Positions 1 through 64,000 of a stretch of DNA of 64,000 bases are shown here, piece by piece (positions within the stretch are counted from its first letter, which is position 1; every line of letters begins with the position of its first letter). The DNA is taken from positions 868,001 through 932,000 of the forward strand of contig NZ_WHKF01000002.1 in the NCBI RefSeq assembly GCF_009295825.1, in the 5' to 3' direction. The DNA comes from Marinifilum sp. N1E240 (GTDB lineage: Bacteria > Bacteroidota > Bacteroidia > Bacteroidales > Marinifilaceae). The notes under the pieces are model-generated. The model saw only the letters and a program-made list of their open reading frames with translations, was not told the DNA's origin and did no database searches. The position numbers and the translations under genes are program-made.

Positions 1-277
1 TTTCGAAGTTAACGGTGAGTTTGACGCAGAAATGATTAAAGAAGGTAATGTTGTACCAATGCAAGATAGTTCAGGTCGTAGAATGAACGGTATTGTATTA
101 GAAGTTACTGATGCGACTGTAAAAATGGACTTTAACCACCCATTAGCTGGAGATGATTTATTCTTCAAAGGTGAGGTTATTGAAGTTAGAGAAGCTACTG
201 GAGAAGAAAAGCAAGCTGCATATGCGCCTCAAGGTGGATGTGATAGCGGAAGCTGTGGAAGCGGTTGTTCTTGCTAA
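1..277 (+). CDS. slyD: FKBP-type peptidyl-prolyl isomerase SlyD, C-terminal part
   Basis: Partial gene whose 5' end lies before the window; the reading frame is open from base 2 to the stop at 277. The visible part carries the end of the SlyD insert-in-flap region and the last FKBP strands, including the conserved NHPLAGDDLFF segment. It ends in a Cys-rich tail (GGCDSGSCGSGCSC) of the kind that binds nickel or zinc in SlyD. SlyD proteins are cytoplasmic prolyl isomerases and chaperones, often linked to metallocentre assembly. An internal ATG at 32 is in frame but is not the start, because conserved FKBP sequence continues upstream of it. Confidence 0.9.
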   Translation, partial: FEVNGEFDAEMIKEGNVVPMQDSSGRRMNGIVLEVTDATVKMDFNHPLAGDDLFFKGEVIEVREATGEEKQAAYAPQGGCDSGSCGSGCSC

Positions 278-300
278 TCTCTTTCCTATAAAATATTTCA

Positions 301-337
301 GACCCGAAAGCCAATGGTTTTCGGGTTTTGTTTTTTT
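301..337 (+). terminator. Rho-independent terminator after slyD
   Basis: Perfect stem ACCCGAAA / TTTCGGGT around an 8-9 base loop, followed by a T-rich run. It ends the slyD transcript ahead of the symporter gene. Confidence 0.85.
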
Positions 338-374
338 ATTTCATAAAAGTACCTTTAAGGCTCAATAAAAAAAG

Positions 375-1679
375 ATGATTATGTGGAAACGACTACCTCT
401 TTATGTGAAAATTTTAATTGGAATGGGATTGGGAATTATAGCTGGAATGTTGGCTGTGTATTTCGGTCTAACAAAATTCACAAGTGATTGGATCAAGCCG
501 TGGGGTGGTTTATTTCTTAACTTGCTGAAATTGATTGCAGTTCCCTTAATTTTCGTCTCGTTGGTAAAAGGTATTTCTAGTTTATCCAATATTTCTAAAT
601 TATCTAGAATTGGTATTAAAACCATTTCACTCTACGTAATATCTACAGTTATAGCAGTTAGTTTCGGATTGCTTTTGGTGAATAATTTTGAGCCTGGCAA
701 TACCTTTCCGCAACATAAAAAGGTAGAACTACAAGAGCGCTTTGGCTCAACTATTAACCTTAAAAAGAATCAGGCAGAGAGTTTAAAAGAAGAATCTCCA
801 ATTCAATTTATTGTTGACATAGTACCCGATAATTTTTTTAAAGCTGCAACAGATAACTCTAAAATGCTTCAAATCATATTCTTTGCAATATTGTTTGGCG
901 TGGCAATGGTTATTTTGGAAGAGAAAAAAGTAAAGGTGGTTAGAGATTTCTTTGATGGCATAGATGCTATAATTCTTAAAATAATTGATATCATCATGTT
1001 ATTTGCACCTTATGGTGTATTTGCACTTATAGCTGGATTAATTGTTGATTTTTCAGGCGATATAGACTTATTTACTGCCTTGGGATATTATGCAATTACC
1101 GTTGTTGCAGGATTATTATTTATGATTTTCCTAATCTATCCACTGTTTTTAAGAATCTTTACACCAATCAAATACACCGATTTCTACAAATTTATTTCTC
1201 CTGCACAATTGTTGGCATTTTCTACAAGTTCGAGTGCTGCAACACTTCCCGTTACTATGGAATGCGTTGAAAATAAAATGGGAGTTTCCAATGAGGTAGC
1301 CAGCTTTGTATTACCTGTTGGAGTAACTATTAATATGGATGGAACCAGTTGTTATCAGGCTATTGCAGCCGTTTTTATTGCTCAGGTATTTGGTGTTCCA
1401 TTGGATATTTACGACCAGTTAATTATTGTGGTTACTGCTACTTTAGCCTCAATTGGGACACCAGGAGTTCCTGGTGGTAGTATTGTGATGTTGATAATTG
1501 TTCTTACTTCAGTTGGTATTCCTATTGAAGGATTGGCTTTAATTTTGGGTATTGATAGACCTTTAGATATGCTAAGAACGGTTGTAAATGTTACAGGTGA
1601 TGCTACTGTATCAACAATAGTTGCTAAAACTGAAGGAAAATTAAACTACGCACCTAAAATAATTACAAAAAATATTTAA
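375..1679 (+). CDS. Dicarboxylate/amino acid:cation symporter (DAACS family)
   Basis: A 434-residue membrane transporter of the glutamate/aspartate/C4-dicarboxylate symporter family, taking up acidic amino acids or dicarboxylates with Na+ or H+. The sequence shows the family hallmarks: a serine-rich re-entrant hairpin (STSSSAATLPV, about residue 285), the TM7 motif NMDGTS (about 325) and the second hairpin (LASIGTPGVPGG, about 365). Hydrophobic segments run through the length, giving about eight TM helices. The ATG at 375 is used; a second ATG at 381 is an alternative. It appears monocistronic. The exact substrate cannot be read from the sequence. Confidence 0.9.
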   Translation: MIMWKRLPLYVKILIGMGLGIIAGMLAVYFGLTKFTSDWIKPWGGLFLNLLKLIAVPLIFVSLVKGISSLSNISKLSRIGIKTISLYVISTVIAVSFGLLLVNNFEPGNTFPQHKKVELQERFGSTINLKKNQAESLKEESPIQFIVDIVPDNFFKAATDNSKMLQIIFFAILFGVAMVILEEKKVKVVRDFFDGIDAIILKIIDIIMLFAPYGVFALIAGLIVDFSGDIDLFTALGYYAITVVAGLLFMIFLIYPLFLRIFTPIKYTDFYKFISPAQLLAFSTSSSAATLPVTMECVENKMGVSNEVASFVLPVGVTINMDGTSCYQAIAAVFIAQVFGVPLDIYDQLIIVVTATLASIGTPGVPGGSIVMLIIVLTSVGIPIEGLALILGIDRPLDMLRTVVNVTGDATVSTIVAKTEGKLNYAPKIITKNI

Positions 1680-1805
1680 GTCTACAAGTAGCATTAATAG
1701 TAGTATTAAGCAATTTTATAATATTTTTGTTTAAACTTTTATTAATTTATATGAACAAAAAATAAATAGAGTTTGTTTCCTGATTGAACCATTAAAATTA
1801 ATGAT

Positions 1806-3599
1806 ATGAATTTCAGGAATTACAAATTTAGTTTGGGATTATTTCTCCTTTTGCTTACTACAGCAGTAACTGTCTCATGTAATGATGATGACGATGATAA
1901 TAATCCAGCACCGATGCCAATGGAAGAAAGCATTGTAGACATCGTACTCGGAAATAGTGATTTTTCAACTCTTGTAGAAGCTCTTACCAAAGCTGATTTG
2001 GTGGAGGTCTTAAATGGTAATGGTCCTTTTACAGTATTTGGTCCAACCAATGCAGCATTTCAAGAATTATTTACAACACTTGGGGTAGATGGTATTGATG
2101 ATTTGAGTGCTGAAGCTCTTACGCCAATTTTGCTTTATCATGTTTTAGGATCTGAAGCCAAATCGGGTGATCTTACAAATGGCTATGTGGAAACTCTTAG
2201 CAACTTTACTCCTGGAGATTTTCCAATCAATTTATTAGTAAATATTGATGGTGGAGTAAGTTTAAATAAGGAAACCAACGTTTCAACCGCCGATGTTATG
2301 GCTTCAAATGGTGTGATTCATATTATTGATAAAGTACTACTGCCACCTGATGTTATTGATATTGCTATTACAAATGCTTCCTTTACACATTTGGTAGAGG
2401 CTGTTATTAAAGCAGATTTAGTAGATGCCTTAAAAGCTGATGGTCCTTTCACAATTTTTGCGCCAACGGATGATGCTTTCGAAGCCTTATTTACTGAGCT
2501 TGGAGTAAATGGAATTGCAGATCTTTCAGCTGAAGCATTGACACCTATCTTGACCTATCACGTTGTTTCAGGCAATGTTAGAGCCGCAGATGTGAGTACA
2601 GGTAGCGTGCCAACTTTAAACACTGAAGATGATTTGGATATAACTGCAGATGAATCAGGTGTCTCAATTAATGGAAATACAAATGTTATTGCAACAGATG
2701 TTCAGGGATCAAACGGTGTTATTCACGTTGTTGATAAGGTTTTACTTCCGAATCAAGAAGAAGAGCCAGAATCAATTGCTGATATAGCTTCAGGGAATGA
2801 AGATTTTACTAGTCTTGTAGCTGCTTTAAGCAAAGCTGATTTGGTTGAAACTTTAGATGGAGAAGGTACTTTTACTGTATTTGCTCCAACCAACGCAGCA
2901 TTTCAGGAGCTTTTCAATGCTTTGGGCGTATCGGGGATTGAAGAACTTTCAGCAGATGCCTTGACTCAAATTCTACTTTATCATGTCTTATCATCCAAGG
3001 TGATGTTAGCAGATATAGAATCAGGATATGTAGAAACATTAAGCACTGATAGCCCTGATGAAGATCCGGTTACTTTAAGAATTGATCTTGACGGAGGAGT
3101 GAAACTGAATAAGGAAACCATGGTTACAACAGCCGATATTGAAGCCTTCAACGGTGTGATTCATATCATCGATAAAGTCCTGCTTCCAACAAATGTAGTA
3201 GATATTGCTATAGCTAATCCTTCATTCGAACATTTGGTAGCCGCAGTGGTAAAAGCCGACTTAGCGGGTACTTTAAGCGGAGATGGACCTTTTACAATAT
3301 TTGCTCCGACTGACGAAGCGTTTGAAACTTTATTCTCTGACCTGGGAGTTTCAGGAATTGATGAATTAAGCGCTGAAACACTTACTCCAATTTTATTATA
3401 CCATGTTGTTTCAGGTAATGTTAGAGCCGAAGATGTAAGTACGGGAATGGTTCCAACTCTTAATGAATCAAATATGCTAGACATTGATGCAAGTTCAGGA
3501 GTTGTAATTAATAGCAATACAAATGTTATAGCAACTAACGTACAAGGAACCAATGGTGTAATTCATGCCATAGATAAGGTACTGTTACCTGCAGAATAA
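1806..3599 (+). CDS. Surface lipoprotein with four fasciclin (FAS1) domains
   Basis: A 597-residue lipoprotein. The signal peptide ends in the lipobox VTVSC (Cys26), followed at once by an Asp run (CNDDDDDN), the sort of acidic lipoprotein export signal that sends Bacteroidota lipoproteins to the cell surface. Four FAS1 domains follow, at about 40-175, 178-315, 322-460 and 462-596, each with the H1-type FTVF(A/G)PTN/D-AF motif and an ending NGVIH-(I/V/A)-(I/V)-DKVLLP. Domains 1 and 3 resemble each other, as do 2 and 4, so a two-domain unit was duplicated. FAS1 domains mediate adhesion, so a role in attachment or cell-surface interaction is inferred. Single-gene unit with its own terminator. 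Confidence 0.92.
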   Translation: MNFRNYKFSLGLFLLLLTTAVTVSCNDDDDDNNPAPMPMEESIVDIVLGNSDFSTLVEALTKADLVEVLNGNGPFTVFGPTNAAFQELFTTLGVDGIDDLSAEALTPILLYHVLGSEAKSGDLTNGYVETLSNFTPGDFPINLLVNIDGGVSLNKETNVSTADVMASNGVIHIIDKVLLPPDVIDIAITNASFTHLVEAVIKADLVDALKADGPFTIFAPTDDAFEALFTELGVNGIADLSAEALTPILTYHVVSGNVRAADVSTGSVPTLNTEDDLDITADESGVSINGNTNVIATDVQGSNGVIHVVDKVLLPNQEEEPESIADIASGNEDFTSLVAALSKADLVETLDGEGTFTVFAPTNAAFQELFNALGVSGIEELSADALTQILLYHVLSSKVMLADIESGYVETLSTDSPDEDPVTLRIDLDGGVKLNKETMVTTADIEAFNGVIHIIDKVLLPTNVVDIAIANPSFEHLVAAVVKADLAGTLSGDGPFTIFAPTDEAFETLFSDLGVSGIDELSAETLTPILLYHVVSGNVRAEDVSTGMVPTLNESNMLDIDASSGVVINSNTNVIATNVQGTNGVIHAIDKVLLPAE

Positions 3600-3609
3600 A
3601 ATAATCAAT

Positions 3610-3647
3610 ATAAAACCTGCAAACCAATGCGGGTTTTATATTTTTTT
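3610..3647 (+). terminator. Terminator after the FAS1 lipoprotein gene
   Basis: Stem ATAAAACCTGC / GCGGGTTTTAT with one T-G wobble, followed by a T-rich run. Confidence 0.85.
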
Positions 3648-3711
3648 ATAGATTTAAAATATGTTTCACAAAGCTTAGCTCCCTCTTAAGCCTTCTTAAA
3701 ATGAACAAAAA

Positions 3712-4590
3712 ATGAGTAAATATTCCATAAAAGATCTTGAGAAAATTACTGGTGTTAAAGCACATACAATAAGAGTATGGGAGAGGAGATACGCTATAAT
3801 TCAGCCGGAAAGAACGGAAACAAATATTAGATATTACTCTGATAATGATCTAAAACGCTTGCTAAATATCGCCATGCTGAATGATGCTGGGATTAAAATA
3901 TCTCACTTGGCTAAATTAACGAGTATAGATTTAGAAGCTAAAGTTATGGAGCTCTCTCGATCTAATAAAGTCGAAGCTTTCGCGATCGAAAAACTAACAA
4001 TGGCAACCGTTAATTTTAACGAGGATTTATTTGAATCAATCCTTTCCAAAAGCCTTCTGGAACAAGGGATGGAAGATACCATAACGAAAGTATTATTTCC
4101 ATTTTTCGAGAGGGTTGGAATTCTTTGGCAAGTAGGTTCAATTAGTCCGGCTCAGGAGCATTTCATTTCAAATTTAATACGTCAGAAACTATTTGCAGCT
4201 ATTGACTCCTGTTCTGGTCAGAGAGTAGAGAATGCAAAAAAAATAATCTTCTATCTAAAGGAAGATGAACTACATGAAGTTAGTATTTTATTCTACAATT
4301 ACATTGCACGCAGAAATGGATTAAGAACACTGTATTTGGGACAAGACTTGCCTTTTAAAGACTTAATAAGTGCAGTAGATGATTACAAACCAAACTTAAT
4401 TGTAACGTCTTTTATTTCCCCAATAAACTCAGAAGCCTTAAATAAGTATTTAATGAACTTATCTCAATCATTGGATAAGGTAGAACTTAACGTTACAGGC
4501 TTGCAATTAAAGCAAGATGAAATTATTGTGCCTCAAAATATTACAATATTAGATTCACCCGATAAATTTAAGGAAGTGATCTCAAAATAA
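3712..4590 (+). CDS. MerR-family regulator with cobalamin-binding domain, CarH/LitR-like
   Basis: A 292-residue regulator. Residues 3-70 form a MerR winged helix-turn-helix (SIKDLEKITGVKAHTIRVWERRY). Residues about 95-170 match the helical B12-binding cap, with the W-x9-EH signature of CarH-type photoreceptors intact (W139, E149, H150). The C-terminal Rossmann-like B12 domain keeps the lower-axial His in E-L-H-E-V-S (H188); the usual Gly is Ser. In CarH/LitR proteins adenosylcobalamin holds a DNA-bound tetramer in the dark and light breaks it, inducing carotenoid or photoprotection genes. Here the next gene is an ECF sigma factor, an arrangement seen upstream of crt clusters in this phylum, but no carotenoid gene follows. 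Light sensing is inferred. Confidence 0.88.
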   Translation: MSKYSIKDLEKITGVKAHTIRVWERRYAIIQPERTETNIRYYSDNDLKRLLNIAMLNDAGIKISHLAKLTSIDLEAKVMELSRSNKVEAFAIEKLTMATVNFNEDLFESILSKSLLEQGMEDTITKVLFPFFERVGILWQVGSISPAQEHFISNLIRQKLFAAIDSCSGQRVENAKKIIFYLKEDELHEVSILFYNYIARRNGLRTLYLGQDLPFKDLISAVDDYKPNLIVTSFISPINSEALNKYLMNLSQSLDKVELNVTGLQLKQDEIIVPQNITILDSPDKFKEVISK

Positions 4591-4624
4591 AACACTTCAG
4601 AGTCTTATTTTATTTCTGATTTAA

Positions 4625-4665
4625 AAATCTCATACAAGTCAATACAATAGGCTATTATGAGATTT
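4625..4665 (+). terminator. Hairpin downstream of the MerR gene
   Basis: Nine-base inverted repeat AAATCTCAT / ATGAGATTT with a 23-base loop. It lacks a strong T run after the stem, so it may be a weak terminator or an mRNA 3' end structure. Confidence 0.4.
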
Positions 4666-4722
4666 CCTTATTTAGAATACATATCTATTTACGATTTATG
4701 CCAAATGGTAATTTTTTATTTC

Positions 4723-4750
4723 GTCTAATCTTTTTGTAATTTAGTTAGAC
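4723..4750. promoter_or_regulatory. Inverted repeat in the promoter region of the ECF sigma gene
   Basis: Half-sites GTCTAA (4723-4728) and TTAGAC (4745-4750) are exact inverted copies with centres 22 bp apart, about two helical turns, ending 19 bp before the sigma factor start codon. The position suits an operator for the neighbouring MerR-type regulator or the sigma factor's own promoter. Assignment is inferred from position alone. Confidence 0.4.
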
Positions 4751-4769
4751 AAAATAAAAAAGATAGATC

Positions 4770-5267
4770 ATGACAACAATTGAATTTAAAAATCACATCG
4801 TAAGTCTTGAGGATCAATTAAGAATATATGCCTATCGATTAACAACTAATAGAGATGATGCATTAGATCTTTGTCAGGACACAGTATTAAAGGCCATTAC
4901 ATATCGCTCTAAATTCACGCATACTAATTTAAAAGCGTGGATGTTTACCATTATGAAGAACTTATTCATAAATGCTTATCGTAAAAATAAAAAACAAAGA
5001 GAATGGATTTCTCACGAAACCAATAGAAATATGGGTTTAATGAATGTAAGCCATGATAATCCACATTCTACCCATAATTACAACGATATTTTAAAAGAAC
5101 TTAGCAAACTGGATGATCAGCTAAAAACACCTTTTAAATTGTTTCTAAGTGGATTTAAGTATCGTGAGATAGCAGAACAAACAGGATTGCCAATTGGAAC
5201 TGTTAAAAGCCGTATTTTTCAAGGAAGAAAAGTACTTAGCGAACGATTAAAAGATTTTGCTCATTAA
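4770..5267 (+). CDS. ECF-type RNA polymerase sigma-70 factor
   Basis: A 165-residue extracytoplasmic-function sigma factor. Region 2 (residues about 10-75: RIYAYRLTTNRDDALDLCQDT, AWMFTIMKNLFINAYRK) and region 4 (about 108-160: LFLSGFKYREIAEQTGLPIGTVKSRIFQGRKVL) are both complete; regions 1.1 and 3 are absent, as usual for ECF factors. No anti-sigma gene is adjacent, which, with the CarH-like regulator directly upstream, suggests it is controlled by transcription rather than by a membrane anti-sigma. The spacer holds the inverted repeat at 4723-4750. Confidence 0.93.
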   Translation: MTTIEFKNHIVSLEDQLRIYAYRLTTNRDDALDLCQDTVLKAITYRSKFTHTNLKAWMFTIMKNLFINAYRKNKKQREWISHETNRNMGLMNVSHDNPHSTHNYNDILKELSKLDDQLKTPFKLFLSGFKYREIAEQTGLPIGTVKSRIFQGRKVLSERLKDFAH

Positions 5268-5314
5268 AAACAAACATATTTGTTTCGTGTAGCTAAAAAT
5301 TACTCACTGTTTAT

Positions 5315-5322
5315 TACCTTTG
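5315..5322 (+). promoter_or_regulatory. Bacteroidota-type -7 box (TACCTTTG)
   Basis: Matches TAnnTTTG, the -7 element of the primary sigma factor in Bacteroidota, about 50 bp before the start codon at 5373. No clear TTTG -33 box is at the expected distance. Confidence 0.45.
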
Positions 5323-5372
5323 CGAACAATTAAGGGGATGACTCCCGTGTTACTAAATAAAAAAATAAACAG

Positions 5373-5660
5373 ATGGCTAGTAGAAGACGCTTAAAAAAGG
5401 ATATAGATTATCTATGTTTCGAAGTTATTTCGGACTGCTACAATTACAATTATTTGCATCCTGCAAAGCAAGATCAGGTATTGGAAATCGTTAGAGATAC
5501 AATCATTGCCAGAAACGGACTAATTGCCAGAGTTAATCATCCTGACGGAAAAGATAATTCTAAGTTAGTGAAAGCGCATTACAAAGCTATTTTCACTGAT
5601 TTGCTTAAGAGTGTTGATGAATCTTTTAGTAGATTAAGCAGCTTAATCAAGGAAAAATAA
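5373..5660 (+). CDS. Small conserved protein of unknown function
   Basis: A 95-residue, basic, soluble and mostly helical protein (begins MASRRRLKKDIDYL, ends in a helical SSLIKEK tail). There is no signal peptide or membrane segment, and no catalytic motif. It resembles small uncharacterised proteins of Bacteroidales that I recognise only as conserved hypotheticals. It has its own -7 promoter box upstream and a strong terminator directly downstream, so it is expressed as a single-gene unit. Function unknown. Confidence 0.75.
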   Translation: MASRRRLKKDIDYLCFEVISDCYNYNYLHPAKQDQVLEIVRDTIIARNGLIARVNHPDGKDNSKLVKAHYKAIFTDLLKSVDESFSRLSSLIKEK

Positions 5661-5683
5661 TTTTCCGAGAAAGATATTTTAAT

Positions 5684-5710
5684 AGCTTTGCGATTAGCAA
5701 AGCTTTTTTT
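5684..5710 (+). terminator. Terminator directly abutting the next start codon
   Basis: Perfect stem AGCTTTGC / GCAAAGCT with a 5-base loop, then a run of T ending at the base before the ATG at 5711. Any transcript reading into the next gene must pass this hairpin. Confidence 0.85.
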
Positions 5711-6430
5711 ATGCCCGAAAAAATAATAACACTACCAGATTTAGGAGAAATCAGTTTGCGTACTGATAGGCGATTCAGACGATTATCCATTCGAATGGCT
5801 CCTAATAAAGGAGTGTGGATCAATTTACCTCCTGGAGTATCGCAAAAGGAAGCTATTGAATTTGCAGTTTCAAACAAAGAGTGGATAATTAAAAATAAGA
5901 AGAAGAAAGAGGAAAAAGAAAGTCAAAAAACTGTTTTTAATTCCAATACCGAATTTCGGACCAGATACCACCAGGTGCGTATAACTCCGCAAAAAACCAA
6001 CGAATATTCTGCCAGCTTGTCTGATGGTAAACTCAAAATTATATATCCGGAGCATATTAGAGTTGAGAGTGAAAATTTTCAGGAGTTTGTGCGACATTCA
6101 ATTATTGAAACTTTAAGGAGGGAAGCTAAATACTATTTGCCCAAAAGAATAGAACATCTGGCTAAGCTTCACAAATTCACTTATACTTCAGTTCAAGTGA
6201 AAAATACCAAAAGTCGATGGGGTTCATGTACTCATGACAATAAAATAAACCTTAGTTTGCATTTAATGCGCTTACCAGAGGAGCTTTCTGATATGGTGAT
6301 ATTACATGAGTTGTGCCATACGAAAATTAAAAATCATTCCGAACAGTTTTGGACTTTATTAGGTCAATATTGTACTGATTTGAATTTTAAACGAAAAGAA
6401 ATTAAAAAATTCTCAACAAACATTATTTAA
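5711..6430 (+). CDS. YgjP-type (DUF45) metallopeptidase
   Basis: A 239-residue protein of the YgjP/WLM-like zinc metallopeptidase group (M48-related). The zinc motif HELCH (with second-shell residues in the following IKNHSEQFW) lies about residues 198-202 and is preceded by the family motif KNTKSRWGSC. The N-terminal half has the expected beta segment (RRFRRLSIRMAPNKGVWINLPPGVS), so translation must begin near the ATG at 5711 even though that ATG directly follows a terminator. It is probably co-transcribed with the small membrane protein gene that begins one base after its stop codon. The substrate is unknown for the family. Confidence 0.9.
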   Translation: MPEKIITLPDLGEISLRTDRRFRRLSIRMAPNKGVWINLPPGVSQKEAIEFAVSNKEWIIKNKKKKEEKESQKTVFNSNTEFRTRYHQVRITPQKTNEYSASLSDGKLKIIYPEHIRVESENFQEFVRHSIIETLRREAKYYLPKRIEHLAKLHKFTYTSVQVKNTKSRWGSCTHDNKINLSLHLMRLPEELSDMVILHELCHTKIKNHSEQFWTLLGQYCTDLNFKRKEIKKFSTNII

Positions 6431-6431
6431 T

Positions 6432-6785
6432 ATGAGTAAAGAAATCTATATCCTCATAGGAGTCTGCGTATTCGCTTTTCTTATTGGTGGTAAACTCAGG
6501 AAAAGTCTAAAGCCAAAGAATAAACCAGTAAAAGGGAAGAAAAACAAGCATAAAGTTCACAAAAAACCAGTTTCTCCAGCAAAAGAAAAACAGAGAAAGA
6601 TATTTACCATTATTATGCTGACAATAGTTTTTGGACTTCTTATATTTATGATACCAGCATTAAGTAGAGACTTGTTGACCAATGGTGGAGTGTATAGTCA
6701 AAACTTAATATTGCGGATTTTAATCGTAGCATTCTCAATTTACATTCTATTTACTGGATTTATTAAAATTAGGAAGACAAAATAG
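6432..6785 (+). CDS. Small membrane protein of unknown function
   Basis: A 117-residue protein with an N-terminal membrane helix (about 5-22), a very Lys-rich cytoplasmic stretch (about 24-57) and two further helices (about 58-77 and 91-110). The start codon is one base after the stop codon of the peptidase gene, so the two are translationally linked. I do not recognise the family. The basic loop suggests contact with membrane lipid heads or nucleic acid, but this is inference only. Confidence 0.7.
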   Translation: MSKEIYILIGVCVFAFLIGGKLRKSLKPKNKPVKGKKNKHKVHKKPVSPAKEKQRKIFTIIMLTIVFGLLIFMIPALSRDLLTNGGVYSQNLILRILIVAFSIYILFTGFIKIRKTK

Positions 6786-6801
6786 CGTCTAAATTTAGAC
6801 G
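6786..6801. repeat. Perfect 16-bp palindrome
   Basis: CGTCTAAATTTAGACG directly follows the stop codon of the small membrane protein gene. Its half-site GTCTAA/TTAGAC is the same as that of the inverted repeat before the ECF sigma gene at 4723-4750. Confidence 0.6.
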
Positions 6802-6824
6802 AGAAGAATTTAAAAATTGATTAC

Positions 6825-6868
6825 ATGGCGTAAAAGTTGCTAAAATAGTGGCTTTTACGCCATTTTTT
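6825..6868 (+). terminator. Terminator after the peptidase/membrane protein pair
   Basis: Twelve-base stem ATGGCGTAAAAG / CTTTTACGCCAT with a 15-base loop and a run of six T. It closes the 5711-6785 unit. Confidence 0.88.
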
Positions 6869-6871
6869 ATG

Positions 6872-7395
6872 CCTTAAAGTCCCTTAGAAGATGATATTTG
6901 TAAATTATCTAGATAGAGGACATAAAATTAATAGTATTTAGGCGAATATATTTCCAAAAAGCAACATTCCAACAATAAACGAATTTACAAATCTAATTTC
7001 AAGGTGTAAACTTTAAGATTATTCCGAGTTTACATTAATTACATGCGTCGAACATACAAATGTAACCTAAATTAACGCGCTGTTACATTTGTTTATCACG
7101 AATCACTAATGTCAGAATTGACAATAGTTACAAGATTTTAATTGTTTAGTTACAGATTTAAAAGGTTTATAATTGTCATCAGAGTGAATATCCTAACTCA
7201 TTAAGATCTGATAACCTAGTAGTTGTCGTTACTTCATAAACTAATAATTCAATCGAAAGTTTACATGCGTACGAAACTATATAATTCTAGCAATACAATT
7301 GTAACCTTGAGATCTTTAAGATACTCATATTCTGACCTTTATTAATCTTATTCATAGCTATGATTTAAGGTGTTTCACCTATAGAATGCTATATT
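6872..7395. other. Gene-free AT-rich region with TGTAAC-type motifs
   Basis: No open frame of note. It holds an exact 11-bp inverted repeat, ACAAATGTAAC at 7056-7066 and GTTACATTTGT at 7082-7092 (15-base loop). Further GTTACA/TGTAAC sites lie at 7127, 7149 and 7300. A partial direct repeat pairs TTACATGCGTCGAA (7039-7052) with TTACATGCGTACGAA (7261-7275), each followed by a TGTAACCT. The motif continues through the next 350 bases (7613, 7723, 7748) up to the HTH regulator gene. This looks like a multi-site regulatory region or a decayed mobile insertion; no transposase remnant was recognised. Confidence 0.5.
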
Positions 7396-7746
7396 CTATG
7401 CATAAATGTGAAATTTATAGATGTTGCGTAATGTCAATAGGCGCGTTTTGCTCATAGCCTCCTTACTATCAGGCTTTATCAATTTGCTAAGTGTTATCTG
7501 ATCAAATTCCTCCCTCCAAAGATAAATATTAGATCGTATTGCCCATATAGGTTTAAATATATTGTAATCAACACCTATCAGCCTATTTACAAGACTCGCT
7601 CCCTGTGACATTTGTAACGCTGCAAAATAGTTTAACAATGTATCTCTATTCACTTTCGTAAACCACATAAGTAAACTTCGAACTTTTGTACAATTTGCTT
7701 TTTGTAAATTATTTTCTAACTTTGTAACATTAATCACAATTAACAT
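7396..7746 (-). CDS. Doubtful hypothetical protein
   Basis: An open frame of 116 codons divergent from the HTH regulator gene, with only 25 bp between the two start codons. The predicted protein is soluble and basic, with no domain, signal peptide or motif I recognise. Three TGTAAC motifs lie inside or at the edge of it, and the surrounding DNA is non-coding in character. It could be a lineage-specific gene, a degraded remnant or a chance open frame. Confidence 0.25.
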   Translation of the reverse strand: MLIVINVTKLENNLQKANCTKVRSLLMWFTKVNRDTLLNYFAALQMSQGASLVNRLIGVDYNIFKPIWAIRSNIYLWREEFDQITLSKLIKPDSKEAMSKTRLLTLRNIYKFHIYA

Positions 7747-7771
7747 CTGTAACTACTTTAAGATTACGACC

Positions 7772-8212
7772 ATGATTAAGAATCGCATTGTTCAATTAAT
7801 AAGCAGCGAAAGCTTAACTTCCTCTAAATTTGCCGATAAAATTGGAGTGCAACGCTCCAGTATTTCCCATATTCTATCTGGAAGAAATAAGCCTAGCTTC
7901 GATTTCATTCAAAAAATCATACATTCCTTCCCTCATATTAGCGTAGATTGGATCATTACTGGTGATGGTGAGATGTATAAACAACAAGAATCTACATCCT
8001 TATTCGACTCTCCTGAATTAAATGAGTATAAAGAAGAGACAAATCAGCCACAAGCTACTCAGCCTCCTAAACTAAAAAAAGAGCCTGTATCTAAGCCTAA
8101 TACGTTATCTGAGCCGGTTTTAGAGATGAATGCCTTTGTTCCTGGTAAGCAAATAGAAAAGGTTGTTGTGTTTTATACTGATAAAACTTTTAGGGAATAC
8201 AATCCTTCTTAA
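7772..8212 (+). CDS. HTH (XRE/Cro-like) transcriptional regulator
   Basis: A 146-residue DNA-binding protein. Residues 3-65 form a Cro/CI-type helix-turn-helix (SSKFADKIGVQRSSISHILSG), followed by DWIITGDGEMY, a segment usual in Bacteroidota phage-repressor-like regulators. The rest is a Pro- and Lys-rich linker (about 75-120) and a short beta-rich end. No peptidase or ligand domain is visible. The motif-rich region just upstream would be a natural place for auto-regulatory sites. The target genes are unknown. Confidence 0.85.
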   Translation: MIKNRIVQLISSESLTSSKFADKIGVQRSSISHILSGRNKPSFDFIQKIIHSFPHISVDWIITGDGEMYKQQESTSLFDSPELNEYKEETNQPQATQPPKLKKEPVSKPNTLSEPVLEMNAFVPGKQIEKVVVFYTDKTFREYNPS

Positions 8213-8225
8213 GCTTTTTTTAAAT

Positions 8226-8233
8226 TATCTTTG
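8226..8233 (+). promoter_or_regulatory. Bacteroidota-type -7 box (TATCTTTG) for pyrKD
   Basis: Exact match to TAnnTTTG 41 bp before the pyrK start codon; a clear -33 TTTG is not present. Confidence 0.5.
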
Positions 8234-8274
8234 CCTGAATTTATTTTTAAATAGATAAAATATTTCTAGGCACC

Positions 8275-9039
8275 ATGAAAAAATTAGTACAGGACTTTGA
8301 GGTACTGCGCAAAGATGAACTGAACGATGAACATTTTGTGCTGGATGTAAAGGCTTTAGAGCCACTTCCTGAGATACATCCCGGACAATTTGTAAACGTC
8401 TTAGTCAAAGACTCTAGTACCACCTTTTTAAGAAGACCTTTATCCATACATTTTGTTGATTACGAGCAAAATATAATTAAACTCTACATCAAAAAGATTG
8501 GAGAAGGAACAAAAAAACTGGGAGAACTTGTAAAGGGTGACTCCCTAAATATCGTATTTCCCTTAGGAAACCAATATTCCATTCCTGAAAACTCTAATAC
8601 CCTGCTTGTTGGCGGTGGATGTGGCGTCGCCCCTCTACTTTACCTGGCTAAACACCTTCATAAAGCAGGTAATAAGGTAACTACCATACTTGGTGTTAGA
8701 TCTGCTAAAGATGCCGTAGAATTGGACGCTTATAAGGCTTATGGCGATATATTAGTGACGACTGAAGATGGATCCTTTGGCGAAAAAGGCTATCCAACCC
8801 AGCATTCTGCTTTAGACAAAGAAACTTTTGATTACGTATTCACCTGTGGTCCAGAACCTATGATGAAAGCTGTTGCGGCTTATGCACAAAAGAAAGAAAT
8901 ACCATGTGAGGTATCACTTGAGAACACTATGGCTTGCGGATTTGGAGCTTGTTTGTGCTGTGTTACAGAGACTACAACAGGAAATAAATGTACTTGTACC
9001 GAAGGACCGGTATTCAATATAAATGATCTGAAATGGTAA
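8275..9039 (+). CDS. pyrK: Dihydroorotate dehydrogenase B, electron transfer subunit
   Basis: A 254-residue PyrK subunit that passes electrons from the PyrD flavin through its own FAD and a [2Fe-2S] centre to NAD+ in pyrimidine synthesis. N-terminal FAD-binding barrel ([12 protein letters not shown]), central NAD-binding domain ([16 protein letters not shown]) and C-terminal cluster-binding Cys residues in the [14 protein letters not shown] segment plus a later Cys (TCTEG). The gene overlaps the pyrD start by a few bases, so the two subunits are translated together. Confidence 0.95.
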
Positions 9040-9947
9040 ATTTAGGAGTAAAACTTAAAGATTTAAGCTTAAAAAATCCCGTAATGACCGCCTCAGGAAC
9101 CTTTGGTTTTGGTGAAGAGTTTGAGGATTTTATCGATATAAACAGATTAGGCGGTATCATAGTTAAAGGTACTACAAGACACCACCGCGAAGGAAATCCT
9201 TATCCTAGAATGGCTGAAACGCCTTCAGGAATGCTTAATGCTGTTGGATTACAGAATAAGGGAGTAGAGAATTTTTGCAGCGAAATATATCCTAGAATTA
9301 AGCATTACGATACGAATATTCTGGTAAATGTATCAGGTTCATTAATAGAGGATTACGTAGAAACCGCTGCAATGATTAACGAATTGGAACACATTCCGGC
9401 TATCGAATTAAACATCTCTTGTCCTAATGTGAAGGAGGGCGGTATGGCTTTCGGAACCAGCTGTGCATCGGCTGCATCGGTAGTTAAAGAGGTGCGTAAA
9501 GTCTATAAAAAGCACCTTATGGTAAAGTTATCTCCTAATGTTACTGATATTACAGAGATTGCTAAAGCAGTTGAAGCTGAAGGTGCTGATTCAGTGTCCT
9601 TAATCAACACTTTACTGGGAATGGCAATTAATGCAGAAACAAGAGAACCTCTATTATCTACTGTTACAGGTGGTTTATCGGGACCTTGTGTTAAGCCAGT
9701 TGCATTACGAATGGTATGGCAGGTGTTTAATGCGGTTAAGATTCCTATTGTTGGTTTAGGTGGTATAATGAATGCCAAAGATGCAATAGAGTTCTTATTG
9801 GCAGGTGCAACTGCAATTCAGTTAGGAACTGCTAATTTCATCGATCCACAGGTAACAGTTAAGGTGATTGAGGGAATTGAGGAATATATGAAAAGGCATA
9901 ACATTCAAGATATCAATGAATTAATTGGAGGATTGAAATATCAGTAA
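9033..9947 (+). CDS. pyrD: Dihydroorotate dehydrogenase, class 1B catalytic subunit
   Basis: A 304-residue FMN-binding TIM barrel that oxidises dihydroorotate to orotate, the fourth step of UMP synthesis. Class 1B features: [31 protein letters not shown], the [11 protein letters not shown] segment and the C-terminal phosphate-binding GGI and [12 protein letters not shown] motifs. The start overlaps the end of pyrK by 7 bases. The class 1B enzyme uses PyrK and NAD+, not quinone. A strong terminator follows. Confidence 0.96.
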
Positions 9948-9990
9948 TTAAAAGGCATTTATTAAAGAATTATTTCTTTAATTTAAATTT

Positions 9991-10034
9991 AATGAGTTTA
10001 CATTTGTAATTACACTTGTAAACTCATTGTTTTT
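9991..10034 (+). terminator. Terminator between pyrD and the cob operon
   Basis: Eleven-base perfect stem AATGAGTTTAC / GTAAACTCATT, then G and a run of six T. Only about 60 bp remain between it and the cobD start, too little for a cobalamin riboswitch. Confidence 0.87.
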
Positions 10035-10095
10035 TATTGCAAGTTTGATATCTTCATTTTAGATTTAAATTATTAGTATACTATAGATATACAGC

Positions 10096-11124
10096 ATGTT
10101 ACACGGACACGGAGACGACGGATACAAATATAAACAAGCTATTGTTGCCAATTTTAGCACAAATGTGTGGTATGGAGGACAATCAGAAGATCTAAAGAAT
10201 CATTTAATTAGCAATTGGGATATAATTGATTCCTACCCCGAGGCATCCGCAGAAAGCTTAATTGATTTAATAGCTAAAGATTTAAAAGTTGATCAAGAGA
10301 TGCTAATAGCTACCAATGGTGCTACAGAAGCCTTCTATTTAATCGCTCAATGTTTTAAAAATCAGTCATCAACCATTGTTATTCCTACCTTTTCGGAATA
10401 CGAGGACGCCTGTAGAGTTAACAATCATGAACTTTTCTTTACGAACTGGAGTGATTTAACTGCTACAACCAAATTCCACACACGATTGGTTTGGATATGC
10501 AATCCTAACAACCCTACCGGATCTATTTTAGATCCCATAAGTTTAGAATCTCTATTGGATTTGAATCAAAATTCAACTTTTATTGTTGATGAAGCCTATA
10601 TCGATTTTACCGATCAGATTACATCTTCTATAGATTTGATCAAAAAACACAAAAATCTAATCATTGTAAAATCTCTCACTAAAAACTTCGCAATTCCCGG
10701 TCTGAGATTGGGATATTTGGTTTCGAACAAGGAAATGGTACAGGATATCGAATTCTACAAGCCTCCATGGACGGTGAATTCACTAGCAATTGAGGCTGGA
10801 AAGTACTTGATTGAACACAAAAGTAAAATATTGCCACCTGTAAACTATTACAAATCAGCATCGAAAAAATTACAGGAAAATTTGAATAAAATTACAGGAT
10901 TGAAAATTCATGCTTCAAAAACTTCCTATTTTTTGATCGAACTAGAAGAAATCAGCTCTTTTGAGCTAAAAAACTACTTAATTTCGGAATTTGGGATACT
11001 TGTGAGAGATGCAAGTAATTTTAGAGGACTAAATTCATCCTATATTCGAATTGCCACATTAAACGAAGAAAAAAACCAACTGCTAATTGACGCATTAAAA
11101 ACATGGAGCAACTTAAATTCATAA
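10096..11124 (+). CDS. cobD: Threonine-phosphate decarboxylase (cobamide synthesis)
   Basis: A 342-residue PLP enzyme of the class I/HisC fold. It opens with the HGHGDD motif common to CobD proteins and has the PLP lysine in SLTKNFAIPGLRLGY (K196), the CNPNNPTG loop and the VDEAYIDF aspartate. It decarboxylates L-threonine-O-3-phosphate to (R)-1-aminopropan-2-ol O-2-phosphate, the linker between corrin ring and nucleotide loop. It is the first gene of the cob operon and overlaps cbiB by 22 bases. A histidinol-phosphate aminotransferase is the alternative by fold, but the context favours CobD. Confidence 0.9.
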   Translation: MLHGHGDDGYKYKQAIVANFSTNVWYGGQSEDLKNHLISNWDIIDSYPEASAESLIDLIAKDLKVDQEMLIATNGATEAFYLIAQCFKNQSSTIVIPTFSEYEDACRVNNHELFFTNWSDLTATTKFHTRLVWICNPNNPTGSILDPISLESLLDLNQNSTFIVDEAYIDFTDQITSSIDLIKKHKNLIIVKSLTKNFAIPGLRLGYLVSNKEMVQDIEFYKPPWTVNSLAIEAGKYLIEHKSKILPPVNYYKSASKKLQENLNKITGLKIHASKTSYFLIELEEISSFELKNYLISEFGILVRDASNFRGLNSSYIRIATLNEEKNQLLIDALKTWSNLNS

Positions 11125-12050
11125 TCCTACCTCTAATCATTGGATATCTTTTAGATCTTATTTTGGGTGACCCAAGGAAATTACCTCACCCTATTGTTGG
11201 ATTTGGGAATACAATTTCATTCTTCACAAAATTATTGAACCTTGGTAAATCACGTTTACTTAAAGGTAGTTTAATGACTTTGTTATTAGCAGGTGGAGTC
11301 TTCTTTCTATTTTATTTCATGGAAGTATTTTTAATGGAAATCAGTGAAATAGCATTAATAAGCTTCACGAGTATTTTTGTTTTTTATGGATTAGCCAACA
11401 AATCTCTATTACAAGAAGGCATTGAGGTTTTTGATCATTTAAACAACAAGGGATTAGAAGCCGGAAGGAAACGCCTATCCTGGATCGTTGGAAGAGATAC
11501 TTCAGAGTTAAGTGAAAAAGAAATTAGACTTGCGGTATTCGAAACACTTTCTGAGAATCTTTCGGACGGTGTAGTTGCACCCTTATTCTATTACGCCATT
11601 GGAGGTGTTCCAGGAATGATGTGCTATAAAATGATCAATACTATGGATTCTATGATTGGTTATAAGAATGAAAAGTACATTTTATTTGGAAGGTTCGCAG
11701 CACGACTTGATGATGTTGCAAACTTTATTCCTTCAAGAATTACAGCACTTTTAATGGCATTGGTAAGCTGTAGTTACAAGTCTTTACGATACATTTTTAA
11801 ATATGGAAAGGCGCATACAAGTCCGAATGCTGGTTATCCCGAAGCTGCTTTAGCTGGAATTCTGGATTGTCAGTTTGGTGGACCTCACAATTATGGTGGG
11901 AAATTAGTACATAAACCCTTTATTGGTGAGAACAATCGTCAAATTGAAGATTCTGAAATTAAGAGAATTATCTATATTAATCATGCTGTATGTTTTCTTT
12001 CAATTGTCATTATTATAGCCTGCTTTTTTCCCTATGCAATACTGCTGTAA
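11103..12050 (+). CDS. cbiB: Adenosylcobinamide-phosphate synthase
   Basis: A 315-residue membrane protein of the CbiB/CobD family, which condenses adenosylcobyric acid with aminopropanol phosphate. Hallmarks include the N-terminal LDLILGDPRKLPHPIVGFG, the central SENLSDGVVAPLFYYAIGG-type segment, MINTMDSMIGYKN, and FGRFAARLDDVANFIPSR. Hydrophobic helices span the N- and C-termini. Its start lies inside the 3' end of cobD, so the two are translationally coupled. Confidence 0.95.
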   Translation: MEQLKFIILPLIIGYLLDLILGDPRKLPHPIVGFGNTISFFTKLLNLGKSRLLKGSLMTLLLAGGVFFLFYFMEVFLMEISEIALISFTSIFVFYGLANKSLLQEGIEVFDHLNNKGLEAGRKRLSWIVGRDTSELSEKEIRLAVFETLSENLSDGVVAPLFYYAIGGVPGMMCYKMINTMDSMIGYKNEKYILFGRFAARLDDVANFIPSRITALLMALVSCSYKSLRYIFKYGKAHTSPNAGYPEAALAGILDCQFGGPHNYGGKLVHKPFIGENNRQIEDSEIKRIIYINHAVCFLSIVIIIACFFPYAILL

Positions 12051-12135
12051 AAAAGAAAAAATCTGTTTACTGCATTCTTATAAATTTGTAACTTCACAAT
12101 TTCTGATTTAACACAATTATACAAGGAGTAATATA

Positions 12136-12648
12136 ATGATTCACCTAATTACTGGCGGGCAAAGATCAGGCAAAAGTAAGTTTGCCGAGAAGCTTATTCT
12201 TAATAAAACCAACAATCCTATCTATCTGGCAACCTCCAGAATATGGGATGATAATCATAGAAAAAGAATTGAGGCACATCAAGCCAGAAGAGGTGAACAA
12301 TGGACCAATATAGAAGAAGAAAAATACCTGAATAAACATGATTTTACAGGTGAAATTGTTCTATTGGACTGTATTACGCTTTGGCTCAATAACTTCTTTT
12401 TCGATAACGGTGATGATGATGAAAAAACACTTGCTCAGTGCCTTAGTGAATTGGATAAATTATTTGCTCAAGACTGTGATTTGATCATTGTCAGCAACGA
12501 ATTAGGACTTGGAGGTCATCCTGAAAATAAAATGGCTTATCGTTTTAATGATTTACAAGGAACAATAAACCAACACATTGCAAACAAGGCTAATGTGGTA
12601 ACGCTTGTTGTTTCCGGTATTCCTGTCGAAATTAAAAACACACTATAA
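12136..12648 (+). CDS. cobU: Adenosylcobinamide kinase / cobinamide-phosphate guanylyltransferase
   Basis: A 170-residue bifunctional enzyme making adenosylcobinamide-GDP. The P-loop GGQRSGKS is at residues 7-14, followed by the IYLATSRIWDDNHRKRIEAHQARRG-type region holding the guanylylated His, the Walker B-like LLDCITLWLNNFFFD and the SNELGLGGHPENKMAYRFNDLQG segment. The length is normal for CobU. An unusually clear Shine-Dalgarno AAGGAG lies at 12123-12128, rare in this window. Confidence 0.95.
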   Translation: MIHLITGGQRSGKSKFAEKLILNKTNNPIYLATSRIWDDNHRKRIEAHQARRGEQWTNIEEEKYLNKHDFTGEIVLLDCITLWLNNFFFDNGDDDEKTLAQCLSELDKLFAQDCDLIIVSNELGLGGHPENKMAYRFNDLQGTINQHIANKANVVTLVVSGIPVEIKNTL

Positions 12649-12673
12649 CAACACACTTAACCAACTAACCAAT

Positions 12674-13825
12674 ATGAAAAATTTATTTAACATCTGCGCA
12701 TTTGTATTTGCGCTGGTTTTAATTAGTACAACATCTTGTAGAAGAGTTGAAACTAAATCCGACACCAAATTAAAAGTTGGAGTATTCGATAAAAATGGTG
12801 ATAGCCCATGGTGTATCGAGGATGCCATTCAAGCTCTAAAAATAGACCCTTCGATTGATTGTGAAGTGATTAGAGCAAGTCAGATAGTATCTGATGAAAT
12901 ATTAGATTTCGATGCCATTGTATTTCCAGGAGGTAGCGGAAGAAGTGAAACCCAAAGTCTAGGAGAAAGCGGAATGGACAGAGTTGTTCAACTTGTAAAA
13001 GATAAGGGAATTGCTGTTGTTGGGATTTGTGCAGGAGCTTATATCATGTCAAATACACCTGATTATCCTTGTTTAAAACTAACTGGATTCGAAGCAATTG
13101 ATATTGAGCACGATCATAGAGGTCATGGATTGGCTAAGTTTTCACTGAGCGAAGAAGGAAAAAAGATTTTCCCGGAGTTGGCTGATCGCGATATTTCTTT
13201 TTGCCAGTATTATGAAGGTCCGGTTTTAATTTCTGCTAATGATGAAGTTGAAAAAACAGACTTAGGAACCATGTTATCTGATGTTCATACTGTTGAAGGT
13301 TCTCCTGCAGATATGACAAACAATCGTCCGTTTATTGTTAGTGCAAAATTAGGAAAAGGAAAAGTTGCTTCTTTCGTAGGTCACCCTGAATGTACTCCAG
13401 GTATGAGATGGATGTTGCCAAGAATTGTTCGTTGGGCTACGAATTCTGAAATGATTTCTTACCCAAAATCTGTTGTTCGTCCAGATTTTTTCAAAAATGA
13501 AATCATCTACACTAAGGATATTCAGGAACTTCAAACGAAATATTATGCAAATTTATCAGGAACAAAAGAAGAGAAATTAGAAGCTATTGATAAGGTAATC
13601 GAATTGGCTTGTTGGTCTTCTAAAAAATGGATTCCTGGAATGTTAAGAGATAAAGATGCGGATGTTAGAGCTAAAGCATCTCGAGCTATTGTTTTATTGG
13701 AAAGAACCGATGCTTTACCTGATTTAGAGATGGCAGTTGTAAATGAGAAAAATGACGATTGCAAAAAGCAATTACAAACCAGCTTGCAGGATTTAAAGCT
13801 GATTCTTGGAAAAAACAGAAAGTAA
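12674..13825 (+). CDS. BPL_N-domain (class I GATase-like) lipoprotein in the cob operon
   Basis: A 383-residue protein. The start at 12674 gives a clean lipoprotein signal with lipobox STTSC; an upstream TTG at 12605 would put the signal inside the protein. Residues about 32-265 form a class I glutamine-amidotransferase-like fold of the BPL_N type, with the nucleophile elbow GICAGA (C119) and a later GHPE (H237, E239), so the Cys-His-Glu triad appears complete. Residues about 300-370 resemble a HEAT-type helical repeat (KDADVRAKASRAIVLLE). It sits between cobU and cobT with 25 bp and 7 bp gaps, so it belongs to the operon. Its reaction is unknown; a link to cobamide handling at the envelope is inferred from context only. 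Confidence 0.82.
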   Translation: MKNLFNICAFVFALVLISTTSCRRVETKSDTKLKVGVFDKNGDSPWCIEDAIQALKIDPSIDCEVIRASQIVSDEILDFDAIVFPGGSGRSETQSLGESGMDRVVQLVKDKGIAVVGICAGAYIMSNTPDYPCLKLTGFEAIDIEHDHRGHGLAKFSLSEEGKKIFPELADRDISFCQYYEGPVLISANDEVEKTDLGTMLSDVHTVEGSPADMTNNRPFIVSAKLGKGKVASFVGHPECTPGMRWMLPRIVRWATNSEMISYPKSVVRPDFFKNEIIYTKDIQELQTKYYANLSGTKEEKLEAIDKVIELACWSSKKWIPGMLRDKDADVRAKASRAIVLLERTDALPDLEMAVVNEKNDDCKKQLQTSLQDLKLILGKNRK

Positions 13826-13832
13826 TAAAGAT

Positions 13833-14882
13833 ATGATGAAGTTTGAGATTAGCTGTTTGTCTGATAAATTAGACAAACAGCTCTGTGAGAAGATTGACAC
13901 GAAGACAAAGCCTATAGGTGCGCTTGGTATGCTTGAAAAAATTGCTTTCCAAATGGGAAGAATTCAAAACACTTTAGAGCCGCAAATTAAAAAACCTAAT
14001 GTTGTGGTATTTGCTGGTGATCATGGTATTGCTGACGATGGCGTTAGTTTTTATCCCAAATCGGTAAGTTTTCAGATGCTTTACAATTACATGCAGGGAG
14101 GAGCAGCCATAAGCGTTTTTTCGCGACAACACAATATAGATTTTAAAGTAGTTGACTGTGGTGTTGATCATGATTTTGAACCAGATCTGAACATCATCAA
14201 TAGAAAAATAGCTTACGGTACCAATAATTACAGATTTGGACCAGCTATGACAAAAGAACAATGTTTGAAAGGAATTGAGCAGGGCGCTCAAATAATGGAA
14301 GACATTCATAAAGAAGACTGTAATTTCATCACCTTTGGAGAGAAAGGTATTGGAAATACATCTTCGGCAGCATTGATACTAAGCCTACTGGGCGATATTC
14401 CTTTGGATGAATGCGTTGGACGTGGCACCGGATTGGATAAAGAAGGTGTTAAATCTAAATATGATCTTTTAAATGAAGGTTTATCGAAATACAATAAAGG
14501 AAATGATCCTATAGATGTATTGACTCACTTTGGTGGATTCGAAATTGTAACTATTGTTGGTGCAATGCTGAAAGCTGCAGAGTTAAAAATGACCTTGCTG
14601 ATTGATGGTTTCATTATTACATCTGCCTTACTTGCAGCATTTAAAATCAATCCTAAAGTAAGAGAATACTGTTTGTTCGCTCACAAATCGAACGAGCAAG
14701 CACACATTAAAATGCTAAATATTCTTGGGGCTGATCCTATTTTGGATATTGGCATGAGATTAGGAGAAGCTACCGGAGCGATGGTTTGCTATCCAATCGT
14801 AAAAAGTGCAGTACAGTTTATGAACGAAATGGCTTCTTTCCAGGAAGCTGGTGTAAGTGAATCAAGCGAAGAAATTTTTTAG
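13833..14882 (+). CDS. cobT: Nicotinate-nucleotide:base phosphoribosyltransferase, first CobT paralogue
   Basis: A 349-residue CobT that activates the lower-ligand base (usually dimethylbenzimidazole) as its ribotide. The start at ATG 13833 lies 7 bp after the BPL_N stop; a longer TTG start at 13806 would overlap it. Conserved: AGDHGIADDGVSFYP, GGAAISVF, FGEKGIGNTSSAA, CVGRGTG, FGGFEIV and the catalytic Glu in RLGEATGA (E312). It departs from the usual family residues at several places (GEKG for GEMG, GEATGA for GEGTGA, SVSFQM for VTxQM), more than the second copy does. Base specificity may therefore differ. Confidence 0.93.
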   Translation: MMKFEISCLSDKLDKQLCEKIDTKTKPIGALGMLEKIAFQMGRIQNTLEPQIKKPNVVVFAGDHGIADDGVSFYPKSVSFQMLYNYMQGGAAISVFSRQHNIDFKVVDCGVDHDFEPDLNIINRKIAYGTNNYRFGPAMTKEQCLKGIEQGAQIMEDIHKEDCNFITFGEKGIGNTSSAALILSLLGDIPLDECVGRGTGLDKEGVKSKYDLLNEGLSKYNKGNDPIDVLTHFGGFEIVTIVGAMLKAAELKMTLLIDGFIITSALLAAFKINPKVREYCLFAHKSNEQAHIKMLNILGADPILDIGMRLGEATGAMVCYPIVKSAVQFMNEMASFQEAGVSESSEEIF

Positions 14883-14896
14883 ATATTAAATAAATA

Positions 14897-15008
14897 CACC
14901 CCTCTCTCTATCGAGATCTCCCCTAAAAAGGGAGAATGCATAAAAATAGAGTAAGATTTAAATTTACAGCTTCCCCTTTTAGGGAAAGTGCCGACAGGCG
15001 AAAGGGTG
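14897..15008. repeat. Palindromic intergenic element, copy 1
   Basis: A 112-bp element between the two cobT genes. Its outer ends are CACCC and GGGTG; the two ~39-bp arms are imperfect inverted copies, and each arm carries its own small hairpin of the CCCTAAAA(G)GGG kind. The same arm pattern returns at 61344-61438, so it is a dispersed repeat. No coding capacity. Confidence 0.8.
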
Positions 15009-15041
15009 AATTATACAATGTTTTAACAACTTTTAAAGCCT

Positions 15042-16085
15042 ATGAATTTCAATATAGATAAGCCAAACGAAACTCTTATTGAGCAACTACAACATAAAAT
15101 AGATTTTAAAACCAAACCTATTGGATCTCTAGGGGTATTGGAGCAATTAGCTGTCAAAATTGGTAGTATTCAGGAAACTTTATCTCCTGAATTAAAGAAA
15201 CCTGTGATCATGGTTTTTGCTGCCGATCATGGAATCGCATTGGATGGTGTGAGTCCTTATCCACAGGAAGTAACCTGGCAAATGGTTGCCAACTTTATGG
15301 CTGGAGGCGCTGCGATAAATGTATTTGGTCGTCAAAACAATATCGATATTAAAATTGTGGATGCCGGCGTAAATTACGATTTCGATAAAAACTCTGGTGT
15401 TATCGATGCTAAAGTTGCTTATGGAACAAAGAGTTACTTGAATAATGCTGCCATGAGTAACGAACAATTCGAATTGGCACTTAAAAGAGGAGCTGACTTA
15501 GCCGAAAAAATGCATAACGAAGGAAGCAACGTTATTGGCTTTGGTGAAATGGGAATTGCCAATACTTCTTCAGCAGCAGTACTTTTGCATTTACTTACCA
15601 AGGTTGATTTAAAAGAATGCGTTGGACGTGGAACTGGCTGGGATGATGAAGGCTTGAAGCGAAAATATGAAATTCTAAAATCTGCTGTTGAAAACTACAA
15701 TGGTGATAAATCGATAGAAAGTATTTTCTCTCACTTCGGAGGTTTTGAGATTGTAATGATTGCAGGAGCTATGCTTAAGGCTGCTGAATTAAAAATGATT
15801 ATCATGGTAGATGGTTTCATTATTACTTCTGCTTTGTTAGCAGCTTCTAAAATGAATCCTAATGTGCTAGAATACTGTATCTTTACTCATAAATCGAACG
15901 AGAACGGTCACAAGCACATGCTAGAGCATTTAAATGCAAATGCAATACTTGATTTAGGAATGCGCTTAGGCGAAGGTACAGGAGCTGCTGTGGCTTATCC
16001 AATTATCGAATCAGCTGTTAACTTTTTAAACCAAATGGCTAGTTTCGAAGATGCTGGAGTTAGTAACAGCGATAAAATCAATTAA
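15042..16085 (+). CDS. cobT: Nicotinate-nucleotide:base phosphoribosyltransferase, second CobT paralogue
   Basis: A 347-residue CobT, same reaction family as the preceding copy. It matches the family consensus more closely: AADHGIALDGVSPYP, VTWQMVANFMAGGAAINVF, FGEMGIANTSSAA, CVGRGTGWDDEG and the catalytic Glu in RLGEGTGAAVAYP (E311). It is separated from the first copy by 159 bp holding a palindromic repeat. The two copies have diverged along their whole length, so this is not a recent duplication. In some Firmicutes two CobT-like subunits (ArsA/ArsB) form a heterodimer that activates phenolic bases; whether that applies here is untested. Confidence 0.95.
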   Translation: MNFNIDKPNETLIEQLQHKIDFKTKPIGSLGVLEQLAVKIGSIQETLSPELKKPVIMVFAADHGIALDGVSPYPQEVTWQMVANFMAGGAAINVFGRQNNIDIKIVDAGVNYDFDKNSGVIDAKVAYGTKSYLNNAAMSNEQFELALKRGADLAEKMHNEGSNVIGFGEMGIANTSSAAVLLHLLTKVDLKECVGRGTGWDDEGLKRKYEILKSAVENYNGDKSIESIFSHFGGFEIVMIAGAMLKAAELKMIIMVDGFIITSALLAASKMNPNVLEYCIFTHKSNENGHKHMLEHLNANAILDLGMRLGEGTGAAVAYPIIESAVNFLNQMASFEDAGVSNSDKIN

Positions 16086-16093
16086 AAATACCG

Positions 16094-16126
16094 ATTGGGA
16101 TTCCGACTTCAGTTCGGATTCCCAAT
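16094..16126 (+). other. Hairpin between cobT and cobS
   Basis: Thirteen-base arms ATTGGGATTCCGA and TCGGATTCCCAAT (one mismatch) around a 7-base loop. No T run follows, so it is more likely an RNA processing or stability element than a terminator. Confidence 0.6.
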
Positions 16127-16154
16127 ACTAAATAATAGCACTTTCAATCACATC

Positions 16155-16907
16155 ATGAAAGAACTCAACATTTTCTTTACAGGATTGTCCTTTTTTACCA
16201 GAATTCCTTTTCCAAAAGGAGCTGAGTTTAAAAAGGAGTATCAGCATGAAGCACTTAAATATTTTCCAATTGCAGGATTGATTATTGGAGGTTTTGCGGC
16301 TTTGGTATTCTACTTGTCAAACTTGGTTCTTCCTTTTAATCTGTCAGTTGTTTTAAGTTTAGGATTAACAGTCTTATTTACTGGTGGATTGCACGAAGAT
16401 GGTTTTATGGATGTTTGTGATGGATTTGGAGGAGGATGGACCAAAGAGCGCATTCTGGCAATCATGAAAGACTCTTTGATTGGAGCTTTTGGAGTTACAG
16501 GCATTGCCTTTTTAATTCTAACTAAATATTTTTGCCAATACAATGTATCTGCTGCAAATTTACCATGGATAATAATTGCGGCACATTCTACCACAAGAAT
16601 GGTAGCTGCAACTTTGGTGAATACACACCAATATGCAAGAGTAGACAATTCGAAAGCAAAGGATTACAGTCAGAAATTAAGCTCAGGTAATTTCATTTTC
16701 ATGTTGATTACAGGAGTTTTACCTTTACTTCTTCTGGGAAGCATTAAGTTTTTTCTGATTTTGATTCCTGTATATCTTTGCAAGTTCTTACTGGGAAGAT
16801 ATTACAACAAATGGATTGGCGGCTTTACCGGAGATTGCATAGGGGCAACCCAACAAATTTGTGAAGTGGTTTTCTATCTATCGTATTTAATCCTAATAAA
16901 TTGGTAA
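16155..16907 (+). CDS. cobS: Adenosylcobinamide-GDP ribazoletransferase
   Basis: A 250-residue membrane enzyme that joins adenosylcobinamide-GDP and alpha-ribazole phosphate, completing the cobamide. The start at ATG 16155 gives MKELNIFFTGLSFFTRIPFP, the usual CobS N-terminus; the frame is open upstream to 16095 but that extension is not family-like. Conserved: GGLHEDGFMDVCDGFGGG with the Asp-rich active site (about residues 79-95) and GGFTGDCIGATQQICEV near the C-terminus. About six membrane helices. Confidence 0.95.
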   Translation: MKELNIFFTGLSFFTRIPFPKGAEFKKEYQHEALKYFPIAGLIIGGFAALVFYLSNLVLPFNLSVVLSLGLTVLFTGGLHEDGFMDVCDGFGGGWTKERILAIMKDSLIGAFGVTGIAFLILTKYFCQYNVSAANLPWIIIAAHSTTRMVAATLVNTHQYARVDNSKAKDYSQKLSSGNFIFMLITGVLPLLLLGSIKFFLILIPVYLCKFLLGRYYNKWIGGFTGDCIGATQQICEVVFYLSYLILINW

Positions 16908-16908
16908 G

Positions 16909-17055
16909 CTAAACCAAAACCGGTAGGAAATAAAAGTACACAACTACCGATACTATTATAATAGATAATAAAAGAAAGAGTAACACTAAAAAAGGCAAAT
17001 CTTCATCTATATTTGGATAAATGATCTGAAGGGTTTGTCGTAAATATTGTCTCAT
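16909..17055 (-). CDS. Possible 48-residue single-span membrane protein, antisense within the cob operon
   Basis: An ATG-to-TAG frame on the minus strand fills most of the 199-bp cobS-cobC gap. It encodes a soluble 18-20-residue head (MRQYLRQTLQIIYPNIDED) followed by one long hydrophobic helix (about 21-48). The composition is typical of a true small membrane protein rather than random AT-rich translation. No Shine-Dalgarno or clear promoter was seen. If real, it opposes the operon's direction. It is too short to identify. Confidence 0.35.
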   Translation of the reverse strand: MRQYLRQTLQIIYPNIDEDLPFLVLLFLLLSIIIVSVVVYFYFLPVLV

Positions 17056-17106
17056 TTGTAGGGGATTGAGTGTTGCAATTCGAAATATACGTAAACTAAA
17101 TAGAAC

Positions 17107-17637
17107 ATGGAAATATATTTAATCCGTCACACGAAAGTAGCAGTAGAACAAGGAGTTTGCTACGGACAAAAAGATGTTGACTTAGCAGAAAGCTATCCTG
17201 TGGAGTTGGAAGCTTTAAAGGAAAAGCTAAAGGGAATCGAATTCGATCAAATTTTTACAAGCCCTTTAAACCGAGCAAAGAAATTGGCTACTGATATTTT
17301 TGGAGATAAGGTTCAGGAAGAAAAGCGATTAATGGAATTGAACTTTGGCGATTGGGAAGGTAAAGTTTGGGATGAAATTAAAGATCCTTTATTTCCTGCC
17401 TGGATGGAAGATTTCGTAAACAAAAAATGTTCGAACGGAGAATCGTTTGTAATGCTTCGCGATCGTGTTTTGGAATTCTGGAACGAGGTGAAAGCCAAAG
17501 ATTGCGAACGAATTGCTATTTTCTCACATGGTGGTGTAATGCGTACCATTAACGCAATTGATAAAAACATCAAGCTGGAAGATTCATTCAACGAACCAAC
17601 ACCAGAATTTGGTGAAGTTGTTATCATTAAGGCATAA
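17107..17637 (+). CDS. cobC: Alpha-ribazole phosphatase (histidine phosphatase superfamily)
   Basis: A 176-residue phosphatase that removes the 5' phosphate from alpha-ribazole phosphate or adenosylcobalamin phosphate. Active-site features: IRHTKV with the phospho-accepting His at about residue 7, the FTSPLNRAKKLA segment, the acid residue in LMELNFGDWEGK and the second His in FSHGGVMR. The fold alone would also allow another phosphoglycerate mutase-like activity, but the place at the end of the cob operon points to CobC. A terminator follows. Confidence 0.9.
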   Translation: MEIYLIRHTKVAVEQGVCYGQKDVDLAESYPVELEALKEKLKGIEFDQIFTSPLNRAKKLATDIFGDKVQEEKRLMELNFGDWEGKVWDEIKDPLFPAWMEDFVNKKCSNGESFVMLRDRVLEFWNEVKAKDCERIAIFSHGGVMRTINAIDKNIKLEDSFNEPTPEFGEVVIIKA

Positions 17638-17658
17638 AGTAAGTTGTATAAGTACTTT

Positions 17659-17692
17659 AAAAGCAGAAATACTAAATGTTTCTGCTTTTTTG
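17659..17692 (+). terminator. Terminator of the cob operon
   Basis: Eleven-base stem AAAAGCAGAAA / TTTCTGCTTTT with a 9-base loop and T run. Confidence 0.88.
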
Positions 17693-17735
17693 TTTATACA
17701 TAATTGATTCTTTTCGACAATTATCTCAGTAATAC

Positions 17736-18079
17736 AAGCTTTTCAAGCCAACAAAGAGAGTGAAATTTCTGTCGAATGTGCTTTGCAAGCTTGCAAAGCA
17801 CATTTTCCTACAAAAAATAGAGACTGCAGACCTGCAAACGATATTCGATTTCGGTAGAATAGGCTTTGCAGGCTTAGTAATCTTATTCCTCGCCAATAAA
17901 ATAGGTATCACATGCTTGCAAACTACATTTTACTACAATCGAACCTGCTGTATAAGCTTGAAAAGTACATTCAATTATTGTGGAATTATCTTTGCATGAA
18001 TGCAAAGCACAGGCTACCCATTTTTCCTGGTCATTACAGGTGCAAATTTGTCATCAAGAAATAAAATACTATTTTAGCA
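17736..18079. repeat. Degenerate 42-bp tandem repeat array
   Basis: Eight diverged units begin at about 17736, 17788, 17827, 17869, 17912, 17954, 17996 and 18038; the last five steps are 42-43 bp. Each starts with a short imperfect dyad around a sequence like AAGCTTGCAAA and continues with an ACATTTTCCTACAAT-like stretch. One unit is extended to a perfect 30-bp palindrome at 17775-17804; another forms CTTTGCAT-GA-ATGCAAAG (17990-18007). Open frames of 79 codons (GTG start, 17760, plus strand) and 61 codons (minus strand) cross it only because a 42-bp period is 14 codons. The 466-bp gap between cobC and the next gene holds nothing else. Confidence 0.75.
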
Positions 18080-18103
18080 GGCAGAAATTAACAATAATTT
18101 TAC

Positions 18104-18973
18104 ATGAGAACGTTATTTGTTTCCTTATTTTGCTTGATTATTACGGCTTCCGCATGTACCGAGCGCATTACTTTCACACAAGAAAGTGTATTGCCGGAAT
18201 ATGCCGAAATTCATAGCAAAGATGACGTTCGTCCATTCGTAGATTCTAGTGTTACTCCTTATATATACACTAAGGTTATCTCCTTAAGAAAACTTCCTGT
18301 AAAAGAGAAAAAGGTAAAGTTTGTGGAGATGTTACTTCCATCAATTTTACTTGCCCAACATGAATTGAACCAGAAAATCAAGCGACTGGATCACATCGAA
18401 TCCTGGTTATTAGAACATCCAAATTACATTAAAAGCGATAGCTTGTTTTTATTCCAATTGTACGATCAATACAAATGCTCTGATCTAACAGAATTAAGAA
18501 ACAGATTAAAGCCACATCCGGCAAGTATTGTTTTAGGGCAAGCAGCATTGGAATCTGGTTGGGGATCTTCCAGATTTTTTCAGGAAGGGAATAATGTATT
18601 TGGAATTTGGTCTTATAATAAAGGAGAGAACAGAATTAAAGCCTTGGTAGGAAGAGATTCAATCAATATTTATGTGCGTAAATATCCAAGCATTGAGGCT
18701 TCGGTAAAAGATTACTATCAAACCATTGGAAGAGTTCATGCTTATAAGGAATTTAGACTTGAGAGAGTTGACAATGATGATCCTTATAAGTTGGTACCAT
18801 TATTGCACCGATATTCGGAAGTAGGTGATATCTATACAAAAAAACTACATAAGCTTATCAAGAATAACAATTTAACGAAGTATGACAATTATGCTATTAA
18901 TGTAAGCTTCATAAAAGAAGAAACCATGGAATTGGCGCAAATAAGTAGGTTTCATTTAAAAAGTCTTTATTGA
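18104..18973 (+). CDS. Glucosaminidase-domain lipoprotein (Bax-like)
   Basis: A 289-residue lipoprotein with lipobox ASAC (Cys18). The rest is a mannosyl-glycoprotein endo-beta-N-acetylglucosaminidase-type domain related to E. coli Bax: the catalytic Glu lies in GQAALESGWGSSRFFQEGNN, followed by VFGIWSYN and the YPSIEASVKDYYQTI motif. It is expected to cleave peptidoglycan glycan strands from the periplasmic face of the outer or inner membrane. Single-gene unit. The upstream 42-bp repeat array ends just before it and may contain its promoter. Confidence 0.9.
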   Translation: MRTLFVSLFCLIITASACTERITFTQESVLPEYAEIHSKDDVRPFVDSSVTPYIYTKVISLRKLPVKEKKVKFVEMLLPSILLAQHELNQKIKRLDHIESWLLEHPNYIKSDSLFLFQLYDQYKCSDLTELRNRLKPHPASIVLGQAALESGWGSSRFFQEGNNVFGIWSYNKGENRIKALVGRDSINIYVRKYPSIEASVKDYYQTIGRVHAYKEFRLERVDNDDPYKLVPLLHRYSEVGDIYTKKLHKLIKNNNLTKYDNYAINVSFIKEETMELAQISRFHLKSLY

Positions 18974-19078
18974 AGAATATTTTTAGCTTAATTCTATTTG
19001 ATTATTCTTTGAAATAGTTATTTTTAGGCTTGTTTTAGCGAAAAAAATTAAAATCAAATAATCATAAAATTCTAAAGT

Positions 19079-19813
19079 ATGAAAAAGTTTATTTTATTTA
19101 TTGCAGTATGTTTTTGTGTTTCAAGTGTATTTGCACAATCAGCTGCACAATTAAAAAATGAAGGAAACGCAGCCTTAAAATCAAAAGATTATAAGACAGC
19201 AATTGAGAAATATGAAGCATTTTTAGGTGCTGAAGATACAGTTGAAGATAATGCTTTAGTTTTTAATACTGGCTATAGTGCTAGTAAGATTAAAGATTAT
19301 GCAAAAGCTGAAAAGTACTTTGCTCAATCGGTTGCTAACAACTATAAATTGTCAAAATCATACCAATATCTTGCTTTGATGCTTAAAAAGCAGAAGAAAA
19401 TGGACGAAATGGTTGCTACATTGCAAAAAGGGATCGAAGCTTGTCCAACTAAAAACTCTAAATTAGTTGCTACACTTACAAAACATTATTTAAAAGGTGG
19501 ACAAGTAGCTCAGAAAGCAAACAAAATGGATAAGGCTGAAGAATTGTACAAAAAAGCAAGCGAAGGAAAATCGAAGTACCAACCAGACGCATTGCTTGGA
19601 TTAGGTATGTTATACTTCAACCAAGGTGCAACTATCATGCAAAAAGCTAATCCTATTGCAAATACTGAACCTGAAAAATTTAAAGCTGAATCAGCTAAAG
19701 CTCAGGGTTTCTACAAGAAAGCAATTGCTGAATTAGCTAAAGCAAAAGCTCTTGCTCCAGCGAGAGAAGATATTACAAAAACAATGGCTACTGTTAAAGC
19801 TGAGATTAAGTAA
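19079..19813 (+). CDS. Secreted tetratricopeptide-repeat protein
   Basis: A 244-residue exported protein with a Sec signal peptide ending near FAQS (about residue 20). TPR-type helical pairs fill residues about 22-235, such as LKNEGNAALKSKDYKTAIEKYEAFL and YAKAEKYFAQSVANNYKLSKSYQYLALML. TPR domains are protein-binding scaffolds, so it likely acts in the periplasm as an adaptor; the partner is unknown. It resembles the longer TPR protein at 32653-33828 in signal peptide and layout. A terminator follows. Confidence 0.88.
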   Translation: MKKFILFIAVCFCVSSVFAQSAAQLKNEGNAALKSKDYKTAIEKYEAFLGAEDTVEDNALVFNTGYSASKIKDYAKAEKYFAQSVANNYKLSKSYQYLALMLKKQKKMDEMVATLQKGIEACPTKNSKLVATLTKHYLKGGQVAQKANKMDKAEELYKKASEGKSKYQPDALLGLGMLYFNQGATIMQKANPIANTEPEKFKAESAKAQGFYKKAIAELAKAKALAPAREDITKTMATVKAEIK

Positions 19814-19836
19814 TTTCTTAGACAAAATATAAATAG

Positions 19837-19868
19837 AAAGGGATACCTAAATTAGGTATCCCTTTTTT
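19837..19868 (+). terminator. Terminator after the TPR gene
   Basis: Stem AAAGGGATACCT / AGGTATCCCTTT with a 5-base loop, then a T run. Confidence 0.88.
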
Positions 19869-19910
19869 GTTTTTTACCGTATAGATAAATGTATATTCAT
19901 ACGCTGAAAA

Positions 19911-20390
19911 ATGAAAATGAATTCACATCATATCAAATATTGGTTGATAAAAAGCACACTGTTAAGTATGCTTTTGGCGTATTCATTCTTTTCTTTTTCT
20001 GAAGAGCATTTAAACAACAAGGAGAAATTCGATCTGCATTCCATCAATTTCGTTCAGAAATCAATAGATGTAAGTAAATCTGATGAATCTCTTTACTTTT
20101 CTTTAAAAGCCTATTCTCAACTTGGGCTTAATACTGTAAATATCTATTTCGAATCTCCATCTGGAGAAGAAATCATACAAACTTCGTGTACTAATAAAAA
20201 GAAAACGAAGGTTGGATTGCTTTTAGGACGAATCTTATTCAAAAAGAAATCAGAATCTGGTGTTTGGAAAATCAATAAAATTGTAATTGAAGATTTAAAC
20301 GGAAACCTAAAAACCTTCGACAAAGCATTCCTGATTGAAAATAAGTTTACTCACACTCTACGAATAAACAGTGGCAAACTAAGGAGATAA
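19911..20390 (+). CDS. Exported protein of unknown function
   Basis: A 159-residue protein with an N-terminal hydrophobic signal segment (about residues 10-30) and a beta-rich mature part of about 125 residues. The alternating strands and the phrase VNIYFESPSGEEI suggest an immunoglobulin-like sandwich, but no family is recognised. The ATG at 19911 is used; a second Met at 19917 is an alternative. It follows a terminator and so has its own promoter. Confidence 0.65.
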   Translation: MKMNSHHIKYWLIKSTLLSMLLAYSFFSFSEEHLNNKEKFDLHSINFVQKSIDVSKSDESLYFSLKAYSQLGLNTVNIYFESPSGEEIIQTSCTNKKKTKVGLLLGRILFKKKSESGVWKINKIVIEDLNGNLKTFDKAFLIENKFTHTLRINSGKLRR

Positions 20391-20593
20391 TTCTTAGCCT
20401 ATATCCTTACAAATCAAGAAATATTCCTTTATTTATTTTTATTCTTAATTAATAGTAGCTCAGTCAAATACCTATTTGCTTCTAGTTTTTCATCAATTAA
20501 GCTAAAATCATCGCATCAATTATTCGCATCTTTGCACTTACAAAATACTTACAAGCGACTAAATGTCGCATCACAACAAAACAAATAAAAAAA

Positions 20594-22855
20594 ATGGCTA
20601 AAATAAGTGCAAACGATGCCTTAAAGTACCATTCTGAGGGTCGCCCAGGAAAAATTGAAGTAATACCAACAAAACCATATCGTACTCAGCGCGATTTGGC
20701 ATTAGCGTATAGTCCGGGAGTTGCTGATCCTTGTCTTGAAATTGAAAAAAATCCAGCAGATGCATACAAATATACTGGAAAAGGAAATCTTGTTGCAGTA
20801 ATATCTAACGGAACTGCTGTACTTGGGCTTGGGAATATTGGAGCTCTGGCGGGAAAACCTGTAATGGAAGGAAAAGGTCTTCTTTTTAAAATTTTCGCAG
20901 ATATTGATGTATTCGATATTGAAGTTGATGCTACTGATGTAGATAAGTTTATTGATACTGTAAAAGCAATTGCGCCGACTTTTGGTGGAATTAATCTTGA
21001 AGATATTAAAGCGCCTGAGTGCTTCGAAATAGAGGAACGCCTTAAAAAGGAATTGGATATTCCTGTTATGCATGATGATCAGCACGGAACAGCAATTATT
21101 TCGGCAGCTGGATTGTTAAATGCATTGGAGATTGGAAATAAAAAAATAGAAGATGTAAAAGTGGTTGTAAACGGCGCTGGTGCAGCTGCGGTATCCTGTA
21201 CAAAGCTTTACATATCATTAGGAGTAAAGCCTGAGAATGTAATCATGTGTGATAGCCGTGGGGTTATCAATTCGAAACGAACTGATTTGAATTCTCAAAA
21301 GAAACAGTTCATTACTCAAAGGGATGTGAACACTCTTGAGGAAGCAATTATTGGCTCTGATGTGTTTTTAGGATTATCTGTTGGAGGAATCATGAGCAAG
21401 GAAATGGTTCTTACAATGGCTGAGAATCCTATCGTTTTTGCATTGGCAAATCCTGATCCTGAAATTTCATATAATGATGCATTCGATGCTCGTAAAGATG
21501 TGATAGTGGCAACAGGAAGATCAGATTATCCTAATCAGATCAATAACGTATTAGGTTTTCCTTATATTTTTAGAGGAGCTTTAGATGTTAGAGCAACAGC
21601 AATTAACGAAGAAATGAAAATTGCTTCCGTTCATGCAATTGCAAAACTAGCAAAAGAAGCAGTTCCGGAATCTGTTCATGCAGCCTATAACGAAGCCAAT
21701 ATCGTATTCGGGCGCCATTACATCATTCCTAAGGCTATGGATCCTAGATTGGTATCTTGTGTAGCCGTAGCTGTTGCTAAAGCAGCAGTAGAATCTGGAG
21801 TTGCACAAAAAAAAATTACGGACTGGGATGCTTATGCGGAAGAATTAAAGCAACGTTTAGGTGTAGAAAATGAATTGCTTCGATCTGTTTTCAACAAAGC
21901 AAAAAGATTCCCAAAACGTGTTGTATTTGCCGAAGGTAACAACTTTAATGTATTAAAAGCTGCTCAAATTGCTATTCATGAAGGAATTGCAAAACCGATT
22001 ATTCTTGGTAATCCAGATAACATACAGCGCATAATAAAAGAAAACGATTTAGATCTCGAAGGTGCGGATATTATCGATGTTCGTTGTGAAAAGGAGAGAG
22101 CCAGAAGAAATTCTTACGCTGATATTCTTTGTGAAAAAAGAGGTCGTAAAGGCTTAACCCACAAAGAAGCTGTCGAAAAAATGTTCGATCGCAACTATTT
22201 TGGTGCAATGATGGTTGAAAACGGAGATGCTGATGCATTTATATCAGGCTATGCAACCAGATATTTCGAAGCTTTAAAAATTGCAAGTAAAGTAATTGGT
22301 ATAGAGGAAGGAATGAAAACTTTGGTTGGCATGAACATTATCATGACCAAAAAAGGACCACTATTCTTTGCTGATACGACTGTGAATTCAGAACCTACTC
22401 CAGAATCATTGGTTGATACTACTTTAAGTACGGCCAGAGCATTAAAATCATTTAATGTTGATCCTGTAATGGCAATGGTATCCTATTCTAACTTTGGTTC
22501 AGTTCGCAAAGGAAGTCCGGTAAGAGCCAATAAAGCCATCGAATTGTTACACGATAATCATCCTGAATTGGCGGTTGATGGAGAAATGCAGTTGAATTTT
22601 GCCTTAGACAAGAACCTGAGAGATGAAACATTCGCTTTTAACAAAATTAAAGGTAAAGATGTGAATACCATCATTTTTCCTAACTTAAGTTCGGGAAATA
22701 TTGCATACAAATTAATGCAGGATTTGGGTGGTTCTGAAAATATCGGTCCTATTTTGTTGGGAACAGCTAAACCATTCCATATTGTTCCTATGGGCTGTTC
22801 AGTAAGAGAAATTATCAACATGACAGCTATTGCTGTAGTTGATGCTCAAGGATAA
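20594..22855 (+). CDS. maeB: NADP-dependent malic enzyme with phosphotransacetylase-like domain
   Basis: A 753-residue MaeB-type enzyme that decarboxylates malate to pyruvate with NADP+ reduction. The N-terminal malic enzyme half (about 1-425) shows [39 protein letters not shown] and [10 protein letters not shown]. The NAD(P)-binding part contains [13 protein letters not shown]. Residues about 435-750 form a phosphate acetyltransferase-like domain, which in MaeB is usually a regulatory acetyl-CoA-sensing part rather than an active transferase. Length and order are normal. Single-gene unit. Confidence 0.95.
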
Positions 22856-22883
22856 ATAGTACATTTGTAATTGATATATAACT

Positions 22884-22920
22884 GAAAAGGGTGAAATTTA
22901 TTTTTCATCCTTTTCTTTCA
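22884..22920 (+). terminator. Terminator after maeB
   Basis: Stem GAAAAGGGTGAAA / TTTCATCCTTTTC with one G-T pair and a T-rich tail. Confidence 0.75.
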
Positions 22921-22933
22921 AGAATAATTTTAA

Positions 22934-23539
22934 ATGAGTGTAATTTACATACTTGATTTATTGGGAACACTTGTATTTGCAATTAGTGGAACCATGTCAG
23001 CAGCCAATAAAAAGTTGGATTTGTTTGGAGCTTATTTCACTGGATTTATAACGGCTATTGGTGGTGGAACCCTTCGGGACGTTATATTGGGAAATTTCCC
23101 CGTTGGTTGGATCAGCGATTTGAATTACATGATTGTAATTAGTTTAGGGGTACTGCTTACTTTTCTGTTTCAGCAATATATCAAGCAACTTAAACACACT
23201 CTTTTTCTTTTTGATACCATAGGAATAGGTGTTTTTACCATTATTGGTATCGAAAAATCACTAAGCTTAGGAATTCATCCTTTTTTATCCATTATTATGG
23301 GCTTATTTTCTGCGGTAATGGGCGGTGTTATTCGTGATACTTTGTGTAATGATATTCCATTAATATTCAGGAAAGAGATTTATGCTACAGCCTGTTTATT
23401 AGGTGGTGTTTTATTTATAATATTAGATCATTTTCACATTAATTCATCAGTAAATCAAAGCATTACCATTATTTGTATTATTGTATTCCGAATTTTGTGT
23501 ATCCGATTTAAGATCTCATTACCCGTTTTAAAAACGTAG
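22934..23539 (+). CDS. TRIC-type cation channel family protein (UPF0126/YicG)
   Basis: A 201-residue membrane protein made of two homologous three-helix halves plus a seventh helix, as in prokaryotic trimeric intracellular cation channels. Signature GGGTLRDVILG lies in the first half (about 46-56) and GGVIRDTLCND in the second (about 130-140). Prokaryotic TRIC proteins conduct K+ or Na+; the E. coli relative YicG has been linked to glycine transport, so the solute is uncertain. No co-transcribed neighbour is obvious. Confidence 0.92.
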   Translation: MSVIYILDLLGTLVFAISGTMSAANKKLDLFGAYFTGFITAIGGGTLRDVILGNFPVGWISDLNYMIVISLGVLLTFLFQQYIKQLKHTLFLFDTIGIGVFTIIGIEKSLSLGIHPFLSIIMGLFSAVMGGVIRDTLCNDIPLIFRKEIYATACLLGGVLFIILDHFHINSSVNQSITIICIIVFRILCIRFKISLPVLKT

Positions 23540-23614
23540 GAATCAGAATCATTCTAGTTTCTTTTAAGCAGCTAATTTCGTATATTTAGTTAGCTCGCAT
23601 GAAAATAGATTAGA

Positions 23615-25102
23615 ATGGCTAAAAACATAGAATTAATTCCCGTAAAAAAGCAAGTTCTTCATTTTACACCTGATGATTCAAGGGTAGTAACTCGATTTTT
23701 CACGCCTGGTAATTTAAAGCGAATTGAAAATATTTTTGATCGTATTTTACTTTTATCCGATAAAGAAGCAAATCAAATTTTAAATGAAACGATTAAAAAC
23801 TTTACAAATCGTCACAGAAACATCAAAAGAATTTTTAAGGATAATTTCGATCAAATAATTAAAGAAACTCAATTTACGAATGATTTTTCTTTGGATCAGA
23901 AATTACTGATTGGATCTTACTTTACAATGGAGTATTCCATTGAATCAGCCGCATTATTTAATCCTTCAATTGTGTTACATCCAGAACAAATTGGCACAAA
24001 ATCCGATAGATTAAAAGTTTTATTAAGCTTTAGAGCTGTTGGAGAAGGACATATTTCTTCTATTGTTTTTAGAAGAGGAATTATTAAATCTAATGGCAAC
24101 TTAGCTGTTCAAAAAAACAGTGCATTGGTTGAAAGGGTAGATCGAATTCCTGATCCTTCCTATCTCAAATGTGACTTTACGCTAAAATTAAAGGAATTAG
24201 GTTCATTCGAATCGGTAACTAAAATTTTGGATAATCTACTTGATGAATTCACTTTTGAAGAATTACAGGAGTCTATAAGCCTGTTTCGAAAAAAGAAAAA
24301 GTTAAGGCATAAAAAAATTAGTCGTACTTGTGAAGAAGCTATCGAAACACTTTTATGGCTTGCTAATGCCAATTACGAAATAAAATTTTCATCGGAATTG
24401 GATATTAGCGCAAGAGTAATTTTTCCTGTATCAACAAATGAAATTAAAGGAGTTGAAGATGCTCGTTTTGTTTTATTTAAGAATGGAAATGGAGCCGGAA
24501 AAAATGTTTATTACGCAACCTATACAGCTTACAATGGCTTCACAGCATTGCCTCAATTGATTGAAACAGTTGATTTTTGTCATTTTAAGGTTTCGGTTTT
24601 ATTAGGCGAAGGTTCCAAAGGCAAAGGTATGGCTATTTTCCCTCGAAAAATCAATGGCAAATATGTTACCATATCCCGAAATGATAATGAGAATCTTTAT
24701 ATCATGTTTTCCAATAATATAAAGCATTGGGAGAATCCTATTCTTCTAAAGCCGCCTTCATTTTACTGGGAATTTTTCCAGATTGGGAATTGTGGTTCTC
24801 CAATCGAAACTGAGAAAGGTTGGTTGCTTCTAATTCATGGAGTAGGACCAGTTCGAACCTATACCATAAGTGCAATTTTATTAGATATAGATGATCCTAC
24901 CAAAGTTATTGGATTACTAAAAGATCCATTCCTGATTCCTGATGAAAAGGAGCGAAATGGCTATGTTCCAAATGTTGTTTATTCTTGTGGGGCAATTTTG
25001 CATGACGATTTATTAATATTACCATATGCAATGGCTGATTCCAGATCAGGAATTGCTTCATTAAATATCAACGATCTATTCTCAAAAATGATCTATTACT
25101 AA
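23615..25102 (+). CDS. GH130-family mannoside phosphorylase or hydrolase, long form
   Basis: A 495-residue protein of the glycoside hydrolase 130 fold, a five-bladed propeller acting on beta-mannosides. The catalytic Asp lies in the signature GVEDAR (D282). Other family segments are KINGKYVTISRNDNE, GNCGSPIETEKGWLLL and NGYVPNVVYSCG. An alpha-helical extension of about 100 residues precedes the propeller, making it much longer than the GH130 at 26272-27309. No signal peptide, so it acts in the cytoplasm. It faces the GT4/GH130 genes and its stop overlaps theirs by four bases. Whether it uses phosphate cannot be decided by eye. Confidence 0.88.
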   Translation: MAKNIELIPVKKQVLHFTPDDSRVVTRFFTPGNLKRIENIFDRILLLSDKEANQILNETIKNFTNRHRNIKRIFKDNFDQIIKETQFTNDFSLDQKLLIGSYFTMEYSIESAALFNPSIVLHPEQIGTKSDRLKVLLSFRAVGEGHISSIVFRRGIIKSNGNLAVQKNSALVERVDRIPDPSYLKCDFTLKLKELGSFESVTKILDNLLDEFTFEELQESISLFRKKKKLRHKKISRTCEEAIETLLWLANANYEIKFSSELDISARVIFPVSTNEIKGVEDARFVLFKNGNGAGKNVYYATYTAYNGFTALPQLIETVDFCHFKVSVLLGEGSKGKGMAIFPRKINGKYVTISRNDNENLYIMFSNNIKHWENPILLKPPSFYWEFFQIGNCGSPIETEKGWLLLIHGVGPVRTYTISAILLDIDDPTKVIGLLKDPFLIPDEKERNGYVPNVVYSCGAILHDDLLILPYAMADSRSGIASLNINDLFSKMIYY

Positions 25103-26265
25103 GATATAGCGTTAAATTTTTTATTCTTGTTTTTTGATCTACTCCTATAATAAAACTCGGCACCTGGTATTGGATCGTTTATCAGCTGAGCATACAAATC
25201 AATATGTCGTTGAGCTATTGTTGCCCAATTTCGATGTTTGTTGCTTTCTTTTATATTTTCCCGGAACTCATTTCTCAAATCATCATCTTGTAGTAATCTG
25301 GTTATTTGACTTATATATTCTTTATCCGATTCCGCATACAAACCTCCATTAACCTCAATAATCCAATTTTTAAAACTCTTTAAGTCTGATGTGATAACAG
25401 GTAACAATAAGGCTGAAGCTTGTGCTAGCACACCACTTTGACCACCTTTTGTATATGGTAGAGCTAAAACATCAGCAGCACTTAAAATTGTATCTAATGT
25501 ATATTGAGGAAACTTGCCATGTAAAACTTTAACATGTTTTTTCAAGCCGATATTATCAATGGATTGATATATTTCATCTTTATAATCAGAATGTTCATTA
25601 ATTCTACTTCTTGATGCTAATAATAATACCATATCATTGTTTTGTGCAACTAAATCGGGAAGAAGTGATATTATTTTCTCAAAATTCTTAGTTGAACGTA
25701 AATATCCTGCCAAGAGTAAAACTTTCTTATCTTCTAAATTTAACAAAGCCTTTGCATTGGGTATTAAGTCAACTTCTCTTACTCCATGTGGAATAACTAC
25801 TATTGGGTTAAGACATTCATAATTATTAATCAAAATTTCTTTCTGAAATGTTTCATGTACAATGATAGCAGAACTTAAATTTAAAATGTGTTGAACTATT
25901 ATCTTTTCTTCATATTTTAAATCATCAAAAACAGTATGTAAAGTTACAATAGTAGGCGTTTCAGCAAGTTGACATCTAATTAAGAACTCAATAATTTGAA
26001 CACCTCGTTGTTCTCCAAATAAACCAAATTCATGCTCAACATGCACCAAATCAGGCGTTAATCTTTCAACATAAAAGAAGAGCTTACCTGCAATATCTTT
26101 ATCTACAGGCGAATAGACTTCAAAAACATTATCTCCCTTGGCGCCAAGCTGACCCAACATTCTTATTTCCATCCCTTTTGCAGCAACCGCATTACTTAAA
26201 TATTGCGTGTAAGTTGCTATTCCACACTCCGTAGGCGGATAGGTTGATACATATGCAATTCTCAT
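25099..26265 (-). CDS. Glycosyltransferase family 4 protein
   Basis: A 388-residue GT-B fold transferase. N-terminal signature YPPTECGIATYTQYLS, typical of GT4 proteins encoded beside GH130 genes. The C-terminal donor-binding half holds LAGYLRSTKNFEKII, VKVLHGKFPQYTLDTILSAADVLALPY and KGGQSGVLAQASALLLPVI with the Glu-less variant of the EX7E region. It is likely to transfer mannose from GDP-mannose or a related sugar, inferred from the flanking GH130 genes. No signal peptide or membrane helix. The start lies 6 bp after the stop codon of the upstream GH130 gene. Confidence 0.88.
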   Translation of the reverse strand: MRIAYVSTYPPTECGIATYTQYLSNAVAAKGMEIRMLGQLGAKGDNVFEVYSPVDKDIAGKLFFYVERLTPDLVHVEHEFGLFGEQRGVQIIEFLIRCQLAETPTIVTLHTVFDDLKYEEKIIVQHILNLSSAIIVHETFQKEILINNYECLNPIVVIPHGVREVDLIPNAKALLNLEDKKVLLLAGYLRSTKNFEKIISLLPDLVAQNNDMVLLLASRSRINEHSDYKDEIYQSIDNIGLKKHVKVLHGKFPQYTLDTILSAADVLALPYTKGGQSGVLAQASALLLPVITSDLKSFKNWIIEVNGGLYAESDKEYISQITRLLQDDDLRNEFRENIKESNKHRNWATIAQRHIDLYAQLINDPIPGAEFYYRSRSKNKNKKFNAIS

Positions 26266-26271
26266 GATTTT

Positions 26272-27309
26272 TCACTTTAAATGATCCAGTAACTCTTTAA
26301 TACTTGTAATCGCAAGACAGATCGTCTCATCACAAGCCCCATAATAAACCCACAATTCTCCATTACTTTTCTCAACCATTCCATTAGTAAATACAACATT
26401 TTGGAAAAATCCATTACGTTCGTACTCCTTCTCTGGTTTAAGGGCTGGAAGATCTCCTTTTTTTAGAATTTTAGTCGGGTCTTTAAAATCTACTAACAAG
26501 ACTTTCAGTGTGTAAATACTATTTTCACCTTTGGCATGATAAAGAATTAACCAACCTTTATCAGTTTTGATTGGAGATGATCCTCCACCTATTTTTTGAC
26601 TTTCCGAGAGAGAACCATCAGGTCTTAGCAAACAAGTATGATATCCCCAATTCATCATATCTGGCGAAGTCGCGTACCAAATAGAAGGCAAACCAAATCC
26701 TTTATTATCCGGTCGGTGTATTGCTGCATATTTTCCATTTATTTTTTCTGGAAAAAATGCAACATCCTTATTCAATGGGGGAAAGATAATTCCCAATTTC
26801 TCTACAGAAATAAAATCGGTTGTCTTTGCAAGTACAGTTACATATCCATCGCCTGAAACTCCAGTATAATTTATATAATAGGTAAAATCTATTTCAACAA
26901 TACGTGCATCTTCAACTCCAAAACATTCATAATCCAGTTCTGGTGATATAAAAGGTTTATCATCAACTGTAAAATTTACACCATCATTACTTCTGGCTAT
27001 TCTTATATGACTTATGGTTGAAAGATAATCTTTGCCTTTGTAAAAGAAGCCTCTGGTATCTTTAAAAATTAGATTAGGATCGTTCTTTTTAACTCTAATA
27101 ACTTCAGCTTCACCGTGATTGTAATAAGGAATTGTCACAAATTTTTCTTCAGGAAGGCAATTCTCAGCCACTCTCATCAATAGAATAGTTTGATCTTGGT
27201 ACAGTGCCACTCCGGGATTGAAAGCTCCTAACACTTGAAAAGAAGGATTAGAAGGCTTAACATCTTTCGGAAAAAGTAATGGATTATCAGGATGTCTTTT
27301 CATTGCCAC
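26272..27309 (-). CDS. GH130-family mannoside phosphorylase or hydrolase, short form
   Basis: A 345-residue cytoplasmic five-bladed propeller enzyme. It opens with KRHPDNPLLFPKDVKP and FNPGVALYQDQTILLMRV, both usual in GH130, and has the catalytic Asp in GVEDAR (D134), KINGKYAAIHRPDN and KIGGGSSPIKTDKGWL. The expected reaction is reversible phosphorolysis of a beta-mannosidic bond, releasing alpha-mannose 1-phosphate, although some GH130 members are hydrolases. The ATG at 27309 or the Met two codons later may be used. It lies between a zinc-ribbon gene and GT4 in one minus-strand unit. Confidence 0.92.
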   Translation of the reverse strand: MAMKRHPDNPLLFPKDVKPSNPSFQVLGAFNPGVALYQDQTILLMRVAENCLPEEKFVTIPYYNHGEAEVIRVKKNDPNLIFKDTRGFFYKGKDYLSTISHIRIARSNDGVNFTVDDKPFISPELDYECFGVEDARIVEIDFTYYINYTGVSGDGYVTVLAKTTDFISVEKLGIIFPPLNKDVAFFPEKINGKYAAIHRPDNKGFGLPSIWYATSPDMMNWGYHTCLLRPDGSLSESQKIGGGSSPIKTDKGWLILYHAKGENSIYTLKVLLVDFKDPTKILKKGDLPALKPEKEYERNGFFQNVVFTNGMVEKSNGELWVYYGACDETICLAITSIKELLDHLK

Positions 27310-27710
27310 TAAGACATTTGAATCAAATTGGTGAAATTTAAGTACTTACCAGCATCTTCACCATACGAATGAATCTTTTCTTCTGATATTTGGTAAGTAC
27401 ACCTTTCTCCGTATACTCCAGAAAAGAGAATTTCATATTCATGATCCTCTTCATCCTGCATCAAAATTTTATAGATATTTTCATGTACTTTAGAATCTTT
27501 CAAACTCTTATGACACGATGGACAAAACATATTTAGTTTTTCATTTTCCTCCATATCAAAATTCGGATGCTTAAGAATCTCATAATCTCCAAGATGAATA
27601 CTAAATAACAATACACCTCGTTGACCTTTTTCATTTTTAGCTGAAATAACAATTCTATCACTTACATTAAGGTAAGCTCTACAGTGTGGACATATATAAT
27701 TTGCATTCAT
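27309..27710 (-). CDS. Zinc-ribbon protein of unknown function
   Basis: A 133-residue protein starting at ATG 27710; an in-frame extension upstream to 27773 is possible but hydrophobic and unlike the rest. Two Cys pairs, CPHC (residues about 6-9) and CPSC (about 62-65), frame one zinc-ribbon-like unit, with a beta-rich stretch between. No enzyme motif. It shares its last base with the first base of the GH130 start codon, so the two are co-translated and functionally linked. Its role might be regulatory or structural for the mannoside cluster, inferred from position alone. Confidence 0.72.
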   Translation of the reverse strand: MNANYICPHCRAYLNVSDRIVISAKNEKGQRGVLLFSIHLGDYEILKHPNFDMEENEKLNMFCPSCHKSLKDSKVHENIYKILMQDEEDHEYEILFSGVYGERCTYQISEEKIHSYGEDAGKYLNFTNLIQMS

Positions 27711-27930
27711 AATAATTTGTTTTAGTGATACATTTCTATAAAAAAATATACGCCAATAAAAGAAGAAAGTCAATTAAAATAGCTTATAATCAGACACTAA
27801 TCAACAATATAATTTGAATGTAAAAAATACCTTAGTCAATAAGTTTCTATACTACTTCTTATTCAATATTAATTCCTATATATTTGAGATTAAACATGAA
27901 GTAATTTAGTCAGAAAAGGGAAGCTTAAAT

Positions 27931-28305
27931 TTGAAAACAGCGATAAATATAATAAGGTGGGTTGCACGATTTTTAGGAGTATTCTTATTCCTGTTTTTTG
28001 TATGGTTTGCCATTGAAATTGGTGCACCAGATTTCGACGTAATGACAGTTCAGGAAGTAAAGTTATTTTGTGCAAATTTTATGATGTTACTTGGATTAAT
28101 TGTTGTTTGGAAGTTTGAATTAATTGGTAGTATAATCTTAATTGGCTCTTACATATTTTTTTCGTTAGTAAATCATTCCTTTTGGGTAGGACCAGTTTTT
28201 CCTATTTTTCTTTTTATAGGTATATTACATTTACTCTGTTGGCTCACCAATTGCATTTCACTTTTGCGAAAGAATAAATTCTCATTAAATTTTTTGTTAA
28301 AATAA
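27931..28305 (+). CDS. Small integral membrane protein of unknown function
   Basis: A 124-residue protein with four hydrophobic helices (about 5-28, 45-62, 65-82 and 88-112). No polar motif or family is recognised. The start is a TTG at 27931, preceded by an AAAAGGG stretch at a fitting distance; there is no in-frame ATG that would keep the first helix. It sits alone between the minus-strand mannoside unit and the adenylate kinase gene. Confidence 0.6.
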   Translation: MKTAINIIRWVARFLGVFLFLFFVWFAIEIGAPDFDVMTVQEVKLFCANFMMLLGLIVVWKFELIGSIILIGSYIFFSLVNHSFWVGPVFPIFLFIGILHLLCWLTNCISLLRKNKFSLNFLLK

Positions 28306-28405
28306 TAAATGCAAACACGATTTATTCCCAATATATATAGTGTTTGTAGAGCAAATTTTATTATTTTTGACATATTACTATCTTAACAAACATAAATATA
28401 ACCAC

Positions 28406-29575
28406 ATGTTAAACATTGCACTATTTGGACCTCCCGGTGCAGGGAAAGGAACTCAATCGAAAATGCTAATTGAGAAATACAATTTAGCATACATATCTAC
28501 AGGAGATATACTTCGAAAGGAGATTGCAGAAGGATCGGAATTAGGTTTACAAGCAAAAGATATAATCAAAAAGGGTGGGTTAGTACCCGATGAAATAATT
28601 GTTCAGATAATTGAAGAACGAATTAAAACCAATACCGAAGTTAAAGGTTTTCTTTTCGATGGATTTCCTCGAACTACTGTTCAGGCGTATATTCTGGAAG
28701 GATTATTGCTTAAAATGAATACCAAGTTAGATTGTATGTTGAGTCTGGAAGTTCCTGCGGATCAACTACGCAATCGTTTGCTTGAAAGAGCAACAAAAGA
28801 GAATAGAGCAGATGATACTGAAGAAGTAATAAATGTTCGTTTGCAGGAGTACGATACTAAAACTGCACCAGTTGCAACATTTTACAAAGAGAAGGACATT
28901 TATCACGGTATTGATGGATTGGGTGGAATCAACCAAATATTCGATAGGTTAACCAATATTGTAGATCAGACTCTGGAGAAATCCTGGATTAATTTGGTTT
29001 TACTTGGACCTCCGGGCTCGGGTAAAGGCACGCAGGGTAGAAAACTAGCTGAAAAATTTAATCTAGTCTATATTTCTACTGGTCACCTAATGAGACAAGA
29101 GATAAAGAAAGGGACTGAAATGGGAAACAGTGCTAAAACTTATATCGAAAAAGGAGATATTGTACCCGATGAAATTGCAATTAAGCTTATCGAGCGTCAA
29201 ATTAAAAAGCATCCTGATGCCAATGGGTTTATCTTTAAAGGTTTCCCAAGAACCATTGTTCAAGCTTATATATTAGATGGGTTGTTAAGAAAGCTTGAAT
29301 CTACTGTTACCTCTGCAATTAATTTAAATGTACCAACACTTGAGTCGATTAAGAGACTAACTGCTAGAAGTAAAACTCAGAGCAAAAGAGCTTATGATGC
29401 GGATACAGATATTATTATTCATCGCTTAGAACAGCATGAAAAAAGAAGTATTAAGGTTGGAGAATACTACTCCAAACAATCCAAACTCGATCTCGTTAAT
29501 GGTGTCGGAGATGAAGACACAGTTGCGAATCGATTAAGTGAATCAGTAATAGAATCATTTAAAAAGATTAGATAA
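28406..29575 (+). CDS. Double-domain adenylate kinase-like protein
   Basis: A 389-residue fusion of two adenylate kinase domains. The start at ATG 28406 puts the first P-loop GPPGAGKGTQ at residues 7-16. The first domain (1-190) keeps STGDILR, FDGFPRT and RADDTEEVINVRL, so it should be an active NMP kinase. The second domain (about 196-389) keeps GPPGSGKGTQ (201-210) and GFPRT, but changes STGD to STGH, FDGFPRT to FKGFPRT and RADD to RAYDAD. Both lids are the short type. The second half may therefore be regulatory or have another substrate. Confidence 0.9.
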   Translation: MLNIALFGPPGAGKGTQSKMLIEKYNLAYISTGDILRKEIAEGSELGLQAKDIIKKGGLVPDEIIVQIIEERIKTNTEVKGFLFDGFPRTTVQAYILEGLLLKMNTKLDCMLSLEVPADQLRNRLLERATKENRADDTEEVINVRLQEYDTKTAPVATFYKEKDIYHGIDGLGGINQIFDRLTNIVDQTLEKSWINLVLLGPPGSGKGTQGRKLAEKFNLVYISTGHLMRQEIKKGTEMGNSAKTYIEKGDIVPDEIAIKLIERQIKKHPDANGFIFKGFPRTIVQAYILDGLLRKLESTVTSAINLNVPTLESIKRLTARSKTQSKRAYDADTDIIIHRLEQHEKRSIKVGEYYSKQSKLDLVNGVGDEDTVANRLSESVIESFKKIR

Positions 29576-29579
29576 ATTA

Positions 29580-29613
29580 AATAAGCCGTTTTGTAAAAAA
29601 CGGCTTATTTTTT
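29580..29613 (+). terminator. Terminator after the adenylate kinase gene
   Basis: Thirteen-base perfect stem AATAAGCCGTTTT / AAAACGGCTTATT with a 4-base loop and T run. Confidence 0.9.
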
Positions 29614-29701
29614 CTAGTTATCTGAAATTTTACATACTTGACAAGCAGAGAATATAAATTGATCAAATCTCATCCTATATAAAGATGTAATTTTATTAAA
29701 A

Positions 29702-30832
29702 TTGTACGTTTATACATCCATTAAGTCGCCTATGTTTCTAGAAAATCCAAAATTAGATGATTTGTTGTCTTGCTTGAAACAACGAAATGTTCAGGCAACA
29801 GACAATGTATTACTTCTTGTTGCGGAAGAATGCGAGATCTGTTTGGAAAAAATGGTTTCTGCTTTAAATAAACAAAATTACAACTTTGCAGGTGGTGTTT
29901 TTCCAAAGGTTGTTAACAACAATAGAGTCAGTTCAACTGGTATTGTCTTAAAAGCTGTTTCTATGGATGTTTTTCCCGTATATTTTAATACACAGGAAGA
30001 TTTCGAAGAACAGTTTTCAGATTATCAAAACCATAATTTTACTACAGCATTTACCTTAACCGATGGTATTTCAGATTCAGTTTCCAACCATCTAAGAACT
30101 TTATTTACTTACTTAGGTAATGATGTTAATTTTATTGGTGGCGGCACAGGACGACTAACAACGAATAAATCTAAAGGTATTCTTTTTGATAATGATGGAA
30201 TATACAATACTGGGACTTTGGTAATATTTATGGAGAATCCTACTAAAATATCAGCAAGTCATGGTTGGAAAAAATCTGTAGGTCCATTCATCGTTACGAA
30301 ATCGAAAAAAAATGTGATTAAAGAGTTAAATTGGGAAAATGCTTTTGATGTTTATAAAAAATGCTTGATTGAGACTCAAAACATTCAATTGAACAGAGAA
30401 AATTTCAACACACATTCCATTCACTATCCATTTGGCATTTATAAAGAAGAGCGTGATTATATTGTGAGAGATGCCATTGAATTAACAGAAGAAGGCTGCA
30501 TTCGATGTGTTGGAAATATTCCCGAAAACTCATTGGTTGATTTACTAACTATTCAAACAAAAGACATATCGGAAATTCCTGATTTTTTAGTAAAAAAGTG
30601 CATTATCAATGGGAAAAAGACTCCTGAAATACTAATTTTCGATTGCATTTCAAGAGCTGGACACTTCGGCAATGATTTTCATATTGAATTGGATGGAATT
30701 CATAATCAAATACAAAAAGTATATCCAAACGGTAAACTTGAAGGAGTTCTTTCCATCGGTGAAATTTTTTCAAATGGAGAGGGCTATTTAGAGTTACTCA
30801 ATAAATCAGTTGTTTTAGGTTTTTCTTATTAA
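29702..30832 (+). CDS. FIST-domain sensor protein
   Basis: A 376-residue protein with FIST N (about 25-215) and FIST C (about 220-360) domains; recognisable parts are DNVLLLVAEE, TAFTLTDGISDSVSNHLRTLF, FIGGGTGRL and the C-terminal FDCISRAGHFG and GVLSIGEIFSNGEGY. FIST proteins are predicted small-molecule sensors, often paired with signalling kinases, and the next gene is such a kinase 11 bp downstream. No signal peptide. The TTG at 29702 gives the usual N-terminal strand; the first ATG in frame is at 29732, so the start is uncertain. Confidence 0.85.
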   Translation: MYVYTSIKSPMFLENPKLDDLLSCLKQRNVQATDNVLLLVAEECEICLEKMVSALNKQNYNFAGGVFPKVVNNNRVSSTGIVLKAVSMDVFPVYFNTQEDFEEQFSDYQNHNFTTAFTLTDGISDSVSNHLRTLFTYLGNDVNFIGGGTGRLTTNKSKGILFDNDGIYNTGTLVIFMENPTKISASHGWKKSVGPFIVTKSKKNVIKELNWENAFDVYKKCLIETQNIQLNRENFNTHSIHYPFGIYKEERDYIVRDAIELTEEGCIRCVGNIPENSLVDLLTIQTKDISEIPDFLVKKCIINGKKTPEILIFDCISRAGHFGNDFHIELDGIHNQIQKVYPNGKLEGVLSIGEIFSNGEGYLELLNKSVVLGFSY

Positions 30833-30843
30833 TTTTAATAATA

Positions 30844-32544
30844 ATGGATACGAATCGTATTATAACAGATATTTCATTTCTTTACGAACTTTCCCTTTCG
30901 GTGGGACAGTCATTAGACAAAAAGGTGAATTGCAAAAAATTTCTTCATACTTTAATGTCTCGTAAAAACCTTGAATTTGGTGGTGTTTGGCTAAGAAGTT
31001 ATAATATTCCTTACTCTGAAGAAACTTCGGGTTACCGTGCAATATATTCACATCCTATCATAAAATTAGAATCAGAATACGTTTCAGATTCTGAATTTTT
31101 AAATAGTTGTTTCGATAATTCGGACTCCTTTTCGGTAAAATTAGATTCAAAAATCTGTCAAGCCATTGGTTTCAAATTTAAAAATAGGGGAGTTGTAACC
31201 TTTTTTAAACTGCAGGAGTTGGGTTTTTTAGTACTCTATTCTTCTTCAGAACAAACCTGGAGTCAAATAGAACAAACGAAACTAAAAAATGTAATCAATA
31301 AATTTTCCATTTCCATAAAAGCTTGTTTGTTTCACGAAAAATCAATTCACGATTTAATTACGATTTCCAAAACTCAAAATGAATTAAAAAAAGCCAAGCT
31401 AAAAGCAGAGGAATCTAACGAATTAAAATCGGCATTTTTATCGAATATTAGTCACGAATTTAGAACTCCAATTAATTCTATTGTGGGTTTTTCTAATTTA
31501 CTAACCGATTCAGATATACCACCAAGCCAACATAGCGAATTTGTATCTCATATATCATCTAATAGCAATAAACTACTAAAATTGATCAACAACCTTCTTG
31601 ATGTATCTAAGATGGACTCGAATCAATTAGTTATTGAGAGAGAAAATTTCAATATAAACCAATTGATTCGAGAGATTCATTCCAAATATCTAATAAACGA
31701 TTCAAGTACAAATCAAAATGACATATCCATTTCAATTCCTGACAATTACGAAGAATTAACTATTAATTCAGATAAGAAGAAATTTCTTCAGATTTTTGAA
31801 AACTTAATCGATAATGCATTAAAATTTACCTCGAATGGGAATGTGGAATTTGGCTTTTATATGGATGATTATAAATGTCCGGTATTCTTCATAAGAGATA
31901 CTGGGGTTGGTATTTCTAAAGACACTCAAGATGTAGTATTTGACACCTTTAGACAAGTTGAAGGTGACTCAAAAAGGAAATTTGAAGGATCTGGTTTAGG
32001 CTTAACTCTCTGTAAAAAATTACTGGATTTAATGAATGGTGAGATATGGTTTGACTCGGAAGAAAATGTGGGTAGTAATTTTTATTTCAGACTTTCTGGA
32101 ATTGGTCGAATAAAAATGGATTATATCAACGACAATAACACTGAAATTGATTATTTCAATAAAATTAAATCTATCGAGTATTCTAAAAAGAATATTTTAA
32201 TAGCTGAGGATGTTAAATCTAATTTTAACTATTTAAACGCGATAATTGAATTAACAGATGCGAATGTTATTTGGGCAAAGAATGGAAAAGATGCGATCCA
32301 GATTTGTCAGAATAATGACCCCAAAATAGATTTGGTTTTAATGGATATTAGAATGCCTGAAATAGGTGGTTTGGAGGCTATAAATCAAATAAAATCTACA
32401 AACAGATCCATTCCAGTAATTGTACAAACTGCTTTTGCTATGGCAAATGAAAAGGAAGAATGCTTAAATGCTGGCGCCAACGACTTTATCACTAAACCAA
32501 TTGATCCACAAACATTGATGCAAATCTTACAACAGTATTTGTAA
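30844..32544 (+). CDS. Hybrid histidine kinase with receiver domain
   Basis: A 566-residue cytoplasmic kinase with no membrane helix. Order: N-terminal GAF-like region (about 1-175), coiled coil (about 178-198), HisKA with the phospho-His in SNISHEFRTP (H204), HATPase with NLIDNALKFT, DTGVGIS and GSGLGLTL, and a C-terminal receiver (about 440-565) with the phospho-Asp in LMDIRMPE (D501). The FIST gene just upstream is the likely partner: FIST senses the ligand and the kinase relays. No response regulator or HPt partner is adjacent. Confidence 0.93.
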   Translation: MDTNRIITDISFLYELSLSVGQSLDKKVNCKKFLHTLMSRKNLEFGGVWLRSYNIPYSEETSGYRAIYSHPIIKLESEYVSDSEFLNSCFDNSDSFSVKLDSKICQAIGFKFKNRGVVTFFKLQELGFLVLYSSSEQTWSQIEQTKLKNVINKFSISIKACLFHEKSIHDLITISKTQNELKKAKLKAEESNELKSAFLSNISHEFRTPINSIVGFSNLLTDSDIPPSQHSEFVSHISSNSNKLLKLINNLLDVSKMDSNQLVIERENFNINQLIREIHSKYLINDSSTNQNDISISIPDNYEELTINSDKKKFLQIFENLIDNALKFTSNGNVEFGFYMDDYKCPVFFIRDTGVGISKDTQDVVFDTFRQVEGDSKRKFEGSGLGLTLCKKLLDLMNGEIWFDSEENVGSNFYFRLSGIGRIKMDYINDNNTEIDYFNKIKSIEYSKKNILIAEDVKSNFNYLNAIIELTDANVIWAKNGKDAIQICQNNDPKIDLVLMDIRMPEIGGLEAINQIKSTNRSIPVIVQTAFAMANEKEECLNAGANDFITKPIDPQTLMQILQQYL

Positions 32545-32618
32545 AGCAAAATTTTCCAAATTCTCTTCATTCTTAATAAAAGTCTTATAATTCATATTAA
32601 GTTAAATATGATGCATAT

Positions 32619-32650
32619 AAAAAAGGGACCTGATTTAGATCCCTTTTTTT
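32619..32650. terminator. Bidirectional terminator between converging genes
   Basis: Stem AAAAAAGGGA / TCCCTTTTTT with a 12-base loop and A and T runs on either side. It serves the kinase gene on the plus strand and the TPR gene on the minus strand. Confidence 0.87.
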
Positions 32651-32652
32651 AT

Positions 32653-33828
32653 TTATTCCATTCCGTCTAATTTAGACTTCATTTCATTATATTTTTCAAG
32701 ATACTCTTCCTTTTCGTTTCTTAATTTGAAATACAGCTCCTTCAATAACATCATTGAATTCTTTTCGTCTGGTTTCATTTCTAAAACTTTTGTGAAGTAT
32801 GGAAGTACATTTTCGTACTCAACGTAAATACCTTTAATCGCCTCATTGTACTTCTTAGCATCCATAATTTCATTTACTTCTTTATGCTTAGCACTTACTG
32901 CGTTCAAATTAAGAAGTCCAATGTTATACTGAGATGTAAAATCATTAGGGTCTAATTCTAATGCTTTAGCATACATTTCCTCAGCTTTATCAAACTCTTC
33001 AGTTTTCTCATACAAAGTACCTTTTGCTCTGTAAAATGAACCATTCTCAGGATCTAATGCTATTGCTTTATCTAAATAATCAGCTGCCTTCTGAGGCTCT
33101 CCTCCTAGCATATAGTAGTTAATCAATTCAACCAACATCCAAGAATCATTTGGAAACAATTCAAATCCCTTGTGAAGATATTTTACTGATTCTTCTTCAT
33201 TTCCAGCCTTTTTAAGAACATTCGACAAGTTTGCATAAGATTTTGCACCACCATAATTGTGTTCAATTGAAAGTCTGTAATATTTAATTGCTTTCTCAAA
33301 ATTTTCTGATTTTTGAGCTGCCATACCTGCATTAAAAATTACAGCTGTGTCAATAACTGGATTGTCTTTAAACATATCCATTGACTCAATTGTAAGAACT
33401 TTTTCAAAAGCAGCTAGTGCACCTGCATAATCTGATTGATTATATAAGTTAACCGCTTCATTAGTGTAATTTGGAATCATGTTAGTCATCTGAGCTTTCA
33501 CAGGCTTCTTCATTTTTCCTTTTTGATCCAACTCTAGAGCTTTCAAATAAGCATCATAAGCTATATCAAGTGGTGTTTTAGATAACTCTTTGTAAGCAGG
33601 AAGTGGACTTTCAAAAATCCCCTGATATACTTTCCCTTTTACTAGATATGCTTTTGCATAAGCCACACACTTTTCGTGCTGAATACCTTCATCAATAGCT
33701 TCCTTTGCCTTATCTAATTTACCTGAATTTAGATAATTCTGTGCCCCAGTCACTTTACTTTTTTGAGCGAATACTGTCGAAACGCACATAAGCATAACTA
33801 GAATGAATGATAATTTTCTCATAATCAA
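32653..33828 (-). CDS. Secreted tetratricopeptide-repeat protein
   Basis: A 391-residue exported protein with a Sec signal peptide (MRKLSFILVMLMCVSTVFAQ). The mature part is a series of TPR motifs, e.g. AALAAFEKVLTIE, FEKAIKYYRLSIEHNYGGAKSYANLSNVL, PQKAADYLDKAIALDPENGSFYRAKGTLY and FDKAEEMYAKALELDPNDFTSQYNIGLL. It probably acts as a periplasmic scaffold; the partner is unknown. Signal peptide and layout resemble the TPR protein at 19079-19813. The start is either the ATG at 33828 or the Met two codons on. Confidence 0.9.
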   Translation of the reverse strand: MIMRKLSFILVMLMCVSTVFAQKSKVTGAQNYLNSGKLDKAKEAIDEGIQHEKCVAYAKAYLVKGKVYQGIFESPLPAYKELSKTPLDIAYDAYLKALELDQKGKMKKPVKAQMTNMIPNYTNEAVNLYNQSDYAGALAAFEKVLTIESMDMFKDNPVIDTAVIFNAGMAAQKSENFEKAIKYYRLSIEHNYGGAKSYANLSNVLKKAGNEEESVKYLHKGFELFPNDSWMLVELINYYMLGGEPQKAADYLDKAIALDPENGSFYRAKGTLYEKTEEFDKAEEMYAKALELDPNDFTSQYNIGLLNLNAVSAKHKEVNEIMDAKKYNEAIKGIYVEYENVLPYFTKVLEMKPDEKNSMMLLKELYFKLRNEKEEYLEKYNEMKSKLDGME

Positions 33829-33923
33829 TGTTTAGTTTTTATAACAATCTTGAACAAAAATATGTTTTTCTTTTAAATTTTTGAACAAGAATAAGCATTT
33901 TATAATTATTCTAAGTTTTACAA

Positions 33924-36446
33924 CTATTCTTCTGTTCCTTCGATACTGCCTGATTGTTCTGCTGACTCATTTGAACCTTCATTTCCAATCACTTCATCCT
34001 CATTTGATGAGTTTACCTTAGCAACAGCCGCAATTGAATCATTTTTCTTACTCAAATTAATCAATCGAACACCCTGAGTTGCTCGTCCCATAACTCGAAG
34101 ATCCGAAACTGCCAAACGAATAGTAATACCTGATTTGTTAATGATCATTAAATCCTCATTATCAGTAACATTCTTAATAGCAATCAAATCACCAGTTTTC
34201 TCAGTAAGGCTAATTGTTTTAACCCCTTTACCTCCTCTATTAGTTATTCTATAATCATCAATATTTGATCGTTTACCATAACCGTTCTCTGATACAACAA
34301 GGATATCCTCTTCCCCATTCTCAACACATATCATGCCAACAACCTCGTCGCTTTCGTCTTTCAATGTAATTCCACGAACTCCTGAAGCTGTTCTTCCCAT
34401 CGAACGAACCTGATCTTCAGCAAATCGAATTGCTTTACCAGAACGACCGGCAATTAATATTTGATTCTCACCATTGGTTAGTTTCGCCTCTAATAATTGG
34501 TCACCTTCGCGAACAGTAATCGCATTAACACCATTCACACGTGGTCTTGAATATGCTTCAAGTGGAGTTTTCTTAACAACACCTTTCTTTGTACAAAGAA
34601 CAATGTAATTGTTATTAATATACTCTTCCTCTTTAAGGTTAAGAACATTGATATAAGCTTTCACTTTATCATCAGGTTCAATATTTAAAAGATTCTGAAT
34701 TGCTCTACCTTTAGATTGCTTCGTGCCTTCTGGAATCTCGTATACCTTCAACCAGAAACATTTACCTTTTTCAGTAAAGAACAACATGGTATTATGCATT
34801 GTAGCCATAATCATGTGCTCCAAGAAATCTTCTTCACGGGTAATACTCCCTTTTGAACCAACTCCCCCTCTATGTTGAGTTTTAAATTCAGCAAGCGGAG
34901 TACGCTTAATGTAACCCATGTGAGAAATTGTGATCACCATCTCCTCGTCAGCATAGAAATCTTCAGGATTAAATTCTTCAGAAGAATAAACAATATCGGT
35001 TCTTCTTTCATCACCGTATTTCGCCTTAACTTCAGTCAATTCTTCCTTAATGATATCCATTCTCATTTGCTCATTAGCAAGAATTGCTCTCAAATGATCA
35101 ATCAATTTCATCAACTCTTCATATTCAGCATGCAATTTGTCGCGCTCCAAACCTGTCAGTTTTTGCAAACGCATATCAAGTATTGCTTTAGCCTGAATTT
35201 CATCTAAGTCAAAATTACTCATTAAACCATTTCTTGCTTCTTCAGGAGTTTTAGAACCTCTAATCAAAGCAATTACCTGGTCAATATTATCCAAAGCTAT
35301 AATTAAACCTTTTAGGATATGAGCCTTATTTTCAGCCTGACGCAATTCATACTGAGTTCTTCGCACAACAACATCATGACGGTGCTCAACAAAATTATCA
35401 ATTAAGTCACGCAAGTTCAACAGCTGTGGACGACCTTTCACCAACGCAATATTATTTACGCTAAATGAAGTCTGCATTTGTGTGTATTTGTACAGCTTGT
35501 TCAATACAACATTTGCAATAGCATCTCTTTTCAAATCGAAAACGATTCTCATCCCAGTTCGGTCTGATTCATCATTTACATTAGAAATACCATCAATCTT
35601 CTTATCGTTGATTAAATCAGCAGCCTTCATAATAAGTTCTGCCTTATTAACCATATATGGAATCTCACTTACAATGATCTTTTCACGACCATTTTCAGTA
35701 GTTTCAATATTTGTTTTTGCTCTTACAACTACTCTACCTCTACCCGTCTCAAACGCCTCTTTCACGCCCTGGTAGCCATAAATAGTCCCACCTGTAGGAA
35801 AATCCGGAGCTTTAACAATTCGGATCAATTCATCCATTTCTACTTCTTTGTTATCGATAGTAGTAATAATGGCATCAATTGTATCAGATAAATTGTGAGG
35901 TGGCATATTGGTTGCCATACCTACTGCAATACCAGAAGCACCGTTTACAAGTAAATTTGGAATACGGGTTGGAAGTACAGTTGGTTCTTTTAATGATTCA
36001 TCAAAGTTAGGAGCCATATCTACAGTATCCTTATCAAGGTCTGATAAGGTCTCTTCTGCAATCTTATCCATTCTAGCCTCGGTATAACGCATTGCTGCAG
36101 GACTATCTCCATCAACAGAACCGAAGTTACCTTGCCCATCAATTAAAGGATATCGCAAAGACCAATGCTGAGCCATACGAACCATAGTCATATAAACAGA
36201 ACTATCTCCATGTGGGTGATACTTACCTAATACCTCACCAACAATTCTTGCTGATTTTTTATATGGTTTATTGGCTGTAATGCCTAATTCGTTCATTCCA
36301 AATAAAACTCTTCGGTGAACAGGCTTTAGACCGTCTCTAACATCTGGTAGAGCTCTGGAAACAATAACCGACATCGAATAATCGATATAGGCTGACTTCA
36401 TTTCCTCTTCTATATTGATACGTATAATTCTCTCTCCCGTAGTCAT
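33924..36446 (-). CDS. gyrA: DNA gyrase subunit A
   Basis: An 840-residue GyrA, the DNA breakage-reunion subunit of gyrase. The catalytic Tyr is Y121 in [10 protein letters not shown]. The winged-helix quinolone region reads [17 protein letters not shown]: the Ser matching E. coli S83 is present (S82), but the acidic residue matching D87 is a Met (M86, codon 36189-36191). The C-terminal propeller begins after about residue 500; a [10 protein letters not shown] segment near its start looks like a divergent GyrA box. The tail is acidic and Ser-rich (about 800-840). Single-gene unit. Confidence 0.97.
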
Positions 36447-36485
36447 CTATTTTTAATTTAAAATTCTACACTTTTATCAGATCTA

Positions 36486-36493
36486 CAAAAGTA
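36486..36493 (-). promoter_or_regulatory. Bacteroidota-type -7 box (TACTTTTG) for gyrA
   Basis: TAnnTTTG on the minus strand, about 40 bp before the gyrA start codon. Confidence 0.5.
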
Positions 36494-36627
36494 ACAAAAT
36501 AAGTGATTTTTGCGTAAGAAAAGGAGCTATATTTAAAGACAGATTAAGATAAATATTAAAGCTTTTTGTATTATAGCTTGATTACTAGTTTAATTCCTAT
36601 TTTATTTGAATTCTTATTCAAAAATAG

Positions 36628-36705
36628 ATTGATATTTTAGGCTTATATGTAATAAATTTTCTTTATTTTAATGTTGCTTTTATTTATTCAGCCTAAAAAT
36701 TGAAT
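36628..36705. repeat. Inverted repeat pair upstream of clpC
   Basis: ATTGATATTTTAGGCT (36628-36643) and, inverted, ATTCAATTTTTAGGCT (36690-36705) share 13 of 16 bases and lie 35-112 bp before the clpC start. The 293-bp gyrA-clpC gap otherwise shows only AT-rich promoter sequence. A possible operator pair for a heat-shock or stress regulator. Confidence 0.4.
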
Positions 36706-36739
36706 ATAATCACAAAATAAAAATTTAAAGACCTACTAT

Positions 36740-39247
36740 ATGGATTCAAAATTTTCACCTCGTATAAAGGATGTTCTATCCTATAGCAAAGAAGAAGCCG
36801 AAAGGCTTGGTAATAGTGCGATAGGTACTGAACATTTATTTTTAGGAATCCTTCGTGAAGGTGAAGGAATTGCCGTAGATATTCTTATTTCTTTAGGAGT
36901 TGACCTTTATGATATTCGAAAGAATATCGAAAAAGAGATCAAATCGGATACTATCACAGATTTAGATCAGAATAACATCCCCCTTCAAAGATCTGCCGAA
37001 AGAGTTCTAAAGTTAATTTATCTTGAAGCAAAAGCTTTAAAGAATAACACAATAGACACAAGTCATTTGCTACTTGCCATTTTAAAAGATGACAAGAGTA
37101 TGGTAACGCAAATATTAGATGATCAAACCATTGATTACAATAAGGTTAAAGAAAATCTAAAAACTCTTTTCCCTAAAGCACAAGCTGATTATCCACCAGA
37201 AGATCGTGGAGAAGGAAAAGGTGGTTTATCTGGAGGTAGTAGCTCAAAAGGTGCTAGCGCTAGGGGCAAATCTGAAACTCCTGTTCTTGATAATTTTGGT
37301 ATTGACATTACTAAATCTGCCGAAGAAGGAACTTTGGATCCTATTGTTGGTCGCGAAACAGAAATTGAACGTTTGGCGCAAATATTAAGTCGAAGAAAAA
37401 AGAACAATCCTATTCTAATTGGAGAACCTGGAGTTGGTAAATCAGCTATTGCAGAAGGCTTGGCTTTACGAATCGTTCAGAAAAAAGTGTCGCGTGTTCT
37501 ATTTGGGAAACGCGTCGTTACTCTTGATTTAGCTTCAATTGTTGCGGGAACCAAGTACCGAGGACAATTCGAAGAAAGGATGAAGGCTATTTTAAATGAA
37601 CTATCAAAAACTACAGATATCATTTTGTTTATCGATGAGATTCATACCATTGTAGGAGCAGGTGGTGCAACCGGATCACTTGATGCTGCCAACATGCTTA
37701 AACCTGCATTGGCACGAGGTGAAATTCAATGCATTGGTGCTACAACTCTTGATGAGTACAGACAAAATATTGAAAAAGATGGAGCATTAGAACGTCGCTT
37801 TCAAAAGATTATGGTGGAACCAACTTCTCCTGAGGAAACGGTTGTGATTCTAAACAACATTAAAGAAAGGTACGAAGATCATCACAATGTCTTTTATACT
37901 CCCGAAGCAATTGAATCTTGTGTGAAATTAACTTCAAGATATATAAGTGACAGATATCTTCCGGACAAAGCCATTGACGCGTTAGATGAAGCTGGATCAA
38001 GAGTTCATATTTCTAACATTCATGTTCCTGTTATTATTGAGGAATTAGAAAAGAAAATTGAGGATACACGCCAAAGTAAAATAAAAGCAGTTAAAGCTCA
38101 AAAGTTTGAGTTGGCAGCCAGCTTTAGAGATAAAGAGAAAAACTTTGCTGAAGATCTTGAAAAAGAAAAAGACAAGTGGGAACAGGAATTGAGTCAGAAA
38201 AAAGAAAAGGTTTCTGAGGAAGATATTGCTGAAGTTGTTGCTATGATGACAGGTGTTCCTGTTAAGAGAATTGCACAAGCTGAAGGTTCTCGCCTACTTC
38301 AAATGAACCTAGAATTACAAGGCAAAGTAATTGGACAAGATGATGCTATTGCAAAAATTGTAAAAGCAATTCAGCGAAATCGTGCCGGACTTAAAGATCC
38401 TAACAAGCCAATCGGAACTTTCATCTTCCTAGGACCAACGGGTGTAGGAAAAACTCAACTAGCTAAAGTTTTATCTGAATATTTATTTGATAGTTCTGAT
38501 GCTTTAATTCGTATCGATATGAGTGAATATATGGAAAAATTCGCCGTATCGAGATTGGTTGGAGCTCCTCCAGGATATGTTGGTTACGAAGAAGGCGGAC
38601 AATTGACTGAGAAAGTTAGAAGAAAGCCTTATTCTGTTGTGCTACTCGATGAGATTGAAAAAGCGCACCCGGATGTATTTAATATCTTACTGCAATTATT
38701 AGATGACGGACAACTTACCGATAGTTTAGGACGAAGAGTTGATTTCAAAAACTCGATCATTATCATGACTTCAAATATTGGAAGTCGTGAACTTAAGGAT
38801 TTTGGAAAAGGAATCGGCTTCCAAACTGGTGGAAATGAATCTAATGATTATGCAAGTAGTATTATTCAAAAGGCTTTGAAAAAAGCATTTGCTCCTGAAT
38901 TCTTGAATAGAATCGATGATTTAATCATGTTTAATTCTCTAACTCAGAAAGACATTCACAAGATTATCGATATCGAACTTAATGGTTTATACAAGAGAGT
39001 TCAAGATCTAGGGTTCAATATTAAAATTTCTACAGCTGCAAAAGATTTCATTGCTGAAAAAGGATATGATGTTCAATTTGGTGCAAGACCATTAAAAAGA
39101 GCAATTCAAAAGTACCTGGAAGATGAAATGGCTGAAGTAATTATAAGAGCTAGCATCTCTGAAGGCGATACAATTTCTGTAGGTTTAGATAAATCCAAGC
39201 AGAAAATAACAACCAAAATATTAAAAACTCAAAAAGCACTTGAGTAA
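36740..39247 (+). CDS. clpC: ClpC-type AAA+ ATPase of the Clp protease
   Basis: An 835-residue class I Clp/Hsp100 unfoldase. Two N-terminal Clp-N repeats (about 1-140) and a Gly/Ser-rich linker (about 155-178), then AAA domain 1 with Walker A GEPGVGKSA and Walker B IILFIDEIHT, a UVR-type middle domain (about 430-490: KIKAVKAQKFELAASFRDKEK), and AAA domain 2 with GPTGVGKTQ and VLLDEIEKAHPDV. The middle domain and length identify ClpC rather than ClpB or ClpA. It partners with ClpP, not seen in this window. Confidence 0.96.
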   Translation: MDSKFSPRIKDVLSYSKEEAERLGNSAIGTEHLFLGILREGEGIAVDILISLGVDLYDIRKNIEKEIKSDTITDLDQNNIPLQRSAERVLKLIYLEAKALKNNTIDTSHLLLAILKDDKSMVTQILDDQTIDYNKVKENLKTLFPKAQADYPPEDRGEGKGGLSGGSSSKGASARGKSETPVLDNFGIDITKSAEEGTLDPIVGRETEIERLAQILSRRKKNNPILIGEPGVGKSAIAEGLALRIVQKKVSRVLFGKRVVTLDLASIVAGTKYRGQFEERMKAILNELSKTTDIILFIDEIHTIVGAGGATGSLDAANMLKPALARGEIQCIGATTLDEYRQNIEKDGALERRFQKIMVEPTSPEETVVILNNIKERYEDHHNVFYTPEAIESCVKLTSRYISDRYLPDKAIDALDEAGSRVHISNIHVPVIIEELEKKIEDTRQSKIKAVKAQKFELAASFRDKEKNFAEDLEKEKDKWEQELSQKKEKVSEEDIAEVVAMMTGVPVKRIAQAEGSRLLQMNLELQGKVIGQDDAIAKIVKAIQRNRAGLKDPNKPIGTFIFLGPTGVGKTQLAKVLSEYLFDSSDALIRIDMSEYMEKFAVSRLVGAPPGYVGYEEGGQLTEKVRRKPYSVVLLDEIEKAHPDVFNILLQLLDDGQLTDSLGRRVDFKNSIIIMTSNIGSRELKDFGKGIGFQTGGNESNDYASSIIQKALKKAFAPEFLNRIDDLIMFNSLTQKDIHKIIDIELNGLYKRVQDLGFNIKISTAAKDFIAEKGYDVQFGARPLKRAIQKYLEDEMAEVIIRASISEGDTISVGLDKSKQKITTKILKTQKALE

Positions 39248-39253
39248 AAAATT

Positions 39254-39280
39254 AACCGGAGTTTTCTCCGGTTTTTTTTA
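39254..39280 (+). terminator. Terminator after clpC
   Basis: AACCGGAG / CTCCGGTT stem with a TTTT loop and T run. Confidence 0.9.
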
Positions 39281-39335
39281 TGTCTTTTTTAATCTAAATT
39301 CACATTTTTTATTTAGAAAGAATCAAAACAAATTC

Positions 39336-39343
39336 TATCTTTG
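39336..39343 (+). promoter_or_regulatory. Bacteroidota-type -7 box (TATCTTTG) for tpx
   Basis: Exact TAnnTTTG match 24 bp before the tpx start codon, giving a short leader. Confidence 0.6.
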
Positions 39344-39367
39344 ATTGAAAATACAAAATACATAATT

Positions 39368-39883
39368 ATGCAAAAAAATAATAACAAAGTAACATTCGCA
39401 GGAAATGCAATGACTTTAGTAGGAAACGAAATCAAAACAGGTGCAAAGGCAGAAAATTTTACAGCTTTAGGTCAGGACTTGTCTCCTGTTCAACTTTCTG
39501 ATTTTGATGGAAAAGTTAAAATCCTTTCAATTTTTCCTTCTATTGATACTGGTGTTTGTTCTGCTCAAACTCACAGATTTAACAAAGAAGCTGCTTCTCT
39601 TGATAAAGACATTCAAATCATTACCTTATCAAATGATTTACCATTTGCATTAGGTCGTTTTTGTGGCGCGGAAGGTATTAAAAATCTGGTAACTCTTTCA
39701 GATCATAAAGAATGTGATTTCGGTTATAAATATGGTTTTGTTGTTGAAGAGCTACGTTTATTAGCAAGAGGTGTAGTGGTTATCGACAAAAACAACGAAG
39801 TTAAGCACGTTGAGTATGTTGCTGAAATGACTGAAGAACCAAACTACGAAGCTGCTCTTGAAGTTGCTAAAACTTTGGTATAA
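39368..39883 (+). CDS. tpx: Thiol peroxidase (Tpx)
   Basis: A 171-residue atypical 2-Cys peroxiredoxin reducing lipid and alkyl peroxides with thioredoxin. The peroxidatic Cys is C64 in DTGVCSAQT and the resolving Cys is C99 in LGRFCGAEG, at the usual 35-residue spacing. The start is ATG 39368, which fits the promoter box and the family N-terminus; an upstream in-frame TTG at 39341 falls inside that box. Single-gene unit with a terminator. Confidence 0.95.
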   Translation: MQKNNNKVTFAGNAMTLVGNEIKTGAKAENFTALGQDLSPVQLSDFDGKVKILSIFPSIDTGVCSAQTHRFNKEAASLDKDIQIITLSNDLPFALGRFCGAEGIKNLVTLSDHKECDFGYKYGFVVEELRLLARGVVVIDKNNEVKHVEYVAEMTEEPNYEAALEVAKTLV

Positions 39884-39907
39884 TCTTATTGCTAAAATAA
39901 TATTTAC

Positions 39908-39930
39908 AAGCTCCTTCGGGAGCTTTTTTC
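39908..39930 (+). terminator. Terminator after tpx
   Basis: AAGCTCC-TTCG-GGAGCTT, a UUCG-tetraloop hairpin, followed by a T run. Confidence 0.92.
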
Positions 39931-39942
39931 AAATAGAATTAT

Positions 39943-40533
39943 ATGTATTTATTTTTTGATACAGAAACTACAGGCTTGCCAAAAAACTGGGGTGCTCCGG
40001 TTACAGATATCGACAATTGGCCAAGATTAGTTCAATTGGCATGGTTGCTATACGATAGTAAAAATCAGGAAATTAAAAGTGCAAATAGAATCGTAATACC
40101 TGAAGGATTTACCATTCCTACCGAGGCATCTAATGTTCATGGCATTTCCACTGAAAGGGCACATAAAGAAGGTATTGATTTGACTGATGCACTCAACGAA
40201 TTCTCTTCAGCCCTTGAAGAAGCTAATTTTTTAATTGCTCACAATATTAGTTTTGATGAGAAAATTGCAGGCGCAGAATTTATTCGGAAGAACATTTCAA
40301 ATAAATTAAACAATATACCTAAAATATGTACCATGAAAACTACAACCAATATTTGTAAGATTCCTGGTCGTTACGGATACAAGTGGCCTAACTTAACTGA
40401 ATTGCATAATCATCTTTTCAACAAGGGTTTTGATGATGCTCACGATGCATTGGCTGATGTAAAAGCATGTGCCGATTGCTTCTTTGAATTAAAAAAAGCA
40501 GGCATGTATCAACAACAAGGAAGTTTATTTTAG
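39943..40533 (+). CDS. DnaQ-like 3'-5' exonuclease
   Basis: A 196-residue DEDDh exonuclease. Exo I is FFDTETTGLP (D and E at about 5-7), Exo II HNISFDEK, and Exo III HDALADVKAC near the C-terminus with the catalytic His. A PxNWGAP-type insert follows Exo I. No polymerase domain is present, so it acts as a stand-alone exonuclease, for instance proofreading with a polymerase or in RNA or DNA repair; the precise role is not evident. Its stop codon is followed by a terminator shared with the HU gene. Confidence 0.9.
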   Translation: MYLFFDTETTGLPKNWGAPVTDIDNWPRLVQLAWLLYDSKNQEIKSANRIVIPEGFTIPTEASNVHGISTERAHKEGIDLTDALNEFSSALEEANFLIAHNISFDEKIAGAEFIRKNISNKLNNIPKICTMKTTTNICKIPGRYGYKWPNLTELHNHLFNKGFDDAHDALADVKACADCFFELKKAGMYQQQGSLF

Positions 40534-40560
40534 AACTAAAATATTTTTTAAGAGTCGGAC

Positions 40561-40601
40561 AAATAAAGAGCTTTTAGTTTGATACTAAAAGCTCTTTATT
40601 T
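40561..40601. terminator. Bidirectional terminator between exonuclease and HU genes
   Basis: Eighteen-base perfect stem AAATAAAGAGCTTTTAGT and its complement, loop of 5, overlapping the stop codon of the minus-strand gene. Confidence 0.9.
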
Positions 40602-40985
40602 TGGTATCTTCTTAAACTGTACATTTTTCAATTCCGACTTTACTCGTACTCCAGGTCTAAATGCCATTTTTACACTTTTAATTTTTCTGGAAGTAAGATC
40701 TTTCGGATCATCAACTCCTTCTCCACCAACATGCAAGGAAAAAGTTCCAAAATCGCCTAATTCCACGCTACAATTATCAAGTAATAAATGTGGAATTTGC
40801 GTAACAAATGCCTCTAAAACACCTACCACATCCGTAGTACTAAAAGTTGACATTGCCGAAATCTTTTCTGCAACATCGCGTAAATCTTTCTTTTGTCTGT
40901 TAGCAATTCGTGGATAATAGGCTTCCGTATTTCCATCCCGCTTTAAGGGAGTTTTTATTTTTACTGGTTTATAATAAACTGTCAT
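40596..40985 (-). CDS. HU/IHF-family DNA-binding protein, Bacteroidota type
   Basis: A 129-residue nucleoid protein of the HU-like group common in Bacteroidota. It starts with an extension of about 30 residues (VYYKPVKIKTPLKRDGNTEAYYPRI) before the HU fold. The body has helices DLRDVAEKISAMSTF and TDVVGVLEAFVTQIPHLL, beta segment VELGDFGTFSLHV, and the DNA-binding arm SRKIKSVKMAFRPGVRVKSEL. Such proteins bind DNA without strong sequence preference. Its upstream region holds three spaced 15-bp repeats. Confidence 0.9.
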   Translation of the reverse strand: MTVYYKPVKIKTPLKRDGNTEAYYPRIANRQKKDLRDVAEKISAMSTFSTTDVVGVLEAFVTQIPHLLLDNCSVELGDFGTFSLHVGGEGVDDPKDLTSRKIKSVKMAFRPGVRVKSELKNVQFKKIPK

Positions 40986-41074
40986 ATCCTTACTATTTAT
41001 TACAATTGTCTTTAGGTTTTAGCTCAAGTATAAGTACCTATTATCAATTTAATCTTTAAGATATTATTTTTTAG

Positions 41075-41151
41075 CCTATATTAAAAATCTATTTAATATA
41101 GATCAAGTTAAATTTTAATATATATCAAAATATATTTTTAATATAGATAAA
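41075..41151. repeat. Iteron-like 15-bp repeats upstream of the HU-like gene
   Basis: TTTAATATAGATCAA (41092), TTTAATATATATCAA (41114) and TTTAATATAGATAAA (41137) are spaced 22 and 23 bp apart, about two helical turns. A partial inverted copy, CTATATTAAA, lies at 41075-41084. They sit 107-166 bp before the HU start, on its upstream side. The rest of the 295-bp gap before rimO is AT-rich and holds the rimO terminator. Confidence 0.6.
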
Positions 41152-41222
41152 GTGATAAAAAGATACTAAAGTTTTCACAAAATAGTAGGGAGTTTATTAA
41201 AACAACATGCTTAGAGAATAAA

Positions 41223-41256
41223 AAAAACCACTTGCAATAGATGCAAATGGTTTTCT
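41223..41256 (-). terminator. Terminator after rimO
   Basis: Stem AAAACCACTTGCA / TGCAAATGGTTTT with one mismatch; the A run on the plus strand becomes a T run downstream on the minus strand. Confidence 0.78.
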
Positions 41257-41280
41257 ATATATAATAAAATTAATGTAGTG

Positions 41281-42579
41281 CTATTTCACCATACCGAACA
41301 GATCGTAATCTTCACAATCGGTGATTTCAACATTATAATATGCTCCAATTTTTAACTCCCCATTTTCTGCAGCAATTAAAACTTCAGGATCAACTTCGTA
41401 AGAATCAAATTCTGTTCTACCGTAATAGTAATCTCCTTCTTTTCTATCGATCACAACCTTCATTTCTTCACCTAAACGCTTTTTGTTTGCTTCCATGCTA
41501 ATATCCTGCTGAATTAACATGATCTCTTCTTTTCTTCTCTCCTTCTCTTCTTCAGGAATGTTATCTTCGTAGTTTATAGCAGCATAAGTATCCTCTTCGT
41601 TAGAGTATGGAAATACGCCCAAACGCTCAAATTTCATTTCTTGTACGAAACTTTTCAAATCTTCCATATCTGCCTCTGTTTCACCCGGATGTCCAACTAA
41701 CATCGTAGTTCTTAGTGTAATTCCAGGAACTTCTTCTCTTATTTGCTTGATAAGATCAATGGTTTTCTCTCTATCAATACCTCTTCGCATCAATTTTAAC
41801 ATGTTGTCACTGGAATGTTGCAAGGCTATGTCCAGATAGCGGCAAACTTTTGGATTCTCACGCATCAATTTCAATATCCCGAAAGGAAACTGAGTTGGAT
41901 ATGCATAATGAAGTTTGATCCATTCCAATTCTTCAATTTTTGAAAGCTCTTCAACAAGCTCTGCCAATTTCGATTCCTCGTATAAATCGTATCCGTAATA
42001 AGAAAGATCCTGAGCGATAACCAGTAATTCTTTAACTCCTTCTGAAACTAGATTTCTTGCTTCTTCCAGTATGTCTTCAATTGGTCGGGATGTATGTTTT
42101 CCCGTTATGATAGGAATTGCACAATAGGAACAAGATCGGTTACAGCCTTCGGATATTTTTAGGTAGGCAAAATGCTTTGGAGTCGTAACTACTCTTAAAT
42201 TTTTAAAATCGGGAATATAATTCTTATTCAACTCATTTACCATGGCTTTCCAATCAAATTTTCCAAAGTAATGATCAACTTCCGGGATTTCTTCCTTCAA
42301 TTGTTCTCTATATCGTTCCGAAAGACACCCCATTACAAACAGCTTATTAATTCTTCCATCCTTCTTCGCCTCTACATATTGCAAAATGGTATCAACCGAT
42401 TCCTCTTTTGCATCACCAATAAATCCACAGGTATTGATAATGATTGTTTTGGCATCACTGTTCTCCTCCTCACAGGTTACTTCAAATTGATTTGCATCCA
42501 GTTGTTTCATCAACAATTCTGTATCCACCAAATTTTTAGAACACCCAAGGCTTACGATATTGATTTTATTTTGACTCAT
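41281..42579 (-). CDS. rimO: Ribosomal protein S12 methylthiotransferase
   Basis: A 432-residue radical-SAM enzyme that adds a methylthio group to Asp88 of ribosomal protein S12. The N-terminal cluster ligands are C13, C51 and C85; the radical-SAM triad CNRSCSYC is at C146, C150 and C153. A C-terminal TRAM domain (about 365-432) ends the protein. The N-terminus SLGCSKNLVDTE is typical of RimO rather than MiaB. Gene order rimO-ftsY-DUF4295-rpmG-rpmB is usual in Bacteroidota. Confidence 0.97.
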   Translation of the reverse strand: MSQNKINIVSLGCSKNLVDTELLMKQLDANQFEVTCEEENSDAKTIIINTCGFIGDAKEESVDTILQYVEAKKDGRINKLFVMGCLSERYREQLKEEIPEVDHYFGKFDWKAMVNELNKNYIPDFKNLRVVTTPKHFAYLKISEGCNRSCSYCAIPIITGKHTSRPIEDILEEARNLVSEGVKELLVIAQDLSYYGYDLYEESKLAELVEELSKIEELEWIKLHYAYPTQFPFGILKLMRENPKVCRYLDIALQHSSDNMLKLMRRGIDREKTIDLIKQIREEVPGITLRTTMLVGHPGETEADMEDLKSFVQEMKFERLGVFPYSNEEDTYAAINYEDNIPEEEKERRKEEIMLIQQDISMEANKKRLGEEMKVVIDRKEGDYYYGRTEFDSYEVDPEVLIAAENGELKIGAYYNVEITDCEDYDLFGMVK

Positions 42580-42662
42580 ATAACGATTTCTTTCTCAAAT
42601 TAAATTTTGGCAAAAATAAGATAAATTACTCTTTATTCCACTCTCGCCTGGATATTAAAAAC

Positions 42663-42693
42663 AGAAAAGGCTGCCAAATCTGACAGCCTTTCT
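42663..42693 (-). terminator. Terminator after ftsY
   Basis: GAAAAGGCTG / CAGCCTTTC stem on either side of a 10-base loop, oriented for the minus strand. Confidence 0.78.
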
Positions 42694-42715
42694 TATATTT
42701 TATCACAAAATGGTA

Positions 42716-43666
42716 TTAGTCAAATAATGAATCAACAAATCCATTGCGATTAAAAACTTGTAGATCTTCCATGCCTTCTCCTATTCCGATATATTTTACA
42801 GGAACTTTAAATTGATCAGACACCCCAATCACAACACCACCTTTAGCTGTTCCATCCAACTTTGTAATTGCAAGTGCATTAACTTCGGTAGCCTTAGTAA
42901 ATTGTTTAGCTTGTTCGAAAGCATTCTGCCCAGTCGATCCATCAAGAACCAAAAGAATTTCATTTGGTGCATCAGGAATAACCCTATCCATAACACGCTT
43001 AATCTTACTCAACTCATTCATCAAGTTGATTTTGTTATGCAAACGACCAGCTGTATCAATTATTACAACATCTGAACCTTCTTCCTTAGCTTTTGTAAGA
43101 GTTTCAAAAGCAACAGACGCTGGATCAGCACCCATTCCCTGATTTACCACAGGAACACCAACACGCTCCGACCAAATAATTAGTTGATCGACTGCTGCTG
43201 CTCGAAAAGTATCAGCGGCACCAAGCATTACCTTTTTTCCAGCATTCTTAAACTGATGAGCTAACTTACCAATAGTTGTTGTTTTCCCAACACCGTTTAC
43301 TCCAACTACCATAATAACATATGGATGATCAGATTTTGGTAATTGATAAGCTTCGTAATCTCCTTTATTATTTTCTTCAAGTAAACCGGCAATCTCTTCC
43401 TTAAGAATTCGATTCAACTCCGATGTACCTAAGAATTTATCTTCTGCAACACGTTCTTCAATACGCTCAATGATTTTTAATGTTGTATCAACTCCAACAT
43501 CAGAAGAAATCAACACCTCCTCTAACTCGTCCAGAACATCATCATCAACGGAAGATTTACCAACAACAGCTCTGGAAAGTTTTTTAAATACACTTTCCTT
43601 TGTTTTGGCTAGTCCTTTATTAAGATTTTCCTTTTTCGATTTCGAAAAACTTCCAAATAATCCCAT
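42716..43666 (-). CDS. ftsY: Signal recognition particle receptor FtsY
   Basis: A 316-residue SRP GTPase docking ribosome-SRP complexes to the membrane. Four-helix N domain (about 20-100), then G1 GVNGVGKTTTIGKLA, G2 DTFRAAAVDQL, G3 DTAGR and G4 TKLDGTAKGG. The acidic A domain of E. coli FtsY is absent; only a short basic start is present, as usual in this phylum. The hydrolysis and SRP-binding residues look intact. Confidence 0.97.
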   Translation of the reverse strand: MGLFGSFSKSKKENLNKGLAKTKESVFKKLSRAVVGKSSVDDDVLDELEEVLISSDVGVDTTLKIIERIEERVAEDKFLGTSELNRILKEEIAGLLEENNKGDYEAYQLPKSDHPYVIMVVGVNGVGKTTTIGKLAHQFKNAGKKVMLGAADTFRAAAVDQLIIWSERVGVPVVNQGMGADPASVAFETLTKAKEEGSDVVIIDTAGRLHNKINLMNELSKIKRVMDRVIPDAPNEILLVLDGSTGQNAFEQAKQFTKATEVNALAITKLDGTAKGGVVIGVSDQFKVPVKYIGIGEGMEDLQVFNRNGFVDSLFD

Positions 43667-43769
43667 TCTTCTAAATTTTTTAGGTTGCTAAAGTACAAAA
43701 AAAGGAACACACAAGCAATTAACAATAAATGATTTAAATTAAAACTTTAATCGTCCTAATTTAAGATAT

Positions 43770-43803
43770 AAAAAAAGCTTCCTAAAACATTAGGAAGCTT
43801 TTA
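43770..43803 (-). terminator. Terminator after the rpmB-rpmG-DUF4295 unit
   Basis: AAAAGCTTCCTAA / TTAGGAAGCTTTT stem (loop of about 5), oriented for minus-strand genes ending at 43829. Confidence 0.85.
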
Positions 43804-43828
43804 AAATTCAGTATTATATGAATTGTCT

Positions 43829-43984
43829 TTACTTTTTAGCAAAGAAATCCTTTACATTCTCATTTGGAACAATCTCTTCTTTAAAAGAGTATGAACCAGT
43901 CTTAGGTGATTTTACCATTTTGATTACTTTTGCGTAACCACGGCCTTCACCTTTCTGTAGGGTTGCTACTACTTTCTTAGCCAT
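43829..43984 (-). CDS. DUF4295 small basic protein
   Basis: A 51-residue Lys-rich protein, MAKKVVATLQKGEGRGYAKV at its start and ENVKDFFAKK at its end. It matches DUF4295, a small Bacteroidota family found next to rpmG and rpmB and probably ribosome-associated. The frame is complete from ATG 43984 to TAA 43829 and lies 7 bp after the L33 stop. Confidence 0.88.
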   Translation of the reverse strand: MAKKVVATLQKGEGRGYAKVIKMVKSPKTGSYSFKEEIVPNENVKDFFAKK

Positions 43985-43991
43985 ATCTCAA

Positions 43992-44174
43992 TTATTTAAT
44001 TTCTCTGTGAACAGTTACTTTCTTCAAAATAGGATTGTACTTCTTCAACTCCATACGATCTGGAGTGTTTTTCTTATTTTTAGTAGTGATGTATCTTGAA
44101 GTACCTGGCATACCGCTTTCTTTATGCTCGGTGCACTCAAGAATTACTTGCACTCTATTACCTTTTTTAGCCAT
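43992..44174 (-). CDS. rpmG: 50S ribosomal protein L33
   Basis: A 60-residue L33, [20 protein letters not shown] at its start. The usual zinc-binding Cys pairs are not present (a single Cys, C14), so this is the zinc-independent (C-) form. It lies between rpmB and the DUF4295 gene in a tight minus-strand unit. Confidence 0.96.
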
Positions 44175-44187
44175 TTTCTATGCCTTT

Positions 44188-44430
44188 TTAATAATTTTTA
44201 ATAAATCCTTTTTCTTGAGCTTTTTGCAATGCACCTTTTACACCTAATTTATTAATTAGACGAACTCCTGCAGCAGAAATTTTCAACTCAATCCAGCGAT
44301 CCTCTTCAGGAAGATAGAACTTCTTCACGAAAAGATTTGGATAGAATCTTCTCTTAGTTCTTCTTTTTGAGTGAGAAACATTGTTCCCAACCATTACGCT
44401 CTTTCCAGTAATTTGACAAACTCTTGACAT
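44188..44430 (-). CDS. rpmB: 50S ribosomal protein L28
   Basis: An 80-residue L28 beginning [20 protein letters not shown], with the [18 protein letters not shown] segment that contacts 23S rRNA. It is the first gene of the rpmB-rpmG-DUF4295 unit. Confidence 0.97.
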
Positions 44431-44663
44431 AGTCCAGATTATTTTTTTCCTTAAACGCTTTTCAAACAGGTCGCAAAATACGTAATAATTTTCTAAAAAA
44501 TCAAATATTATTACAACTTTTTGCAGATATATTTTCGGAGCGAATTAAATCCTTAATCCTTTATGAAATCAATGAAAAGTTCATTTTCAAAAATTACATT
44601 TTTACAAATAATATGTTCTCATTTCGGATTATCTCTTAAACTCGCAGTCTCAACAGTGCAAAA

Positions 44664-44696
44664 ATAAAAAAATCCCTCCTAAAACAGGAGGGATTT
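44664..44696 (-). terminator. Terminator after the YitT-family gene
   Basis: AAATCCCTCCT / AGGAGGGATTT stem with a 5-base loop; A run on the plus strand. Confidence 0.88.
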
Positions 44697-44718
44697 CAAA
44701 CATATCTTGTAAATATCT

Positions 44719-45627
44719 TTACTCTTCTTCTTCGTTGAGAGATTTGAAACCTTTACCGATGATTTCGTTTGCCTCCGTCACATTCACAAATGCATCCGGA
44801 TCAACATTCTTAACATGCAGTTTTAAAATCTCAAGCTCTCTTCTACTCATTACAGAATAAACCATTTTTTTCTCTTCTCCTGAATATCCTCCAGTACCAG
44901 TTAAAATAGTAACACCTCTTTTTAAATCGTTTTTAATCTTATCTGAGATAGAATCATAATGATCAGATACAATCATTACAGTTTTGTGATAATTTGCTCC
45001 ACTAACAACCATATCAATAATTTTACCTTCAATATAAATGATGATTAGTGAATAAATTGCAAATTCCCATCCAATAGCTCCAGTTTCAGTTGGCTGAACA
45101 AGTGTAAAAAGTACAATAATACCATCAACAATCATTACCAATTTACCCAAAGACAATTTTGTAAATTTGGCTAAAATCATTGCAATAATATCAGAACCTC
45201 CTGATGTTGCTCTTGATTTAAAAATCATACCAATTGCAATACCATAAAAAACACCTGCAACAATAGTATTAAGCATTGGGTCAGCGATCACTTTAGGGTA
45301 ACCTGGAACAACGTAAGTTTCCATTATCCATACCGTAACTAAAATTATTGCAATACTTACAATGGTTTTTATTCCAAATCGTGGACCTAAGATTATAGTA
45401 CCTATAATTACCAAGGGTATCTCCATGGCAAATGTACAATAACTAATTTTCCAGCTAAACAAAGTGTTTAAAACTGTTGCAATACCGTATACCCCACCCG
45501 GAGCCAATTTGTAAGGAACAACAAATAAGATGTCCGAAACAGCAAAAATAATACTACCTACAATTAGGTATGCATAAGCGCTTATCCATTCGTTTGATAA
45601 GAACTTTTCTTTTGTGATAAAAGCCAT
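44719..45627 (-). CDS. YitT family membrane protein
   Basis: A 302-residue protein with five or six membrane helices (about 15-205) and a C-terminal soluble DUF2179 domain (about 215-295: YHKTVMIVSDHYDSISDKI, GVTILTGTGGYSG, KMVYSVMSRRELEILKL). Signature segments SDILFVVPYKLAPGGVYGIA and GIGMIFKSRATSGGSDIIA mark the YitT family, whose transported solute or function is not established. Single-gene unit on the minus strand. Confidence 0.93.
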   Translation of the reverse strand: MAFITKEKFLSNEWISAYAYLIVGSIIFAVSDILFVVPYKLAPGGVYGIATVLNTLFSWKISYCTFAMEIPLVIIGTIILGPRFGIKTIVSIAIILVTVWIMETYVVPGYPKVIADPMLNTIVAGVFYGIAIGMIFKSRATSGGSDIIAMILAKFTKLSLGKLVMIVDGIIVLFTLVQPTETGAIGWEFAIYSLIIIYIEGKIIDMVVSGANYHKTVMIVSDHYDSISDKIKNDLKRGVTILTGTGGYSGEEKKMVYSVMSRRELEILKLHVKNVDPDAFVNVTEANEIIGKGFKSLNEEEE

Positions 45628-45993
45628 TTTTAAAATGTTAGTTTAAGTGTGTTTAATTTCGCCGACAAAAATAGATTCGCCCATTTTAATTCCAAGTTTT
45701 TTCTTCACTTTTCTCTCCATTGTAAGTGTCTGAATATCTATACAAAAAGAAAGTTTGGCATATTTTTTTTAGCAGGTTTATAAAATTTGCTCCTAAAAGA
45801 CGTCAATTTTTCACTTATGAAAATGGAAAAGGAATTTTTCCATTTGATTTTTATGAAACTATATGAATCATTCAAGTAGTTCAATCAAAACACTTATGTT
45901 TATTTCGGCTTATTTTCTATTATTTCCAGTGAAATTAAAGGCTCTTACTTATTCTACATCGATAATATCAATTGCAAAGGGAATTTTCTTCAA
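45628..45993. other. Gene-free intergenic stretch
   Basis: Between the YitT start and the peptidase terminator. It is AT-rich and has only short frames (20-45 codons); the longest, from ATG 45897, reads through the terminator hairpin and looks spurious. No repeats or RNA motif were recognised; it presumably contains the yitT promoter. Confidence 0.6.
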
Positions 45994-46024
45994 TAAAAAA
46001 GCCGATCTCAAATTGAAATCGGCT
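45994..46024 (-). terminator. Terminator after the M3 peptidase gene
   Basis: AGCCGAT / ATCGGCT stem with an 11-base loop and an A run on the plus strand. Confidence 0.8.
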
Positions 46025-46044
46025 ACACTATAATATATACGGTC

Positions 46045-48075
46045 TTATTTTAATCCACTTCTTACCAATAATGGCTCAATAGATGGTTCTTTGCCTCTAA
46101 ACTTTAAATATAGCTCCATTGGATGCTCACTCCCTCCTCTTTCCAGTACATTCTCACGGAATGAATTCGCTGTGCTTTTATCATAAATGCCATTCTCTTT
46201 AAAAGCTTCAAAAGCATCAGCATCTAACACTTCTGCCCATTTGTAACCATAGTATCCGGCAGCATAACCACCAGCAAATATGTGCGAAAAAGATGTACTC
46301 ATACAACTCTCTTGAACCAAATCAAACAATTCGGTAGATGCCATCGCTTCATCTTCAAACTCAGAAACTGATTTGTTAACAGGTTCTGTTACACTGTGCC
46401 AGGTCATATCATTTAAGCCGAAACTAATCTGACGAACAAAGGAATATCCACTTAAGAAATTACCACTATCAATAATTTTCTGTACCAAGTCTGCAGGAAT
46501 CTTCTCGCCAGTTTGATAATGTTCTGCCACTTCATCTAACCATTCTTTTCTGAAAGCATAATTTTCCATAAACTGAGATGGTAGCTCTACAAAATCCCTA
46601 AACACATTGGTTCCGGATAATGCACTGTAAGTACACTTGGACAACATACCATGAAGTGCATGACCAAATTCATGCAAGAAAGTAGTCACTTCATTAAAAG
46701 TAAGCAAGGAAGGTTTTGTTTCTGTAGAACGAGTAAAATTACAAACTATAGATATATGTGGACGATAATCCTTTCCATTTTTTAGATATTGATCTGTAAA
46801 GGATGTCATCCACGCACCACCCTGCTTTGTACTTCTTGGATGAAAATCAGCATAGAATAATGAGATAAATTCACCATTCTGATCGAATACTTCATAAACA
46901 TCAACCTCCTTATGGTATTTCGAAATTTCGGAATTCAATTTAAACTCCAAACCATACAATTTTGTTGCAAGATCGAAAATACCTTTCTTAACACGATTCA
47001 ATTCAAAAAAAGGACGAGTAATTTCATCATTGATATCGTATTTTTCCGTTTTTAGTTTCTCTGCATAGTAAGCCCAATCCCATCTTTGAAGATCAAAATC
47101 GGCACCAAGAGATTTTGCGTAATCCTGTAACTCCTGAAATTCCTTTTTTGCTTTTGGCATTGATGCCTCTAAAAGCTCATTCAAAAACCCCAATACTTTA
47201 TCGGCAGATTTTGCCATTCTTTCCTCTAACACAAAATCTGCATAGCTATTGTAGCCTAACAATTTTACCTTCTCTAATCGTAACTCAACAATACGTTGAA
47301 TCACCTTTTGATTGTCGAATTCATCATTGAAACATCGCGAAGAATAGGCTCTAAACATTTGTTCTCTCAATTCGCGGCTATCCGCATATTGCATAAATGG
47401 CACATAACTTGGAAATTGCAAATTAAATAGCCATCCATCCTTCTCTTTTTCTTTAGCCAGACCTTGTGCTCCTTCTAAAATCCCTTCCGGCAACCCTGCA
47501 ACATCATTTTTATCCGTTAAATGAAGTTCATACTTATTGGTTGCAGCCAATACATTTTCACCAAACTGAAGGGTTAGTTTTGATAACTCTTTAGAGATTT
47601 CACGAATCTTTTCTTTCTTATCTTTATCTAAATCTGCACCAGATCTAACAAATGACTTATAACGATCCATCAACAGTCTTTCCTGCTCTACATTTAAATT
47701 GAAATTAGATTTATTTTCATACACCGATTTTACTCGCAAGAACAAGTTCTCATTCATGATGATATCATTCGAAAACTCTGTCAACATTGGTGAAATATCT
47801 CTCGCAAGAGCCTGCATTTCATCATTGGTATGCGCATGATTTAAATTGAAAAACACTGAACCAACTCGATCCAATTGATGTCCCGAGTATTCCAATGCTT
47901 CTATTGTATTTTTAAAATCGGGATTCTCATTACTATTTGCAATAACATCGATCTCTTTTCTAGCCTTCTCAATGCTTTCTTTAAAAGCTGGCATGTAATG
48001 CTCCAGTTCAATCTTCTCAAAAGGAACAGATTCGTATGGTGTTGTAAAATCTTTTAATAAAGGATTTGTACTCAT
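46045..48075 (-). CDS. M3-family oligopeptidase
   Basis: A 676-residue zinc metallopeptidase of the oligopeptidase A / dipeptidyl carboxypeptidase branch. The zinc motif HEFGH is at 468-472, followed by ALHG, with the third ligand Glu in the downstream RDFVELPSQFMENYA segment. No signal peptide is seen, so it acts in the cytoplasm on short peptides. Length is normal. A long stretch of about 575 bp separates it from proB on the opposite strand. Confidence 0.95.
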   Translation of the reverse strand: MSTNPLLKDFTTPYESVPFEKIELEHYMPAFKESIEKARKEIDVIANSNENPDFKNTIEALEYSGHQLDRVGSVFFNLNHAHTNDEMQALARDISPMLTEFSNDIIMNENLFLRVKSVYENKSNFNLNVEQERLLMDRYKSFVRSGADLDKDKKEKIREISKELSKLTLQFGENVLAATNKYELHLTDKNDVAGLPEGILEGAQGLAKEKEKDGWLFNLQFPSYVPFMQYADSRELREQMFRAYSSRCFNDEFDNQKVIQRIVELRLEKVKLLGYNSYADFVLEERMAKSADKVLGFLNELLEASMPKAKKEFQELQDYAKSLGADFDLQRWDWAYYAEKLKTEKYDINDEITRPFFELNRVKKGIFDLATKLYGLEFKLNSEISKYHKEVDVYEVFDQNGEFISLFYADFHPRSTKQGGAWMTSFTDQYLKNGKDYRPHISIVCNFTRSTETKPSLLTFNEVTTFLHEFGHALHGMLSKCTYSALSGTNVFRDFVELPSQFMENYAFRKEWLDEVAEHYQTGEKIPADLVQKIIDSGNFLSGYSFVRQISFGLNDMTWHSVTEPVNKSVSEFEDEAMASTELFDLVQESCMSTSFSHIFAGGYAAGYYGYKWAEVLDADAFEAFKENGIYDKSTANSFRENVLERGGSEHPMELYLKFRGKEPSIEPLLVRSGLK

Positions 48076-48651
48076 AATAGGATTCTATTTATAATTTATA
48101 CACAAATATAGAAAACGTCTATGATTAAACACTCTTTATAATCTACGACATAAAAAAAAGTCAATCAAGCACGATTTATTTTAATAATTATCATCTATAT
48201 CACACAAGTATATTGATTACATGACATTTGTCATGTTTTAAGAATCCTGATTTTTCTCACCGAAAACCTTTCCGAAAGATCTTCAACCAACACAATATCA
48301 GCATTCAACGAAATTACTTCGGAAATATATGCTATATTTGAAACTAGTTAAGGGGGAAATTAACGAAACAAACCTTATACAATGAAAAGAAAGTATAAAT
48401 TCATTAGCAAAACTAAAGATTACTCGATATGCCGCTTTATCGATATAATGTTAGGTACTTTCACTTCTAATCCTTATTTACTTATCACACTTCATCCCGT
48501 TAGGGTATCTTAATTATTGTACAAGTTAAAGTTGTACTAAAGAACTCAGGGGCTTTATCTCTATAAAAGAGCAACTAACAAATTATTAGTAATTAAATTT
48601 CAGGTGAATCATCAGGATATATCCTTAAATTCCTATACCCAAATAAATCAG
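48076..48651. other. Divergent promoter region and long proB leader
   Basis: A 576-bp stretch without an established gene between the divergent M3 peptidase and proB. A perfect -7 box TATATTTG lies at 48333-48340 on the plus strand, which would give proB a leader of about 300 nt. Within it, a 43-codon frame runs from ATG 48382 to TAA 48511 and a GTACAA / TTGTAC hairpin lies at 48519-48536. The leader may carry an attenuator or leader peptide; no known riboswitch class was recognised. Confidence 0.4.
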
Positions 48652-49722
48652 ATGAAGAAAATTTGTATTAAAATAGGTTCCAATGTATTAACAACAAAAA
48701 CAGGCGAACTACACAAAAAAAGAATCAAGAATATCGTCTATCAGATTTCAGAACTTCGAAAGAAAAACGTTCAATGTATTTTAGTGTCTTCTGGCGCTGT
48801 TGCTGCAGGTAGAAGCAAAGTTAATTTATCTGATAAAACAGATACTATATCAGCACGACAGATATGGTCTTCTGTTGGACAGGTGGAATTACTGAATGTT
48901 TATTCTTCATTTTTGAAAGAATACAACATCGAATGTGCTCAGGTTTTAGTAACGAAAGAAGATTTTCGTACCAGGGAACACTACTTGAATATGAAAAACT
49001 GTATTGACTCTTTATTGCAAAACGGCATTTTGCCAATTATCAATGAAAATGACGCAGTGTCGGTAACTGCACTAATGTTCACGGATAATGATGAACTATC
49101 AGGTCTTATTGCATCCATGATGAATGCTGAAGCTTTATACTTACTTAGCAATATCAATGGTATCTATACTGGAAATCCTACTGATACTAAATCTACTTTA
49201 GTTAGAATTGTAAACGGAAATGCAAACAAACTAAAGCAATACATTACCACTCAGAAATCAAACTTTGGTAGAGGAGGAATGCTTACTAAGTGCAGTATTG
49301 CTGGTAGAGTAGCAAAATCCGGTATTGGTGTTCATATCGCTAATGGCATGATAGACAATATTGTTCTTCAACTAATAAATGAACCAGGGAATGTAGAACA
49401 CACCGAATTTGCTGCAAGCAAAAAAGCTTCAACTGTGAAACAATGGTTAGCAGGTTCAGACGGTTTTGAGAAGGCTAAAATTACAATAAATGCTGGTGCT
49501 GAAGATGCTTTATCCTCAGATAAAGCAAGCAGTCTGTTGCCAATTGGAGTTATTGATATAAAGGGCAGCTTTGAGAAAGGTGACATTGTAAAATTAGTAA
49601 ATGCGAAAGGTGATGTTTTAGGGCTTGGTAAAACTTCGTACAATAAAACTAAAGCAAAAGGATACCAAGGTAAATCCGGAGCAAAACCATTGGTTCATTA
49701 CGATTATCTTTTTTTGTATTAA
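48652..49722 (+). CDS. proB: Glutamate 5-kinase
   Basis: A 356-residue kinase for the first step of proline synthesis. The start is ATG 48652 (MKKICIKIGSNVLTT), the usual ProB N-terminus; an in-frame GTG at 48604 gives a non-conserved extension. Amino-acid kinase domain with SSGAVAAGR, INENDAVSV, FTDNDELSGLIA and GRGGMLTKC, then a C-terminal PUA domain (about 265-350). The two-gene order proB-proA is complete. Confidence 0.95.
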   Translation: MKKICIKIGSNVLTTKTGELHKKRIKNIVYQISELRKKNVQCILVSSGAVAAGRSKVNLSDKTDTISARQIWSSVGQVELLNVYSSFLKEYNIECAQVLVTKEDFRTREHYLNMKNCIDSLLQNGILPIINENDAVSVTALMFTDNDELSGLIASMMNAEALYLLSNINGIYTGNPTDTKSTLVRIVNGNANKLKQYITTQKSNFGRGGMLTKCSIAGRVAKSGIGVHIANGMIDNIVLQLINEPGNVEHTEFAASKKASTVKQWLAGSDGFEKAKITINAGAEDALSSDKASSLLPIGVIDIKGSFEKGDIVKLVNAKGDVLGLGKTSYNKTKAKGYQGKSGAKPLVHYDYLFLY

Positions 49723-49799
49723 TAAAAATTTAATTCTCTTATTTGCCTTATTAATTGGCAAATACAATATATCATCTAATTTCTTAAATCAATTGTAAT

Positions 49800-51047
49800 A
49801 TGACTACTCAAGAACAATTCTATAAAATAAAAGAAGCTGCTCGAAGCATGCCATCAATCGACAAGGAAACAACAAACAAAGTACTTTTAGCCATTGCCCA
49901 ATCTGTGAAAAATGCCACTGAAGATATTCTGAACGCAAACAGAAAGGATTTGGATAGGATGTCTCCTGATGATCCAAAATATGATCGTCTTCTTTTAAAT
50001 AAGGAACGAATTGATGGGATTGCCACCGATATTGAAAACACAACAAAACTCCCCTCTCCAATTGGACAAATCTTATCTGAGAGAACTTTAGAAAATGGCT
50101 TATTGATAAAAAAAGTAAGTGTTGCTTTAGGTGTTGTTGGTGTAATTTATGAAGCAAGACCCAACGTAACTTTAGATGTTTTTGTGCTGTGTTTAAAATC
50201 TGGCAATGCATGCGTATTAAAAGGTAGTAGCGATGCGATGTACTCAAATAAAGCAATTACAAAACTTATCTGTAAGACTTTGAGTGATATGAATATTAAT
50301 CCTGACATTATTCAATTGTTAGATCCGGATCGTGAAGCCACAAATGCACTAATGAATGCCGTAGGCTTTGTTGATGTCTTAATTCCAAGAGGTTCTCAGA
50401 ATTTAATCAATTCGGTTAGAGAAAAGTCCAAAATTCCTGTAATTGAAACTGGTGCTGGAATTGTACATACCTATTTCGATAAATATGGTGATTTGGAGAA
50501 AGGAAAAAACATTGTTTTTAATGCTAAAACACGCCGCGTAAGCGTTTGTAATGCCTTAGATTGCCTTATCGTCCATAAAGACAGACTGACTGATTTGCCC
50601 GCTCTTGTAAATCAGTTACAAGATAAAGAAGTTACTATCTACGCCGATGAATCAGCATACAAAGCTATTCAGAATACTTATCCTGAATCATTACTCGAGA
50701 AAGCAAATATAGAATCCTTTGGTACCGAGTTTTTAAGTCATAAAATATCGATCAAAACAGTTGACAACTTAAAGGATGCATTAGATCACATTTACAAGTA
50801 CAGTTCAAAGCACAGCGAAGCTATTGTTAGCGAAAATGAAAATAATATAAATACCTTCTATTCAATTGTTGATGCTGCAGCTATTTATTGTAATACTTCA
50901 ACTGCTTTTACCGATGGTGCTCAATTTGGATTAGGAGCTGAAATTGGTATAAGCACGCAAAAATTGCATGCAAGAGGTCCAATGGCACTGGAAGAATTGA
51001 CTTCCTACAAATGGCTAATTAGTGGAGATGGGCAAATCAGAGACTAG
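49800..51047 (+). CDS. proA: Glutamate-5-semialdehyde dehydrogenase
   Basis: A 415-residue NADPH-dependent enzyme reducing glutamyl 5-phosphate to the semialdehyde, second step of proline synthesis. Conserved: [30 protein letters not shown], the catalytic Cys in [12 protein letters not shown], and [20 protein letters not shown]. It follows proB by 77 bp; a small hairpin TATTTGCC / GGCAAATA at 49740-49764 lies between them, possibly setting relative expression. Confidence 0.96.
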
Positions 51048-51154
51048 AATAAGTTATATATTGCTAATAGCTTAAAAAGAAAATGAAGTATACTTTATCT
51101 TTTTTTTTACGGTAAAAATTTGAACATATCGCTGCAATTGATTGTTTTCCCTTT

Positions 51155-52471
51155 ATGAAAGAAAAGTACTCTCTATTTTGGTTCAGACGTGATTTAAGAC
51201 TCATGGATAATACTGCATTACATCATGCCATAAAATCTGGGAAACGGGTTTTATGTCTGTTTATTTTTGACACAGAAATATTGGATCAGATAGAACAAAA
51301 GAATGATGCTCGACTTAGCTTTATTCACAATCAACTCCAAAAAATTAACCAACAATTGATCATTTTAGGTAGTAGATTAATTGTGAAAAATGGTGCAGTT
51401 TTGTCCTGTTTCCAAGAATTGTCGCAAGAGTATTCGATAGCGAATATTTATGCTAATAAAGACTATGAGCCATTCGCCATTGCTCGGGATCAACTCATTT
51501 CTGATTATCTAACATCTCAGAATCTTGGATATCACGAATTTAAAGATCAGGTAATCTTCGAAAAAAGGGAAATTACCAAGAAAGATGGTCTCCCTTATAC
51601 TGTTTACACGCCTTTCATGAAAAAATGGAAGGAAAGTTTCTGTTCAGAATTAACTAATGAATATGACGTGAAATTGCAAAAAGACAAGTTTGCACCTCTC
51701 CCGCCTATGGAGATTCCCAGCCTTGAATCTATTGGTTTTACCCAAAGTCAATTGTCAATTCCAGAGTATGATTTATCAATTGAAACGCTTAACAACTATA
51801 AATTATTGAGAGATTTTCCTGCAAGAAATGCAACTTCTAAATTGGGTATTCACTTAAGATTTGGAACCATTAGTGTTCGACAGGCAGTATCTAAAGCACT
51901 ATCTGGAAACGATCAATTCTTAAATGAATTGATATGGCGTGAATTCTTCATGCAAATTTTAGCTAATTTTCCTCATGTTGCGACCTCTTGCTTTAAAAAG
52001 AAGTACGAAAATATAAAATGGCGCAATAATGAAGCTGAGTTTGAACACTGGTGCAATGGACAAACTGGATATCCTCTGGTAGATGCAGGAATGCGTGAAC
52101 TATTAGCAACCGGAACTATGCACAATAGAGTAAGAATGGTGGTGGCTAGTTTTTTATGCAAGCACTTGTTAATAGATTGGCGCTGGGGTGAAGCCTGGTT
52201 TGCAAACCATCTTCTAGACTATGAACAATCTTCGAACAATGGGAATTGGCAATGGGCAGCAGGTTGTGGATGCGATGCTGCACCCTATTTTCGCATTTTT
52301 AATCCATACGAACAAGCCCGGCGATTTGATCCCAAACAAGAATACATACGAAAGTGGATTCCTGAAATAGATACAAACAAATACCCAAAAGCAATGGTAG
52401 AGCATAAATTTGCCAGACAAAGAGCTCTTGACACCTATTCCAAAGCCTTAAAAGAAGAAGTGGAAATATAA
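51155..52471 (+). CDS. phrB: Deoxyribodipyrimidine photolyase (cryptochrome/photolyase family)
   Basis: A 438-residue photolyase. N-terminal antenna domain (about 1-130) starts with LFWFRRDLRLMDNTAL. The FAD-binding domain (about 200-430) contains FGTISVRQA, ELIWREFFMQILANFP, YPLVDAGMRELLATGTMHNRVRM and the WRWGEAWFANHLLDYEQ and NNGNWQWAAGCGCDAAPYFRIFNP segments that bind FAD and form part of the Trp chain. It is a class I type enzyme likely repairing cyclobutane dimers with blue light; a (6-4) or cryptochrome role is less likely but not excluded. Confidence 0.94.
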   Translation: MKEKYSLFWFRRDLRLMDNTALHHAIKSGKRVLCLFIFDTEILDQIEQKNDARLSFIHNQLQKINQQLIILGSRLIVKNGAVLSCFQELSQEYSIANIYANKDYEPFAIARDQLISDYLTSQNLGYHEFKDQVIFEKREITKKDGLPYTVYTPFMKKWKESFCSELTNEYDVKLQKDKFAPLPPMEIPSLESIGFTQSQLSIPEYDLSIETLNNYKLLRDFPARNATSKLGIHLRFGTISVRQAVSKALSGNDQFLNELIWREFFMQILANFPHVATSCFKKKYENIKWRNNEAEFEHWCNGQTGYPLVDAGMRELLATGTMHNRVRMVVASFLCKHLLIDWRWGEAWFANHLLDYEQSSNNGNWQWAAGCGCDAAPYFRIFNPYEQARRFDPKQEYIRKWIPEIDTNKYPKAMVEHKFARQRALDTYSKALKEEVEI

Positions 52472-52675
52472 ATCAAAATCAATACCTTAATAGGCTATAT
52501 AAGTTAAAGTTAACTTTACTAATCTAAACTATCTATTCACCATCAACCTTAAATTTATTCTGTCAATCTTTCTATAGATCTTAAAATAAATTTAACTTGC
52601 CTTGTAACTATTCCAATATTCCCGGGTAACCATTACAGAAGGACAAACAAAAAATACTATACAATTCAATTTATT

Positions 52676-53218
52676 GTGAAGAAACTAAATGATGAACAAT
52701 TAATGATTTTGGTAAAATCAGGTGAATTAAATGCATTGTCACCTTTGTTCGAGAAATACCATGTTAAACTTTACAATTTCTTTCTGAGGCTTACGAAAAA
52801 TCGTTCAGTCAGTGAAGATCTTGTTCAGTCGGTATTTCGAAGGATTTTATCTTACCGAAAGAGTTACAATGAAGAACATCTATTCAAATCCTGGATGTAT
52901 CAAATTGCAAGAAATGCTCACGCAAATCATTATCGCGACAACAAAATACAAATTTCAGACTATGATGATCCAGAACATATTCAAGTTGAAAGCGATTCGG
53001 CTGTCGAAGAAATGGAGTTAGAATCTAGAAAAAAGACTTTATACGAAGCTCTGAATGGATTACAAGCTGAGCAAAAGGAAATCATTGAATTGAGTCGCTT
53101 TCAAGGATTAAAATACAGAGAAATTGCAGAAATTACTGGCTTCTCGGAAAATGCGGTTAAAGTAAAAGTACACCGGGCTTTAAATAAGCTAAGAAAACTT
53201 TATTTCGAACTTGCTTAA
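52676..53218 (+). CDS. ECF-type RNA polymerase sigma factor
   Basis: A 180-residue ECF sigma factor starting at a GTG codon (52676). Region 2: LFEKYHVKLYNFFLRLTKNRSVSEDLVQ and SWMYQIARNAHANHYRD; region 4: LNGLQAEQKEIIELSRFQGLKYREIAEITGFSENAVKVKVHRAL. The next gene is a zinc-finger anti-sigma 11 bp downstream, then two DUF4097 exported proteins. A TGTAAC at 52603 resembles ECF -35 elements and may be an auto-regulated promoter. A 14-bp palindrome, TAAAGTTAACTTTA, lies at 52505-52518. Confidence 0.94.
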   Translation: MKKLNDEQLMILVKSGELNALSPLFEKYHVKLYNFFLRLTKNRSVSEDLVQSVFRRILSYRKSYNEEHLFKSWMYQIARNAHANHYRDNKIQISDYDDPEHIQVESDSAVEEMELESRKKTLYEALNGLQAEQKEIIELSRFQGLKYREIAEITGFSENAVKVKVHRALNKLRKLYFELA

Positions 53219-53229
53219 AAGATAATAAA

Positions 53230-54027
53230 ATGGAATGCAAATATATCAACGACCTTTTGGTCGAATACATAGAAAACGATCTTAACGAGACGCAAACAAA
53301 AGAGGTGGAAAACCATCTTACTTCTTGCGAACATTGTAGAAATGAATACGAATTAACCAAACAATTCCTATCAGATATCAACACTACTGAAGATGAATTG
53401 CCATCCTCTAATTTAAAAAAGAATTTTAATCAGATCTTGAAAGATGAGAAAATGCATCAAAATGTGATCACTTTCAAAACTGAGAATAAAAATAATGGCT
53501 ATAAATTCGGTGAATTTCTAAAGTATGCTGCCTTAATTATCATCATATTCGGAATTGGTGTACTACTTGGTAAAAACATGGGGCAATCAACGGATCAGTC
53601 TTTGGAGATCGCTAAGCTTCAGAATGATTTGAATAAGATGAATCAGAATCTTACACTTGCCACACTAAAACAACCAACAAGTAGCCAAAGACTTAAGGCA
53701 GTTAACCAATTGGAGGAACATTCCCAGGGAGATGATAAAGTTTTAGCGATTCTCGTACAAACTTTGCAAAGCGATGCCAATGTAAATGTTAGAATGGCTG
53801 CAGCAAATGCTCTTGTGAAATTTGCAAATAATCCATTGGTAAAAAATGCTTTTCTAGAAGCTCTAAAAAATCAAAAGGAACCTTCCTTACAAATAACACT
53901 AATCAATATTTTAGTAAACCTACAAGATGAACGTGCCAAAGATCTTTTACAGGATATTTTAACTGAAGAAGATAACCTGCCAGTGGTGAGAGAATTGGCG
54001 AAAGAAGGAATTAAAGTTTTTATCTAA
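53230..54027 (+). CDS. Anti-sigma factor with zinc finger and HEAT repeats
   Basis: A 265-residue membrane protein. The N-terminal putative zinc-finger domain has ECKYINDLLVEYIENDL and HLTSCEHCRNEY (HxxxCxxC). One membrane helix lies at about 98-115 (YAALIIIIFGIGVLLG). The outer part is helical with HEAT-type repeats (about 158-260: SDANVNVRMAAANALVKF). It should hold the upstream sigma factor at the membrane; the HEAT part probably senses an envelope signal, which is inferred. Confidence 0.9.
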   Translation: MECKYINDLLVEYIENDLNETQTKEVENHLTSCEHCRNEYELTKQFLSDINTTEDELPSSNLKKNFNQILKDEKMHQNVITFKTENKNNGYKFGEFLKYAALIIIIFGIGVLLGKNMGQSTDQSLEIAKLQNDLNKMNQNLTLATLKQPTSSQRLKAVNQLEEHSQGDDKVLAILVQTLQSDANVNVRMAAANALVKFANNPLVKNAFLEALKNQKEPSLQITLINILVNLQDERAKDLLQDILTEEDNLPVVRELAKEGIKVFI

Positions 54028-54091
54028 AAATTATATAACACAGTAATAGCCGGCTGAACTATTAATTACGAATCCAAAAAAAATACAAATT

Positions 54092-54883
54092 ATGAATACA
54101 TTAAATAAAATACTCATCATTTGCTTCCTAATTACGGGAGTGTCAAATTTGAACGCACAAAAACTCAATTTCGATGTTAAAACTGGAGATCAGGTATGTA
54201 TCACCAATGTTTTAGGAGAAATAAAAGTAGAAGAACACAGTGGTTCTGATATTATTGTAGAAACAAACTATAAAAAACAAATTCCTTCAAGAGCTAAAGG
54301 CTTAAAAGCGATCTATAGCAATGGATTGGATGATAATACCAACTTTGGTATCCATTCGTCTAAAGAAGGAAAAGTGCTGACCTTAACAGGACTTGGGAAA
54401 GAGACTAAGCACAAAAATTATCTTTTTAAAATCCCTAAAGGTGTAAATCTAAAAATAGATTGTAAGAGTCCCTTTGCTTCTTCAAACCCAATTGTAGTTC
54501 GTAATTTCAGTTCCGAAATCGAAATCAACACACTAATGCCTAGTGTGAAACTCGATCAAATCACGGGTCCTGTAATCCTTGATTTAATTAATGGAAGTGT
54601 GGATATTGTCTTTAGTAAGCTAAATCAAAAAAGTCCAGTATCTATATCTGCCATTAACGGTAATGTTGATATTACCATGCCTTCAGAAACTTCGGCAAAT
54701 TTGGAGCTAAGCAGTATTAATGGTGAATTCTATACCGATTTTGATGTTAAAATGGATCAAAAAGAGAAGAAAGGTTTATCCTATGCAGGTGGTGGCAACA
54801 AAATTAAAACACAAATTAATGGTGGAGGTGTTAAGTTTGCTGTAAAAACCATCAACAACAACATCTATCTAAGAAAAAAATAA
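54092..54883 (+). CDS. DUF4097-type exported beta-repeat protein
   Basis: A 263-residue exported protein with a Sec signal peptide ending near LNAQ. The mature part is a right-handed beta repeat typical of DUF4097, with strands such as GDQVCITNVLGEIKVEEHSG, PVILDLINGSVDIV and PVSISAINGNVDITMPS. Such proteins often lie downstream of ECF sigma/anti-sigma pairs and probably act at the envelope. It resembles the next gene and likely arose by duplication. Confidence 0.85.
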   Translation: MNTLNKILIICFLITGVSNLNAQKLNFDVKTGDQVCITNVLGEIKVEEHSGSDIIVETNYKKQIPSRAKGLKAIYSNGLDDNTNFGIHSSKEGKVLTLTGLGKETKHKNYLFKIPKGVNLKIDCKSPFASSNPIVVRNFSSEIEINTLMPSVKLDQITGPVILDLINGSVDIVFSKLNQKSPVSISAINGNVDITMPSETSANLELSSINGEFYTDFDVKMDQKEKKGLSYAGGGNKIKTQINGGGVKFAVKTINNNIYLRKK

Positions 54884-55013
54884 AGCTTTAGGCTGCTTCG
54901 GATCCTCTTTTCCATTCTGTTTGTATCAAGAAGGCAGAATCTTACTTAAGAAGTGAAAATTTCCCTGGCAGCCATTTTTATGCCCTTTTATTAACAGTTA
55001 AAATATAAGTATC

Positions 55014-55712
55014 ATGAAAAAAATAATACATATCGCTCTGTTCCTACTATTTGGAGTTGCAAGCGCATATTCCCAAAAGATTGTTGAGAAAACAACAAAA
55101 TTGTCAGATGGAGAACAAGTTTCTCTGGAATTTAAATTTGCCGATGAGATATCTGTATCTACCTGGGATAGGAATGAAGTTTATGTGAAAGTTAATGTAA
55201 ACATCAATAATAATGAAGACAATGACTCTTTTCGCCTTAATTCCAGCACGTTTTCTCGTGGAATTGAAATCGAATCCGAAATCGAAAACATGGAAGACTT
55301 GCACAAAACAAGCATCATCAGAAAAAGTAAAAACAAAGATGGTAAAACCGAGACCATTACCACAAACTCCATTGACATGGAACTTTTCTTTGAGGTGAAG
55401 CTTCCCAGAAATGCAAAACTTTCTATCAATACCATAAATGGTAACATTACCATTGAAGGCTTAAGAGATGAAATGGAAATTAAAACCATAAGTGGATTTA
55501 TTGATTTGAGTTTACCTTCGAAACATCAAGCCGATTTAGTTTTAAATACCATTACAGGTAAAATGTATACCGATTTCGATCTAAACCTGAAAAACTCAGA
55601 TGGTTTACACCAATACATCAAAAGCAAATTTTCAAAAGATTTAAACGGTGGTGGCGAGGAAATATCTCTCAAAACTATTAGTGGTGATATTTTTCTTCGA
55701 AAGGAGAAATAA
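55014..55712 (+). CDS. DUF4097-type exported beta-repeat protein
   Basis: A 232-residue exported protein, Sec signal ending near AYSQ. DUF4097-like strands include LSINTINGNITIEGL, DEMEIKTISGFIDLSLPS and ADLVLNTITGKMYTDFD, and the C-terminus ISLKTISGDIFLRKEK is close to that of the preceding paralogue (KTINNNIYLRKK). It closes the sigma/anti-sigma/DUF4097 cluster and is followed by a terminator. Function unknown. Confidence 0.85.
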   Translation: MKKIIHIALFLLFGVASAYSQKIVEKTTKLSDGEQVSLEFKFADEISVSTWDRNEVYVKVNVNINNNEDNDSFRLNSSTFSRGIEIESEIENMEDLHKTSIIRKSKNKDGKTETITTNSIDMELFFEVKLPRNAKLSINTINGNITIEGLRDEMEIKTISGFIDLSLPSKHQADLVLNTITGKMYTDFDLNLKNSDGLHQYIKSKFSKDLNGGGEEISLKTISGDIFLRKEK

Positions 55713-55767
55713 ATTGCACCATGTTTTTTTGGTAATAAGACAACTTATTGCCTTTTTCACACACATC

Positions 55768-55800
55768 AAACCTTTGAAGCTATTCGCTTCAAAGGTTTAT
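55768..55800 (+). terminator. Terminator of the ECF cluster
   Basis: Thirteen-base stem AAACCTTTGAAGC / GCTTCAAAGGTTT with a 5-base loop, weak T run. Confidence 0.8.
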
Positions 55801-55943
55801 CTATTTAATGGATATAATGGCATTTCTTCTTCACTAATTCTGGATCTTTGCTAGATCTTTGCCCACCACATATTAATTACAATTCCTTCACTAATTGTAT
55901 GTAGAGTTTTCGTAATTTTAGCTTCTCATAGCAAAATTTAATT

Positions 55944-57746
55944 ATGAAACTCAACTTTTACTCTGAACGCATAAAGAAATTCCAGAAAGAAGTTCTTCAG
56001 TTGCAAAAAACAAATAAAACACTATCTGCATTTCGCCTTTTAAGTGCAATCTCTGCCTTTGTTTTATTCTATGTTATTTTACCCTATTCCATGCTTTTGG
56101 CTAGTCTCACAGCCTTGGCATTAATTGCCTCCTTAGTTTATTTCGTTAGACGATATGGTAGAAATGATAAAAGAATCAAAAAATTAAAGGGATTAATTGA
56201 GATCAATGAAAATGAAATTTCATGCCTAAAAACCAGACACAGCAAATTATTTTACAATGGAGAAGAATATCTGAAAGCAAACCATGCCTATGCTTCAGAT
56301 TTGGATGTTTACGGAGCTCACTCCTTATTTCAATTGATTAACCGATGCGTAAGTAAAATTGGGAATGATACTCTTGGAATGTGGCTTAATCAACCGGCAG
56401 ACAATAAAGAAATTGAATCGAGACAGAAAGCTGTTAAAGAGTTAAACGATAAAATTGACTGGAGACAAGATATCATTCAATATGGATTGTCTAAAAAGTT
56501 AAAGAATGATGATCCTGACTTCGTGAGTAATTGGGGAAAACAAGATTCTCCCTTTCATGGCAATAAAATTTTATTTGCCGTCATAAGTATACTACCTATA
56601 TTTTCCCTGGCTGCCTTAATCTATTCCTTTATAGGATCTACAATACCTATCCTGGTGCTTTTAATGGTGAGCATTACAATACATTACCGAAACTTTAGGA
56701 ATGTAGGAAAAGCGCACAACAACACTTCCAAAAGAGCCGATATGCTTAAAATTTATGCTCAAATCATTCACAATTTCGAGAAAAATGACTGGGAATCGGA
56801 AAAACTATCAGGTTTAAAGAAAAAATTGGAAAGTAGAGATCTACGTGCCTCTAAAAAGATAAGAAGACTCTCTAAACTAATCGAACTTCTGGATCAGCGA
56901 TACAATATGCTGGTACAGATCATTTTTAATGCCCTTTTCTTCTACGAGCTACATTTATTGTACAGAATTGACAAATGGAAGGTAAACTATGGACATGAAA
57001 TTAGAAACTGGTTTGATACTATCGGAGAAATTGAGGCTCTATCTAGCTTTGCCAATCTAAGTTATAATCATCCGGATTGGACATTCCCTAAGATAACTTC
57101 TGAGCATTTTAAGTTGGACATGCAGGATACAGGACATCCAATGATAGATGAGAAAGTGCGAGTGAACAATGATTACCAACTAAACGGACCTGGTGTGATT
57201 CATATTGTTACTGGTTCAAATATGGCTGGGAAAAGTACATTTCTAAGAACCATTGGTGTCAATGTGGTTTTGGCTCTTTCCGGTGCTCCTGTTTGTGCGA
57301 AATCTATGCTCACTTCTAATGTTGAGGTAAATACTTCAATGAGAATTAAGGATTCTATTGAAGAAAACGAATCTTCTTTTTACGCTGAACTGAAAAGAAT
57401 ACAGCAGGTTATCGAAAAAGTAAACAAACAGGAAAATACACTCTTACTTTTGGATGAAATTTTAAGAGGAACCAATTCAAAAGACAAACACACCGGTTCT
57501 AAAGCCTTAATCAAGCAATTGGTAAAATACAATGCAGTTGGATTGGTAGCCACTCACGATTTGGAGTTGTCAATATTGGAAAATGAATTGCCAGGACAGG
57601 TAGAAAACAGATTCTTCGATATTAAAATTGATGGAGAAGAACTGTATTTCGATTATAAGGTTCAAAATGGTTTCTGCAAAACCTTTAATGCTCCTATTTT
57701 AATGAAGAAAATGGGTATTGAAATGGAAATTCTAAACAAAGCATAA
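55944..57746 (+). CDS. Membrane-anchored MutS-related ATPase
   Basis: A 600-residue protein with a C-terminal MutS-type ATPase: Walker A GSNMAGKST (424-432), LLLDEILRGTNS with Walker B, and the DKHTGSKALIK and VATHDLELS segments. Residues about 100-420 hold a MutS core/lever-like helical region. Two hydrophobic pairs, about 24-70 (ISAFVLFYVILPYSMLL) and 210-245 (ILFAVISILPIFSLAAL), look like membrane spans. The mismatch-recognition domain I with its Phe-x-Glu motif is absent. It is therefore not a canonical mismatch-repair MutS, and its role is unknown. Confidence 0.88.
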   Translation: MKLNFYSERIKKFQKEVLQLQKTNKTLSAFRLLSAISAFVLFYVILPYSMLLASLTALALIASLVYFVRRYGRNDKRIKKLKGLIEINENEISCLKTRHSKLFYNGEEYLKANHAYASDLDVYGAHSLFQLINRCVSKIGNDTLGMWLNQPADNKEIESRQKAVKELNDKIDWRQDIIQYGLSKKLKNDDPDFVSNWGKQDSPFHGNKILFAVISILPIFSLAALIYSFIGSTIPILVLLMVSITIHYRNFRNVGKAHNNTSKRADMLKIYAQIIHNFEKNDWESEKLSGLKKKLESRDLRASKKIRRLSKLIELLDQRYNMLVQIIFNALFFYELHLLYRIDKWKVNYGHEIRNWFDTIGEIEALSSFANLSYNHPDWTFPKITSEHFKLDMQDTGHPMIDEKVRVNNDYQLNGPGVIHIVTGSNMAGKSTFLRTIGVNVVLALSGAPVCAKSMLTSNVEVNTSMRIKDSIEENESSFYAELKRIQQVIEKVNKQENTLLLLDEILRGTNSKDKHTGSKALIKQLVKYNAVGLVATHDLELSILENELPGQVENRFFDIKIDGEELYFDYKVQNGFCKTFNAPILMKKMGIEMEILNKA

Positions 57747-57749
57747 ATA

Positions 57750-57791
57750 AATAGTAAACTCCGTTATTATCAAATAACGGAGTTTACTATT
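57750..57791. terminator. Bidirectional terminator between converging genes
   Basis: Nineteen-base perfect stem beginning AATAGTAAACTCCGTTATT with a 4-base loop, ending just before the minus-strand stop codon. Confidence 0.92.
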
Positions 57792-57794
57792 ATC

Positions 57795-58244
57795 TTAAAA
57801 TTCTTCAATCTTAATGTTTGGATCAAACTCTAAAGCAACAGAAGAATAAGAGCCAATATCATCACCTTTTCTATCTCCCCAGAAGGTGTAGTTTTTTACA
57901 ACTCCATCCTTCATAGCCACAACTCTACTATCATGAGTTCCGCCCATATCAATTGCATAATGACTTTCTGTACTTCCAACAATTCGAAGAATCGGCTTGT
58001 CATTTCGATACACTTCCTTATCGATATAGCCAAATCCAGTTGACCAATCAGATTTAGTCTCTTGAATAAACACATTCATTCTTGCTCGAATGGTATACTC
58101 ATCTGGATAAATAATCACATTCACCATTATTTTTGGACCATGTCCATCCAATTCACGATCACCACCACCAACAAACTCTGGATAAAATCTTTCTAAATTG
58201 TTTAACTGAATCGTCTTGATTTCATTTTTTACTGCTTGTTCCAT
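57795..58244 (-). CDS. Conserved protein of unknown function
   Basis: A 149-residue soluble, beta-rich protein with no signal peptide. Charged loops recur (GGGDRELDGHGPK, GGTHDSRVV, GDRKGDDIGS), giving a ligand- or metal-binding look, but no family is recognised. It follows a strong shared terminator and has its own upstream region of about 180 bp. Function unknown. Confidence 0.75.
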   Translation of the reverse strand: MEQAVKNEIKTIQLNNLERFYPEFVGGGDRELDGHGPKIMVNVIIYPDEYTIRARMNVFIQETKSDWSTGFGYIDKEVYRNDKPILRIVGSTESHYAIDMGGTHDSRVVAMKDGVVKNYTFWGDRKGDDIGSYSSVALEFDPNIKIEEF

Positions 58245-58427
58245 AATGTAAATTTTAATAGTTTATGTTCTGATAAAATCAGATTTACAAAATGAATATG
58301 AACAATATTATTGTTAGATCAATTTAAAATGAGTGAGCAGCTTATTTTTATTCGTGAAATGCTTGATATTTTTAGTAAATGAAATCAGATAGAAATTATT
58401 ATTAAGAATATGAACTATCTATTTCAA

Positions 58428-60266
58428 CTACTTTACTTTGTTTTCAATTCTCACTTTCAACTCTTCAAGACAAGTATAAATTTCAGGATACAATCTTTTA
58501 TTTCTATCTCCTCTCTCCTTATGATACAGCCAGGCATTAATTAAATCGAGAGTAGATGCGCCTTGGTAATTCAGCACCTTAAAATCAATCCTATTGATAT
58601 CCGATGTCAATACCTTTAAGCAAAAATAAGCTTCCTTTTTAGAGCGAGAACGCAGGTATTTAAGGTTTTGTATCATTTGCATTAAAGGAGTGTTACCAAA
58701 AGAATTTTGGCTGTTTATATTGGTGTTCGGATTACTTAGTAATGTTTTTACCAAAACCGTTGCATAATCATCAAGCGCATAATGTAAAGCTGTTGCACCA
58801 TTACAGTCAGGTAGATTTATATTAATGCCGGGTGTTTGCATTAATTGTTTAATTAATTCTGCTTTTAATATCAAATTCGATTGAATTTCTTCATCAGAAT
58901 AGCCATAGGGTCTGCTCTTTGAATAACACAGATAGCCTAAAGGTGTTCTTGCCACTTGATATTCAATAACATTCGGATTTGCATTGTAATCGAAGCATAA
59001 TTTGATGTTTTCTTTATAAAAATCAACATCGTTTATAGTAGCATTAAAGCCAATTCTATTTATAAATTGCGATAATTCCTGCGATGCTCCGTAATTGTAC
59101 TCTTCAGCAGACTTTAACCTGTTAACCGTCTTTGTATTCTCGTTTTCTAACCAGTTTATTTTACTTGCATAATCAAAAGCAGTAAAATTTACATTGTTTA
59201 GGCTATTCAATTGAAAATCTTCTCGTGCTAGAAACAAACCAATGATCTCCATACCTCTGGCATTTATTTTATTAACGCCAATATTTCCACTCATTAAATA
59301 TTGCTGCAATGGGTTATTGTTATAATAATAGTTTCGGATGTTTACATCGCACTTCCTATTGGTCAACAAAGTTTTTATCAATTCAATCGGATGCTCTACA
59401 TATCTATTATTCTTTTCCGTATAATGCATATCTAATGCATAATGCAAGGCTGTATTTCCCTTTGCATCCTGAATGTTAAGGTTGGTAGGTTCCAACGAAA
59501 GAGCTTCTCGTAAAAGTGTTAACTTTTGTTTGTTGCTGATATCCTGCCACTGTTTACGCAAAAACAACCTATGCAAAGGAGTTTGACCCAGTGAATCCTG
59601 TCTATTCCAATATGAAACAGTCCATCCTTTATAGTTCTCTTTAACGCGAATGGTAAGTCTTTTGTACTCGCCCTGTTCTGCAATTCTATTGTTATTTCTA
59701 TCAGAAAATAGTAGTAAATAGAATTCGCATACTTGTATTTCGGACATGGTAGTAAAATGCCCCATAAAATTTAAGGAGTCAATTTCGAATTCCAACTTAT
59801 GCATATCACCAGATAAAGCTATTGAATTTACCCTTTTACTTTCCTCATTTTGATAGTACAGATAGTGAAGAGCATTAAAATTAAATTGTAAAGACTCGTA
59901 GCCTCCATTTTTCGTTGCAGCCAATCCTGTACCTGGTTTAAAACAATCTAGTGAGTCGATTGTCATCCCATTTTTCATTTCAGGAATCTGCGATGCATCA
60001 TAAAAAGCTATAATGCGAGTAGCGTAAAATAGTTTGTTTTCAGAATCATAGCATTTATTGTAAAAACGAAGGGCAAATTTACTTTTAGTTATTTCTATGG
60101 TGTCGCTATTGGAATGTATGGGCACTTCAATACCGTTCTGAAAAACATATACTGTACTGCAAATATCGGAGTACTTACTCTCTGATATTTTTAATGTAGA
60201 ACATGATTGCAGTAAAAAAGCAATTAGGGCAAATGTAATCAGATGTAATGAATATTTTATCTTCAT
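58428..60266 (-). CDS. Ankyrin-repeat lipoprotein
   Basis: A 612-residue lipoprotein. The ATG at 60266 gives a signal with lipobox LQSC; a longer in-frame start up to 60329 would bury it. The first half (about 20-230) is a beta-rich region without a recognised family. The second half carries ankyrin-type repeats such as QDAKGNTALHYALDMHY, NLPDCNGATALHYALDDYA and NSQNSFGNTPLMQMIQNLK, followed by further repeats to the C-terminus. The repeats likely bind a protein partner at the outer membrane or periplasm. Confidence 0.85.
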   Translation of the reverse strand: MKIKYSLHLITFALIAFLLQSCSTLKISESKYSDICSTVYVFQNGIEVPIHSNSDTIEITKSKFALRFYNKCYDSENKLFYATRIIAFYDASQIPEMKNGMTIDSLDCFKPGTGLAATKNGGYESLQFNFNALHYLYYQNEESKRVNSIALSGDMHKLEFEIDSLNFMGHFTTMSEIQVCEFYLLLFSDRNNNRIAEQGEYKRLTIRVKENYKGWTVSYWNRQDSLGQTPLHRLFLRKQWQDISNKQKLTLLREALSLEPTNLNIQDAKGNTALHYALDMHYTEKNNRYVEHPIELIKTLLTNRKCDVNIRNYYYNNNPLQQYLMSGNIGVNKINARGMEIIGLFLAREDFQLNSLNNVNFTAFDYASKINWLENENTKTVNRLKSAEEYNYGASQELSQFINRIGFNATINDVDFYKENIKLCFDYNANPNVIEYQVARTPLGYLCYSKSRPYGYSDEEIQSNLILKAELIKQLMQTPGININLPDCNGATALHYALDDYATVLVKTLLSNPNTNINSQNSFGNTPLMQMIQNLKYLRSRSKKEAYFCLKVLTSDINRIDFKVLNYQGASTLDLINAWLYHKERGDRNKRLYPEIYTCLEELKVRIENKVK

Positions 60267-60326
60267 TTTATAATTCTTCTTTTTCGTATCAAAAGTTGTA
60301 TTGGTTATTGATAATAGAATATCAAA

Positions 60327-60362
60327 CAAAAAAAATCCGAACCAAATTGGCTCAGATTTTTA
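60327..60362 (-). terminator. Terminator after lgt
   Basis: Minus-strand stem AAATCTGAGCCA / TGGTTCGGATTT with two wobble pairs, followed by a T run. Confidence 0.8.
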
Positions 60363-60383
60363 AAACGATCTCTTGATTGAGAT

Positions 60384-61184
60384 TTATGCTATTTTCTTCT
60401 TCAAATTCGTAATTACAAAGTAAGCTCCCATTAATACAAACGGAATACTTAACCATTGTCCCATATTTAAAGACATTCCTTCTTCGAATGCTTCCTGATT
60501 TTCTTTGATGAACTCGATAAAGAAACGAGCAGTGAAAATCAATACCAAAAAGGCACCGAAAATCATACCTGAACGTTGCTTCGCATCGGTTTTCCAATAC
60601 ATGAACATCAATACACCAAAAGAAAATAAGTAGCAAATTGCTTCGTACAATTGTGCTGGATGACGTGGTGCATTCGGCTCAAAAATCGAAGCCCTTACGA
60701 ATTGAAATCCCCATGAAACATCCGTTCTAATACCTACGATCTCTGAATTCATTAAATTGCCCAAGCGAATAAAACATCCTGCTAAAGCAACCGGAATCAC
60801 AACGTAATCTAGAATCCACAAGATTGATTTCTTACTTACTTTTTTAGAATAGAACCACAAAGCTGCAATAATACCAATTGCCGCACCATGTGATGCCAAT
60901 CCTCCGCGCCAAACTTTAATAATTTCGGCTGGATGCTGAGAATAGAATTCCCAACCATAAAAGAATACATGTCCTAAACGAGCTCCTACTACTGTAGCAA
61001 TCATGGTATACAAGAACAATTTATCAAGCCATTCCAGCTTAATGCCATCCTTCTTGAACATCTTTTCTACAATATAGTAGCCTAACAAAAAGCCAAGTGC
61101 GAAAAGCAATCCGTACCAACGGACAGAGAAAGAACCAATTGTAAAAATTTCAGGTTTTACATCCCAAAGGATTGATAGTAACAT
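60384..61184 (-). CDS. lgt: Prolipoprotein diacylglyceryl transferase
   Basis: A 266-residue inner-membrane enzyme that attaches diacylglycerol from phosphatidylglycerol to the lipobox Cys. Conserved: SVRWYGLLFALGFLLGY, ARLGHVFFY, WRGGLASHGAAIG and GNLMNSEIVG, plus the C-terminal HPAQLYEA and RFFIEFIKENQ. Seven membrane helices. It is the first step of lipoprotein maturation for the several lipoproteins in this window. Confidence 0.96.
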   Translation of the reverse strand: MLLSILWDVKPEIFTIGSFSVRWYGLLFALGFLLGYYIVEKMFKKDGIKLEWLDKLFLYTMIATVVGARLGHVFFYGWEFYSQHPAEIIKVWRGGLASHGAAIGIIAALWFYSKKVSKKSILWILDYVVIPVALAGCFIRLGNLMNSEIVGIRTDVSWGFQFVRASIFEPNAPRHPAQLYEAICYLFSFGVLMFMYWKTDAKQRSGMIFGAFLVLIFTARFFIEFIKENQEAFEEGMSLNMGQWLSIPFVLMGAYFVITNLKKKIA

Positions 61185-61343
61185 ATCTGTTATTTTTAAA
61201 GTTCGGTGAGTTAAAACTAAATGGATTGCCCCGATTATCAGAACAATCCATGTGAAAATAATATTAATATTTTAAATATACCAACAGAAAACAAAAACAT
61301 ACAATGTGTAGATTGTTACAAAACAATCTGAATTCTGTAAGTA

Positions 61344-61438
61344 CACCCTTTTGTCTATCGACATTTTCCCTAAAAGGGAAAAATTCTATTTGATGATCTC
61401 CCCTTCTCAGGGGAGATGTCTGACAAAACAGAGGGGTG
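61344..61438. repeat. Palindromic intergenic element, copy 2
   Basis: A 95-bp element between lgt and secA with the same outer ends (CACCC...GGGTG) and arm pattern as 14897-15008. Each arm contains a hairpin around CCCTAAAAGGG or CCCCTTCTCAGGGG. It ends 20 bp before the secA stop on the minus strand and may act as its terminator. Confidence 0.8.
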
Positions 61439-61457
61439 CTGATTCTTTTGACAATAA

Positions 61458-64000
61458 TTAAGCCGGAACACCTTTTCCGTGACACTGCTTAAACTTCTTA
61501 CCGCTTCCGCAAGGACAAGGCTCGTTACGTCCCACTTTCTGAACATTACGAACTGGTTCCGCTTTTTTAGGAGCTTCTTTTCTCCCGTCGGAACCTAACT
61601 CTTCCTTAGAAGTTTTTAGGTTACTCATATCACGCTTGCGTTCTTCTGCCTGACGAACTTCTTCAGGATCCTGCAATGGAATATGACCTTTCATTAAGCT
61701 GGCAACCACTTTCTTATTCACATCTTCAACCATTACTTTAAATAGGTTGAACGACTCAAACTTGTAAATCAAAAGTGGATCTTTTTGCTCGTATGACGCA
61801 TTCTGAACCGATTGCTTCAGGTCATCCATTTCACGCAAGTGCTCTTTCCACGAATCATCAATAGTTGCTAAAATAGAAACCTTCTCGAAAGATCTCATTA
61901 CATCTTCAGCTTCTGTTTCGTAGGCTTTCTTCAAGTGAGTAACTACATTAAACATTTTAGAACCATCGGTAAATGGAACCACAATGTTCTCGTACATTTC
62001 CGCTTTCGACTCGTAAACATTCTTGATCACCGGATATGCTTGCTTGGCAATAGCTTCTGTTTTTCTAATATATGAATCACGTACAACTTCATTGATCTTC
62101 TCAGCAATTACCTCAGGAGTTTCTTTTAAGAATTCCTCTTCAGTAACTGGAGATTCAATAGAGAAGGTACGAATCAAGTCCATTTTGAACTCTTCGAAAT
62201 CGCCACCATGATTTTCATTGGCAATTACTTCAGATACATCGTACATCATATTGGCAATATCAACCTGAATACGCTCTCCGAATAAGGCATGACGACGACG
62301 CTTGTAAATTACCTCACGCTGTGAGTTCATTACATCATCGTACTCCAATAAACGCTTACGAATACCAAAGTTATTCTCTTCCACTTTCTTCTGAGCACGC
62401 TCGATAGATTTGGTAATCATGCTATGCTGAATTACCTCACCTTCCTGAAGACCCATACGGTCCATTAACTTCACAATACGATCGGAGCTAAACAGACGCA
62501 TCAAATCATCTTCAAGAGATACAAAGAACTGAGAAGAACCTACATCTCCCTGACGACCTGCACGACCACGTAACTGACGGTCGACACGACGAGAATCGTG
62601 ACGCTCGGTACCAATAATTGCCAAACCACCTGCAGCTTTCACTTCATCAGATAATTTAATATCGGTACCACGACCAGCCATATTGGTTGCAATGGTTACG
62701 GTTCCTGCCTGACCTGCTTCAGCTACAATATCAGCCTCACGCTGGTGCAATTTCGCATTCAGTACGTTGTGTTTAATTCCGCGAATCTTAAGCATTCTAC
62801 CTAACAATTCTGAAATCTCAACTGAAGTTGTACCTACCAATACCGGACGACCAGCATTAACCAGATCAACAATCTCATCGATAACCGCAGCATATTTCTC
62901 ACGCTTTGTTTTGTACACCAAATCATCACGGTCATCACGAGCGATAGGACGGTTGGTTGGAATTACAACCACCTCTAATTTATAAATATCCCATAATTCA
63001 CCAGCTTCGGTTTCCGCAGTACCGGTCATACCCGAAAGCTTGCTATACATTCTAAAGTAGTTCTGCAAGGTAATGGTAGCGAATGTTTGAGTAGCTGCCT
63101 CAATCTTCACACTCTCCTTAGCTTCAATTGCCTGGTGTAAACCATCAGAATAACGACGACCTTCCATAATACGACCGGTCTGCTCGTCAACAATCTTCAC
63201 CTTACCATCCATCAACACATACTCTACATCTTTCTCGAATAAGGTATATGCTTTCAACAGCTGATTTACCGTGTGTACACGTTCTGTTTTAACAGAATAA
63301 GACTGGATCATCTCATCCTTTTTTCTCAATTTTTCTTCATCAGGAAGATCTGACTTTTCAATATCATTGATTTCTGTTCCAATATCCGGCAATACAAAGA
63401 ATCCTGTATCATCAGTATCAGCACTTAATAAATCAATACCTTTATCTGTTAATTCAATTGAGTTTTGTTTCTCATCAATCACAAAAAACAGCTCATCAGT
63501 AATAATGTGCATGTTTTTGTTGTTCTCCTGCATGTAGAAGTTCTCAGTCTTTAATAAGGTAGCCTTATTCCCCTGCTCACTTAAATACTTAATTAAAGGT
63601 TTCATTTTTGGTAAACCTTTAAAAGTTCTTAGCAATAGCTTCGCTCCTTCTTCGTGCTCCTTCTTATCTTCGCTATTCAATAAACGTTTTGCATCGGTAA
63701 AAATTTTCATTACCAAATCGTTCTGAGCTTTCACGATTTTCTGAATCTGAGGCTTTAAAGAATCAAACTGCTGATCATCTCCTCTTGGAATAGGACCTGA
63801 AATAATCAAAGGTGTACGAGCGTCATCAACCAATACCGAGTCAACCTCGTCGACAATTGAATAGTTGTGACGACGCTGAACCAAATCCTTAGGATTGGTA
63901 GCCATATTATCACGCAAGTAGTCGAAACCAAATTCGTTATTGGTACCAAAAGTAATATCCGAAGCATAAGCTTTTCTACGCTCGTCTGAATTTGGAGAGT
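61458..64000 (-). CDS. secA: Preprotein translocase ATPase SecA, C-terminal part
   Basis: Partial gene; the frame continues past the window end, and the codons before an internal ATG (63917) are still SecA-like ([16 protein letters not shown]). The visible 847 residues include [22 protein letters not shown], the [12 protein letters not shown]-type region, [43 protein letters not shown], the helical wing and scaffold domains, and a C-terminal zinc finger [14 protein letters not shown]. SecA drives Sec-dependent export with SecYEG. Confidence 0.97.

Follow-up and report, generated by a model that had tools for sequence, protein, structure and literature searches.

Two diverged homologues of CobT are encoded in tandem in one late-cobamide operon of the window (the whole stretch of 64,000 nucleotides analysed here), and the pair is old and conserved within one group of Bacteroidota that includes Marinifilum, Labilibaculum and Ancylomarina. 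The products of the two genes, cobT1 and cobT2, are predicted from their sequences to be, most likely, two working base-activating phosphoribosyltransferases. CobT1 has a lysine at a putative base-pocket position where it was seen in no other relative examined, so that two forms of the vitamin B12-type cofactor may be produced in this group. We lean towards the reading that the two CobTs descend from one ancestral duplication and have split their substrates, each with its own preference for the lower base.

Table 1. Features of the operon (positions in the window) and related genes elsewhere in the window's genome (contig coordinates).
Feature	Position	Strand	Evidence
cobD-type aminotransferase (threonine-phosphate decarboxylase-like)	10096..11124	+	TIGR01140 262 bits, below cut-off 290.55; best NCBIfam match
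cbiB, adenosylcobinamide-phosphate synthase	11103..12050	+	PF03186 341.5 bits; TIGR00380 above cut-off
cobU, adenosylcobinamide kinase/guanylyltransferase	12136..12648	+	PF02283 179.1 bits; NF004469 162.9 bits, above 161
Lipoprotein-like gene, BPL_N amidotransferase-like domain	12674..13825	+	PF09825 36.8 bits, above 24.2 (computed on longer frame starting at 12605); signal and Cys spotted by eye
cobT1, diverged CobT (K171, F73, S79, F80)	13833..14882	+	Profiles, alignment, AlphaFold2 model
cobT1 codons for residues 73-86, base-pocket loop	14049..14090	+	Holds S. enterica S80/Q88 equivalents Y74, M82
cobT1 Lys171 codon	14343..14345	+	Equivalent of S. enterica Leu175
cobT2, near-canonical CobT (Y73, M81, M170)	15042..16085	+	Profiles, alignment
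cobS, adenosylcobinamide-GDP ribazoletransferase	16155..16907	+	PF02654 184.9 bits; TIGR00317 above cut-off; start set at ATG 16155
cobC, alpha-ribazole phosphatase	17107..17637	+	TIGR03162 167 bits, above 162.9
CbiZ of window's genome	G000:C32:497205-497804
Reductive dehalogenase match, window's genome	G000:C61:69258-70148		TIGR02486 208.5 bits, cut-off 160.35
Reductive dehalogenase match, window's genome	G000:C32:459817-460440		TIGR02486 163.4 bits with in-frame neighbours, cut-off 160.35

The operon lies on the plus strand and runs in the order cobD-type aminotransferase, cbiB, cobU, lipoprotein-like gene, cobT1, cobT2, cobS and cobC (Table 1). A sequence-only reading of this DNA had proposed two diverged CobT paralogues within one cobamide operon, and so they are: both reading frames are intact and full-length, and their products share 57% identity over 343 residues. 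CobT1 and CobT2 score 430.5 and 443.4 bits with TIGR03160 (cut-off 319.3) and 413.8 and 433.4 bits with PF02277 (cut-off 22.6), and the latter profile matches no other protein genome-wide. The catalytic glutamate expected in both copies is in place, as E312 of CobT1 and E311 of CobT2 align with Salmonella Glu317. The counterparts of Salmonella Glu174, which touches the ribose according to PMC9561151, are E170 and E169, and both glutamates are present in 23/23 rows of each group. The AlphaFold2 model of the CobT1 monomer (mean pLDDT 93.1) superimposes on Salmonella CobT (1l4e) with a Z of 48.0 and an rmsd of 1.5 over 341 aligned residues. The fit to ArsA is slightly below this (Z 43.6); for such a model, the order of the two Z values is by itself no proof of subfamily.

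The lipoprotein-like gene, which the sequence-only reading does not mention, stands between cobU and cobT1 and ends 7 bp before the latter. Its homologues lie upstream in 17 of the 22 tandem loci compared, adjacent to cobT1 in some only, and are absent from L039, L045, L047, L049 and L043 (the contig of L043 stops 3.5 kb upstream). The gap between cobT1 and cobT2 measures 159 bp (14883-15041). It contains an imperfect palindromic stretch, recognized by eye, a 21-base piece of which is single-copy in the window. Zero Rfam matches were obtained in the window at gathering thresholds, and thus no cobalamin riboswitch was seen. Promoter-like sites in the window occur at chance level (27 vs 28.1 expected, sd 5.7) and terminator-like sites above it (9 vs 3.8 expected, sd 1.9). 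This gap bears on an explanation by redundancy, in which the two enzymes would have a similar base range and would both be kept for expression level or for condition-dependent expression. Two seemingly redundant CobTs are described in PMC4657239 for Propionibacterium acnes and Moorella thermoacetica, and 159 bp leaves space for separate control. However, none of the terminator-like sites falls in the gap, and redundancy alone does not predict the residues K171, S79, Y86 and C319, which all 23 CobT1 rows share at positions where other CobTs hardly vary. We consider redundancy rather improbable.

A search of related genomes, suggested with the sequence-only reading, found the pair across genera: 51 of 96 genomes have CobT and 22, the window's own counted, have both genes. 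All 22 belong to the window's own family and represent six genera; named records with identical proteins assign several of these genomes to Marinifilum, Labilibaculum and Ancylomarina. The pair is intact on one contig in 20 of these genomes. In G045, the only one of the 22 in which cobT1 and cobT2 are apart, both genes lie at contig ends, and in G036 the genes are frameshifted. The G036 locus (L081, G036:C47), from a MAG, has both cobT genes, cobD and maeB in pieces, for which sequencing error seems likely; its fragments were left out of the trees and row counts, and the genome is counted as tandem. The order cobT1-cobT2-cobS-cobC is kept in 22/22 loci that reach these genes, with a cobS-cobC distance of 1.6 kb in L036. 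In 19 tandem loci (L032-L045, L047-L051) the two cobT genes share a strand and are 23-209 bp apart, with gene starts picked mechanically. G038 belongs to a tandem genus and is 99% complete; it matches CbiZ and CbiH and shows no CobT match, which may be an assembly gap or a loss.

The pair had also been supposed to be unusual for the phylum, and this was borne out in 392 phylum-wide genomes. CobT is found in 109 of them and two full-length copies in the window's genome only; in G266 and G355 the second match is a fragment. In a draw of 393 genomes of the order, in which the window's genome is the sole tandem genome, 63 match CobT1 at E 1e-60, and all matches outside the window's own pair have at most 53% identity to CobT1. 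Four genomes of this draw besides the window's (G084, G575, G576 and G816) likewise have two CobT matches each. Unlike the window pair, none of these are adjacent: they lie on separate contigs or, in G576, about 42 kb apart, and their identity to CobT1 never exceeds 53%. Genus g66 (G301:C1:3505620-3506609 and further genomes) has CobT matches inside open frames that, at about 560 aa, exceed the length of CobT alone and are possible fusions. We found no description of paired CobTs in Marinifilum, Labilibaculum or Ancylomarina in the literature; the supplementary tandem-cobT table of PMC6461909 may list them.

Two trees bear on the history of the pair. In the tree of 169 rows, CobT1 and CobT2 (23 rows each) form clades with SH-aLRT supports of 100 and 99 and are sisters at 90, and the Ancylomarina-like rows are split from the remainder in both clades. 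A tree of 94 rows, thinned by hand from the 169 (9 rows for each copy; L138 and L187 dropped as odd or long) and computed under a mixture model, gave supports of 100/100 for CobT1, 100/98 for CobT2 and 86/97 for the sister branch. The inner order of this tree differs between the two clades at weak forks (83/71, 88/66). On these alignments CobT1 and CobT2 are probably sisters, a placement that favours one duplication. A topology that leaves CobT1 outside and groups CobT2 and the single-copy CobTs of Bacteroidales was not rejected (p-AU 0.333) and thus leaves room for a foreign origin of CobT1. The stem of CobT1 is longer than that of CobT2 in both trees (0.37 vs 0.19 with 169 rows, 0.47 vs 0.17 with 94). 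The simplest history would be a single duplication before the genera split, with CobT1 evolving faster initially. A recent duplication is out, since identity between CobT1 and CobT2 is 53.6-62.2% over all 23+23 row pairs; mean identity within the groups is 79.5% for CobT1 and 80.3% for CobT2. The outcome of recent copies with identical pocket residues, which the sequence-only reading had held against itself, did not materialize: the copies are lineage-specific, yet older than several genera, and their pockets differ. Both copies are under strong purifying selection, with dN/dS of 0.025-0.078 in 11 genome pairs, values that are rough because many dS values exceed 1; two CobT1 values were unmeasurable because synonymous sites were saturated.

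The two groups are fixed for different residues at 26 sites, a fixed site having the same residue in at least 22 of the 23 rows of each group. The outgroup rule assigns 8 of these as CobT1-derived and 3 as CobT2-derived. Residues 73-86 hold 8 of the 26 (p 8.5e-7, for a segment chosen post hoc and about 340 positions assumed). Position 171 is lysine in 23/23 CobT1 rows and Met or Leu in 23/23 CobT2 rows, and among 119 other CobTs it is M in 113 and L in 6. Three further residues are fixed in all 23 CobT1 rows: S79 (T in 119/119 other CobTs), Y86 (F in 116/119) and C319 (A in 114/119). Position 80 in CobT1 is Y in 22/23 rows and F in one, that of the window. The first copy had been said to depart from the family consensus at GEKG, GEATGA and SVSFQM. 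GEKG, which contains K171, and SVS[F/Y] do mark CobT1; GEATGA is no mark of the subfamily, with A in 6 and G in 5 of 11 CobT1 rows. The Q of SVSFQM is replaced by E in 1/11 (L039). A scan of six-frame translations of all loci compared for the motif of the E174 loop returned 23 distinct stretches with K, 113 with M and 6 with L, and those with K came from the tandem loci and the window only. A degenerate DNA pattern for the K motif, blind to variants with Leu after Gly, matched the window alone in 395 phylum genomes, its own included.

The equivalents of Salmonella S80, Q88 and L175 are Y74, M82 and K171 in CobT1 and Y73, M81 and M170 in CobT2. The copies thus differ at a pocket position, as the sequence-only reading had anticipated, with K171 in CobT1 facing Met or Leu in CobT2. 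The Tyr/Met/Met set is common to CobT2, ArsA and Thermus CobT, and CobT1 deviates from it at K171 only. The same set was engineered in a Salmonella mutant: over the stretch compared, PDB 4kqj, whose title describes a p-cresol and NaMN complex, differs from wild-type Salmonella CobT by exactly S80Y, Q88M and L175M. By titles and by sequences against wild type, 4kqf and 4kqg are E174A, and 4kqh and 4kqi are E317A. K171 is placed at the predicted base pocket by its equivalence to Salmonella Leu175. According to PMC4657239, adenine is contacted by S80 and Q88; it is held when the residues at these sites are polar, and DMB is favoured when they are hydrophobic. Since both copies have Tyr and Met at these sites, the published rule predicts a bias against adenine for both, and a purine role for CobT1 would require K171 to replace the lost contacts. 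A polar pocket residue would have been regained in CobT1 only, with K171 as the candidate site.

In the reading by substrate split, one duplication in the ancestor of Marinifilum, Labilibaculum and Ancylomarina would have been followed by a division of substrates. CobT2 retains the all-hydrophobic Tyr/Met/Met set, expected to suit benzimidazole-type bases. CobT1 has its catalytic glutamates, a rebuilt base-pocket loop and a lysine at the Leu175 position, and it may activate a base with hydrogen-bond acceptors near this lysine, for example a purine or a hydroxylated base. That the substrates differ, and which they would be, we infer beside the observed conservation, divergence, selection and residue positions. 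The pair could be seen in two other ways. CobT1 might assemble with CobT2 into a heterodimer, either obligate or preferred, by convergence with ArsAB; the base pocket would lie at the interface, and each chain would tune the site of the other. The base pocket of the Salmonella enzyme is built from both chains of the dimer (PMC9561151), and the genes are adjacent on the same strand at the short distances given above. However, the equivalents of both E174 and E317 are present in either chain, so neither resembles a mere partner. Many CobTs are also thought to act as homodimers. A heterodimer appears unlikely to us. Alternatively, CobT1 might have left the activation of cobamide bases, to alpha-phosphoribosylate another substrate or take another donor; its longer stem is in line with this, as is an unusual lysine that adjoins the ribose-contacting glutamate (Salmonella E174 in PMC9561151). 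Yet the gene order around the pair is constant, both glutamates are kept, and the model fits CobT almost end to end. We give such a role little credence.

The genomes with the pair share a wider context. CbiZ, which removes the nucleotide loop and so allows a different lower ligand to be attached (PMC6461909), is found in 21/22 tandem genomes and is missing from G055, which is 63% complete. It occurs in 0/29 other genomes with CobT and in 1/45 without it (G038). Reductive dehalogenases above the TIGR02486 cut-off are found in 11/22 tandem genomes, the window's included, and in 1/29 other CobT genomes; as the reason for the pair they are too patchy. CbiZ, the dehalogenases and the pair mark one clade and are a lead, rather than independent evidence, as they may reflect shared descent. 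Marinifilum and Ancylomarina are named as candidate organohalide respirers in PMC12908670. Under the reading by substrate split, CbiZ would strip the nucleotide loop from salvaged corrinoids, and the cell would rebuild them with a choice of two lower ligands. A bolder extension, which we hold as tentative and rather doubtful, is that CobT1 founds a lysine-pocket class of CobT dedicated to a base that is polar or a purine; together with CobT2 and CbiZ it would yield two cobamides from salvaged corrinoids, one for each set of cobamide enzymes and possibly one for the reductive dehalogenases. Cobalamin synthesis is reported as complete in some and incomplete in other Marinifilaceae MAGs in PMC9765461. 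CbiH exceeds its cut-off in 41/96 genomes, all 22 tandem ones included, and therefore de novo corrin synthesis is not peculiar to the tandem genomes. No BluB match in the window's genome exceeds the cut-off (best 59.1 bits vs 150), and there is one ThiC-type match only, so that by ThiC matches there is no sign of a bza set. From these two results, the bases are probably purines or scavenged.

A microbe's choice of lower ligand determines the cobamide it produces and the enzymes it can run, and sequence is still a poor guide to this choice. For learning the specificity rule, two natural enzymes that differ at a pocket residue already altered in Salmonella CobT offer a ready comparison. The association of the pair with CbiZ and reductive dehalogenases opens lower-ligand supply in marine, possibly dehalogenating Bacteroidota to direct tests.

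Among known systems, ArsA and ArsB of Sporomusa and Veillonella are likewise two tandem cobT homologues, and ArsA shares with CobT2 the Tyr/Met/Met set at the S80, Q88 and L175 sites. They come from a different phylum, and the residue-by-residue comparison with the window pair covers ArsA. In PMC6461909, arsAB is taken to mean cobT homologues in tandem and is reported from 27 species, almost entirely Negativicutes; the window pair falls under this operational rule. Equating tandem cobT with arsAB (PMC6461909) would mislabel this Bacteroidota group as makers of phenolyl cobamides, unless it were proven to be so. Kinship with ArsA, to which the sequence-only reading had pointed, was not recovered: both copies sit among Bacteroidota-type CobTs, and in the 94-row tree a 100/100 branch parts them, with 66 other rows, from a long-branched ArsA (ArsB not included). 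Constraining CobT1 with ArsA gave a marginal p-AU of 0.0305. The proposed phylogeny with CobT and ArsA thus upheld two distinct old clades and placed ArsA outside them, and ArsAB by descent is out. By pairwise score, ArsA ranks below Thermus CobT and above Salmonella and Yersinia CobT, with ArsB last of ten; as ArsA falls among the CobTs in this ranking, score alone is insufficient to settle its kinship. Propionibacterium acnes and Moorella thermoacetica also have two CobT-type enzymes per cell, by the description in PMC4657239. The CobTs of Salmonella and Thermus share with the window pair the family, the fold (by the CobT1 model), the catalytic glutamates and an operon with cobU, cobS and cobC. 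Unlike them, the window has tandem copies, one of which, CobT1, carries Lys at the Leu/Met175 position together with a rebuilt loop (residues 73-86). We class the pair as a variant of CobT that is specific to one clade and diverged at the pocket.
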